Assembly (NCBI GenBank): GCA_026712905.1
Contig: JAPOPM010000126.1
Span: 1 to 47,496, forward strand
Length of the DNA: 47,496 nucleotides
Reading direction: 5' to 3'
DNA from: Deltaproteobacteria bacterium
Lineage (GTDB): Bacteria > Desulfobacterota > Binatia > UBA9968 > JAJDTQ01
The notes under the pieces are model-generated. The model ran no database searches and was not told where the DNA came from. It saw only the letters and a list, made by a program, of their open reading frames with translations. Both the position numbers and the translations under genes were made by a program. Positions 1 to 47,496 of this stretch are shown piece by piece. The stretch's first letter is position 1, and every line of letters starts with the position of its first letter.

Positions 1-256
1 GGGTGCCGACGAAACGCACGTAGACGATGCGCGCCGGGTAGTTGATCCTCACCACGAGCCGGTAGTCGTTGCCCTTGATGTTGAAGATCACCCGGTTGCC
101 GCCAACGATGCTGGCGCTGCGGTACTTCTCCTTCACCTTCGCCGGCGTATCCCAGTCCTCCTTCAGAACCTCGCGATACCAGGCGAGCAGCGGCTCCTCG
201 GCATTCGCATGCCGCTCCCAGAAATTCCGGAGCGTCCTCTTGGCGATGATCCGCAT
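1..256 (-). CDS. higB: HigB-family mRNA interferase toxin (partial, C-terminus cut by window edge)
   Basis: The leftward frame encodes 85 residues starting MRIIAKRTLRNFWERH and running through SASIVGGNRVIFNIKGNDYRL to YVRFVGT at the window edge. This is the RelE-fold HigB toxin pattern: basic N-terminus, a W-Y-R-E helix, then the central beta strands ending in VRFVGTH. Family members are about 95-100 residues, so only roughly the last ten are missing. HigB toxins cut mRNA on the ribosome and are neutralised by HigA, usually encoded just downstream, which here would lie outside the window. The ATG at 254-256 follows a palindrome at 284-297 that may be the HigA operator. Confidence 0.85.
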   Translation of the reverse strand, partial: MRIIAKRTLRNFWERHANAEEPLLAWYREVLKEDWDTPAKVKEKYRSASIVGGNRVIFNIKGNDYRLVVRINYPARIVYVRFVGT

Positions 257-283
257 GGCTAGACATACACTATTCCCAAAGAG

Positions 284-297
284 ATTGTAAGTACAAT
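284..297. promoter_or_regulatory. Palindrome upstream of higB, candidate operator
   Basis: ATTGTA and TACAAT form a perfect 6-bp inverted repeat around a 2-nt spacer, 28 bases upstream of the higB start. HigBA operons are autoregulated by HigA binding such palindromes near the promoter, so this is a plausible operator. That role is inferred from position only. Confidence 0.45.
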
Positions 298-721
298 GCT
301 CCCAAAAAGCACAAATCTGTGTACACCCCTAGCCAGCGTCAGTCAACCAGAGTCGCGCCGCCCGCCAGGGAATGGCCGTGGACTGTTGCGGCTCGCGAGA
401 GCCGGAACAGCCCTTGGTGCGCTTCCTCCAGCTAACGGGCGCCGCATCGACCCCACGCGCACGAGCACGAAGTCGAGGAAGAACGGCATCACGAGCGGGA
501 GAGCTATCTGGAGTTCAACCGCGATGTGACCAAGTCCGGTCGTGGCATCCCGAAGGGCTCCGCTGGTCGGCCAAGGCGCTCAGAAAACGCCTGATTCCGG
601 GCAAACTCTGCCCAGGACTGACCCCTTCATGCGGCCGCATCGAACGGCTGCAAAATTTCCTGAGAGAACAAAGCAAGAATCTCAACCGGTAGGTTCCGGT
701 GGTTGCGCGCCCCAGCAACCA
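298..721. other. Gene-less degenerate stretch
   Basis: No convincing gene is visible. A short open segment at about 466-600 on the plus strand would read as a charged peptide (HEHEVEEERHHERESYLEF) and is interrupted on both sides. It looks like a remnant of something I do not recognise. The stretch lies between a toxin gene and insertion-sequence debris, which fits a decayed accessory region. Confidence 0.4.
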
Positions 722-756
722 AAATTCCCGCTATTTGAATCAGATAGCGGGAATTT
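722..756. terminator. Perfect 13-bp stem-loop
   Basis: AAATTCCCGCTAT (722-734) and its exact reverse complement (744-756) flank a 9-nt loop. The strong stem could act as a transcription terminator or be part of a small palindromic repeat. There is no long T-tract, so intrinsic termination is uncertain. The ATTCCCGC core recalls the palindromic repeats at 16.7, 26.6 and 36.1 kb, but the loop differs. Confidence 0.5.
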
Positions 757-795
757 CTTTGCTGGTGCAGCGGGCAACTGTAAATCTCCCATTTG

Positions 796-816
796 TGGCA
801 ACCGAAAACTGCACAC
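796..816. repeat. IS21-type terminal repeat, solo copy
   Basis: The 21 bases here are the exact reverse complement of 39462-39482, where they sit at the end of an IS21/IstB remnant. A weaker copy beginning GGCAAC lies about 24 bases upstream. Multiple repeats of this type in the terminal region are typical of IS21-family ends. No istA or istB homology is visible next to this copy, so I read it as a solo end left by deletion. Confidence 0.6.
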
Positions 817-855
817 ATTGATTGTCGGTGTGAGTGCCGCTGGACTTACCCCGAT

Positions 856-1185
856 TCAGTGGACAGTTGAGGGCTGTCGGCACCAGCACTGAAGGTCCGC
901 GACAGCCGCTGGAAGTAAAGCCTTCTCCATTTCCGAGGGATTGGGTAGCCTCGGAGGGTCGTCATGGACATCCGACTCGCGGATCAGGGAGACCTCGAGG
1001 TCGGCTCCGCCGTTCGGGCCAGCGTCGCTTTTGGGACGCTCCACAGCCGCCGCAGCGGCGCTCTCGAAGTCGTTCGGGTTCAAGTAGCCCAGGGCGGAGT
1101 GCCGACGTCTGGTGTTGTACCAGCCCTCGATGAACTGGAAGACGGCCATGCGTACCTCGGCCGGGGTCTGGAACGCCCTCCGTTC
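856..1185 (-). pseudogene. IS3-family transposase orfB, C-terminal fragment
   Basis: Leftward translation gives AEVRMAVFQFIEGWYNTRRR followed by HSALGYLNPNDFE, the signature end of IS3-family OrfB integrase-core proteins. The reading frame runs on past the usual stop into 50 extra residues. Upstream (higher coordinates), homology stops at about 1185, where an IS30-family fragment begins on the other strand. The matching internal part of an OrfB lies at 2070-2168 on the same strand. The two pieces probably come from one element split by the IS30 sequence, with about 45 residues lost between them, including the second catalytic-core segment. It cannot encode an active transposase. Confidence 0.8.
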
Positions 1186-1196
1186 GATGCCCGCGC

Positions 1197-2062
1197 CTGG
1201 CCCCAACGTGGGCTTCTGGAGTGGTCGCGGTCATGGCCGCCGCCAGGACCGCTATTGGGCGACAGCGTGGAGCCCGCAGCAGATCGCCCATCGGCTCCGG
1301 ATAGAGTATCCCGACGATGACTCGATGAGGACTTCGCACGAGGCCATCTACCAAGCGCTGTACATACAGGGGCGAGGGGCACTGCGCCGCGAGTTGACGG
1401 CCTGCCTGCGCACCGGGCGGGCGCTGCGCGTGCCGAGGGCTCGCCGCCGTGGTCGCGGCAAGAAGTTTGTAGGCCCCGACATCATGATCAGCGAGCGGCC
1501 CGCCGAAGCCGAGGACCGAGCTGTTCCTGGACATTGGGAAGGCGACCTAATCATCTGACTTGGCAGCTCCGCCATCGGCACATTGGTCGAACGCACCACC
1601 CGATTCACGATGCTGCTCCACCTACCCCGCATGGCCGAACGTGGCCGACTCAGGATCAAGAACGGTCCGGCTCTTGCGGGGCATGGCGCCGAAGCCGTCC
1701 GGGATGCCATCACTTCGACGATCGCTACGCTCCCTGATCAACTTCGTCGGTCATTGACCTGGGACCAAGGCGCGGAGATGGCCCAGCACGCTCAACTGCG
1801 TATCGACACTGGCCTGCACGTATTCTTCTGCGACCCCCGCAGTCCGTGGCAACGCGGCACGAACGAGAACACCAACGGCCTGCTGCGGCAGTACTTCCCT
1901 AAAGGTACTGACCTCAATAGGCACAGCGCTAACGACCTTGCTGCTGTCGCCGCCACACTCAACCGCCGACCGCGGAAGACTCTCGGGTGGAGAACCCCAT
2001 CCGAAGCCTTCAACGAACTGCTACTCTTACACCACCGAGGACGTGTTGCGATGACCCCTTGA
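1197..2062 (+). pseudogene. IS30-family transposase, 5'-truncated with in-frame stop
   Basis: One frame reads GRGHGRRQDRYWATAWSPQQ onward, through RPAEAEDRAVPGHWEGDLII, and after a TGA at 1556-1558 continues in the same frame with the integrase core (LVERTTRFTMLL, LTWDQGAEMAQH, NPRSPWQRGTNENTNG-like segment). The usual motif continues GDLIIG, so a single GGA to TGA change explains the stop. The N-terminal helix-turn-helix part is missing because the copy abuts an IS3 fragment. The second half ends with the family's RPRKTLGWRTPSEAFNELL motif. The copy is inactive unless the stop is read through. Confidence 0.85.
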
Positions 2063-2069
2063 GATCGGC

Positions 2070-2168
2070 CTGGGAACCCTTGTCGGAATGATGGACCACC
2101 TCTTTGGGGCGCTGTCCGATGGCCATGTTGAGCGCTGCGAGCACCAATTCAGTACGAAGTGCGCACAG
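2070..2168 (-). pseudogene. IS3-family transposase orfB, internal fragment
   Basis: The leftward frame contains LRTELVLAALNMAIGQRP followed by KEVVHHSDKGSQ, the D-containing segment of IS3 OrfB proteins (normally ending HHSDQGSQY). Homology ends at the boundary with the IS30-family remnant, and the downstream part of OrfB reappears at 856-1185. Upstream of residue L, the sequence no longer resembles OrfB, so the N-terminal half is also gone. Confidence 0.7.
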
Positions 2169-2334
2169 TTTAGGTGTCCACCAAATCGGGGCAACTCCAT
2201 CTCGCAGACCGGCTACGGAGCCCGACGATGCAGGCGGATAACGACCCGCCGGGTCCGACTCACCTGAAACCGCCAAGGGTAACGGTGATGACCGCAGGTC
2301 GCGCGGCCCACGCGGTTCGTGGCACATTCGTGAC

Positions 2335-2988
2335 ATGCGTTTGTTCAGCTACAAGATGACCCATGACTCCGGCTTCGCGCCGAATCCGTATGGTCACACC
2401 TTGACCCTAGCCACCTGCAAGCCGCAGATTCGCCGGCTCAAATCGGTGGATGACTGGATCGCCGGTTTTACCTCGCGGACACTCGCCGGCCACGACGTGG
2501 GCTCGGAGCGCCTGATCTATCTCATGCGTGTGGCCGAGAAGCTGCCCATGCGAGACTATTTTTCCGACTCGCGTTTTCAGGACAAGATCCCCGACATGTC
2601 CGCCAGAGGCCCGATGGCGAGGGCCGGTGACAACATCTATCGCCCCCTGCGACCGGACGCGGACTCCTGGACGCACTTCGAGCAGTTGCCGAACCGCAAT
2701 CACTGGAATCGTGACAGGCCCAACGAAGATCATCATCGGCGGGATGTCTCCGGCCGATACGTACTGATTGCGGATGAGTTCTACTACTTCGGCGGCAACG
2801 CCCTGGACCTGCCGCCCGAGTATCGGCCGGAAGTACCGCGTGGGCAGTCCGGCCACGGAAAGGAGACGCCGTGGAAGCAGGCTCGGTGTTTCGTCGACTA
2901 CATCCGCACCAGATTTCAGCCCGGTCGCGACGGCGATCCACACCGGTGGCCGAAGGTGCCCGATGACCAGGGCGGACGATGCGGTTGA
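2335..2988 (+). CDS. Nmad2-family protein (nucleotide modification associated domain 2)
   Basis: This 217-residue protein begins MRLFSYKMTHDSGFAPNPYG and continues LTLATCKPQIRR, with a later DNIYRP segment and an ADEFYYFGG strand. This pattern matches the Nmad2 family as I know it. Nmad domains were named in comparative-genomic work on DNA base hypermodification, where they occur beside modifying enzymes. Their biochemical role is not established. The stop overlaps the start of the next gene by 10 bases, so both are probably translated together. No clear Shine-Dalgarno sequence precedes the ATG at 2335. The gene follows IS debris directly, consistent with acquisition by transfer. The family assignment is from memory and no search was run. 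Confidence 0.75.
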   Translation: MRLFSYKMTHDSGFAPNPYGHTLTLATCKPQIRRLKSVDDWIAGFTSRTLAGHDVGSERLIYLMRVAEKLPMRDYFSDSRFQDKIPDMSARGPMARAGDNIYRPLRPDADSWTHFEQLPNRNHWNRDRPNEDHHRRDVSGRYVLIADEFYYFGGNALDLPPEYRPEVPRGQSGHGKETPWKQARCFVDYIRTRFQPGRDGDPHRWPKVPDDQGGRCG

Positions 2989-3869
2989 TCCTGAGCCGCA
3001 AGGGATTCGACTCCGGCAGCGGAGGCTGTCCCAGTCCGATTCTTCCCGACGGCACGATGCTCTCCCTGCCGATTCCGGACAGGAACTCTCGCATCGCCTA
3101 CCGGGAGATCGAGTATCAAGGCGTCAATATCGGGCAACTCATTGCCGATCTCACCGGCGACACCCGCCGGCTCCGACACTACGCCCATCTGGACCCGGAC
3201 CTCGACAGAGCCTCGCTGCCTCGTGCCGATGGATGGCGACCGTTACTTGGACAGACCGGTATCGCTCAAGGTCATCTGCGGAAGCAGAGCGTACAGGCGG
3301 GCGATCTCTTCCTGTTCTTCGGTCTGTTTCGGCCGGTGGAACGCACTGGGAGCGGCTGGCGTTTCATCAGGCGGGATGGCGCCAAGCATGTTCTTTGGGG
3401 CTGGCTGCAAATTGGCCGAATTCACAAGGTTGACGAGCTGACGTCCGAGACCCTGCCTTGGGCTCGCTATCACCCCCACTTCCAGGGCAAGCGCGACGTG
3501 AACAATACGCTCTACATCGCTGCCGATGGGCTACGCCTGAACGGGAGGGAGGTCGATGCACCCGGGGCCGGTCTCTTTCGACAGATCGATGATCGGCTGA
3601 TCCTGACCGATCCGGACGCCGGATCATTGACCCGATGGCGGCTCCCTGCCGCCTTCTATCCCGATGCCCGAAAGCCGCCGCTCAGCTATCACGGCACACC
3701 GGAACGCTGGCAGCGTGGTGATGGCTACTGCACTTTGCAAAGCGCCTCAAGAGGACAGGAATTTGTCCTGGACACAGCCCGGTATCCCGGTGTGACGGAT
3801 TGGTTGTCGTCGTTGCTGGCTGAACAGGCGCTTGAGCGGGGACCACGCTCATCGTCCAAAAAACGGTGA
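2979..3869 (+). CDS. Nmad3-family protein (nucleotide modification associated domain 3)
   Basis: The 296-residue product starts MRLILSRKGFDSGSGGCPSP and continues ILPDGTMLSLPIPD. It has the segments LGQTGIAQGHLRKQSV and GDLFLFFGLFRPVE, and a HVLWGWLQIG strand. These are hallmarks of Nmad3 proteins as I recall them, which commonly sit directly downstream of Nmad2. The AHLDPDL segment at about residues 70-76 is also conserved in that family. Function is unknown; proposed roles concern recognition or processing of modified nucleotides. The start lies inside the end of the Nmad2 gene. No glycosyltransferase, TET/JBP-like oxygenase or restriction gene is visible nearby, so the cassette stands alone here. 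Confidence 0.75.
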   Translation: MRLILSRKGFDSGSGGCPSPILPDGTMLSLPIPDRNSRIAYREIEYQGVNIGQLIADLTGDTRRLRHYAHLDPDLDRASLPRADGWRPLLGQTGIAQGHLRKQSVQAGDLFLFFGLFRPVERTGSGWRFIRRDGAKHVLWGWLQIGRIHKVDELTSETLPWARYHPHFQGKRDVNNTLYIAADGLRLNGREVDAPGAGLFRQIDDRLILTDPDAGSLTRWRLPAAFYPDARKPPLSYHGTPERWQRGDGYCTLQSASRGQEFVLDTARYPGVTDWLSSLLAEQALERGPRSSSKKR

Positions 3870-4060
3870 CGCCGACGCGAACGATGCAACCTTGATCTCC
3901 CCCGCGCGCCTTCGAGCCTTGGCGATGTCGTAACTGCCCGCCCACCTGAAGCAACGCTACCACCTGATCAAACGACTCTCCACCAAGGCGCCGCAAGGAC
4001 ATCCAGCGCCAGCCCTTCCGTCGTGTCGCCCCGGCGTGCAGCAGCAAGATCGCGGCGGCC

Positions 4061-4091
4061 GTGAATGGATATCATTCACATGATGAATGAT
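4061..4091. promoter_or_regulatory. Overlapping inverted repeats at the start of a decayed ATPase gene
   Basis: GTGAATG (4061-4067) pairs with CATTCAC (4073-4079) around GATAT. ATCATTCA (4071-4078) also pairs with TGAATGAT (4084-4091). The two alternative palindromes overlap and surround the ATG at 4080. This could be an operator or an mRNA switch of the former gene. No regulator is known for it. Confidence 0.3.
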
Positions 4092-4440
4092 TTTCTGCCG
4101 CGCCCGATCGGGCTCCGCCTTGATCAATGTCTACGCACCATGCTGGCGGTGGTGATCAGCGGTGCCCGGCAGACAGAAAAGAGCACCCTGGCCGGTCCGT
4201 TGGTGTCTCGGGAGCGTCGCTTTATCTCTTCTTGACGACTTTGACGCACTGGACGCTGCCGTGCGCGATCCGCTCGCGCTGGTAGGCACTGCGTCGGGCC
4301 TCGCCGCCGAATCTCTGACTCTGGTGGAGGCAAGCCTCGTGGAAGCGGTTGACGAAAGGTACGATCAGGGCGCCCTGCAAATATTTTACGAACTTGATCG
4401 TGCCCGGGCTCGACATACGCCGCCCCGTCGCCGTAGGGTT
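4080..4440 (+). pseudogene. AAA ATPase of the DUF4143 type, decayed
   Basis: From the ATG at 4080 the frame reads LRLDQCLRTMLAVVISGARQ then TEKSTLA, resembling the N-terminus of AAA/DUF4143 ATPases. Those normally have GARQTGKST as Walker A; here the second glycine is glutamate (GAA at 4176-4178). The frame stops at 4233-4235. The homologous continuation LLDDFDALDAAVRDPLALVG appears in another frame, so at least one frameshift is present, and the rest of the gene is unrecognisable beyond about 4400. A broken Walker A plus a frameshift argue for a dead gene. Intact family members are about 380 residues and are often toxin-like or mobile. Confidence 0.55.
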
Positions 4441-4445
4441 TCGGT

Positions 4446-5498
4446 ATGGAGTCGACATTCCAGCTTGATTTCATCGCATGGTGCCACTTGGTGAGCATGT
4501 GGGCTGACGTCGTCAACCGTCTGAACAGCAAGGCCACGACGCGAAGCGGAACGCCCGTTGTTGCGCTCCCCGCGATTGCGCGATCCGAGACGGTCGCCGC
4601 CGCAGTCCAGACGCTCCTGGTCGACGGCCCCGCCGCGTCGATCAGCGACCTCGCCCGAAGGGTGGTCACAACCAGCGGCTCCGAAGACAGCGGCTCATTT
4701 CACGCGGTCAGACTACACATCACGCGCGCCTGCACATGCCTCGGACGGGACGGCTACAGGCTCATTGAGTTCGGATCGCGCGGTCATACGTCGCCGTACC
4801 AGATCCGGGCCTCAGATGAGTTCAAGGACATCGTAGTCGAGATCCTTGTTCCCAAAATCGAGAAGGTCTACCAGAGCCTCGTCCCGGGCGGGGACCGACT
4901 CCAGGCCGACGCAGCTCTTTCGTTCTGGGGGGCGGGGCTCCGGGTGTGGAACCGGGTAGCGGGCCAACCAAAGTTCCGAGCGACACAGAACGAAAAGCAG
5001 TGGCTATGCCGCAAAACGCTGGCGAGCCCGTTTGCGGCGGCCGTCGTTCAACTCCTCGGCCAGTATCGCTTGATAGAGGAGGCGACGAAGGAAAGGATCA
5101 CCGCCAACCCAACAGAGTTGGCTGCCGAATTGTGCGCCACCGGAGTCACGCCAACAAGGCAACACGAAGATTCGCCAGAAGGAGATGACTCTGCCACCAC
5201 AATGGCAAGCGAATATGCTGCGCGCAGGAGAGCAGTGGCAACCGAATATGCTGCGTGCAGGAGAGCGGCCCAGAAAGCAGGAAAAGAGACGCCAGCGTTC
5301 AAGTGGATGACTACCATGGTTCGGCGCGTTGTGCGCCACCTCGGGCCAGATGGGTATGGGCTCATCGAATGTACCCGTCAAAGCCGACCGCGGCAGCCCG
5401 TAGCAGCGCGCGCATCAGACGCGCTCCTGGAATGCTTGGAGGACGTGCTTCGGCGCGAGTTCACCCAAGCCATAAACGCCAAGGAGGGGCCGAGATGA
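4446..5498 (+). CDS. Hypothetical protein with two related winged-helix-like segments
   Basis: I do not recognise this 350-residue protein. Two parts resemble each other. Residues about 85-140 contain CLGRDGYRLIEFGS and QIRASDEFKDIVVEIL. Residues about 285-345 contain HLGPDGYGLIECTR and AARASDALLECLEDVL. The alternating helix and DGY-LIE hairpin look like a winged-helix arrangement, but this is inferred by eye. Between them lies an 11-residue tandem repeat (MASEYAARRRA, VATEYAACRRA). There is no signal peptide. The stop overlaps the next start as ATGA, so it is co-translated with a TctC-like protein. An alternative start is the ATG at 4498. Confidence 0.6.
   Translation: MESTFQLDFIAWCHLVSMWADVVNRLNSKATTRSGTPVVALPAIARSETVAAAVQTLLVDGPAASISDLARRVVTTSGSEDSGSFHAVRLHITRACTCLGRDGYRLIEFGSRGHTSPYQIRASDEFKDIVVEILVPKIEKVYQSLVPGGDRLQADAALSFWGAGLRVWNRVAGQPKFRATQNEKQWLCRKTLASPFAAAVVQLLGQYRLIEEATKERITANPTELAAELCATGVTPTRQHEDSPEGDDSATTMASEYAARRRAVATEYAACRRAAQKAGKETPAFKWMTTMVRRVVRHLGPDGYGLIECTRQSRPRQPVAARASDALLECLEDVLRREFTQAINAKEGPR
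5202..5267 (+). repeat. Two-unit 33-bp tandem repeat inside a coding region
   Basis: Units 5202-5234 and 5235-5267 differ at only a few positions and encode two copies of an 11-residue basic helix. The in-frame unit length suggests replication slippage that preserved the reading frame. Confidence 0.8.
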
Positions 5499-6745
5499 TC
5501 GACGGTGTGCTGAGGTATTCAAGCATCGGCATTCTCGCCCTAGGGCTCGTTTCGCCGGCCCTCGGGGAATCCGTGAATTACCAAGCCCAAACATCCAAGG
5601 AGGCGGGGCGCCAAGTCGCGGTCGACACCCAAGCATTGAAGGAAGCGCTAGAGCGCATGCTGAACCAGCTCAACAAGCTAGAAAAGAAGTCGGCCTTGCG
5701 CGTTCACCCTCACCCGAGAAATCAAGAGGGGGTGCGAGGGCTGGGTGGCACGATTCGGATCGTCTCTCCACATTCGCCGGGCGGTGCCAGCGACTTCCAC
5801 GCGCGGCTGGTTGCGCGCCACCTCGGAAAACACCTGCCGGGCAAACCGGAAGTCATTGTCGTCAACGTGCCCGGGAGAGGCGGCCGCGCTGCCGTCGCGT
5901 ATGCCGCCAACAAGACTAGGGGTGGCGTAACCGTGCTACAGCCTACCGGCTCAACCCTCCAAAGGCAGCTCTTCGATGACAGCGATCTCGCCAGTTGGGC
6001 ATGGCTCGGCTCAATCAACGAGAAACCCATTCTCGTCGTTCCTCGGAACTCACAGTTTCAGAGCCTCAACTCGCAGATGCCCGAACTGAATGTCCATTGC
6101 ACGTTGCCGGGAACCGCCAATTGCAGCGCTGCCGCCGCGGTGGCGGAAGCTCGGGACACGACCACCATCGTATCCCACGAATTCCACGCGCGCATCCAGG
6201 AACGGCTCGCAAGCAACGCGGGCGTCATCTGGTCAAGCAGGGAACGTCGGCTGGCCAAGCGTGGCGCGAGGGCAATCGCTTACTTCGGTATGGACCGCCA
6301 TCCGGATTGGGACATCGCGGGCGTGCCATTCCTGGAGGACGGCATCGCGGGTAAAGCCACGACATTTCGGCTTTTGGCTCTCCCGGTCATCGTACCGCAC
6401 GCTTGGGGCGTGCCACCGGGCGCTGCGCCGGATGCCATCCAAGTACTCCGACGCGGATTCCTGGACTTGATGGACGACCCACAATTCGCGGCGGCCGGCC
6501 AGCGTGCGAGTCTCGCCATCAGTCCGGGCAAGAGACTCGCGCAATGGATCGAGAATCTTGAACACGAGATGACACCGGCCGCCGTCACGCGGGCCATTCG
6601 GGCCAAACTACGACTAGGCCGAGCGACCGGAATCGAACCGGCCGTGCCGTCGCCAAGCCTAATCAGTTTTCCGCCATGCATGGACGGTCCCGTTGTCGAC
6701 CCGCTTCATAGGCCTTGGAAACGAACGCCTCGGCCTTGTATCTAG
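5495..6745 (+). CDS. TctC-like substrate-binding protein with N-terminal extension
   Basis: The 416-residue product starts with a likely signal peptide (IGILALGLVSPALGES), then a short helical stretch rich in K, E and L. A domain follows with IRIVSPHSPGGASDFHARLV and VNVPGRGGRAAVAYAANK. These are the hallmarks of TctC/Bug periplasmic receptors of tripartite tricarboxylate transporters (GG-x-D-x-x-AR, then N-x-PG-x-GG). AAGGAGGGG at 5480-5488 is a strong ribosome site for the ATG at 5495, which overlaps the previous stop. No TctA or TctB membrane genes are nearby, so it may be a sensor or an orphan receptor. The last 35 residues look unrelated to the family and contain a tRNA T-arm-like DNA segment at 6626-6642. 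Confidence 0.65.
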   Translation: MIDGVLRYSSIGILALGLVSPALGESVNYQAQTSKEAGRQVAVDTQALKEALERMLNQLNKLEKKSALRVHPHPRNQEGVRGLGGTIRIVSPHSPGGASDFHARLVARHLGKHLPGKPEVIVVNVPGRGGRAAVAYAANKTRGGVTVLQPTGSTLQRQLFDDSDLASWAWLGSINEKPILVVPRNSQFQSLNSQMPELNVHCTLPGTANCSAAAAVAEARDTTTIVSHEFHARIQERLASNAGVIWSSRERRLAKRGARAIAYFGMDRHPDWDIAGVPFLEDGIAGKATTFRLLALPVIVPHAWGVPPGAAPDAIQVLRRGFLDLMDDPQFAAAGQRASLAISPGKRLAQWIENLEHEMTPAAVTRAIRAKLRLGRATGIEPAVPSPSLISFPPCMDGPVVDPLHRPWKRTPRPCI

Positions 6746-6754
6746 GAGAAGAAG

Positions 6755-7342
6755 ATGAAGACGGTACTTGGTATATTGTGCCTCGGTATTGCAGTCGTGG
6801 TGTTTCCGTTGAGCGCCTCGGCCGGACCAACGCCGAGTTACGTGACGGAGTGTCGCTACGTCGACGTTCCCCTGACCGGCTGCGGCTGGACCGTGCGACT
6901 CCCGAGATGCTGGACGAAGTGCGTTCTGACGGGCTTCCGCGACCCTTCGATCGGACCGATTCCCTGCGGCAGTCTGGGTTTGGGCTTTCTCGGGCTAGGT
7001 CTACCGGCAGGGGTAGTACCGGATTGGGGACCCTCCGCGAAGGAGGTGGACCTGACAGAGGTCACCCTACGAACAGGGGCAGCAGCGAACGTGATCAAGG
7101 AGTTGTCACGCGAGTTCAGCGTCGCGAGCCATTCACTCAAGCGGCCCTACATCCCATCCAGCGGCCCGGCAGCTGGTATCGACTTCTCGCCGCGTGCCGG
7201 TTTACAAACGCTGTGTGCTTTGGGTGCGAGTGACTTCGTTTGTACTCGGTGCCAACTTCAGCCAAATGACCCGGCCTGTCAAAGACTCATCGGAAAGTGG
7301 GCTGTTCCGTGGTCTTCACTTGGCTTCGGAGCCACGCGGTGA
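6755..7342 (+). CDS. Hypothetical exported cysteine-containing protein
   Basis: The 195-residue product has a clean signal peptide (MKTVLGILCLGIAVVVFPLS then ASAGP). After cleavage it carries about ten cysteines, including the pairs CGW...CWTKC and CTRCQLQPNDPAC near the C-terminus. Disulfides or metal binding are possible. AGGAG lies six to seven bases before the ATG. I recognise no family. It follows the TctC-like gene by 9 bases and its stop overlaps the proposed GTG of the next gene, so the three form one transcription unit. Confidence 0.6.
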   Translation: MKTVLGILCLGIAVVVFPLSASAGPTPSYVTECRYVDVPLTGCGWTVRLPRCWTKCVLTGFRDPSIGPIPCGSLGLGFLGLGLPAGVVPDWGPSAKEVDLTEVTLRTGAAANVIKELSREFSVASHSLKRPYIPSSGPAAGIDFSPRAGLQTLCALGASDFVCTRCQLQPNDPACQRLIGKWAVPWSSLGFGATR

Positions 7343-7875
7343 ACCCCGACGCGTTCATTGAGCGCTGCGCAAACACCGTGCCTGCCCGGCGCATGACGGT
7401 GCCGGCGATCCTGTTTCCGCGTTGTGCCGAGAGTCTTGGAGAGCTGTCGAAAGACAATCCAGAAGGAAGCGAAACGGTAAGAAGGAACACGGGCACAGCA
7501 ATCATTGTCGTAGTGACGTTTGCCTTACTGGCTCTCGGCTCTCCCACTCAGGCGTCCCACAGACCTGCTTCAATGGAGCCGTCCTTTCCAAACTCGCCAG
7601 CCTACTCATCAGTTTGTCACCATTCGCCAGCGTATCTCGCGTGTGTTCTCAAGCAGGAGCTTGTCCGCTCACTCGATTCTCAAAGTCCACACACGCGGGG
7701 GGAATGGGGAGTCAAACGGGGAAAGCGGCCAGAGAACAAGCGGCCAGAGGAGTTGTGGGACGCTAACGGGAATGTGATTGGCTGGCTGTGTCGGAATCGC
7801 TTTGGCGAGCTCGAGCCCTTCTTCATTGAGGAGGACCCCGAACAGTGGCCGGAACCAGGGTTTGGCCGGCCCTGA
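7339..7875 (+). CDS. Chimeric hypothetical protein: duplicated operon head plus exported domain
   Basis: The first ~30 residues (DAFIERCANTVPARRMTVPA then ILF) copy the start of the protein encoded at 7879-8193 (DALIERLAQAVHARRMTVPA then ILF). Similarity then stops, and a segment with a signal-peptide-like stretch (TGTAIIVVVTFALLALGSPT) and an unrelated C-terminal half follows, with paired cysteines and an acidic tail. I suggest that a duplicated gene head was fused upstream of a small exported protein whose own start may lie near 7470. GTG 7339 overlaps the previous stop; GTG 7297 is an alternative. Whether the fusion is translated as one protein is unknown. Confidence 0.45.
   Translation: MNPDAFIERCANTVPARRMTVPAILFPRCAESLGELSKDNPEGSETVRRNTGTAIIVVVTFALLALGSPTQASHRPASMEPSFPNSPAYSSVCHHSPAYLACVLKQELVRSLDSQSPHTRGEWGVKRGKRPENKRPEELWDANGNVIGWLCRNRFGELEPFFIEEDPEQWPEPGFGRP
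7383..7417 (+). repeat. 35-bp direct repeat, copy 1
   Basis: Identical to 7977-8011, 594 bases away, within a longer stretch of diverged similarity beginning about 7350. It marks a partial duplication of the start of the gene at 7879. Confidence 0.9.
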
Positions 7876-7878
7876 CGG

Positions 7879-8193
7879 ATGACAACGCATCGGACCGTGA
7901 ACACCATCGAAGCACATCACCATGAACGAACCGGCGGGACCGACGCCCTCATCGAGCGCCTCGCCCAGGCGGTGCATGCCCGGCGCATGACGGTGCCGGC
8001 GATCCTGTTTCTCGAAGCCCACAAGCCGCTGACGTCGCTGTTCCACACGGCGGCGGTGATGAGCCTGCCGATGATGCTGCCGCTGTTCGGCGCGAAGGCG
8101 CGGGAGCTGCCGGCGTTTCTGCAGTCGCGGGACAACGTGGAGCGGCTCGTCCGGCGCATCGAGGAACTGGCCGGGGAAGGCGGTGGTGGCTGA
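7879..8193 (+). CDS. Small protein, first gene of the GlmL/DUF6754 operon
   Basis: The 104-residue product has no family that I recognise. Residues about 22-45 form a helical head (ALIERLAQAVHARRMTVPAI). A hydrophobic stretch, AAVMSLPMMLPLFG, follows, and then a charged C-terminal helix with SRDNVERLVRRIEELAGEGG. It could be a peripheral or single-pass subunit. The stop overlaps the next ATG by one base, tying it to the DUF6754 gene. The in-frame GTG at 7897 is an equally plausible start. No strong promoter is visible in the 3 bases between this and the upstream gene, so the operon promoter may lie within the duplicated region. Confidence 0.65.
   Translation: MTTHRTVNTIEAHHHERTGGTDALIERLAQAVHARRMTVPAILFLEAHKPLTSLFHTAAVMSLPMMLPLFGAKARELPAFLQSRDNVERLVRRIEELAGEGGGG
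7977..8011 (+). repeat. 35-bp direct repeat, copy 2
   Basis: Identical to 7383-7417. This copy lies in what looks like the intact gene, so the upstream one is probably the derived copy. Confidence 0.9.
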
Positions 8194-9002
8194 TGGGCGG
8201 GTTCGAGAACGCCACTCCGGGGGTGCTGGTGGTGATGGCCCTGATGATCGGGCCGGTGCTCTACTACATCCGCGTGGCGCGGCGCCGGAAGGACCTCTAC
8301 GTGCGCCGGCTGGCCGGAGTGGACGCCATCGACGAGGCCGCCGGGCGCTCGGCGGAGCTGGGGCGTCCGCTGTCCTTCTCCACCGGCCTCACCAACGTCA
8401 GCCCGGTCCTGTACGCCTGCCTCGGCGTGCTCTACTACGTGGCGCGCAAGGCGGCGCAGTACCGGTTGCGCCTGCTGGTGCCGCAGAACACCCCGGAGGT
8501 CATGGCCATCGCAGAGGACGTGCTGCGGGAAGCCTACCGCGCCGAGGGCCGCTCGGCCCAGTTCGACCCGCGCAACGTCCGTTTCCTTTCAGAGGAACAG
8601 TTCGCCTTCGCCGCGGGCTACATCGGCATGGTGCAGCGGGAGCGCGTGGCCGGCGCCTTTCTCTTCGGCAACTTCGCGGCCGAATCGCTGATCCTGGCGG
8701 AGGCGGGGCAGCAGGTGGGGGCCATGCAGGTGGGCGCGTCGGTGAGCCCCGAGCAGGTGGCGTTCTTCATCGCGGCGTGCGACTACACCCTCATCGGCGA
8801 GGAGCTGTTCGCCGCGTCGGCCTATCTCACCCGTGAACCGGTCCAGCTCGGCAGCCTCTACGGACAGGACCGCGCCAAGCTCGTCCTGTTGCTGATGATC
8901 CTGGTCGGAGTGGGCATCGCCACCCTGAACTCGCTGTGGCCCGAACTGGGCCTCACCAACCTGGGCACGCTCATGCACCTCGGCTGGGGGGTCGGGTCGT
9001 GA
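8193..9002 (+). CDS. DUF6754-type membrane protein
   Basis: The 269-residue product has an N-terminal membrane helix (VLVVMALMIGPVLYYIRVAR), a cytosolic-looking middle and C-terminal hydrophobic helices (LVLLLMILVGVGIATL). Segments such as LSFSTGLTNVSPVLYACLGV, FIAACDYTLIGEELFAASAY and SLYGQDRAK match the DUF6754 family as I remember it. That family is often seen beside GlmL-like ATPases. Function is unknown. It overlaps the neighbouring genes at both ends. The family call is from memory of conserved motifs; the membrane topology is by eye. Confidence 0.7.
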   Translation: MGGFENATPGVLVVMALMIGPVLYYIRVARRRKDLYVRRLAGVDAIDEAAGRSAELGRPLSFSTGLTNVSPVLYACLGVLYYVARKAAQYRLRLLVPQNTPEVMAIAEDVLREAYRAEGRSAQFDPRNVRFLSEEQFAFAAGYIGMVQRERVAGAFLFGNFAAESLILAEAGQQVGAMQVGASVSPEQVAFFIAACDYTLIGEELFAASAYLTREPVQLGSLYGQDRAKLVLLLMILVGVGIATLNSLWPELGLTNLGTLMHLGWGVGS

Positions 9003-10048
9003 ACGTGCGGGCGCGCCTGATCAAACTCGTCACGTTCCTGGGCGGCATCTACTTCTTCCTGGAGTTCGTGCTGCCGGGCACCGTGTTCGGCGTCAAGGTC
9101 GACACCTACCACGACCAGATCTCCAACGGCTTCATCACCGTGGGGGCCATGGCCGCGGGGCTGGGGCTCATCAACCTGCTCATGCAGCACGGCTCGCGGA
9201 TCGTCTTCCTGCGCCGGGAGTGGCCCTACAGCCTGGCGCTGCTCTCCGGTCTGGCCATCATGATCGCCGTGACGGTGCAGGACTGGCGCGGCACCAGCCG
9301 GGTGGCGCAGGAGGTTGCGGGCATTTCCCGGCTGGCGGACTTCGCGGGACGCATCCGGTCGGACCACGAGGGCGCCACCGAAGGCGTGCTGCCCGCGGCC
9401 GCGCGCAACCGCAGCCTGCGGGAAGCGGTGGACCGGCTGCTGGCGCGCATCGAAGACGAGGTCGGCGCCGTCGACCTCGAGCGTTTCGAGCAAGGGAGCA
9501 TCGACCACGGGCTCGCGCGAGGCTACCTGGCGGAGGCGGGAAATCGCGCCGCCGCCGCGCGCGCCGCGGCCGGCAGCCTCACGGTGGCCGACGGCGCGCC
9601 CCCGGACCTTGCCGCCAACACGGCGGTGGTGCGCGCCCTGCGCGGCCTCGCCGACAACTGGCGCAGCCTGCGCAACCTCGAGTACGAGTACGCCACGCCC
9701 AAGCACGTCTACCGGCTGCTCTTCGAAGGGCTGTTCGTAGCCCTGGGTTCTGCCATGTTCTCGCTGCTGGGATTCTACATCGCGGCCGCAGCCTACCGTG
9801 CCTTCCGGGTGCGCTCCGCCGAATCGTCGCTCATGATGATCGCGGCGGTGCTGGTGATGCTCGGGCAGATCCCCTTCGGCGTGTGGATCTGGTCCGGGCT
9901 GCCGGACCTGCGGCTGTGGCTCCTGGAGATACCCAACTCGGCCGCGTTCCGCGCCATCACCTTCGGCGCCGGGGTGGCGGGACTGGTGATGGCGTTCCGC
10001 ATGTGGCTCTCCATCGAATCGGAGTCCTTCGACCGGGAGGAACGCTGA
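8999..10048 (+). CDS. Multi-pass membrane protein of the GlmL/DUF6754 operon
   Basis: Starting at GTG 8999, overlapping the previous TGA, the product has 349 residues. Hydrophobic segments lie near residues 8-30, 45-62 and 75-93. A soluble, alanine- and arginine-rich helical domain spans about 95-240, and three or four more membrane segments (LFVALGSAMFSLLGFYIAAA, MMIAAVLVMLGQIPFGVWIW, ITFGAGVAGLVMAFRMWL) follow. The layout suggests two membrane bundles joined by an extramembrane domain. No known family is recognised. Confidence 0.7.
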   Translation: MNVRARLIKLVTFLGGIYFFLEFVLPGTVFGVKVDTYHDQISNGFITVGAMAAGLGLINLLMQHGSRIVFLRREWPYSLALLSGLAIMIAVTVQDWRGTSRVAQEVAGISRLADFAGRIRSDHEGATEGVLPAAARNRSLREAVDRLLARIEDEVGAVDLERFEQGSIDHGLARGYLAEAGNRAAAARAAAGSLTVADGAPPDLAANTAVVRALRGLADNWRSLRNLEYEYATPKHVYRLLFEGLFVALGSAMFSLLGFYIAAAAYRAFRVRSAESSLMMIAAVLVMLGQIPFGVWIWSGLPDLRLWLLEIPNSAAFRAITFGAGVAGLVMAFRMWLSIESESFDREER

Positions 10049-10049
10049 C

Positions 10050-10919
10050 GTGAACCTCGCCCGGCTCGACCGCCGCTGGATCTACCTGATGGTCTTCCTG
10101 GCCCTGAGCGCGCCCATCGTGACGCAGTACACGGTGCAGCCGGCGCGCATGAGCGACGCGGAGCGGTTCTTCGAGGTGGTGGAAGGCATCGAGGCGGCGC
10201 CTGCCCGCTACGCCTTCGTGGCCATGGACTTCGGCCCCAGCACCAAGGGCGAGAACCAGCCGCAGGCGCGCGCGGTGGTGGAGCATCTGATGCGCCGGCG
10301 CATCCCGGTGATCCTGTTCTCGCTCTACTATCTGGCCGAGCCGTTCCTCAAGTCCATCCCCGCGGAGGTGGCGAGCCAGCTCGAGCGCGAAAACCCCGGC
10401 GAGACCTGGGAGTACGGCCGCGACTGGATCAACCTCGGCTACCGGCCCGGAGCCGGCATCCTGATCCAGGCGATCCCCAAGTCGGAGAATCTGGCCGAGC
10501 TGTTCGAGAAGGACGCCCGCGGCAACCGCATCTCCGAGCTGCCCGCGTTCAGCGAACTGCGCACGCTGCGCCAGATCGCCTTTCTCGCCGAATTCACCGG
10601 CCTGGTCGGCGCCTTCGACAACTACGTGCAGTATTTCACCAGCAAGGACTACACGCCGGCCTTCGGCCACGGCTGCACCTCCATCACCATCCCGGAGGCG
10701 TTCATCTACCTGGACTCGGGGCAGATCCAGGGCCTGCTGGGCGGACTGGCGGGGGCCGCATGGTACTCCGAGCTGCTGCGCCGGCGCTACCCCGAGCGCC
10801 CGGTGGACGAGTCGCTGATGCTCAACACCGGGCTGGGGGTGGCCCAGCTCGTGGTCATCGCCTTCATCATCCTGGGAAATCTGGCGGGCCTGCTCGGGCG
10901 CCGAAAGGAAGAGTCCTGA
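10050..10919 (+). CDS. Membrane-anchored protein of the GlmL/DUF6754 operon
   Basis: From GTG 10050 the product is 289 residues. It has one N-terminal membrane helix (WIYLMVFLALSAPIVTQYTV) and one C-terminal helix (LGVAQLVVIAFIILGNLAGL). Between them is a mixed alpha/beta domain with YAFVAMDFGPSTKGENQPQA, RRRIPVILFSLYYLAEP and GYRPGAGILIQAIP. The strand-helix alternation resembles a Rossmann-like fold, possibly extracytoplasmic. It lies one base downstream of the previous gene. I do not recognise the family and infer no activity. Confidence 0.7.
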   Translation: MNLARLDRRWIYLMVFLALSAPIVTQYTVQPARMSDAERFFEVVEGIEAAPARYAFVAMDFGPSTKGENQPQARAVVEHLMRRRIPVILFSLYYLAEPFLKSIPAEVASQLERENPGETWEYGRDWINLGYRPGAGILIQAIPKSENLAELFEKDARGNRISELPAFSELRTLRQIAFLAEFTGLVGAFDNYVQYFTSKDYTPAFGHGCTSITIPEAFIYLDSGQIQGLLGGLAGAAWYSELLRRRYPERPVDESLMLNTGLGVAQLVVIAFIILGNLAGLLGRRKEES

Positions 10920-10922
10920 CCC

Positions 10923-11633
10923 ATGACGAGCCTGGACACCTGGCACGTGGCCACGGTGCTCGTGGGAGGCATCGGCACGCTCGCCATCTTCAGCTTCCTG
11001 ATCAAGGAGAACCCCTTCTTCCGAGTCTTCGAGCACCTGTTCATCGGCATTGCCGCGGGTTTCGGCCTGGTGCTGGGCATCAAGAACTTCCTCTGGCCCA
11101 AGGTGCTGGTGCCGATGCTGGGCCTGGACATCGTCACCTACCCCGACGGCAGCCTGTCCCACGAGTACGACCCGCGTCTGCTGCTCTACCTCCTGCCCAT
11201 GGTGTTCGGGCTGTTCTACTACTTCCTGTACTCGCGGCGGTACGCGTGGCTCGCCAAGCTGGTCATCGGCTTCTCCCTGGGAATGAGCGGCGGGCTGGCC
11301 TTCAAGGGCTTCTTCAACCAGATCATGCCCCAGGTGGTGAGCAGCTTCCGCCCCCTGGTGGTGTTCGAGGAGGGCGCCCTGGCGGTGGGCGCCAGCCTGG
11401 AGAACGCGTTCTTCATCTTTACGCTGCTGGCGGTCATGTACTACTTCTTCTTCTCGTTCCGGCACGGCAACCGCGCCGCCGACGGCGTTTCCCTCTCGGG
11501 CCGCTGGCTTCTCATGGTGTGTTTCGGCGCGTTCTTCGGTTCCACGGTCATGGCACGCACCGCGCTGCTGGTGGAGCGGGTGCAGTTCCTGCTCATCGAC
11601 TGGTACGGCGCGCTGGCGGGGCTGATCGCATGA
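10923..11633 (+). CDS. Polytopic membrane protein of the GlmL/DUF6754 operon
   Basis: The 236-residue product has about six predicted membrane helices, for example TVLVGGIGTLAIFSFLI, LFIGIAAGFGLVLGI, LLLYLLPMVFGLFYYFLYS and LMVCFGAFFGSTVMA. It has few charged loops. No transporter signature is visible. The stop overlaps the ATG of the GlmL-like ATPase (ATGA at 11630-11633), so translational coupling is likely and the two proteins may be made in fixed ratio. Confidence 0.7.
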   Translation: MTSLDTWHVATVLVGGIGTLAIFSFLIKENPFFRVFEHLFIGIAAGFGLVLGIKNFLWPKVLVPMLGLDIVTYPDGSLSHEYDPRLLLYLLPMVFGLFYYFLYSRRYAWLAKLVIGFSLGMSGGLAFKGFFNQIMPQVVSSFRPLVVFEEGALAVGASLENAFFIFTLLAVMYYFFFSFRHGNRAADGVSLSGRWLLMVCFGAFFGSTVMARTALLVERVQFLLIDWYGALAGLIA

Positions 11634-13468
11634 AGACGGATCCCGCCGCCCTGCGCACCGTGCTGGTCACGGACTGCGGCTCCACCACCACCAAGGCGCT
11701 GCTGTTCGAGAAGACCGGGGAAGGCTGGCGCCAGACGCACCGCGGCGAGGCCCCCACCACCGTGGAGCAGCCGGTGGCGGACGTGACCGCCGGCGCGCTC
11801 AACGCCTTCGCGGAGGTGGAGGAGATCAGCGGACGGAAGATCCTGACGCCGGACGCCGGGCAAGACGGTGGGGCGCCGTTCCTCGAATCGGGCGAAGACG
11901 GCGCCCACGGCATCGACCTCTACCTCTCCACCAGCTCCGCCGGCGGCGGCTTGCAGATGACCGTGGCCGGGGTGGTGCGCCAGATGAGCGCGGAGTCCGC
12001 GGAACGGGCGGCCCTGAGCGCCGGCGCCATCGTCATGGACGCCATCTCCGCGGACGACGGGCGCGAGGACCACGAGCGCATCCAGCGGCTGCGGCAACTG
12101 CGGCCCGACATCGTCCTGCTCACCGGCGGCGTGGACGGCGGCTCCCAGGAGCACGTGGTGGAGATGGCGGAGACCCTGGTGGCGGCGTCGCCGCGGCCCC
12201 GGTTCGGCGACACGCTGCGACTGCCGGTGATCTACGCGGGCAACACCGAAGCCGAGGACGATGTCCGGCGCATCCTGGAGAAGACCGCCCAGATGGCGGT
12301 GGTGGACAACGTGCGCCCCGTCCTCGACGCCGAGAACCTCGGCCCGGCGCGCGAGGCCATCCACGAGTTCTTCCTCACCCACGTCATGAGCCACTCACCG
12401 GGCTACGACAAGCTGCTGCGCTGGACGCCGGTGCCGGTGATGCCCACGCCCGCGGCCGTTGGGGACATGGTGCGGGAGCACGCCGCGAGCACCGGACAGG
12501 CGGTGCTGTGCGCGGACATCGGCGGCGCCACCACCGACGTGTTCAGCGTCTTCGAGAACCGCGACGGCGAGCCGGCGTTCAACCGCACGGTGAGCGCCAA
12601 CCTGGGCATGAGCTATTCCGTGGCCAACGTGCTCATCGAGGCCGGCGTCGAAGCCCTCCGCCGTTGGCTCCCCTACGAAATCCAGCCCTCCGAGGTCCGC
12701 GACCGGTTGCGCAACAAGATGATCCGGCCCACCTCGATCCCCCAGACCCTGGAGGACCTGTGGCTGGAGCAGGCGGTGTGCCGCGAGGCCCTGCGCCTGG
12801 CGCTGGCGCACCATCGCTCCCTCGCGGTGGGGCTCAGCGGCGTGCAGCAGCAGCGCGGCATCGCCGACATCTTCTCGCAGACCGCGAGCCGCGCGGGCCT
12901 GGTGGACATGATGCGCCTGGACCTGGTGATCGGCTCCGGCGGCGTCCTGAGCCACGCCCCGGACCGCATGAGCGCCGCGCTCATGATCGTGGAGGGATTC
13001 GAGCTGCTGGGCTTCACGCAGATCGCCGTGGACTCCATCTTCATGATGCCCCACCTGGGCGTGTTCGCCTCGATCCACCCCGAAGCCGCGCGCGAGATCT
13101 TCCTGCGCGACTGCCTCGTGAGCGTGGCTCATGCGGTGGTGCCGGTGTTCCCACGCAAGCGGCCGGCAGGCTCGGTGCTGGCGGAAGTTTTCGTCAACGG
13201 CGAACCCGCCGAACCCTTCAAGGCGGGCGCGCTGGACCGCATCGACCTGGAACCCGGCGCCGCGACCCGGCTCGTCGTCCGGCCCGCGCGCGGAACCATC
13301 GACGTGGGCGCCGGCGCGGGCATGCCCCTGGAACGGGAATTCACCGCGGGCCTGTGCGGCGTCATCCTCGACGGCCGCAACCGTCCTCTTCAAACCGCTC
13401 CGTACGTTGACGAGCAGGCGGCGGAGCGCCGGGCCGTCATGGCCGGGCTGGGGCTTATGGAGTCATGA
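11630..13468 (+). CDS. GlmL/MutL-like ASKHA-superfamily ATPase
   Basis: The 612-residue protein has the nucleotide-binding motifs of ASKHA ATPases. Phosphate loop 1 is VTDCGSTTTKALLFEK (residues about 13-28), phosphate loop 2 is ADIGGATTDVFSVF (about 297-310), and an adenosine-site GSGGVLSHAP lies near residue 438. This fits glutamate mutase component L (GlmL/MutL). In characterised systems the clostridial MutL family is encoded beside B12-dependent mutases and is thought to assist or reactivate them. Here no mutase subunit, B12-binding motif or reductase is near; instead it is coupled to four membrane-protein genes. A role as a membrane-complex energy or scaffold subunit, like PilM or GspL, is a speculative alternative. 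Confidence 0.8.
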   Translation: MKTDPAALRTVLVTDCGSTTTKALLFEKTGEGWRQTHRGEAPTTVEQPVADVTAGALNAFAEVEEISGRKILTPDAGQDGGAPFLESGEDGAHGIDLYLSTSSAGGGLQMTVAGVVRQMSAESAERAALSAGAIVMDAISADDGREDHERIQRLRQLRPDIVLLTGGVDGGSQEHVVEMAETLVAASPRPRFGDTLRLPVIYAGNTEAEDDVRRILEKTAQMAVVDNVRPVLDAENLGPAREAIHEFFLTHVMSHSPGYDKLLRWTPVPVMPTPAAVGDMVREHAASTGQAVLCADIGGATTDVFSVFENRDGEPAFNRTVSANLGMSYSVANVLIEAGVEALRRWLPYEIQPSEVRDRLRNKMIRPTSIPQTLEDLWLEQAVCREALRLALAHHRSLAVGLSGVQQQRGIADIFSQTASRAGLVDMMRLDLVIGSGGVLSHAPDRMSAALMIVEGFELLGFTQIAVDSIFMMPHLGVFASIHPEAAREIFLRDCLVSVAHAVVPVFPRKRPAGSVLAEVFVNGEPAEPFKAGALDRIDLEPGAATRLVVRPARGTIDVGAGAGMPLEREFTAGLCGVILDGRNRPLQTAPYVDEQAAERRAVMAGLGLMES

Positions 13469-14622
13469 GCCAGGCGTTGACGCCCACGCTCCAGGTGGCG
13501 GCCGAAGCCGTGGTGCGGAAGACCCGGGAGCTTCCCGTGCCGGGCCGCATCCTGTGCGCCCCCGGCGACGTCGTGGCCGCGGACACCGTCGTGGCGCGCG
13601 CCGAACTGCCCGGCGACCTCTCCATCCTGCGGATCCCCGAAGCTCTCGGTATCGAGCCCGCGGAGGCCCTCAAGAGCCTCTCGGTGAACGAGGGCGACGT
13701 CATCACGGAGGGAGACCTCCTGTGCGAGCACGTGGGCCTCTTCGGCCTGTTTCGCTCGCGCTTCCACGCCCCCGTGGGCGGCACCGTCGAGTTCATCGCG
13801 CCGCGCACCGGGCACGTGGGAGTGCGGCTCGCGCCCCACGCCATCGACCTGAATGCCTACGTGGCCGGTACCGTGGCGGCCGTCGAACCGGACAAATCCG
13901 TCACCATCGAGAGCCAGGGCGCGTTCATCCAGGGGATTTTCGGTGTCGGCGGCGAACGCTTCGGTCCCATCCGCATGCTCGGCGGCGGCCCCAAGACCCT
14001 GCTGGGGCCCGCGAAGATCCCCGACGACGTGGCCGGCCAGGTGCTGGTGGGGGGCACGCGCCCGACGCTCGAAGCCCTGCAACGCGCCGCCGGCAACGGC
14101 GCGGCGGGCCTGGTGGTGGGCTCCATCGACGACTACGCGCTCACCGGCTACCTCGGCTACGATCTCGGCATGGCCGTCACCGGACACGAGGACGTGTCCA
14201 TGACCGTCATCGTCACCGAGGGCTTCGGCTGGCTGCCCGTGGCCGAGCGCACCCACGACCTGCTGCGGCGCCTCGAAGGCCGCGCCGCCTCCATCAACGG
14301 CGCCACCCAGGTGCGCGCCGGCGCGGTGCGGCCGGAAATCATCGTGGCCCGGATGGAAGAACCGGCCGGCTCCGGCGGCGGGAAGGATGCGGGAACCGGC
14401 GCCCTCCCCTCCGCCATGCCGGGGGACCCCGCGACCGGGCTGCGCGTCGGCGCCTTCGTGCGCATCATCCGGGAGCCCCACTTCGGCGTCGCCGCGGAGA
14501 TCATCTCGCTGCCCGCCGAACCGCAACCCATCGAGACCGGCGCCCGCACCCGGGTACTGGACGCCCGGCTGCCCGACGGCGAGATCGTCACCGTGCCCCG
14601 GGCCAACGTGGAGTTGCTGTGA
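13465..14622 (+). CDS. Soluble protein with biotinyl/lipoyl-like and KOW-like segments
   Basis: This 385-residue product overlaps the GlmL-like gene by 4 bases. Residues about 25-140 form short beta hairpins (LPVPGRILCAPGDVVAADTV and FHAPVGGTVEFIAPRTGHVG) resembling a barrel-sandwich hybrid, but there is no modified-lysine motif. A Rossmann-like middle follows (GAAGLVVGSIDDYALTGYLG, VIVTEGFGWLPVA, SINGATQVRAGAVRPEIIV). The C-terminus (VGAFVRIIREPHFGVAAEII ... DGEIVTVPRANVELL) resembles a KOW/SH3-like domain. I know this combination only as an uncharacterised GlmL neighbour. Function is unknown. Confidence 0.65.
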   Translation: MSQALTPTLQVAAEAVVRKTRELPVPGRILCAPGDVVAADTVVARAELPGDLSILRIPEALGIEPAEALKSLSVNEGDVITEGDLLCEHVGLFGLFRSRFHAPVGGTVEFIAPRTGHVGVRLAPHAIDLNAYVAGTVAAVEPDKSVTIESQGAFIQGIFGVGGERFGPIRMLGGGPKTLLGPAKIPDDVAGQVLVGGTRPTLEALQRAAGNGAAGLVVGSIDDYALTGYLGYDLGMAVTGHEDVSMTVIVTEGFGWLPVAERTHDLLRRLEGRAASINGATQVRAGAVRPEIIVARMEEPAGSGGGKDAGTGALPSAMPGDPATGLRVGAFVRIIREPHFGVAAEIISLPAEPQPIETGARTRVLDARLPDGEIVTVPRANVELL

Positions 14623-14803
14623 CGGCGTGCCTTGGCCGCGGCGCGGGAACGTTTCGGGGCGGTCTCGCTCCCGGCCCTTGCAAGGGGTTCTTGCGGTCAT
14701 CGTACTTTCATCCATACTGATGAAGTGGCTCCTGTTGATCAGGGTGTCCCAAGTTTGATCCGTGTTCCCCAAGACTTCGTGTTGACCAACTCAAGGAGGT
14801 GCC

Positions 14804-16651
14804 ATGCAATCGAGTCGGTTGTTGGGGGCGGTTTTATGGGCGCTGGCGCTCGCCGCCGCGCCGGGTGTAGCGGAGGCGAGCGAGGATGCGCGCCCGAGCC
14901 ACGGCATCGCCATGCACGGCGACCTGAAGTATCCGCCGGACTTCAAGCACTTCGACTACGTGAATCCCGCCGCGCCCAAGGGCGGCTCCGTCCGTCTTCA
15001 GGCCATCGGCACCTACGACAGCTTCAATCCATTCATCGTCAAGGGCAGCCCGGCCGCGGGCATCGGGCGCATCTACGAGACCCTGATGACCGGTTCCGCG
15101 GACGAGCCCTTCAGCGAATACGGCCTGCTGGCGGAGAGCATCACCGTCCCCCAGGACCGTTCCTGGGTGGAGTTCCGGATGCGGCCGGAGGCGCGCTGGC
15201 ATGACGGCAAGCCGGTGACCGTGGACGACGTTGTCTGGACCTTCGAGACTTTGATCACCAAGGCGGTGCCCTTCTACCGCGGTTACTACGGCGACGTGAA
15301 GCAGGTGGAGAAGCGCGACGCGCGCACCGTGCGCTTCACGTTCAAGAGCGGCACCAACCGCGAACTGCCGCTGATCCTGGGACAACTGATCGTGCTGCCG
15401 AAGCACTACTGGGCGGAGCGGGACTTCACCAAGACCACCCTGGAGGCGCCCCTGGGAAGCGGCCCCTACAAGGTGGGCGCCTTCGAGCCGGGCCGGGACG
15501 TGGCGTACGAGCGGGTGGAAGATTATTGGGGGCGGGACCTGCCGGTGAACATCGGCCGGGACAACTTCGACCGCATCCGTTACGACTACTACCGCGACGG
15601 CACGGTGTCGGTGGAGGCCTTCAAGGCCGGCGAGTACGACTTCCGCGACGAAAACAGCTCCAAGAACTGGGCCACGGCCTATGACTTCCCCGCGCTGAAG
15701 CAGGGGCTGGTGAAGAAGGAGGAGATCCCCCACGACCGTTCCACCGGTATGCAGGCCTTCGTGTTCAACACCCGCCGGGCGATTTTCCAGGACCGCAAGG
15801 TGCGCCGGGCGCTGGCCAACGCCTTCGACTTCGAGTGGTCCAACCAGTCCCTCTTCTACGGGCAGTACACCCGCTCCCGGAGCTACTTCGACAACTCGGA
15901 ACTGGCGGCCACCGGGCTGCCGGGCCCGGAGGAGCTGGCGGTGCTCGAGCCCTTCCGCGGGCGGGTCCCGGAGGAGGTGTTCACCCAGTCCTACAAGCCG
16001 CCGGCCACCGACGGTTCCGGGCGCATCCGTGCCAACCTCGGTCGGGCCGCGAAGCTCTTGCGCGAGGCCGGCTGGAGCTTCGACAAGGCCACGGGCAAGC
16101 TTACGCACAAGGCCAGCGGCCGGACCATGGAGTTCGAGGTGCTGCTGGTCAGCCCCTTGTTCGAGCGCATCGTGCTGCCTTTCGCGAAGAACCTGGAGCG
16201 GCTCGGCGTCGTCGCCACGGTGCGCACGGTGGACAGCGCGCAGTACCGCCGCCGGCTCGATGACTTCGACTTCGACGTGGTCATCGGCACCTGGGGGCAG
16301 TCGCTTTCGCCCGGCAACGAGCAGCGGAACTACTGGGGATCGGATTTCGCCGACCGCTCCGGCAGCCGGAACCTGATCGGCATCAAGGACCCGGTGGTGG
16401 ACGCGCTGGTGGAGGGCGTCATCAACGCCGCCGACCGCAAGAGCCTGGTGGCGCACGTGCGCGCCCTGGACCGGGTACTCCAGTGGGGCCATTGGGTGAT
16501 CCCGCAGTGGCACATCCCCTACGACCGGCTGGTGTACTGGGACCGCTTCGGCCGCCCCGAGACCACCCCCACCCAGGGAGTGCAGTTCGACGCCTGGTGG
16601 GTCGACCCCCGGAAGGTGGCCGAGCTGGAAGCGAAGCGCTCCGGGAGCTGA
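14804..16651 (+). CDS. yejA: YejA-like peptide ABC transporter substrate-binding protein
   Basis: The 615-residue protein has a signal peptide ending GVAEASED and a family 5 solute-binding fold. Motifs typical of YejA include GGSVRLQAIGTYDSFNPFIV near residue 63, RPEARWHDGKPVTVDDVVWT, FKAGEYDFRDENSSKNWATA and the terminal NYWGSDFADRSGSRNLIGIK. It would bind oligopeptides or peptide-like compounds in the periplasm and deliver them to YejB/YejE. AAGGAGG at 14793-14799 is a near-perfect ribosome site. The 180-bp gap from the previous operon suggests an independent promoter. The operon order yejA-yejB-yejEF is conserved in proteobacteria. Confidence 0.9.
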   Translation: MQSSRLLGAVLWALALAAAPGVAEASEDARPSHGIAMHGDLKYPPDFKHFDYVNPAAPKGGSVRLQAIGTYDSFNPFIVKGSPAAGIGRIYETLMTGSADEPFSEYGLLAESITVPQDRSWVEFRMRPEARWHDGKPVTVDDVVWTFETLITKAVPFYRGYYGDVKQVEKRDARTVRFTFKSGTNRELPLILGQLIVLPKHYWAERDFTKTTLEAPLGSGPYKVGAFEPGRDVAYERVEDYWGRDLPVNIGRDNFDRIRYDYYRDGTVSVEAFKAGEYDFRDENSSKNWATAYDFPALKQGLVKKEEIPHDRSTGMQAFVFNTRRAIFQDRKVRRALANAFDFEWSNQSLFYGQYTRSRSYFDNSELAATGLPGPEELAVLEPFRGRVPEEVFTQSYKPPATDGSGRIRANLGRAAKLLREAGWSFDKATGKLTHKASGRTMEFEVLLVSPLFERIVLPFAKNLERLGVVATVRTVDSAQYRRRLDDFDFDVVIGTWGQSLSPGNEQRNYWGSDFADRSGSRNLIGIKDPVVDALVEGVINAADRKSLVAHVRALDRVLQWGHWVIPQWHIPYDRLVYWDRFGRPETTPTQGVQFDAWWVDPRKVAELEAKRSGS

Positions 16652-16682
16652 CGATCACTGGCTGGTACCGAAGCCCCGAACC

Positions 16683-16710
16683 GTCATTCCCGCGAAAGCG
16701 GGAATCCAGG
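16683..16710. repeat. Dispersed palindromic repeat, copy 1
   Basis: ATTCCCGC (16686-16693), GAAA loop, GCGGGAAT (16698-16705), flanked by GTC and CCAGG. Related copies lie at 26571-26598 and 36057-36084. Here it sits between yejA and yejB and could attenuate transcription or stabilise the yejA mRNA end. Confidence 0.85.
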
Positions 16711-16753
16711 CGCCGTGGCGGGGGGAACACGCAACAGGACACCAAGTAAGCGC

Positions 16754-17863
16754 ATGTTCGCCTACATCATCCGCCGGCTGCTGCTGATCATCCCGACGCT
16801 GATCGGGATCATGGTGCTGAACTTCGTGATCATCCACTCGGCGCCCGGCGGGCCGGTGGAACAGATCCTGGCGAAGCTCCAGCAGACGGACGTGTCCGCC
16901 ACCGAACGGTTCAGCGGCGGCGGCGACCAGCGGGAGGTGGGACCGTCGGCCCAGCAGTCAAGGGACAGCGGCACCGCCGGGCGCTACCGCGGCGCCCAGG
17001 GCATCGACCCCGAGTTCATCAAGGAAATCGAGCGCCAGTTCGGCTTCGACAAGCCGCCCCACGTGCGCTTCTTCCTGATGATGGGGAACTTCCTGCGCTT
17101 CGACTTCGGCGACAGCTTCTTCCGCGACCGCTCCGTGGTGCAACTGGTGATGGACAAGCTGCCCGTGTCCATCTCCCTGGGGCTCTGGACCACGCTGCTG
17201 GTGTACCTGGTTTCCATCCCACTGGGCGTGGCCAAGGCCGTGCGCGACGGCACGCGCTTCGACGTGTGGACCTCCGGTGCCGTGATCGTCGGCAACGCGG
17301 TGCCGGGGTTCCTTTTTGCCATCCTGCTCATCGTGCTGTTCGCCGGCGGGCGCTACTTCGATTGGTTCCCGCTGCGCGGCCTGGTGTCCGACAACTGGAG
17401 CGAACTGGGTTTCTGGCAGCGCATCGTCGACTACCTCTGGCACATCACCCTGCCGGTGATGTCCATGGTCATCGGCGGCTTCGCCGGCCTCACGATGCTC
17501 ACCAAGAACTCGTTCCTGGACCAGATCAACCAGCAATACGTCATGACGGCGCGCGCCAAGGGGTTGAGCGAGCGGCGGGTGCTCTACCGGCACGTGTTCC
17601 GCAACGCCATGCTCATCGTCATCGCCGGTTTTCCCGGCGCCTTCGTCGGCATCCTGTTCACCGGCGCGCTCCTCACCGAGGTGATCTTCTCGCTGGACGG
17701 CGTGGGCCTGCTGGGGTTCGAGGCGGCCATCAACCGCGACTACCCGGTGATGTTCGGCACGCTCTATTTCTTCACGCTGCTGGGTCTGGTGATGAAGCTG
17801 GTGGAGGACCTCACCTACGTGGTGGTGGACCCGCGCATCGACTTCGAGAGCCGGGAAACCTGA
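16754..17863 (+). CDS. yejB: YejB-like ABC transporter permease
   Basis: The 369-residue protein is an inner-membrane permease of the DppB/OppB type with an N-terminal helix ([20 protein letters not shown]). The YejB-specific loop containing [20 protein letters not shown] follows, and then the binding-protein-dependent transport domain with the EAA-like loop [20 protein letters not shown]. This loop docks on the ATPase. The start was placed at ATG 16754, just before the first membrane helix. It works with the YejE part of the next protein to form the channel. Confidence 0.9.
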
Positions 17864-17876
17864 GGCCGAGCGCCAC

Positions 17877-20621
<2,745 letters not shown>

Positions 20622-21401
20622 TCAGCCCGTGGGCGTCGGCAGCGGGATTCTCACGGCGCCGTCGGGCAGTTCCTGGACGAAGTGGGATTCGGGCAGGGTG
20701 ACGTTCAACTCCGGCTTGTCGTAGCGGATCTGGTAGGAACGCCGTAGCGGAGGAGTCTCCAGCGTGATCTTCAGCGGGAAGGGGCCGGCGGAAGTATCGG
20801 CGAAGTCTTCGAAGGTGGCCACGTACCAGGGCTTGCCCGAGGGGCTGAAGCGCTGCCAGCGCACCGGGGCCTGGATCTGCGCATCGAAGGTAAGGACATC
20901 GGTACCGCCGTCCGCCCGCGTGCGCCGCAGCGCCGAGCCGGCCGCGCGCCAGGCGGCGCCCGGACGCACCGGCGGAAGACCCATCATCAATGCCACCATC
21001 TCCTCCAGTTCGAGCAGCAACTCGGTGGCCCTGAAGAGGTTCTGTCGTGAAGTCCGGGCGCGGTAGAAACGCGCTTCGGAGGGGAGGAACCCGGTGACCT
21101 CATCGTCGTCGACGGTGAGAATGAGCGCCGCGCCCACCAGGGAGAACGCCTCGAGCCTGAGACGGTGCGGTCGTCGGACCAGCACCGCGGCGTTGAACGC
21201 GCGTCTCTTCCCGGCCGCGCGATAGCTGATCCTGGCCAAGCCGCGCAACGATTGAAGCGCCCGGTGCCGTTCCTCGAGAATGGCGCCGAGGGGTCGAACG
21301 GTCCTGGGCTTGGGGGCGGGGTCGGTTTCGGGGTCGGTCTGTCGAAGGGCGCAGCCCGCCAACAGGGCCGTCGCGCACAACGCCGCCGCCAACGCGCGCA
21401 T
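20622..21401 (-). CDS. LolB-like outer-membrane lipoprotein
   Basis: From ATG 21401 the product is 259 residues with a lipoprotein signal (LAAALCATALLAGC). The body, with LQSLRGLARISYRAAGKRRA, FSLVGAALILTVDDDEVTGF and later beta strands, resembles the lipid-binding half-barrel of LolB or DUF4292 proteins. Those help insert lipoproteins into the outer membrane. It lies 20 bases downstream of the TPR lipoprotein gene and is probably co-transcribed. A TTG at 21425 is an alternative start overlapping the upstream stop. The exact LolB function is inferred from fold-like pattern only. Confidence 0.65.
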   Translation of the reverse strand: MRALAAALCATALLAGCALRQTDPETDPAPKPRTVRPLGAILEERHRALQSLRGLARISYRAAGKRRAFNAAVLVRRPHRLRLEAFSLVGAALILTVDDDEVTGFLPSEARFYRARTSRQNLFRATELLLELEEMVALMMGLPPVRPGAAWRAAGSALRRTRADGGTDVLTFDAQIQAPVRWQRFSPSGKPWYVATFEDFADTSAGPFPLKITLETPPLRRSYQIRYDKPELNVTLPESHFVQELPDGAVRIPLPTPTG

Positions 21402-21421
21402 TCGTCTACACCGCAACGCCG

Positions 21422-23143
21422 TCAAATTGCCGGCTCCAGTTGATGGATCTTCCCTTGGATCCGCTCCACTTGTTCATCCTCGGTGGCCGCCTTCAACGCG
21501 TCGCGATAGCTACGTAGCGCCTTGTCCGTCTCTCCGACCTTGAGATACGCGTCGCCGAGGTGCTCGATGATGATCGGGTCGTCCACCACGAGGCTCACCG
21601 CCCTCTCGAGCTGCTCGATGGCCCTCTCGTAGTCCCCCTTCTGGTAGTACACCCACCCCAAGCTGTCGATGTAGTATCCGTCGTTAGGGGAGATCTCCAG
21701 CGCCCGGACGATCAGCTCCTCCGCGCGGTCGAGCTCCACGCCCAAATCGGCGTAGGTGTAGCCCAGATAGTTCAGCGCGGGCGCGCTGTCCGGGTTGAGC
21801 TCGACGGCCTTCCGCATGTATTCGATGGTCTTGTCCTTGTCCTTGCTCTCGTCGTAAAGCGCCCCCAACGTGAAGTAGACGCGATCATTCTCGGGGTCCA
21901 GTTCCACCACCTCGTGCATGACCTCGATGGCGTTCGGAAGATCCTTGGCCTTGCGGTAGATCTCGACCAGAAAACGCAGCAACTCCCCGCGTCGCCGGTC
22001 GTCCACCTCCAACGCCTCACGGATGGCGCCCACCGCCTCGGGGTACCGCTCCTGTCCCTGGTAGATCGACGCGAGTTGGACCCGCGCATCGACGAAATAC
22101 TGGCTGTCCCGGGGGATGCGCCGGAAATGCGTCGCGGCGCCTTCCTCGTCTTCCAGCCGGGCTAGCGTCAGGCCCAGGAAAAACCGAACGCGTTGGTCCT
22201 CCGGCCGTTCCGCCAGGGCGAGCCTGAACTCAGAGACCGCGGCCTCCAGGCTACCCAGCTCGTAGTAGACGAGCCCCATCTTCATCCGCGCCGCCCCGGG
22301 CGAGGCCTCTTGATCCCCGCGGCGGTCGAACTCGGCCCGTGCATCGGCAAGATCCTCGCCGCCTGCGCGCAGGGCCTTGATGCGTTTGCCCGCCCACTCG
22401 TTCCGCGAGTCGGCCTTCAGGAGTTTCTCGTAGGTCTTGAGAGCCTCGTCACGGCGACCGCGGAACTCCTGCACCAGCGCCAGTTCCGCCAACACGGGCG
22501 CGGAGGAAGGGTGCAGCTTGAGGGCCGCGGCATAACTCTCCTCCGCGAGCGACAACTCGCCGGAACTCACCAGGACCCGGCCGAGGTAATACGGGCCCAA
22601 CGGCGATGAAGAATTGCGTTTCTTGTAACGCTCCAGGCTCTCCCGCGCCTGTTCGTAGTCGCCCTCGGCCAGATGGATCGCGCCGAGGTACAGGAGCGAC
22701 TGCGAATCCTCGGGGTCCAGCTCCAGCAGCTTCCGGTATTCCCGGATCGCTTCGTCCACCCTGCCGGTGGCCCCGTAGAGCCCGGCCAACAGGCGGCGGT
22801 TATCCGGCTCCTGGCCGTTCAACCGCACGGCGGCCTTCGCCTCGCGCAGGGCGTCGTCGATCGCACCGAGGACGAGATGCGACCCGGCCAGGCGCGCGCG
22901 CACCAAGGCGCTGTCGGGGTCATGCTCCCGCACTGCCTCATAGTGCTCGTGTGCCGCCTGGAAGTCGCCGTCGAGCACGTCCATGCGGGCGCGCATATAG
23001 CGGTACATGGCCTGTGCTTCCGCCGGGACGGCGACCTTGGCGTCGTCCCCAAAGGGACCCGGGGGCCCCTGCGCGACTTCATCCACGGGAAGACAGGCCG
23101 CGACAAGCAAGCTGAACAGGATTCCCCAGAGGAGTTGCCACAT
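21422..23143 (-). CDS. Tetratricopeptide-repeat lipoprotein
   Basis: Starting at ATG 23143, the 573-residue protein has a lipoprotein signal (WQLLWGILFSLLVAAC) and then more than ten TPR units. Examples are DALREAKAAVRLNGQEPDNR, EAIREYRKLLELDPEDSQSL, KTIEYMRKAVELNPDSAPAL and RAIEQLERAVSLVVDDPIII. It probably acts as a periplasmic or outer-membrane scaffold for protein complexes. Linkage to a LolB-like protein suggests envelope assembly. A longer open frame upstream lacks a signal, so the start before the lipoprotein signal was preferred. Confidence 0.8.
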   Translation of the reverse strand: MWQLLWGILFSLLVAACLPVDEVAQGPPGPFGDDAKVAVPAEAQAMYRYMRARMDVLDGDFQAAHEHYEAVREHDPDSALVRARLAGSHLVLGAIDDALREAKAAVRLNGQEPDNRRLLAGLYGATGRVDEAIREYRKLLELDPEDSQSLLYLGAIHLAEGDYEQARESLERYKKRNSSSPLGPYYLGRVLVSSGELSLAEESYAAALKLHPSSAPVLAELALVQEFRGRRDEALKTYEKLLKADSRNEWAGKRIKALRAGGEDLADARAEFDRRGDQEASPGAARMKMGLVYYELGSLEAAVSEFRLALAERPEDQRVRFFLGLTLARLEDEEGAATHFRRIPRDSQYFVDARVQLASIYQGQERYPEAVGAIREALEVDDRRRGELLRFLVEIYRKAKDLPNAIEVMHEVVELDPENDRVYFTLGALYDESKDKDKTIEYMRKAVELNPDSAPALNYLGYTYADLGVELDRAEELIVRALEISPNDGYYIDSLGWVYYQKGDYERAIEQLERAVSLVVDDPIIIEHLGDAYLKVGETDKALRSYRDALKAATEDEQVERIQGKIHQLEPAI

Positions 23144-23361
23144 GGTATTTCTTGAGAATGGACCGGTATCCGCCGGTGCGCATCGAAGCGAGTCCGTGAC
23201 GAGAAACGCCAGCAGTTTCACAATGTTATTTGCAACCAGCCCACCAGCGCTGGCGGTCCCCCTGGAATTTGGCACTAGCTATCACAGGCGGCGTGACCGG
23301 TCAACGCGCGACATTCGCAAGTCTGCACCGGGTGCGGGCGTCACGGCGGCGGGAGGCTTCC

Positions 23362-24354
23362 ATGGTACGTGACGCGGCGGTTGAGTCCATTCGCAACGAC
23401 AACACGTCCGGCTCCCAGACCATTTCCCGGCACGCGGCGGCGCTGGCGGCGGAGCGCGTCGACCAAGCTTGCGGGGAACACGCCGTGGCGTCCCGCGGCA
23501 CCGCGGACCATGGCCATGTCGTGGCGCTGATCCTGGAGCTGGGGAACGCGCTGATCGAGGCGCATCCGGCCATGGCGCCGCTGTACAATCTCTTCGGCGC
23601 CGTGCTGGAAAGCGTGCCGGACGACGACGGCGGCAGCGCCGGCACGCCGGCCCACGACGACATCCCAGGCCGGGTGCGGCGCGCCGCGGGCGCCTTCGTC
23701 GAACGCATGGATGAGCACAACCGGGCCATCGGACGCCACCTCGGCGCAATCATCGAGCCGGGTGCGGCGATCTTCACCCATTCAGCGAGCTCCACCGTCC
23801 GCGCCGCCTTGCTGAGTTGCCGGGATGCGGGGCGCCGCTTTTCGGTCCACTGCACCGAGTCGCGCCCCGTGGACGAAGGCAGCGCCCTGGCGCGGGAGCT
23901 GGCCCGGCACGGCATCGCGGCAACCCTGTCCAGCGACAGCCTCGCGTTCGCGCTGCTGCGGCGAAGCGAACGCGCCATGCTGGTGGTCGGGGCGGACGCC
24001 GTCACTGCCCACGGCGTCGTCAACAAGGCCGGCACCCTCGGGTTGGCCACGGCGGCCCGGAGTTGGGGCGTGCCGTTCTACGTTCTGGCGGGGAGCGAGA
24101 AGTTCCTGCCGTCCGCGTCGCGCGACAGCCACCTGCGGGAACGGCCGCCCGAGGAGATCCTGGCCGAGATCCCCGAGGGATTGCGGGTGATCAACTACTA
24201 CTTCGACCTCACGCCTCTGGACTGCGTCACCGCGATCATCACCGAGGAGGGCAGGCTGACGGCGCGGGAAACCATTCGCAAGCTCGCGGAGTGCCGCGTC
24301 CATCCTGGCCTGACGCAAAGGAATCAGAACCTTGCGGCTCGGCCTTCTTGTTGA
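23362..24354 (+). CDS. eIF-2B alpha/beta/delta-like protein
   Basis: The 330-residue protein carries the eIF-2B-like isomerase fold. Motifs include IFTHSASSTVRAALL (residues about 137-151), HCTESRPVDEGSALA, MLVVGADAVTAHGVVNKAGT and ATAARSWGVPFYVLAGSEKF. Bacterial members include ribose-1,5-bisphosphate isomerases and methylthioribose-1-phosphate isomerases. The substrate cannot be told here. GGGAGG precedes the ATG by a normal distance. It is transcribed divergently from the TPR gene and is followed by ligA after 45 bases. Confidence 0.75.
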   Translation: MVRDAAVESIRNDNTSGSQTISRHAAALAAERVDQACGEHAVASRGTADHGHVVALILELGNALIEAHPAMAPLYNLFGAVLESVPDDDGGSAGTPAHDDIPGRVRRAAGAFVERMDEHNRAIGRHLGAIIEPGAAIFTHSASSTVRAALLSCRDAGRRFSVHCTESRPVDEGSALARELARHGIAATLSSDSLAFALLRRSERAMLVVGADAVTAHGVVNKAGTLGLATAARSWGVPFYVLAGSEKFLPSASRDSHLRERPPEEILAEIPEGLRVINYYFDLTPLDCVTAIITEEGRLTARETIRKLAECRVHPGLTQRNQNLAARPSC

Positions 24355-24387
24355 CATACACTAAACAACGTCCGTGAGGTGCATTGA

Positions 24388-26499
<2,112 letters not shown>

Positions 26500-26570
26500 T
26501 GCGTGGCGGCGTTATCCATGGCATCTTGAATCTGCGAGGCCAATTGGGGCGTCGACGAACTCCCCGAATC

Positions 26571-26598
26571 GTCATTCCCGCGGAAGCGGGAATCCAGG
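26571..26598. repeat. Dispersed palindromic repeat, copy 2
   Basis: ATTCCCGC and GCGGGAAT arms around GGAA, flanked by GTC and CCAGG as in the copy at 16683-16710. It lies between ligA and rsmI. Confidence 0.85.
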
Positions 26599-26664
26599 GG
26601 TGGGGTGGCACGATGCGAGGAACACTGCGGTCGTGGCCGCGGTCCCCTACGGGCGAGTAGGTAG

Positions 26665-27492
26665 ATGCTTTACGTTGTCGCGACGCCGATCGGGAATCTT
26701 GAGGATATTACGCTACGGGCGTTGCGGGTGTTGCGGGAGGTTGATTTGATCGCGGCGGAGGATACGCGGCATACGCGCAAACTGCTGAGCCGTTATGAGA
26801 TCGGGACGCCGGTCACCAGCTACCACGAGAGGAATGAAAGGGCCAAGGCGGGGGTGCTGACGCGGCGGTTGGAGGCGGGAGAGGACATTGCCCTGGTGTC
26901 GGACGCGGGTACGCCTACCATTTCGGATCCGGGCTATCACTTGATACGGGCGGCGGCGGAAATGGGGGTGGGGGTGACGCCGGTGCCGGGGGTGTCGGCG
27001 GCCACGGCGGCGTTGAGCGTGTGCGGACTGGCCACGGACCGGTTCGTTTTTCAGGGGTTCCTGCCGGCCCGCCAGGGCCGGAGGCGGGAGGTGCTGCGGC
27101 AGCTTGCGGACGATGACCGTACCTTGGTGCTTTACGAGGCGCCGCACCGGATACGGGAGGCGTTGCGCGACATGTTCGATGTTTTGGGCGATCGGGCGGC
27201 AATGGTGGGGCGCGAGCTCACCAAGCTGCACGAGGAGTTGTTGCGGGGCACCCTTTCGGAGCTGGCGGAGAGGCTCGATGATGTGGATGTGAAGGGGGAG
27301 TTCGTCGTGGTGGTCGCGGGACGGAGTGAGCGGCCGCCGGTGAGCGAGGAGGTGTTGCGGGCGGAGATCGGCAGGCTGCTGGAAGCGGGAGGCACGGCCA
27401 ACGAGGTGGCGAAGCTCGTCGCCCGGACTTTCTCGCTGGCCAAACGCGACGTTTACAAGCGGGTATTGGAGGTCGCCAAGCGGCTCCCTTAG
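26665..27492 (+). CDS. rsmI: 16S rRNA (cytidine-1402-2'-O)-methyltransferase RsmI
   Basis: The 275-residue protein has the SAM-binding tetrapyrrole-methylase-type fold of Rsm[21 protein letters not shown] at the start, [33 protein letters not shown] and [14 protein letters not shown]. It methylates the ribose of C1402 in the decoding centre. Length and the C-terminal helical domain are typical. Its stop overlaps by 4 bases the stop of the convergent Rieske gene, so the two operons share a terminator-less junction. Confidence 0.95.
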
Positions 27493-28718
27493 TAGTACTT
27501 CGTGTCCAGGTTTACCTCTCCCCAACTCTCCGCTTCCATCATCATCGCCCAGCGGGCGTAGAATCGGCGCAGGCGCTTGCCGCCGCCGAAGGCGCCGGAC
27601 TTTTCCTCGTGGCCGAGGTGGGCCTGGATGTTCTGGGGGTAGCGGCGGGCGATGACGCCGCGGGCGGTGCCGGTGCACTGCTCCCAGTTGTTCATGTCGT
27701 CCTGCTCGAGGTTGCCGCTGGGGCCGAAGGTCTGGGTGAGGTGGCGGCGCATGGCGGTCTTGATCTCGGCGGGGGCTTCCTTGTCGACCACGCAGTAGGA
27801 CCAGATCTCGGTCTTCTCGGGGCCGCGGGGGTGCCACACGCGGATCATGTGGCGGATGAAGTTGGGGGAGACGTTGGGGAAGACGGTGGTGACGAGGCCG
27901 GCCTGCCGGGCGAGATCGGGGCCGATGCGCTGCACGGCTTCGTCGAAGTGGTCGAGGAGGTAGTCGCGGATGATGCCGCCGGCGACCCGCGTGAAGCCGA
28001 TGTCGTCGGAATAGGGGCGGGGCTCCTCGTTGGTGCGGGGGTAGGACAGGTCGTCCACGGGCACCTCGCGCACGGACACGTGGGTGACGGTGTGGTGGCC
28101 GTCGTCGCCGAAGAAGTTGTCGGCGGCGTACTTCCAGTTGGCGTTCATCACCCACTTGTGCACGCCGCCGATGATCTCGGTGCCGCCGGCGCGGCGGTCG
28201 AACATGACGCCCAGTTCCTGCTCCTGGCCGCCGAGGTAGTCCAGCAAGGGCGGCGCCTTGGGATCGAAGGTGGCGAAGATGAGGCCCCTGTAGACGTCGA
28301 GTTGAGCGACTTCCACGAGCCCCCACTGCTTCATGTCCAGCTCGTTGCTGTAGATCTCCTTCATGCCGGGCACGCCGATGAGCTTGCCGTCGTTGCCGTA
28401 GCACCAGCCGTGGTAGGTGCACATGAAGGAGGTGGCGTTGCCCTGGTCGGCGCGGCACACGCGGTTGCCGCGGTGGCGGCACATGTTGAGGAACGCCCGG
28501 ACGGTGCCGTCGGCGCCGCGGCACAGCAGCACGGGGTCCTCGCCCATGTAGGTGGCGAGGAAGTCGTTGGGGTTGGGGATCTGGCTCTCGTGGCCCAGGA
28601 ACAGCCAGCAGCGCGCGAAGATGCGTTCCAGCTCCTGCTGGTAGATGTCCCTGGAGACGAAGATGCGGCGGTCCAGCAGCCCTTGTCGGGTGTCCACGAG
28701 ATCGTTCATCGGGTTCAT
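27489..28718 (-). CDS. Rieske non-haem iron oxygenase, alpha subunit (copy 1)
   Basis: The 409-residue protein has an N-terminal Rieske centre (C80-x-H82 and C100-x2-H103 in [10 protein letters not shown] and MCTYHGW). The catalytic domain has the iron-binding histidines H208 and H213 in [10 protein letters not shown]. This is the alpha subunit of ring-hydroxylating dioxygenases, which add O2 to aromatic or related substrates using electrons from a reductase. No ferredoxin or reductase gene is near. It is last in the operon alpha2-beta-alpha1, 10 bases after beta. By eye it is largely identical to copy 2, without gaps. Confidence 0.93.
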
Positions 28719-28728
28719 CCCACGCTCC

Positions 28729-29241
28729 CTAAAAGAAGATGCTCAGGTTGGGCGACTGCAGCACGGCCTGGTCGAGGACGATGGTGCGGCGGGCGATCTT
28801 CCACTGGTCGCCGACCTTGCGCAATACGTCGTCGCGCTCGCCGACGAACACGTCCCGGCTGTGCTCGAGCTGGGTGCGGTACACCATGAAATACGAACGC
28901 ACCCTCAACTCCGAGTCGGACTCGCCGGGTTCCACCTGCACGTTGGTGACGAGGTGACGGGTGCGCGACGGCGGCACTTCCGACCAGGCCATGCCGGTGG
29001 CGAGACGGGCCACGCGAGTGCGCAGGGTTTCCTTGGATTCCTCGAAGAGCGCCAGCTCGCCGGGCTTGGAGACGGTGTCCGTGAGGTCGTCGCTCTCCCA
29101 CGGATTGGTCCGTTCCGGCATCCAGTAGACGATGTCGTCGGTGAAGAGTTCCAGCCATTCCTCGAACGCGCGGTCGTCCAGCAGCCGCGCCTCGCGCACG
29201 AGGAAGTCGTTGATCTCATGCCACAGATCGTGATCGGTCAC
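28729..29241 (-). CDS. Ring-hydroxylating dioxygenase, beta subunit
   Basis: From GTG 29241, preceded by GGAGG four bases away, the product is 170 residues. It begins [20 protein letters not shown] and contains [33 protein letters not shown] and [20 protein letters not shown]. This is the SnoaL-like cone fold of dioxygenase beta subunits, which stabilise the alpha hexamer. A single beta gene lies between two alpha genes, so it may pair with either. Confidence 0.92.
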
Positions 29242-29291
29242 GTTGCCTCCGCCTTGTCGGGTTGCACCTTCCGCCGTTGCTTGCGGGGTCG

Positions 29292-30518
29292 TTACCAGTA
29301 CCGGGTCTCCAGGTCGACGTCGGCCCAGTTCCCGGCATTCATCATCATCTCCCAGCGCGCGTAGAACGCGCGCAGGCGCCGGCCGCCGCCGATGGGCGGG
29401 CAGCGGTCCTCGTGTCCGAGATGGGCCTGGATGTTCTGCGGGTAGCGCCGGGCCACCACGCCGCGGGCGGTGTCGGTGCACTGGATCCAGTTGTTCATGT
29501 CGTCCTGCTCCAGGTTCCCGGACGGGCCGAAGGTCTGGGTGAGGTGCAGGCGCATGGCGGTCTTCACCTCGTCGGGCGCGTCCTTGTCCACGACGCAGTA
29601 GGACCAGATCTCGGTCTTGTCCGGCCCCTTGGGGTGCCACAGGCGGATCATGTGGCGGCTGAAGTTGGGCGACAGGTTGGGGAAGACGGTGGTGACCAGG
29701 CCGGGCCGTTCCGCCATGTCGGCGCCGACGCGCCGCACCAGCTCATCGAAGTGATCCTCGTGGTAGTCGCGGATGAGGCCCTCGGCGACGCGGGAGAGCG
29801 CGCGGTCCGTGTCGGGTCGGGCGTCGTCGTTGGTCTGCGGGTAGTAGCGTTTGTCCACGGGCACCCGGCGCACCGAGGCGTGGGTCACGGTGTGGTGGCC
29901 GTCGTCGCCGAAGAAGTTGTCCGCCGCGTACTTCCAATTCGCGTTCATGACCCATTTGTGCACGCCGCCGATGACCTCGGTGCCGCCGGCGCGGCGGTCG
30001 AACATGAAGTTCAGCTCCTGGTCCTGGCCGCCGAGATAGTCCAGCAGCGGCGGCGCCGCCGGGTCGAAGGTGGCGAAGACGAGGCTTCTGTGGGTGGCGA
30101 CCTGGGCCACTTCCACGAGGCCCCACTGGGACATGTCCAGCTCGTTGCTGTAGATCTCCTTCATCCCGGGCACGCCGATGAGCTTGCCGTCGTTGCCGTA
30201 GCACCAGCCGTGGTAGGTGCACATGAAGGACGTGGCGTTGCCCCGGTCGGCGCGGCACACCCGGTTGCCCCGGTGACGGCACATGTTGAGGAACGCGCGG
30301 ATGGTCCCGTCCCCGCCCCGGCACAGCAGCACCGGGTCCTCGCCCATGTAGGTGGCGAGGAAATCATTGGGGTTGGGGATCTGGCTCTCGTGGCCCAGGA
30401 ACAGCCAGCAGCGCGCGAAGATCCTCTCCATCTCCTGCTCGTAGATGTCCCGGGAGAAGAAGACCTGGCGGTCCAACAGGCCCTGTCGGGTGTCCACGAA
30501 TTCGTTCATTCGATTCAT
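29292..30518 (-). CDS. Rieske non-haem iron oxygenase, alpha subunit (copy 2)
   Basis: The 408-residue product keeps the same Rieske motif and iron ligands ([30 protein letters not shown]) as copy 1, and most residues are identical. Differences cluster in the catalytic half, for example [20 protein letters not shown] versus [20 protein letters not shown], which could shift substrate range. The start is ATG 30518, matching copy 1 and preceded by AAGGTG; an upstream frame extends to 30548. It is the first gene after the sigma70-like promoter at 30580-30608. Confidence 0.93.
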
Positions 30519-30579
30519 TCCGTTCACCTTAAACCTTTCGGTTCGCATCGGTCCGTGTGCGAGGTCGTTGGGTGGCGAT

Positions 30580-30608
30580 TATATAGGTTTCGGGCGGTTG
30601 GCTGTCAA
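30580..30608 (-). promoter_or_regulatory. Sigma70-type promoter of the Rieske operon
   Basis: On the minus strand TTGACA (30603-30608) and TATATA (30580-30585) are separated by 17 bases; TATAAT would follow at 19. This close to consensus it is likely strong, and it is unusual in a GC-rich genome. Transcription would start about 50 bases before the alpha2 gene. Confidence 0.75.
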
Positions 30609-30699
30609 CGATGGGACTGGACGACGGGGGCGGCGTCAAAGCCGGTCCCGGGTTTGAAACACGCTTCCGCGCAGCGTAGCATGAGCCACGAAACGGAGT

Positions 30700-31923
30700 A
30701 TGAAGACAGTGAAACCTGATGCGCCTCCCCTGTCCGGCGTCCGTGTCCTCGACTTCGGCCACGTGCTGGCGGCGCCGTTCTGCACGCGGCTGCTGGCGGA
30801 TCTGGGCGCCGACGTGGTGCGGGTGGAGAGCAGCAAGCATCCGGACTTCCCGTGGCCGTCGTCCTACCGGCACTCGGACGGGCGCCACGCCTCCTATCTG
30901 AACACAAACCGCAACAAGCGCTCGGTGAGCATCGATTTGAAGCACCCGGCGGGCCGGGATATCGCCCGGCGCCTGGCCGAGGCCGCGGACGTGGTGGTGG
31001 AGAACTTCAGCGCCGGGGTCATGGACCGCCTGGGCCTGGGATACGAGTCGCTCAGGTCGGCCAACCCGCGGCTGGTGTTCGCCAGCATGTCGGGCTACGG
31101 CCACAGCGGTCCGCGGCGCGACTGGACCAGCATGAACATGAACCTCCAGGGCGCCGCCGGGCTCATGCAGGTCACCGGCGCCGAGGGCGACCCGCCCACC
31201 GCCATCTCGAACTCCTGGAACGACTACATCGGCGGGCTTCACACCTGCTACGCGGTCATCGGCGCGCTGACCGAGCGGGAAACGACCGGCCACGGCATCC
31301 ACCTGGACATGGGCCAGTTCGAGTGCAGCGTCTCGATGATCGCGCCGCTCCTGCTGTTCAGCGCCGTGCAGGGGCGGAGCCCGGAGCGCATGGGCAACCG
31401 TTCGGACCGCTGCGCGCCGCGGGGCGTGTACCAGTGCGCGGGCGTTGACCAGTGGTGCGCCGTGAGCGTCCACGACGATGCGCAATGGCGCGCGCTGGCC
31501 GAGGCGGTGGCGGAGACGGTCCCGGACGCGGGCCTGGCGGGCGACGCCCGCTTCGCCACGGTGGAGGAGCGGCAGCGCCATCACGACGAGATCGACACGC
31601 GCATCGAGGCGTGGACCCGCGGGCTCGAGAGCGCCGACGTGGAGACCCGGTTGCGGCGGGCCGGCGTCCCTGCCGCGCGCATGCGGCGGGTCCAGGACTT
31701 GGTGGAAGATGGTTCGCCGTCCAGGGCCTACAAGCGCATGGCCGAGCCCAGGGTGGGTTCCATGCTGACGACGGCGCTGCCCTTCGAGTTCTCGGAAAGC
31801 GCCCTGCCGGCGGCAACGCCCGCCCCGTGTCTGGGACAACACACGCGCGAGGTGCTGCGGGAATGGCTGGCCCTCCCGGAAAGCGAGTTGGCGGAGCTGG
31901 CCGGCACGGGAGCCTTGGTATAG
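30700..31923 (+). CDS. CaiB/BaiF-type class III CoA-transferase (1)
   Basis: The 407-residue protein starts LSGVRVLDFGHVLAAPFCTR and carries LLADLGADVVRVE, SIDLKHPAGRDIARRL, VVENFSAGVMDRLGLGY and MSGYGHSGPRRDW, all typical of class III CoA-transferases. E208 in HLDMGQFECS aligns with the catalytic Asp/Glu position. These enzymes move CoA between organic acids. The gene is divergent from the Rieske operon and begins a five-gene run. Its stop shares one base with the GTG of the next gene. Confidence 0.9.
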   Translation: MKTVKPDAPPLSGVRVLDFGHVLAAPFCTRLLADLGADVVRVESSKHPDFPWPSSYRHSDGRHASYLNTNRNKRSVSIDLKHPAGRDIARRLAEAADVVVENFSAGVMDRLGLGYESLRSANPRLVFASMSGYGHSGPRRDWTSMNMNLQGAAGLMQVTGAEGDPPTAISNSWNDYIGGLHTCYAVIGALTERETTGHGIHLDMGQFECSVSMIAPLLLFSAVQGRSPERMGNRSDRCAPRGVYQCAGVDQWCAVSVHDDAQWRALAEAVAETVPDAGLAGDARFATVEERQRHHDEIDTRIEAWTRGLESADVETRLRRAGVPAARMRRVQDLVEDGSPSRAYKRMAEPRVGSMLTTALPFEFSESALPAATPAPCLGQHTREVLREWLALPESELAELAGTGALV

Positions 31924-32444
31924 TGAGCGACGCCCCCGAAACCATCGTCTCCGATGAACTGCGCCGCTGCATCGGCCGGAAAGGCCCGGTGCGCGCGCTG
32001 GAGACGTTGAGCGCGTCGGACGTCCGCCGTTACGTGGACGCCACCGGCGACGCGAACCCGCTGTGGCTCGACGACGACTTCGCCCGCTCGGCGGGCTACG
32101 GCGGCCGTCTTCTGCCGCCCATCCTGGTGGGATGGACGCCCTTCAGCATCAAGGAGCCCGAGGGGAAGGCGTCATCCTTCGACGTGCGCCGGCAGCTTCC
32201 CGTGCCCGCGGCCTACACCAACGTGCGCAACGCCGGCAGCGAGACCGAGTGGTTGCAGCCCGTGCTCCTGGGCGAGCCGCTTACCTGCCAGAGCCACATC
32301 GTGGACATCACGGCGCGCCAGGGCAGGATGGGCGCGGGGATTTACGTCACGCAGTTGGAGGAGGTGCGCAACGCCGAGGGCGGCCTGGTGTTCGCGCGAC
32401 GCCACACGGTGGCGCTCTTCCGGGAACGGCAGGCAAGGGAGTGA
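31923..32444 (+). CDS. MaoC/FAS1-like dehydratase N-terminal domain protein
   Basis: From GTG 31923 the product is 173 residues. It includes LSASDVRRYVDATGDANPLW, a hot-dog-fold helix, followed by RLLPPILVGWTPF and a C-terminal strand set. This matches the FAS1-type dehydratase / MaoC N-terminal half. Two such halves commonly pair to form an enoyl-CoA hydratase; the second half is encoded at 33593-34060. The catalytic Asp-His dyad of MaoC is usually on one half only, here presumably on the other protein or lost. Confidence 0.75.
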   Translation: MSDAPETIVSDELRRCIGRKGPVRALETLSASDVRRYVDATGDANPLWLDDDFARSAGYGGRLLPPILVGWTPFSIKEPEGKASSFDVRRQLPVPAAYTNVRNAGSETEWLQPVLLGEPLTCQSHIVDITARQGRMGAGIYVTQLEEVRNAEGGLVFARRHTVALFRERQARE

Positions 32445-32448
32445 GCTT

Positions 32449-33573
32449 GTGGGGAGAGTGATTGATCTCGGATCATTGGCGGGCGCCTACGCCGCGCGGC
32501 TGCTCGCGGAGTCCGGACACGACGTCATCCGCATCGATTCTCCCGGCGGCGACGCCATGCGCCGCATCGGTCCGTTCCTGGGGGATGCGTCCGGGCTGGA
32601 ACACGGCGCCTTTCACCATTTCCTGAACGCCGGCAAGCGGAGCCTTTCCGTCAACCTCGACTCCGCCGCCGGATGGCGGTTGTTCCTGGAGCTGCTGCGA
32701 ACGGCCGATGCCGTGGTGACGAGCCGGTCGCTGCCGGTCGACGAGGACGACGCGCCGAAGGCGGATATCGTATGGACCGATATCGAGGAGGCAGAGGACG
32801 AGCTGTGCGCCTACGCCCGCTCGGGGCTGCTCTCCCTCACCGGACACCGCGACGGCCGGCCCACGCTCATGGGCGGGCACATCGTCTATCTGGCCACCGG
32901 CATTCACGCGGCCGTCGCCACGGCCGCCGCGCTCCGCGTACTGCAAAGCACCGGGAAGGGGCAGCGCGTGCGCGTCGCCATGCAGGATTGCCTGGAGACC
33001 TTCGTCGAGCAGGCCATGGTCGAGTACACGTTCTCGGGGACACGCACCGAGCGGCGCGGCAACCGGGGCACCATTACGGCCGTCTCCGGGGCGCTGCCGT
33101 GCAAGGACGGCCACTGGGTGGTGAGCCAGATCAACCGGCCCGGCCGCTGGGAGAAGTTCGTGGAATGGGTCCGGGACCCCGAGCTCATGGCCGACTCTTC
33201 GCTGGGGTCGGACGACGCGCAACGGGAGAAGAAGGATTTCATCATGGACCGGGTGCTGGCCTGGTCTAAACAGTTCACCAAGTCGGAGATCGTCGAGGAG
33301 GGGCAGCGGCGCCGGTTCCCGTCATCGCCGGTGTCGACGCCGCTGGACCTGACCCGGGACGCGCAGCTCATCGCGCGCGGCTACCTCGCCGAAGCGGACG
33401 ATCCGCGGTTCGGCCGCATCCCGTTCCCGCGCGGGGCGGTCGCCCGCGTCCGGGGACAGGAGATGGGACCGGCGCCGACCCTGGGACAGCACAACGGCGA
33501 GATCCTGGCCGAACTGGGCTACTCCGACGCGGACCGCCGGGCAATGGTGGAGACAGGCGCGGTCCAGGAGTAG
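32449..33573 (+). CDS. CaiB/BaiF-type class III CoA-transferase (2)
   Basis: The 374-residue protein (GTG 32449) shows the same fold: LGSLAGAYAARLLAESGHDV, FHHFLNAGKRSLSVNLDSAA and the catalytic-type D180 in VRVAMQDCLETF. It is more divergent and shorter than the first copy and lacks the usual conserved GVRVLD start, so it may start late or be diverged. Class III CoA-transferases can act as dimers of two different subunits, so this and the copy at 30700 could form a pair. It lies 4 bases after the MaoC gene. Confidence 0.88.
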   Translation: MGRVIDLGSLAGAYAARLLAESGHDVIRIDSPGGDAMRRIGPFLGDASGLEHGAFHHFLNAGKRSLSVNLDSAAGWRLFLELLRTADAVVTSRSLPVDEDDAPKADIVWTDIEEAEDELCAYARSGLLSLTGHRDGRPTLMGGHIVYLATGIHAAVATAAALRVLQSTGKGQRVRVAMQDCLETFVEQAMVEYTFSGTRTERRGNRGTITAVSGALPCKDGHWVVSQINRPGRWEKFVEWVRDPELMADSSLGSDDAQREKKDFIMDRVLAWSKQFTKSEIVEEGQRRRFPSSPVSTPLDLTRDAQLIARGYLAEADDPRFGRIPFPRGAVARVRGQEMGPAPTLGQHNGEILAELGYSDADRRAMVETGAVQE

Positions 33574-33592
33574 GGCGCAAGCGCGGTGAGGA

Positions 33593-34060
33593 ATGACCGG
33601 CATGACCGGCGCGAAGACACCCATGGCCGAGCAACGATTCTTCGAGGATGTCCAACCCGGCACGGAGCTGGTGGCGCGCGAGTACGGTCCCCTCACCATC
33701 ATCGACACCGTGCGCTGGGCCGGCCTGCAGGAGAACACGCAGCAACTCCACTACGACCGCGACTGGGTGCGCGAGCACGCCGGCCTGCGCACCTTCATCG
33801 CCAGCGGCGCCTACCGGCAGGCCCTGCTGATGCGCATGCTGACCGATTGGCTGGGTCCCCGCGGCCGGCTGCGCAAGCTCGGCATCCGGCACACCTACTC
33901 GACCTTCGAGGGCGACACCATGCGGTTCGCCGTGCGGGCGGTTGAGAAAAGCGATGACCCCGCCGATCCGCGGATCGCGTGCGAGTTGGAGGGCGCCAAC
34001 CAGGAGGAACGGCAGATCCTGACCGGACGGTGCACCCTGGTGCTTCCGTGCCGTAGCTGA
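33593..34060 (+). CDS. MaoC-like hydratase domain protein
   Basis: The 155-residue product includes RFFEDVQPGTELVAREYGPL, TFIASGAYRQALLMRMLTDW and LRKLGIRHTYSTFEGDTMRF, matching the C-terminal hot-dog domain of MaoC/FAS1-like dehydratases. It would act with the protein at 31923 as an enoyl-CoA hydratase. Typical family members begin at MAEQRFFEDVQPG, so ATG 33623 or 33602 are alternative starts. AGGA lies just before the first ATG, which better fits 33602. Confidence 0.8.
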   Translation: MTGMTGAKTPMAEQRFFEDVQPGTELVAREYGPLTIIDTVRWAGLQENTQQLHYDRDWVREHAGLRTFIASGAYRQALLMRMLTDWLGPRGRLRKLGIRHTYSTFEGDTMRFAVRAVEKSDDPADPRIACELEGANQEERQILTGRCTLVLPCRS

Positions 34061-34076
34061 AAGGAGCGGAACACCC

Positions 34077-34829
34077 ATGATCATCCCGGCCATGAGTCCC
34101 GGCGAAGCCAGGGCTCACGTGGACGAACACTATCGCAAGGTGGCACAACGGTGGCGCGAGCGGGTGACCGGCTCGCCGTTCATGATTCAGCTCATGGAGG
34201 GGAGCCTGCCGCGCGCCGCGCTGCGGACGTTCTTCAAGAACTGGGCTTCGTACACCATCGAGATCAACACGGTGGAGGCGGCGTCCTACCACAAGCACAT
34301 CGCCTTCTTCCGTCGCAATCGCGACCTCATGGCGCCCATGGCGCGCAAACTCGCCGATGAGCTCCTCCATCCCGAGCCGCCCGGACACATTCACGTGGTG
34401 CTGGAGACGGCCAAGGCGTTGGGAATCGACGAGGACGAGGTTTACCTGGAGCCCATGCTGGCCGAGTTTCGCGCCAAGATAGACTTCAAGCGCACGATCC
34501 TCTGGGAAGGCACCGTGGCCGAGTTCTACGCGGCCGGGGCCACCGAAGAGCAGACCGGCTACTGGTCGGCTGACTGCTTCAAGGCGCTCACCACCCACTA
34601 CGGCCTCACCCCCGAGCAGGCCATCTACTTCTCCACCCACGAGGAAGCCGACCTCAAGGAGCACGCAGACGGCGTCATGGGCCACGGCAGCTTCCGCCGC
34701 CTGGTGCTGCGGCGCCTGCTGGAGGGCGGCATCGAAGTGCGCACCGGCTACGACCTCGACTACTGCGGGCGCACCGCCGTGGACCTCCACGGCGCCATCC
34801 TCAACGCCTGCCTGGCGCCGAGAGGCTAG
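34077..34829 (+). CDS. TenA/PqqC-like haem-oxygenase-fold diiron protein
   Basis: The 250-residue all-helical protein has the ligand pattern of haem-oxygenase-like diiron oxidases (HDO). E95 and H98 sit in DELLHPEP, glutamates E144 and E149 in LWEGTVAEFY, and H188-x3-D192-x3-H196 in THEEADLKEH. HDO enzymes use a dimetal site to cleave or oxidise C-C or C-N bonds of small acids. TenA and PqqC share the fold but not all ligands. AAAGGAG precedes the ATG by a normal gap. The gene ends the CoA-transferase/MaoC run, which suggests it acts on the same substrate. The substrate is unknown. Confidence 0.75.
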   Translation: MIIPAMSPGEARAHVDEHYRKVAQRWRERVTGSPFMIQLMEGSLPRAALRTFFKNWASYTIEINTVEAASYHKHIAFFRRNRDLMAPMARKLADELLHPEPPGHIHVVLETAKALGIDEDEVYLEPMLAEFRAKIDFKRTILWEGTVAEFYAAGATEEQTGYWSADCFKALTTHYGLTPEQAIYFSTHEEADLKEHADGVMGHGSFRRLVLRRLLEGGIEVRTGYDLDYCGRTAVDLHGAILNACLAPRG

Positions 34830-35009
34830 CGGCATCCTTGCGCCAGGAAGGCTCGTCACCGTTGTGCATCGGTCTCATTGTTCCCGCGGTGTTTCGATGC
34901 TCTTGCACCGGTCCACGCTACTACAGTCCCGGCGCCCGCGGCAACGAGCGACGGTTCACCCGTTCTTCATCATTCCTTAACGATGACGCGCTAACCTGTG
35001 GCTACAGCG

Positions 35010-36083
35010 ATGAAGATCGCACTGATCACCGACGCTTGGGAGCCGCAGGTCAACGGCGTGGTACGCACGTTGCAGCAGACCCGCGCACACCTGGAGAGGC
35101 TAGGGCACGAAACGCGCTTCGTGACGCCGCTGGATTTCGCCACTTTCCCCTGCCCCACCTATCCCTCCATTCGGCTGGCTCTACTCCCCGGCCGCGGAGT
35201 CCGGCGCATCCTGCGGGAATTCAAGCCCGAGGCCGTGCACATTTCCACCGAGGGACCCATCGGACACGCGGCGCGCTCCTTCTGCTGCCGCCTCGGTATC
35301 CCTTTCACCACGTGCGTCCACACGCTTTTTCCCGAATACATACGTGCGCGCCTTCCTATTCCGGTGAGCTGGTCCTACCGTGTTCTCCGCAAGTACCACG
35401 GCCGCGCAGCTCGAACCCTCGTGGCGACGCGTTCCCTGGCCGGGCATTTGCGTCGAAACGGCTTCGACAACCTCGCCATTTGGGCAAGGGGCGTCGACGC
35501 CGACCTGTTCAAGCCCGCACCCAAGTCCTTCCTGCCGGGCCCGCGGCCAGTGTCCATGTACATGGGGCGCGTGGCGGTGGAAAAGAACATCGAGGCTTTC
35601 CTGGATCTGGACCTCCCCGGCACCAAGTACGTGGTGGGAGACGGCCCGGATCTGCAAAGGCTGCGCTCGCGTTATCCGGACGTCCGGTTCGTCGGCCAGA
35701 AGCTGGACGAGGAGCTGGCGGCGCATGTGGCCGCCGCCGACGTGTTCGTCTTCCCGAGCCTGACGGACACCTTCGGGCTCGTCATGCTGGAGGCCATGGC
35801 CTGCGGCGTTCCGGTGGCGGCGTTTCCGGTCAGCGGACCGTTGGACGTGGTACGGAACGGCACGACCGGCGTGCTGGACCGGGACCTTCGCGCCGCCGTT
35901 CTCGGCGCACTCGACCTTGATCCCGCCGACTGCGTGGCCTACGCCCGGCAGCACACCTGGCTGGAGTGGACCCGGCGGTTCGTGTCGCTGATGGAGCCCA
36001 TCGAGCCAGGCTTCTGGAAAGACGCCACCGCGTCCCCCTCCCCCGCCTCCGCCCCACCTGGATTCCCGCTTTCGGGGGAATGA
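35010..36083 (+). CDS. GT4-family glycosyltransferase
   Basis: The 357-residue protein begins MKIALITDAWEPQVNGVVRT, the start of GT4 enzymes that glycosylate lipids such as diacylglycerol or phosphatidylinositol. Further motifs are PTYPSIRLALLPGRGVRRIL, HISTEGPIGHAARSFCCRLG, the donor-site segment LWARGVDADLFKP-like (IWARGVDADLFKPAP), and FPSLTDTFGLVMLEAMACG. In many bacteria this family is found beside a PlcP-like phosphoesterase, as here at 36110-36997. The last 8 residues (PPGFPLSGE) and the stop are supplied by a palindromic repeat. The GTG at 34998 is an alternative start. Confidence 0.88.
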   Translation: MKIALITDAWEPQVNGVVRTLQQTRAHLERLGHETRFVTPLDFATFPCPTYPSIRLALLPGRGVRRILREFKPEAVHISTEGPIGHAARSFCCRLGIPFTTCVHTLFPEYIRARLPIPVSWSYRVLRKYHGRAARTLVATRSLAGHLRRNGFDNLAIWARGVDADLFKPAPKSFLPGPRPVSMYMGRVAVEKNIEAFLDLDLPGTKYVVGDGPDLQRLRSRYPDVRFVGQKLDEELAAHVAAADVFVFPSLTDTFGLVMLEAMACGVPVAAFPVSGPLDVVRNGTTGVLDRDLRAAVLGALDLDPADCVAYARQHTWLEWTRRFVSLMEPIEPGFWKDATASPSPASAPPGFPLSGE

Positions 36084-36084
36084 C
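36057..36084. repeat. Dispersed palindromic repeat, copy 3 (inverted), providing a gene end
   Basis: This is the reverse complement of the repeat seen at 16683 and 26571, with one arm changed (CCTGGATTCCCGC...GGGGGAATGAC). It encodes the end of the glycosyltransferase and its TGA stop. Confidence 0.8.
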
Positions 36085-36109
36085 GTACTCATCCGGTTCT
36101 AGCCGTGCG

Positions 36110-36997
36110 CTATCGGTGGAGGAGAGAGTGCGCACTACCAGGCCCGCCAACCGCTCCGTTGCGGTGGTGGGCGTCGCCCTTGCCGGTGAGCAGCGCTACG
36201 GAAGCGGGGTCCACGTCCTGCACGCCGTAGGCGATACGGTGAGTGTCCTGCCATTCCAACAACTCCAGCCGTCCATCCTCGTGCTCCACCAGAGCGCTGT
36301 TGCTCTCCACCCAGTCGCCGCAGTTGCAATAGGTGATGTCGTTCAAGGAAACGATCTGAGCCCGGTGGATGTGTCCGCAGATGACTCCGTCCACGCCCAG
36401 GCGCGCCGCCTCGAACGCCACCGCCGCCTCGAAGTTGCTGATGTAGCGCACGGCATTCTTGACCTTGTGCTTGATGGCGCCGGCCAGCGACCAGTAGGGC
36501 AGCCCTACCCTGCGCCGCGCCACATTGAGCCGCGTATTGACGGCCAGCAGCAGGTCGTACGCATGACTGCCCAGGAGCGCGATGGCCCTGGAGGAACGCA
36601 CAACGCTGTCGAACTGGTCGCCGTGGATGACCAGGAACCGCTTGCCGTCGGCCTTCCGGTGCACGACCCGGTCCTTGATCCGGATGTTGCCGAAGGCCAT
36701 GCCGTCGTAGTCACGCAGCATTTCGTCGTGATTCCCCGGCACGTAGATCACCTTGGTGCCGTACTTGGCCTTGCCGAGGATCGTTCGTAGAACGTTGTTG
36801 TGGTCCTGGGGCCAGAAGGGCCGTTTGCGCACGGACCATATGTCGATGATGTCACCCACAAGGTAGAGAAACTCGCATTCCACGGAACGCAGGAAAGCGA
36901 GCAGGGACGCGGCGCTGCAGCCACGGAAACCCAGATGGATGTCGGAGAGCCAGACCGTCCGGAAATACCGCGGCACTGTTCCCGTCGAGTTCGACAC
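36110..36997 (-). CDS. PlcP/LpxH-like metallophosphoesterase
   Basis: From GTG 36997, preceded by AGGAGGT seven bases away, the product is 295 residues. It has the calcineurin-type metal sites SDIHLG (about 18-23), GDIIDIW, GNHDEMLRDY, HGDQFD and GHIH, and the family end CGDWVESNSALVEHEDG. This pattern, including RPFWPQDHNNV and KVKNAVRYISNFE, closely matches PlcP, a phospholipase C-like enzyme that turns phospholipids into diacylglycerol under phosphate limitation. Such proteins are often labelled UDP-2,3-diacylglucosamine diphosphatase (LpxH). Convergent with the glycosyltransferase at 35010. PlcP versus LpxH activity cannot be settled here. Confidence 0.85.
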   Translation of the reverse strand: MSNSTGTVPRYFRTVWLSDIHLGFRGCSAASLLAFLRSVECEFLYLVGDIIDIWSVRKRPFWPQDHNNVLRTILGKAKYGTKVIYVPGNHDEMLRDYDGMAFGNIRIKDRVVHRKADGKRFLVIHGDQFDSVVRSSRAIALLGSHAYDLLLAVNTRLNVARRRVGLPYWSLAGAIKHKVKNAVRYISNFEAAVAFEAARLGVDGVICGHIHRAQIVSLNDITYCNCGDWVESNSALVEHEDGRLELLEWQDTHRIAYGVQDVDPASVALLTGKGDAHHRNGAVGGPGSAHSLLHR

Positions 36998-37307
36998 GTT
37001 GCCACCTCCTGAGTGGTTCGAACCGGGGAAGACAATCCCGGTCCGTCGATTTTGAATTCCCAGTGGAAAGGCTAACGTCTCCGTGTGTTCATGAGATGAC
37101 GCGGTTGCGTCGGAAAAGCGAAGTGTTCGTTGATGTTCCGTTACGAGACGCGACGGCCTGCGTGCGTGCAAAGGCCGTCAGGGGTTTCCGTCTCGGTCGA
37201 TGCAAGTCCTGGCTCGGCTGATCCAGGCGAGCTTGTCGGCCGCTTGGACCCCATGCCTTGCGTTTTGGCCGCGGCGATAGCAAGACATTTAATGCGACCT
37301 TAACCTG
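36998..37307. other. Gene-poor stretch between the phosphoesterase gene and the ppk remnant
   Basis: About 310 bases hold the ribosome site and presumed promoter of the phosphoesterase gene. I see no coding sequence. ATTTAATGCGACCTTAACC near 37287-37305 is the least GC-rich part and might be a control site. Confidence 0.4.
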
Positions 37308-37607
37308 TGTCGGATATGGAACCATGATGGCGACCCGGATTACTTCCTGGCGTCCGCCGACTGGATGCCGCGCAACCTCGACCGCCGCGTCGAGGTGGCC
37401 TTCCCGGTGCTGGAGCCCGGACTGCAAAAGACCATCGACGAGGTGCTTTCCCTGCAACTGCGCGACAACACCAAGGCATGGAACATCCTGCCCGACGGCA
37501 CTTCGGAGCGGATTCCCCGGAACGGCGAAGCGGGGGTACGATCCCAGGAAGAGACCTACTCCGTGCTGGGCTCCCCGCGCGGCGCCAACCGGGCGCTGGA
37601 GGAGTGA
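37308..37607 (+). pseudogene. ppk1: Polyphosphate kinase (ppk1) C-terminal remnant
   Basis: The frame reads GDPDYFLASADWMPRNLDRR then VEVAFPVLEPGLQKTIDEVL and LQLRDNTKAWNILPDGTSER, the C-terminal end of PPK1. Only about the last 95 of roughly 700 residues are present. No start or upstream PPK domains exist in the 300 bases before it. PPK1 makes polyphosphate; an intact copy must lie elsewhere if the cell has one. The remnant borders the phosphate-related lipid genes, which suggests a larger former phosphate locus. Confidence 0.85.
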
Positions 37608-37651
37608 ACGAGACCGGCCTCGGCGGCCATTTCGCGGTCCCTTGAACAGAG

Positions 37652-39070
37652 ATGCAGCATTCGACTCCAGAAGTACCGCGAGTGCCCGTGGATGCATCCG
37701 CGAGCCCGTTGCCGCGCGAAGTGGCGCTTGAGAACATCGTCATGTGGACCGGGCTGGGCCGCTACGACGACGTACGCCGGCTCCTGGCCGACTTCCACCC
37801 CGCCGACATCGCGGAGCTGCTGGATCAACTCGACGAACCGCGGGTGCGACAACGGGTATTCGGGCTACTGTCCCACGAGACCGCCTCCGCTGTCCTGAGC
37901 CTCGTCCCGCCGGAGGTGCGCGACGAACTGGTGGCGGACCTCTCGGACCGGGAACTGGCCGGGCTCGTGGAGGAACTGGACACCGACGATGCCGCGGACC
38001 TGATCGAGACCCTGCCGGAGGAGCGTACCCCCACGGTCCTGGCGGAGATGCCGTCGGAGCTGGCGGAGGAAATCGGCGACCTGCTGGACCACCCGCCGGA
38101 CAGCGCCGGCGGCATCATGCAGACGGAGTACGTGTCGGTGCCGCAGTACGCCACCGTGGAGCAGGCCATCGGCCTGATCCGGCGCGCGCAGGACGACGTG
38201 CCCGAGGTCCACGACGTCTTCGTGGTGAACATGGAGCGGCGCGTCACCGGCATCCTGCCTCTCAGCAACCTGGTGCTGGCGCGCCCGGACGAATCCGTCG
38301 CCCACATCATGGAGCGGCCGGTAATCTCCGTTCCCGTGGCGATGCCGCAGGACGAGGTCGCCCGGGTCCTGCAGAAGTACGACTTCGTCACGGTTCCCGT
38401 GGTCGACGACCAGGACCGGCTCGTGGGCCGCGTCACCATCGACGACGTCGTGGACGTCATCGAAGAGGAGGCCAGCAAGGACATCTACGCCATCGCCGGC
38501 GTAGAGAGCGAGTCCATCAACCTGGCGCGCGACTCCGTGTTCAAGCGCGTGGGCGAACGCTTCGCGTGGGTGATGACGACGGTGCTGCTGGGGCTCGTGG
38601 TGGCCCTGGTGATCTCCAAGGTCTTCGTCGAAACCTTCGAGAAGATGGCGCTCCTGGCCGCGTTCCTGCCGGTGATCATCGCCACCGCCGGCGCCGTGGG
38701 GCTCCAGTCCTCCACGCTGGTGGTGCGCGCCATCGCCCTCGGCACCCTCTCGCTCCAGCGCGTCCTCTCGGTCATCCTCTACGAAGCCGCCACCGGCCTG
38801 GTCCTGGGCGCGAGCTGCGGCCTGATCACCGCCGCCGCCAGCTACCTCATCAACATGGGCACCCCCGACATCCTCAAGCTCTCCCTCGCCGTGTTCATCG
38901 GCATGGTCATCTCCGTCACCACCGCCGCCTGCGTGGGCACCGTCCAGCCCATCATCTTCTACAGGCTCAACCGCGACCCCGCCGTCGCCGCCGGCCCGCT
39001 GGTGACGGCGTTCAACGACTTGCTGGGAACGACGCTGTACTTGGTGGTGGCGACGGCGCTTCAGGCGTAG
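37652..39070 (+). CDS. mgtE: MgtE-family magnesium transporter
   Basis: The 472-residue protein has the MgtE layout. An N-terminal helical domain (HPADIAELLDQLDEPRVRQR), two CBS domains around residues 145-265 (AGGIMQTEYVSVPQYATVEQ and FVTVPVVDDQDRLVGRVTID) and a plug helix come first. Five membrane helices with the pore motif FLPVIIATAGAVGLQSSTLV and a conserved C-terminal AFNDLLGTTLYL follow. It imports Mg2+ and is gated by cytosolic Mg2+. The start lacks a clear ribosome site; GTG 37685 is an alternative. Confidence 0.93.
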   Translation: MQHSTPEVPRVPVDASASPLPREVALENIVMWTGLGRYDDVRRLLADFHPADIAELLDQLDEPRVRQRVFGLLSHETASAVLSLVPPEVRDELVADLSDRELAGLVEELDTDDAADLIETLPEERTPTVLAEMPSELAEEIGDLLDHPPDSAGGIMQTEYVSVPQYATVEQAIGLIRRAQDDVPEVHDVFVVNMERRVTGILPLSNLVLARPDESVAHIMERPVISVPVAMPQDEVARVLQKYDFVTVPVVDDQDRLVGRVTIDDVVDVIEEEASKDIYAIAGVESESINLARDSVFKRVGERFAWVMTTVLLGLVVALVISKVFVETFEKMALLAAFLPVIIATAGAVGLQSSTLVVRAIALGTLSLQRVLSVILYEAATGLVLGASCGLITAAASYLINMGTPDILKLSLAVFIGMVISVTTAACVGTVQPIIFYRLNRDPAVAAGPLVTAFNDLLGTTLYLVVATALQA

Positions 39071-39129
39071 AGGGGCATGGGTTTGGAACAGCTTACCTAG
39101 CACTACGTCACCATCACCCCCACCCGGCT

Positions 39130-39306
39130 GGCTTCGAGGACTGGGGCAGTGTCCTCGGTGACGAGGTCATGGTCGCCGCCCTCATCGACCGGCTGCTGCA
39201 CCACTGCCACATCGTCAACATCCGCGGCAACAGCTACAGGATGCGCGAGCACCGGAACCTCGTACGGCCCGCATCCGAGCAGCCCCCCCAAGGGGTTGCG
39301 CTATGA
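39130..39306 (+). pseudogene. IS21-family IstB ATPase, C-terminal remnant
   Basis: The frame reads FEDWGSVLGDEVMVAALIDR then LLHHCHIVNIRGNSYRMREH, the conserved end of IstB helper ATPases of IS21 elements. Everything upstream is missing: MgtE ends at 39070. The terminal repeats of the element follow at 39438-39488, so only the right end of the IS remains. Confidence 0.85.
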
Positions 39307-39437
39307 ACACCAGGTCCTGCCGTTCCGGCACGCGAGAGGGGTTGGACTCCAGTCGCTACGCGCCCTCCGTCCAAGCCCTCTCGCCCAACCGGAACCAACC
39401 GAAGAGCTTCAGATCTGCACTGACGCCCTTCTCGGAA

Positions 39438-39488
39438 CTGTGCAGTTTTCGATTGCCAAAAGTGTGCAGTTTTCGGTTGCCATTGACA
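39438..39488. repeat. IS21-type right end with two terminal repeats
   Basis: Two 21-bp units (39438-39458 and 39462-39482) share all but two bases and are spaced 24 apart. The outer end is TTGACA at 39483-39488, which reads TGTCAA inward. The second unit is repeated in reverse complement at 796-816. Confidence 0.8.
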
Positions 39489-39673
39489 GGATGGACTGGC
39501 TTCTTCAGACTTCGCGAGTGTGAGTTCGAGTCTTCGGGCGCATGGCTCCAGAGGCGGAGATCGCTGCCGGTCGTGGGCAACTCGACGAAAGCCACCTGGG
39601 AGTCATTCACCGGTCCTCGTCCACCAGGCACCACCAGGCGAAGTAGGCCGATTGCGTACGGAAGGGGGTCCAA

Positions 39674-41065
39674 GTGCGTTTCCCGACGCTGCCTTTTTGT
39701 TTGCCTCTGGTACTGTTCCTCGTGGCCTGCGGGACGACTTCCGGAGGTACCAGTCACATCGAGGTCGAGAGCAACCCTGCGCTTCAGCCCCCAGTCGCCG
39801 GTACGTATGTAGGCGTCGGGCCGATATACCGGGACTTCGACTCACTGTGGGTGGAGTCACTGGAGACTTTCCATAGTTCGGGTTACTCCTTGTATCTGTC
39901 GTATGGAACGATTCAAGACGGTACTGGCCGGACCGCGGAATATCTCGCCCATGATGCCGGCGCCCATGGCCGTATTCGGCGTTTCGGCCTGGAGCCGCCT
40001 ACCGTTGTCGTCGCCGAGGGCACTGAGCCGTATCTCGTCAGGGAAACGCTCTCGGCAGTTCAGACGATCAACGCTTCACTGCCGGATAGTTGGCAGTTGC
40101 GGTTCGCCTCGCACCCAGCGGCAACGAACGCCGTGCGACCGCCGGATGGTCAAATTGTGGTCGAGTTCCAACCACGTGAGGAATGGCCGCCGGAGCACGC
40201 GTTCGAACCGGAGGCCGGCAGTCTTGTGCGGCGGTTCTATTCTCCGGATGGCTCGGATATCGTGTCGGGTCATATCTGGATGGACGTTGGACGTCTAGGG
40301 AATCGGTATCGACGACGTGATCCCGTCCTTTTTCGCGAAATCCTGCACACGCTCGGCCGCAACCTACTGGACGGCACGCAGTTTCCCAACACGATCATGA
40401 ACGAGCCACCTGAACGAAGTCCTTTGTATGTGCTCCACCCCCTGGATCGCGAAGCGTTGCTCGCGGTGTACGGATGGCTTGGACCCGGTACAACTACAGA
40501 TCAGATGCATGAGCGACTTGGGCCTTGGTCGGAGGAATCAAGGAATCTGGTGGGCGAATTCGCAGTCCCGTGCCCCATAACCGCGGAGTGCGAAACTGCT
40601 TTGTTACCCGTCATATTCGGCGTCTCAGCGCGAAACGGCCTAATACAACCGTGGACGCAGGGCGTCAGCCCCTCCCGTGGCGCCCCCTACGACAGCGACG
40701 GTTCCGGTGTGGCGTTCTGGGCCGGCCATCTGGTGGGATTCACGCCGACCAATCGGGCAGTGGTGGGGGAAGCCTCCCTGGAGTTAGATACCGAGACTCT
40801 GCATGGAGAGCTTGTGTTCAGGAATCTGGAATCCTGGACCGCGGAACCGGGAGCGCCGGGCACCGGCAACCGGTGGGGAGATGGGGACCTCGACTACACG
40901 GTAGCCGTTCGTGAAGACACCCTGGTCAGCATCGCCGGCGATGAGGGCGTGATCACGGGACGGTTCTCCGGCAGCTACCATGACGGGATGGCCGGGGTGC
41001 TCGAACGGGATGATCTCAAGGCCGCGTTCGGCGGGGAGCGATGGTATGACAGGAACGACCGCTGA
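39674..41065 (+). CDS. Lipoprotein with degenerate metalloprotease motif and TbpB-like C-terminus
   Basis: The 463-residue protein starts at GTG 39674 after GGAAGGGGG. It has a lipoprotein signal with C19 (LVLFLVACG). Residues 221-238 read REILHTLGRNLLDGTQFPNT, the position of a HExxH zinc site in related proteins; the first His is Arg here, so catalysis is probably lost. The LHPLDREALLAVYGWL segment is conserved after such sites. From about residue 360, SLELDTETLHGELVFRNLES then RFSGSYHDGMAGVLERDDLK resembles a TbpB-like beta barrel used in surface proteins. It is probably anchored in the outer membrane. The gene follows IS21 remains and may be transferred. Confidence 0.7.
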   Translation: MRFPTLPFCLPLVLFLVACGTTSGGTSHIEVESNPALQPPVAGTYVGVGPIYRDFDSLWVESLETFHSSGYSLYLSYGTIQDGTGRTAEYLAHDAGAHGRIRRFGLEPPTVVVAEGTEPYLVRETLSAVQTINASLPDSWQLRFASHPAATNAVRPPDGQIVVEFQPREEWPPEHAFEPEAGSLVRRFYSPDGSDIVSGHIWMDVGRLGNRYRRRDPVLFREILHTLGRNLLDGTQFPNTIMNEPPERSPLYVLHPLDREALLAVYGWLGPGTTTDQMHERLGPWSEESRNLVGEFAVPCPITAECETALLPVIFGVSARNGLIQPWTQGVSPSRGAPYDSDGSGVAFWAGHLVGFTPTNRAVVGEASLELDTETLHGELVFRNLESWTAEPGAPGTGNRWGDGDLDYTVAVREDTLVSIAGDEGVITGRFSGSYHDGMAGVLERDDLKAAFGGERWYDRNDR

Positions 41066-41304
41066 AGGCTCTCGGTGTCGTGCGGACTGGATCAACGCGA
41101 AGACGATCAGCCTGATGAGCACCATGACCGGGTGGTCCCCACCAAGCGGCGGAGCAAAGCAGGTTCCTATGGGGCAGTCTCTCCGGAAACCTACCGTCTA
41201 TGGCATCGCCGGGGAATTTCAGCGACCCGCAGGGGTCGCAACCGGGACCACCGAAAGTTGCGCTCGCTGGGATTCAGGGTACGAAAGACGACTGGGCTCA
41301 TTTG

Positions 41305-41685
41305 CTAGACGTCAAACCCCAATGCGGAAGCAACCGCCCGCTGTCGAGAGTCCAAGGTGATGAACGAGATAGTACTTGGCACTGGCGCGACGTAAAGCGC
41401 CGTCGCGACATGCCACAGGTCGGCGCCTCGCAAGTAGCCGGCCTCGACCACGGCCTCGAACTCGCGGGTCAGCCGCCGGTCCGGCAGGATCCATTCGATG
41501 TCCGAGACGAGGTCGGAAGCGAATCGCCGTCGTTCGCGAGCGAATACGGCACGCAACTCGGCTTCGAGGAGGTTCGAGGATACGAGACGGAGAAACGAGT
41601 CCAGCCTTCGGGCACAAGTGGCACCGCCACGTTCATCGAAGGCAACGGCGACGAGCGCGGAGGTATCGACGTAAGCGACGGTCAT
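41305..41685 (-). CDS. VapC-like PIN-domain toxin
   Basis: The 126-residue protein begins MTVAYVDTSALVAVAFDERG with the first acidic residue of a PIN nuclease site (D7). Further acidic residues lie in LLEAELRAV, GADLWHVATAL (D89) and FITLDSRQRA. VapC toxins cut tRNA or rRNA with Mg2+. The start overlaps the upstream antitoxin stop by 4 bases (41682-41685). Length and motif spacing are typical. Confidence 0.88.
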   Translation of the reverse strand: MTVAYVDTSALVAVAFDERGGATCARRLDSFLRLVSSNLLEAELRAVFARERRRFASDLVSDIEWILPDRRLTREFEAVVEAGYLRGADLWHVATALYVAPVPSTISFITLDSRQRAVASALGFDV

Positions 41686-41957
41686 TCGCCGCGCTCCGCG
41701 AGAAACCGCTTGAGAGCCCCTGGGCGGCGTACCACCGACCTCAGGGGTTTCCTGGGTCCAGATGACCTGATCAAGATTCCTTGCCGTTCCAGGTCATCGA
41801 GCCGTGCTTCGATTGTCTCGCGTGACTCGCGGATCGCGCGAATCTCGGCCACGGGCTTCCCCCGGTAGGAAACCGTAACGGTTTTCCCGTCGCGCACCTG
41901 CCTGAGAACCTCGGAGAACCGCGCTTTAGCGTCATATGCCGAGTAGGTGATAGACAT
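41682..41957 (-). CDS. Phd/YefM-type antitoxin of the VapC-like module
   Basis: The 91-residue protein has the Phd/YefM fold: MSITYSAYDAKARFSEVLRQ, then VRDGKTVTVSYRGKPVAEI, and a flexible C-terminal tail (LKRFLAERGE). Such antitoxins bind the toxin with the tail and the operator with the N-terminus. The promoter at 41963-41991 ends only five bases before the ATG, so the mRNA may have almost no leader. Confidence 0.85.
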   Translation of the reverse strand: MSITYSAYDAKARFSEVLRQVRDGKTVTVSYRGKPVAEIRAIRESRETIEARLDDLERQGILIRSSGPRKPLRSVVRRPGALKRFLAERGE

Positions 41958-41962
41958 ACGAC

Positions 41963-41991
41963 ATCATAACCGGTCAGACTGGTCGAGACAA
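41963..41991 (-). promoter_or_regulatory. Promoter and operator-like palindrome of the VapBC-type module
   Basis: On the minus strand TTGTCT (41986-41991) and TATGAT (41963-41968) are 17 bases apart. The spacer holds an imperfect palindrome at 41969-41983 of the form ACCnGTCnGACnGGT. Antitoxin binding there would block RNA polymerase. A start six to seven bases past the -10 box falls on the ATG. Confidence 0.6.
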
Positions 41992-42026
41992 TCCGACATA
42001 ATGAACCCGCAACCACACCCGCCAGG

Positions 42027-43211
42027 CTACCGAAGCGTACAGCCTTTCCGTCCGCGGCGCAGGCACGCCAGGTTGTGGTGGAAAACCCCCACCTGGGCGC
42101 GGGCGAAGCCGGCCCGGCCGGCGCCGTTCGCCCGGCTGCGCTGGTAACGTGCCCAATCGCCTTGGTTGCCGTCGCGCCAGTAGCCGTCGAGGACCTGGGC
42201 GGGCAGCGGCTTGAGTTGCGGGCGGGTGTTGTAACGCGCGCCGGGCGGGCCGTCGCGGCCGGGGAGGCGGCGGCGTTCGCCCAGGAAGCCGTGGAAGGCG
42301 TAGAAGGCGTCGGTGCCGGGCTGGAACTCCATCTCGTAGTCGACGGTGCGGTCCGGATCGGTAATGTCGTCGGCGGACATGGTCGGGCGCTCGCCGAAAC
42401 CCATCATGAAGGCCCTGGCTTCGAAGTCCAGGAACCGCACCGCACGCCGCACGGTCCGGCCGGGCACGTGCGGGTAAAGCTCGTTGGAGCGGATGGCGAC
42501 GTCGATGTCGAAGCGTCCGTCGGGTCCCAACTCCACCGACTCTCCCACCAGGTAGGTGCGCAGGTAGTTGTGCTGCTGCAGCGTGAGGGCCACCGGGCGC
42601 CCGGCCGCGTCCAGCACCACGAACGCGGCGGTGTAGTGGTCGAGCTGATGCCAGTCGTCCAGGTCCGCCACCAGCCGTAGCGGGAGGGCGAACGCCTGGG
42701 GCAGCGCGGCGGGCAGACCGCTGACACGGAAGACCAGGTGGTAGGTGACGACGGTGAACGCTTCGGGCGCCTGTCCGTCTTTACCCGGCGCCCACAGGCC
42801 GGTGCGCTCCACCGCCGCGTAGACCACGGGACGCGGTTGGACGTCGCCGGGCACGTGCGTGAACTCGGCGCGGACGTCGTCCCGGTAGCGGTTCAGGTCG
42901 GCGGGCGTGGGACCGTCGATTCGGACGCCGTCTCCGGTCACCAGGTAACCGTGGGCGATGTAATCCCGGTAGAAGTCGATGGGGCCCTCGTGGCCCACCG
43001 GCAGATGGAAGCGCGGCGCGTGCCGTCGGGCCAGCGCTTGATCCGCCGGGCCCGCGGCCGGCGCGGGGGGGTTCGCCGCAAAGTACTCGGCGAAACCGGG
43101 ATACTGCGAGAAATTGCGGTCGGCGCCGAAGGCGCCCACACCGACGGCCAGCAGCAGAAGTGCCGCGAAGCAACCCGACAGGGCTATAGTTCTCGTACGA
43201 CCTCCCGACAC
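42027..43211 (-). CDS. Hypothetical exported protein
   Basis: From GTG 43211, overlapping the previous stop, the 394-residue product has a signal peptide (IALSGCFAALLLLAVGVGAF). The mature part includes HAPRFHLPVGHEGPIDFYRD, DLDDWHQLDHYTAAFVVLDA and LQQHNYLRTYLVG. The middle recalls Vps62-like proteins (W-H-x2-D...VLD...QH), but only weakly. It is probably periplasmic or on the cell surface. The last ~20 residues are basic (LRRGRKGCTLR). It is co-transcribed with the DUF3108 gene. Confidence 0.65.
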   Translation of the reverse strand: MSGGRTRTIALSGCFAALLLLAVGVGAFGADRNFSQYPGFAEYFAANPPAPAAGPADQALARRHAPRFHLPVGHEGPIDFYRDYIAHGYLVTGDGVRIDGPTPADLNRYRDDVRAEFTHVPGDVQPRPVVYAAVERTGLWAPGKDGQAPEAFTVVTYHLVFRVSGLPAALPQAFALPLRLVADLDDWHQLDHYTAAFVVLDAAGRPVALTLQQHNYLRTYLVGESVELGPDGRFDIDVAIRSNELYPHVPGRTVRRAVRFLDFEARAFMMGFGERPTMSADDITDPDRTVDYEMEFQPGTDAFYAFHGFLGERRRLPGRDGPPGARYNTRPQLKPLPAQVLDGYWRDGNQGDWARYQRSRANGAGRAGFARAQVGVFHHNLACLRRGRKGCTLR

Positions 43212-44131
43212 TAGCGCCTGCGTTTCCTTCCGGGACGTGGACCAAACTCCCGCTTCAGGCCGCCCCCGTCCAGTTTCGCCCTGTGAAGATACGCGGTAAG
43301 CGAACCGTAACCGGTGTCGCCGGCGAAGCGGACCGGTACCGGCGGCATTTCATCGAATACCCGCGCCACGTGAAGCTTCACGTCGGTGTGGTGGCGATCC
43401 CGGCGGCGGCCGGTTTCCCGTTTGAAACCCGCCTTCCTCTCGAGCCGAAGGCGACACGTCACCGTGGGTCCGGCAAAGGGAGAGTATTGGCTGGCCTTGA
43501 GCCGCGCGGTTCCGCGGGCTTCACCCACAAGCTCGTAGAGACGGCGGCCGGTAAATACCGGGATGCGCAGCTCGCATCCCTTGCCACCGTCAAGCCGAGA
43601 GAGAACCGCAAGCAAGGCGCCCGCGGGGTCCAGGGCGCCCTTGAGCTCGGCCGGGGCCACCGCTGGCGAGTTCCCGGCTTTCCGACGTGGCTTCATTCGC
43701 AGAACGCTCGGCGTTCCCCCGTCGAAGCCAAGCTCGACCAAGCGCTTCTTGCGCCACCGCTTGCTGCTGTAGCCCGCCCGAACCGGCACGATGTCCCCGG
43801 CAACGAGCGCACCGTGCGAATAAGCCGTGGTCTTCAAACGAGTGAGTGTCTTGACCAAGCCGGTGGTCTTCAAACGCACCCGCACGGCATACGCCGACGC
43901 ATCGAGATCGAACGCGGCGGCGTCCGGGTCATAAGACGCGGCGTCGAATTCGACGCCGAGATCGAGGTTGGCCGCGCGGACGCCGGCAAAGTAAGCCCGG
44001 TAGGCAAGCTGCAGCCGTCCTTCGCCCGCGGAGGCGGTGGATATCGAGAGGACTCCCACGAGCACGGCCAGGGAGAGACAGCACAACATGAGCCGTGCGC
44101 ATCGCCGTGCCGCTGAAGCCGCCAATTCCAT
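43211..44131 (-). CDS. DUF3108-domain exported protein
   Basis: The 306-residue protein has a signal peptide ending STASAGEG and a beta-rich body starting LQLAYRAYFAGVRAANLDLG. KTTGLVKTLTRLKTTAYSHG and later VPVRFAGDTGYGSLTAYLHR follow, the usual DUF3108 pattern. These periplasmic proteins are common in Gram-negative bacteria; function is unknown. The C-terminus is strongly basic (RPGRKRRR). The stop shares one base with the GTG of the next gene. Confidence 0.8.
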   Translation of the reverse strand: MELAASAARRCARLMLCCLSLAVLVGVLSISTASAGEGRLQLAYRAYFAGVRAANLDLGVEFDAASYDPDAAAFDLDASAYAVRVRLKTTGLVKTLTRLKTTAYSHGALVAGDIVPVRAGYSSKRWRKKRLVELGFDGGTPSVLRMKPRRKAGNSPAVAPAELKGALDPAGALLAVLSRLDGGKGCELRIPVFTGRRLYELVGEARGTARLKASQYSPFAGPTVTCRLRLERKAGFKRETGRRRDRHHTDVKLHVARVFDEMPPVPVRFAGDTGYGSLTAYLHRAKLDGGGLKREFGPRPGRKRRR

Positions 44132-44363
44132 CCGTCGAGTAAACCAAGTCCGGGCCGGTTGAGCAACAACGGCGGGCGTCCTCCTTCGAACGGTGTGTGG
44201 CGAATCAAGGCAGGAGAGAGGATTGGCGCACCGGCAAGCGGTACCCGTACGTTCGGCCCACTTGACGCCGCGCGCATTACCGAGTCAAACTCGGGACCGG
44301 AAACGCTGCACCCATCGTCGGGGCACCGCGTGCACGACCCGTCACACGCGGATTGGAGGACCC

Positions 44364-45128
44364 ATGAACCGGCCTGTCGCATATGTGATAGCCGTACTTG
44401 TCGCGTCACTGCTTCTGAGCAGCCCGCCGGCGAGTGCGGAAGACGGCGTGCCCAACCCGCTCCGCATCGGCAGCGAAGGCGCCTATCCGCCGTTCAACGT
44501 CGTCGACCCGTCCGGGCAGCTCAAGGGCTTCGACATCGACATCGCGCTGGCGCTGTGCGAGCGCTTGAAGGTCGAGTGCAAGCTGGTGGCGCAGGACTGG
44601 GACGGCATCATCCCGGCGCTCCTGGCCGGGAAGTACGACGCCATCGTGGCGAGCATGTCCATCACCACCGAGCGCAAGAAGGTGGTCGGCTTCACGGACA
44701 AGTATTACAGCAACAAGGTGCGCTTCGTGGCGGCCAAGGAGGGCGGATTCGACCCCGGGAACCTCGCCGGCAAGACCATCGGCGCCCAGCGCGCCACCGT
44801 GTCCGCGAGCTGGCTGGAGAAGAATGCCGGCGGCGCCGAGATCAAACTCTACGACACGCAGACCAACGCGTACCTCGACCTGAGCGCCCGCAGGCTCGAC
44901 GCCATCTTCGCCGACGGCCTGGTGCTGCACGAATGGCTCAAGACCAAGGCTGGCGCGGGTTTCATGCTGGTGGGCGACGCCTACGACCTGGACGAGGGCA
45001 TCGGTATCGCGGTGCGCAAGAAGGACGACGCGCTGCGGCAAAGGCTCAACACCGCGCTGGCCGCCATCCTCGCCGACGGCACCTACGCGAAGATCAACGC
45101 GCGCTACTTCCCCTTCAGCATCTATTAG
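44364..45128 (+). CDS. Polar amino-acid ABC transporter substrate-binding protein
   Basis: From ATG 44364 (preceded by GGAGGA) the 254-residue product has a signal peptide and the family 3 binding fold: IGSEGAYPPFNVVDPSGQLK, GFDIDIALALCERLKVECKL, IPALLAGKYDAIVASMSITT and KTIGAQRATVSASWLE. Its relatives bind arginine, lysine, ornithine or octopine-like ligands. It should deliver to an inner-membrane permease, but the next gene is a decayed permease and no ATPase is present, so an intact partner elsewhere is required. Confidence 0.9.
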   Translation: MNRPVAYVIAVLVASLLLSSPPASAEDGVPNPLRIGSEGAYPPFNVVDPSGQLKGFDIDIALALCERLKVECKLVAQDWDGIIPALLAGKYDAIVASMSITTERKKVVGFTDKYYSNKVRFVAAKEGGFDPGNLAGKTIGAQRATVSASWLEKNAGGAEIKLYDTQTNAYLDLSARRLDAIFADGLVLHEWLKTKAGAGFMLVGDAYDLDEGIGIAVRKKDDALRQRLNTALAAILADGTYAKINARYFPFSIY

Positions 45129-45189
45129 CGATGCCCGCCGCTAACGGGCGTCACCGCACCGAGAGCGCGAACGGCCACAGGCGGCCCGG

Positions 45190-45559
45190 ATGAACGGGCA
45201 CGCGCCGGTGCTGCTCGGCTTCGGCGCCCAACTTGCCGCGGGTGCGCTGGTGACCGCGGCTCTGGCGCTGGCCGGGTCCAACTGACCGTAGTGGCGATGG
45301 CGGCGGGGACCGCGCTGGCCTTGCCCATGGCCGTCATGCGGACCTCCCCGAGATGGTGGCTCCGGGGGCCGGCCTGGCCCGCACACTCATCGCGCGCACC
45401 TACCCGGCGGTGGAGTTTTTTACGCTGGCGGGGTTGATCTACCTCGTGCTGACCCTCCTGATCGTGCGCGGCGTGCGCCTGCTGGAACGTCGCTGGGCTC
45501 TCCCCGGCCAAGCTATCGAGGGCGTGCCCGCGTCGCGCCATGGAGACCTGCTGGCGTGA
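45190..45559 (+). pseudogene. Amino-acid ABC transporter permease, decayed
   Basis: The first part, ATG 45190, reads VLLGFGAQLAAGALVTAALA then a TGA at 45283-45285 and a permease-like second segment in another frame. The end, TYPAVEFFTLAGLIYLVLTL then RGVRLLERRW, is the C-terminal helix of HisM/ArtQ-type permeases. The middle, including the EAA loop for the ATPase, is absent. The gene therefore lost its function by deletion and frameshift. Confidence 0.7.
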
Positions 45560-45608
45560 TCACGGTGCGCCACGGCCGGGAACGATCCGACCCAGAGACC
45601 GTTCCACG

Positions 45609-45636
45609 TTGCAGATTATCAGAATTCTGATAGGAT
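45609..45636 (+). promoter_or_regulatory. Promoter and perfect 16-bp palindrome of the Phd/ParE module
   Basis: TTGCAG (45609-45614) and TAGGAT (45631-45636) are 16 bases apart. The spacer contains TATCAGAATTCTGATA (45617-45632), a perfect palindrome that overlaps the -10 box by two bases. It is the likely antitoxin operator. Confidence 0.7.
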
Positions 45637-45670
45637 CTTTCTCAGAGCCTTTCCGTGCGGAGGATCAGCC

Positions 45671-45934
45671 ATGCCCACCATTCGCCCTATTTCGGATCTG
45701 CGCAACAAGGCCCCTGAAATCTCGAAACTCTGCCATGAATCCGGAGAGCCGGTCTTCATTACGAAAAACGGCGAGAGTGAGCTGGTGGTGATGAGTGCGG
45801 CGGCCTACGAACGGGATCAGTCGCGGCTCAAGCTTTACGAGTTGTTGAACGCGGCTGAAGAGGATTTGCGTCACGGAGACCGGGGTATCGGTGTGAAGGC
45901 CTTGGCAGCCCTTCTCCGCGAGGCGCGCGGATGA
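45671..45934 (+). CDS. Phd/YefM-family antitoxin
   Basis: The 87-residue protein begins MPTIRPISDLRNKAPEISKL and contains GEPVFITKNGESELVVMSAA, typical of Phd/YefM antitoxins. A helical C-terminus (RLKLYELLNAAEEDLRHGDR) would bind the toxin. GGAGGA lies eight bases before the ATG. The stop overlaps the toxin start by 4 bases. Confidence 0.92.
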   Translation: MPTIRPISDLRNKAPEISKLCHESGEPVFITKNGESELVVMSAAAYERDQSRLKLYELLNAAEEDLRHGDRGIGVKALAALLREARG

Positions 45935-46230
45935 CGCGACGGATCCGCGTTCTTCGTCGCGCCCAATTGGATCTCCTCGAAATTCAGCAATACATTGCGC
46001 GGGACAATCCCACGGCGGCCGAGGACGTGATCAACGCCCTGCTCGCTCTGATCTCCGGTCTCGGAGAGTTCCCGGAGCGTGGACGAATTCCCAGGGATGC
46101 GGTTCTCAAGGCCTCCGGCTACCGCTATCTGCGACATAGTGAATATCTTGTGCTTCACAAGGTTCTTCGATCTCAGGTCCGCGTGTACAGAGTCGTGCAC
46201 GGACGGCGCAGATATGAAGACATCCTGTGA
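45931..46230 (+). CDS. ParE/RelE-family toxin
   Basis: The 99-residue protein has the RelE/ParE fold: IRVLRRAQLDLLEIQQYIAR, LISGLGEFPERGR, GYRYLRHSEYLVLHKVLRS and VRVYRVVHGRRRYEDIL at the end. ParE members poison gyrase and RelE members cut mRNA; the long N-terminal helices and YRVVHGRR ending favour ParE. It is coupled to the antitoxin by ATGA. Confidence 0.92.
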   Translation: MTRRIRVLRRAQLDLLEIQQYIARDNPTAAEDVINALLALISGLGEFPERGRIPRDAVLKASGYRYLRHSEYLVLHKVLRSQVRVYRVVHGRRRYEDIL

Positions 46231-46315
46231 CGCATGAAACCGGCGCGGCCCGGACCAGGTACGCGCCGCACACAAGAGACAATCCCGAGAGGGCCTCGCG
46301 GGCCAGGAGAAGCTT

Positions 46316-47496
46316 ATGGTCAAGGCGCACCAGAAGATTTGCGAGGTCCTCGCCGAGGCGCGGGTGGATTTCGTTTTCGGCATACCCGGCGGCAGCGCCA
46401 TGCGCATATTCGATTCGCTGTCCCACTACGCGGACCGGGTGCGTCCGATTCTGGTCCGGCACGAGCAGGCGGCCTCGGTCATGGCCGACATGTACGGGCG
46501 CCTGACGGGCAAGCCGGGAGTGGTCCTCGGCCAGGGGGCGTTTGTCGGCACCAACGCGATATTCGGCACCCTGGAGGCGCACTTGGCGGGCTCGCCCATG
46601 GTGGTGCTGGCGGATACCACCGAGGGCGGCGATTTCTCGCTGAACCCCAGGAACGCCAGCGGCTGGGGGCACTATGGCGGGTTCGACCTGAGGAACCTGT
46701 TCTCCGGCATTACCAAGTTCTCCGTTCTCGCCGCCACCCCCAAGGAAGCGGTGCTGGGCCTTCAGATGGCCATCAAGCACGCCACCACGGGGCGCCACGG
46801 GCCCACCGCGGTGATCATGCGCCAGGCGGCCATCGCGGGCGAGCTGGATCCGGACAAGCCACCGCGGGTCCACCACACCAAGCACTGGCTCCAGGGGGAC
46901 GCGACCATGCCGGCGGTGGCGGAGCTGATTTCGGCCATCGAGCTGCTGGAGGCGGCCGAGCGCCCCGTCATCATCGCCGGCAACGGCGTCCATGCGGCGA
47001 AGGCCTACGATGAGCTGGCGGCCATGGCCGAGCTGCTGGAAAGCCCGGTGGCCACGACCTACAACGGCAAGAGCGCTTTCCCGGAGAACCACCCGCTGGC
47101 CCTCGGCATGATGGGCCGGTACGGGCAGCCGGTGGCCAACAGCGTGATTCAGGAAGCGGACACGATCCTGGTGGTGGGTTCCCGGCTGGCCCCCAACGAC
47201 ACCAACAGCGAGTTGCTCATCGACAGCGACCGGCAGACGCTGATCCAGATCGACATCGAACCCAGGAACGCCGGCTGGTCCTATCCCGTGGCGGTGGCGC
47301 CCTCCGGCGGTGCCAAGGCCGGGTTGAGGCAACTGCGGCGGCCGGTCGCGGGCGATGAGCCGCTCGCTGGGGGTGGCGTCGGGGGCCAGCCGGGAGCCCC
47401 CCACGAGGATCGTGTCCGCTTCCTGAATCACGCTGTTGGCCACCGGCTGGCCGTACCGGCCCATCATGCCGAGGGCCAGCGGGTGGTTCTCCGGGA
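46316..47496 (+). CDS. Thiamine-diphosphate-dependent enzyme (acetolactate synthase-like), disrupted at the window end
   Basis: From ATG 46316 (AGGAGA eight bases upstream) the protein reads VDFVFGIPGGSAMRIFDSLS with the catalytic-type Glu in LVRHEQAASVMADMYGRLTG. This is the N-terminal Pyr domain of acetolactate synthase-like enzymes. A central domain (RPVIIAGNGVHAAKAYDELA, ADTILVVGSRLAPNDTNSE) follows. The C-terminal PP domain with its ThDP-binding motif is missing. From about 47326 the reading frame passes into sequence antisense to its own middle part, so it is no longer homologous although it stays open to the window edge. A junction artefact or an inverted duplication is likely. Confidence 0.75.
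   Translation, partial: MVKAHQKICEVLAEARVDFVFGIPGGSAMRIFDSLSHYADRVRPILVRHEQAASVMADMYGRLTGKPGVVLGQGAFVGTNAIFGTLEAHLAGSPMVVLADTTEGGDFSLNPRNASGWGHYGGFDLRNLFSGITKFSVLAATPKEAVLGLQMAIKHATTGRHGPTAVIMRQAAIAGELDPDKPPRVHHTKHWLQGDATMPAVAELISAIELLEAAERPVIIAGNGVHAAKAYDELAAMAELLESPVATTYNGKSAFPENHPLALGMMGRYGQPVANSVIQEADTILVVGSRLAPNDTNSELLIDSDRQTLIQIDIEPRNAGWSYPVAVAPSGGAKAGLRQLRRPVAGDEPLAGGGVGGQPGAPHEDRVRFLNHAVGHRLAVPAHHAEGQRVVLR
47342..47496 (-). repeat. Inverted copy of the ThDP-enzyme central region
   Basis: The minus strand encodes PENHPLALGMMGRYGQPVAN then SVIQEADTILVGGSRLAPDA, homologous to 47079-47233 on the plus strand. The outer ~110 bases are almost identical; the inner part is much more diverged. 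The arms are separated by 108 bases. It would be the start of a paralogous gene in opposite orientation, or a chimeric contig end. Confidence 0.8.

Follow-up and report, generated by a model that had tools for sequence, protein, structure and literature searches.

The window, by which we mean the whole stretch of 47,496 nucleotides that was analysed, contains seven open reading frames on the same (+) strand that fill positions 7879-14622. The first, o1 (7879..8193), encodes a small protein of 104 aa, recognised as an operon member from the ORF list and from the conservation of its family. It is followed by o2 (8193..9002), encoding a DUF6754 membrane protein of 269 aa (PF20539, E 4.5e-84), o3 (8999..10048), encoding a multi-pass membrane protein of 349 aa from a GTG start, and o4 (10050..10919), also with a GTG start, whose product of 289 aa carries a Rossmann-like domain between two transmembrane (TM) segments. 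Then come o5 (10923..11633), encoding another multi-pass membrane protein (236 aa), o6 (11630..13468), encoding a MutL-family ASKHA ATPase of 612 aa (PF13941, E 8e-122), and o7 (13465..14622), encoding a soluble protein of 385 aa. Adjacent frames overlap by 1, 4, 4 and 4 bases or are separated by gaps of 1 and 3 bases, in agreement with the close packing described in the first-pass annotation. For o1, o3, o4, o5 and o7 no Pfam family scored over its cut-off, and no NCBIfam name was obtained either.

The source genome (4.8 Mb, 98.9% complete) contains one MutL and one DUF6754 gene. Within the sampled order, o6 orthologues of 83-95% identity were present in 9/9 genomes of the window's genus; genomes of other genera carried at most a distant mutase-type MutL. 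Eight genus relatives were compared. In all seven relatives with an uncut locus the genes o1-o7 are intact and their order is unchanged; the eighth contig begins inside o5. Values of dN/dS within the genus lie mostly between 0.1 and 0.3, the short o1 ranging from 0.15 to 0.67. Since all seven frames are intact, retain their order in 7/7 relatives and show mostly such low ratios, they are real genes under purifying selection and no chance reading. The compact seven-gene form, whose genus includes a genome on one contig, should lend itself readily to expression and testing as a single unit.

The o6 protein matches the PF13941 MutL profile over positions 1-449 of 450 (407.7 bits, cut-off 27 bits). 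Characterised members of this family accompany B12 mutases, and MutL-type proteins are ATP-dependent helpers of such mutases. Both nucleotide motifs, phosphate-1 DCGSTTTK (11672..11695, +) and phosphate-2 DIGGATTDV (12515..12541, +), are intact in o6 and conserved across the DUF6754-associated clade; the longer forms noted at first reading, VTDCGSTTTK and ADIGGATTDV, are both found in the sequence. Against the models built for GlmL, the accessory protein of B12-dependent glutamate (methylaspartate) mutase, o6 stays below both cut-offs (NF040745, 220.6 bits against 475; TIGR01319, 178 bits against 204), and the same holds for the model of the GlmL-related ornithine degradation protein Or-4 (NF040744, 216.5 bits against 600). 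Of the mutase-linked MutL relatives in the same phylum, two score above the GlmL cut-off of 475 (495.7 and 594.2 bits), and one reaches 580.6 bits against the Or-4 cut-off of 600.

Phylogeny and signatures separate the two groups in the same way. In the o6 tree the 11 mutase-linked relatives of the phylum form a clade with 100/100 support, and the window protein lies outside it, grouping with the MutL proteins of DUF6754 genomes (support 82/99, long branches). DUF6754-associated MutL proteins read NRTVSANLG where the mutase type reads KRTVEGDLG, and TDVFS in place of TDVHS; they also carry inserts. In addition, they possess about 118 extra C-terminal residues, corresponding to 13112..13465 (+) of the window by comparison of clade signatures and lengths, that are absent from mutase-linked proteins (median lengths 609 vs 469 aa). 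Thus o6 shares with GlmL/MutL the ASKHA fold family, the phosphate motifs and a full-length profile match, but differs in its extra C-terminal domain, its NRTVSANLG signature, its separate clade and in having membrane partners in place of a mutase. Likewise, it resembles Or-4 as a MutL-family ASKHA protein encoded in an operon, but falls outside the Or-4-like clade and has no ornithine aminomutase beside it. By these sequence criteria, o6 is clearly distinct from mutase-linked GlmL.

Could o6 nevertheless reactivate a B12-dependent mutase whose gene lies elsewhere, with its membrane neighbours as mere bystanders? Its membership of PF13941, a family whose characterised members accompany such enzymes, speaks for this, as do the MutE, B12-binding subunit or ornithine 4,5-aminomutase genes that adjoin the MutL relatives of the same phylum. 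However, the operon contains no mutase gene and no OAM genes, and MutE (PF06368) was not found in the source genome. The B12-binding (PF02310) matches over cut-off in this genome are one frame of 1237 aa, whose length suggests MetH, and two frames of radical-SAM type, of which Pfam confirms one. None of the genus relatives has MutE beside o6, and among the 43 DUF6754 genomes a clear MutE occurs in one only; in these genomes MutL co-occurs with DUF6754 and not with MutE. Because its scores remain below the mutase-model cut-offs, because clade and signatures are separate, and because MutE is missing and the B12-binding matches are MetH-sized or radical-SAM-type, it is very unlikely that o6 has a B12 mutase as its partner; we rejected a reactivase role on the grounds of tree, signatures and gene content, and consider this explanation largely refuted. 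The first-pass annotation had noted the absence of a mutase and asked whether the DUF6754-linked ATPases form a clade of their own without mutase neighbours; both the absence and the separate placement are upheld, and no close relative carries a mutase beside o6. One MutE gene was noticed at G302:C72:4649-5911, and the sole MutL of that genome is of the DUF6754-associated type.

To define the distribution of the system, we scanned named genomes containing DUF6754. This yielded at least 556 related loci, of which 80 were kept, from Zixibacteria, WOR-3, Poribacteria, Fermentibacteria, Eisenbacteria, Latescibacteria and other candidate phyla. In nearly all of them the order o2-o3-o4-o5 is held, often in tandem twice or three times, and in many o1-o6-o7 directly precede these four genes. 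A MutL is present in 41/43 DUF6754 genomes, elsewhere in the genome when unlinked, and nearly always as a frame of about 600 aa. Every sampled genome of the Zixibacteriota (118/118) contains DUF6754, in one to six copies, and 67/70 contain MutL, usually as a single copy. Counting strong o6 matches among 149 genomes of the phylum of G326, 35 had both genes, 3 had o6 only, 5 had DUF6754 only and 106 had neither, an association with an odds ratio of 247 and a Fisher p of 3e-25, although this p overstates independence because the species are related. Genomes with one half but without the other perhaps reflect incomplete assemblies. The coupling of an ASKHA ATPase to DUF6754 and three more membrane proteins, proposed from the window alone, is upheld, and this dedicated link extends far beyond the source genome.

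Two genomes of another phylum repeat the complete order o1-o2-o3-o4-o5-o6-o7, G505 without change and G487 with one added gene at the front. In the o6 tree the window protein forms a subclade with these two compact loci, a locus with o5-o6-o7 (L181) and one dispersed locus (SH-aLRT 93); the o5 and o7 trees pair the window with L181 at supports of 99 and 100. Owing to long branches the details are unsure. The parts are nevertheless inherited jointly across phyla. On this comparative evidence o2-o3-o4-o5 is a conserved membrane quartet, and o1 and o7 are constant partners of o6. Only one other DUF6754 quartet was seen in the sample of the window's own phylum (L033, G237:C24), in a genome without MutL. 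Its neighbours, an ABC permease and one other gene, have Zixibacteriota-like relatives, and because of them the contig may be misbinned.

Within the quartet, o2 matches DUF6754 with 282.1 bits over profile positions 13-250 of 257 (cut-off 27 bits). The protein consists of one TM segment, a Rossmann-like domain and another TM segment, and the charge pattern suggests that the domain is probably cytosolic. About 30 residues of this domain, largely polar, are invariant. As a member of the DUF6754 family, the window-type o2 differs in lacking the N-terminal FN3 domain present in most other phyla; there the FN3 domain, or in one phylum a PQQ beta-propeller, precedes DUF6754 and lies on the outer side by charge pattern. 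The same succession of TM segment, Rossmann-like domain and TM segment is found in o4, whose domain appears extracytoplasmic, again judging by charge. Homology between o2 and o4 was rejected, as profile comparison gave a probability of 2.4%. The AF2 models of both proteins (pLDDT 83.9 for o2, 92.5 for o4) had no Foldseek match at E 0.001 or better. The best fold match of o2 is Sir2 (Z 11.5, rmsd 3.6, 144 residues aligned), followed among others by transhydrogenase domain III (Z 9.3), and many unrelated Rossmann folds score Z 8-9.6; for o4 the best matches are MT0777 (Z 9.9) and the CODH epsilon subunit (Z 9.8). With no specific structural match, the predicted folds hint at a nucleotide-binding type, no more.

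The two remaining quartet members have conserved charged residues and gave no match to PDB sequences at E up to 5. By hydropathy, o3 is a multi-pass protein with conserved RaFRAR and GIER motifs, of a family found in 81 loci, and the window copy contains an additional mid-protein segment of about 140 aa. In the likewise multi-pass o5, residues E37, Q137, R212 and R219 are invariant. The window copy of the system is a fast-evolving member, in which several residues that are nearly invariant elsewhere have been lost. Domain swaps within the quartet were observed at L067:954-3632, L108:4075-6009 and L225:4181-6595; they comprise a PQQ beta-propeller in front of DUF6754, an o4 insert that resembles HEAT repeats and a long o3 insert, the latter sitting where the window o3 has its own extra segment. 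Because a Rossmann-like domain is predicted on each side of the membrane and extracellular FN3 or beta-propeller domains are present in most phyla, the quartet probably senses or handles something at the envelope.

Of the two constant partners of o6, o1 has a conserved PAIxFLExxKPL core and its gene immediately precedes MutL in most other phyla. Just upstream of o1, at 7341-7430, the window contains a broken partial copy of the 5' half of the gene; a stretch of 33 bases, gcccggcgcatgacggtgccggcgatcctgttt, matches between the two, near positions 7387 and 7979. This copy sits within an otherwise unrelated ORF and was not seen as such in genus relatives. The o7 protein has a barrel-sandwich-like N-terminus, an alpha/beta middle part and a KOW-like C-terminus. 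It had been described as carrying biotinyl/lipoyl-like and KOW-like segments; the latter finds weak support in SPT5/NusG matches of the family profile to PDB sequences, while the former corresponds to sub-threshold Pfam matches (RnfC_N, 14.7 bits; biotin-lipoyl PF00364, 12 bits against a cut-off of 22.1). The identity of o7 as a lipoyl or biotin carrier was rejected, as the match lies below cut-off and a 19-sequence alignment contains no invariant lysine. At three loci (L176, L177 and L180), MutL paralogues of 920-973 aa carry a C-terminal o7-like half (126-168 bits), and o6 and o7 therefore very probably act together. These fused genes lie at L176:3803-6724, L177:5322-8171 and L180:5269-8034, and no DUF6754 gene is nearby in the stretches read.

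We favour, at somewhat better than even confidence, a dedicated membrane system that is served by a MutL-type ATPase, probably a conformational activator driven by ATP, in which the o6-o7 unit acts on the quartet. That o6 forms a physical complex with the membrane proteins is deduced from the way the operon is built, from co-occurrence and co-inheritance of the parts, and from the MutL-o7 gene fusion. In the proposed mechanism, o6 and o7 would form a cytosolic ATPase-adaptor unit that is held at the membrane by o1 and docks on the DUF6754 domain, which is highly conserved and probably cytosolic. Binding and hydrolysis of ATP would change the shape of the quartet and thereby activate, reset or energise it, and one o6-o7 unit would serve the one to six quartets of a genome. 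By analogy, such action may resemble that of MutL/GlmL-type ASKHA proteins, which are thought to service partner enzymes. Genomes with as many as six quartets usually carry one MutL, which points to an activator or energiser shared among them more than to a fixed scaffold.

An actin-like fold encoded in one operon with membrane proteins is reminiscent of PilM, GspL or FtsA, and o6 might be a structural scaffold, a fixed subunit of every complex whose nucleotide binding sets the assembly of an envelope machine. The extracellular FN3 or PQQ-propeller domains on o2 and the HEAT-type insert in o4 of other phyla would suit such a machine. However, a Pfam search at E up to 1 gave o6 no PilM match, the neighbourhoods examined contain neither pilin nor secretin nor secretion-ATPase genes, and the usual ratio of one MutL to as many as six quartets points away from a fixed subunit, although a shared scaffold would still be compatible with it. 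We regard a scaffold as rather unlikely. PilM and GspL, which belong to the platforms for type IV pili and type II secretion, likewise couple an actin-like ATPase genetically to inner-membrane proteins, but they serve as a working analogy only, for o6 shows no sequence match to them, lacks PilN/O/P, secretin and secretion ATPase and is usually single-copy beside several quartets. The first-pass annotation had suggested an energy or scaffold subunit comparable to PilM or GspL; a shared energising or activating role fits one MutL for up to six quartets at least as well as a fixed scaffold does, and the likeness to PilM/GspL found no direct support, with neither a PilM match nor adjacent secretion genes.

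Slightly less probable still is that the quartet itself is a membrane enzyme, with a nucleotide-like ligand held in the Rossmann-like site of DUF6754 and perhaps of o4, and with o6 and o7 as its reactivase. The roughly 30 invariant residues of o2, the NAD-dependent Sir2 and transhydrogenase folds among its best matches, and the CODH epsilon subunit among those of o4 speak for such an enzyme, but the fold scores exceed the generic Rossmann background only moderately, a catalytic motif was not recognised, and the o4 domain is apparently extracytoplasmic, in a place poor in nucleotides. Both the scaffold and the enzyme partly overlap with the activator model. We consider it improbable that the system assists ABC uptake by regulating or energising an adjacent peptide-type transporter. 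Genes for a Yej-like peptide ABC transporter (YejA-YejB-YejEF-like) occupy 14804-20621 of the window, 3' of o7 on the same strand, and follow o7 in 8/8 genus relatives as well, the upstream side of the operon being variable; in many Zixibacteriota the quartet stands beside a sugar ABC transporter. Yet the two transporter families differ, and at many loci the neighbourhood contains no ABC transporter.

Returning to the ATP-driven activator, we tentatively propose, at somewhat less than even confidence, that the system represents an undescribed class of membrane machine in which a MutL-type ASKHA ATPase and its adaptor would energise or reset a four-subunit complex, core in one phylum and patchy in others. 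Its Pfam families were already catalogued, but we rate the whole as new, as none of the known systems tested has these parts, o3, o5 and o7 being compared by sequence. The open-access literature searched, mostly without subscription papers, contained nothing on DUF6754, PF20539 or PF13941, nothing on MutL with methylaspartate mutase and chaperone, and no description of such a system. With this system the MutL branch of the ASKHA superfamily gains a role unrelated to B12 mutases, and automatic labelling of DUF6754-associated MutL as a glutamate mutase accessory should stop. Because it occurs in many phyla, with DUF6754 in 118/118 sampled genomes of one of them, the system probably has an important job; being core, multi-copy and equipped with an ATPase of its own, it probably fulfils some basic function at the envelope of these bacteria.

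Further genes accompany the system at some loci. In several candidate phyla gcvPB, the gene of a glycine dehydrogenase subunit, lies directly or one gene 5' of o1-o6 (L076, L088, L104, L151, L169, L173 and others). Glycine cleavage was not adopted as a function because gcvPB is not beside the operon in the window, its genus and other phyla. An extra small membrane gene of about 140-160 aa, designated o0, is located directly 5' of o1 in many loci (for example L189:4400-4822, L088:5365-5835 and L226); neither the window nor its genus contains a match to it. In Zixibacteriota a gene for a secreted-looking protein of about 250-270 aa, which has no Pfam match, is inserted between o6 and o7 (L160:11756-12568, L175:11578-12327 and L162:8242-9063).
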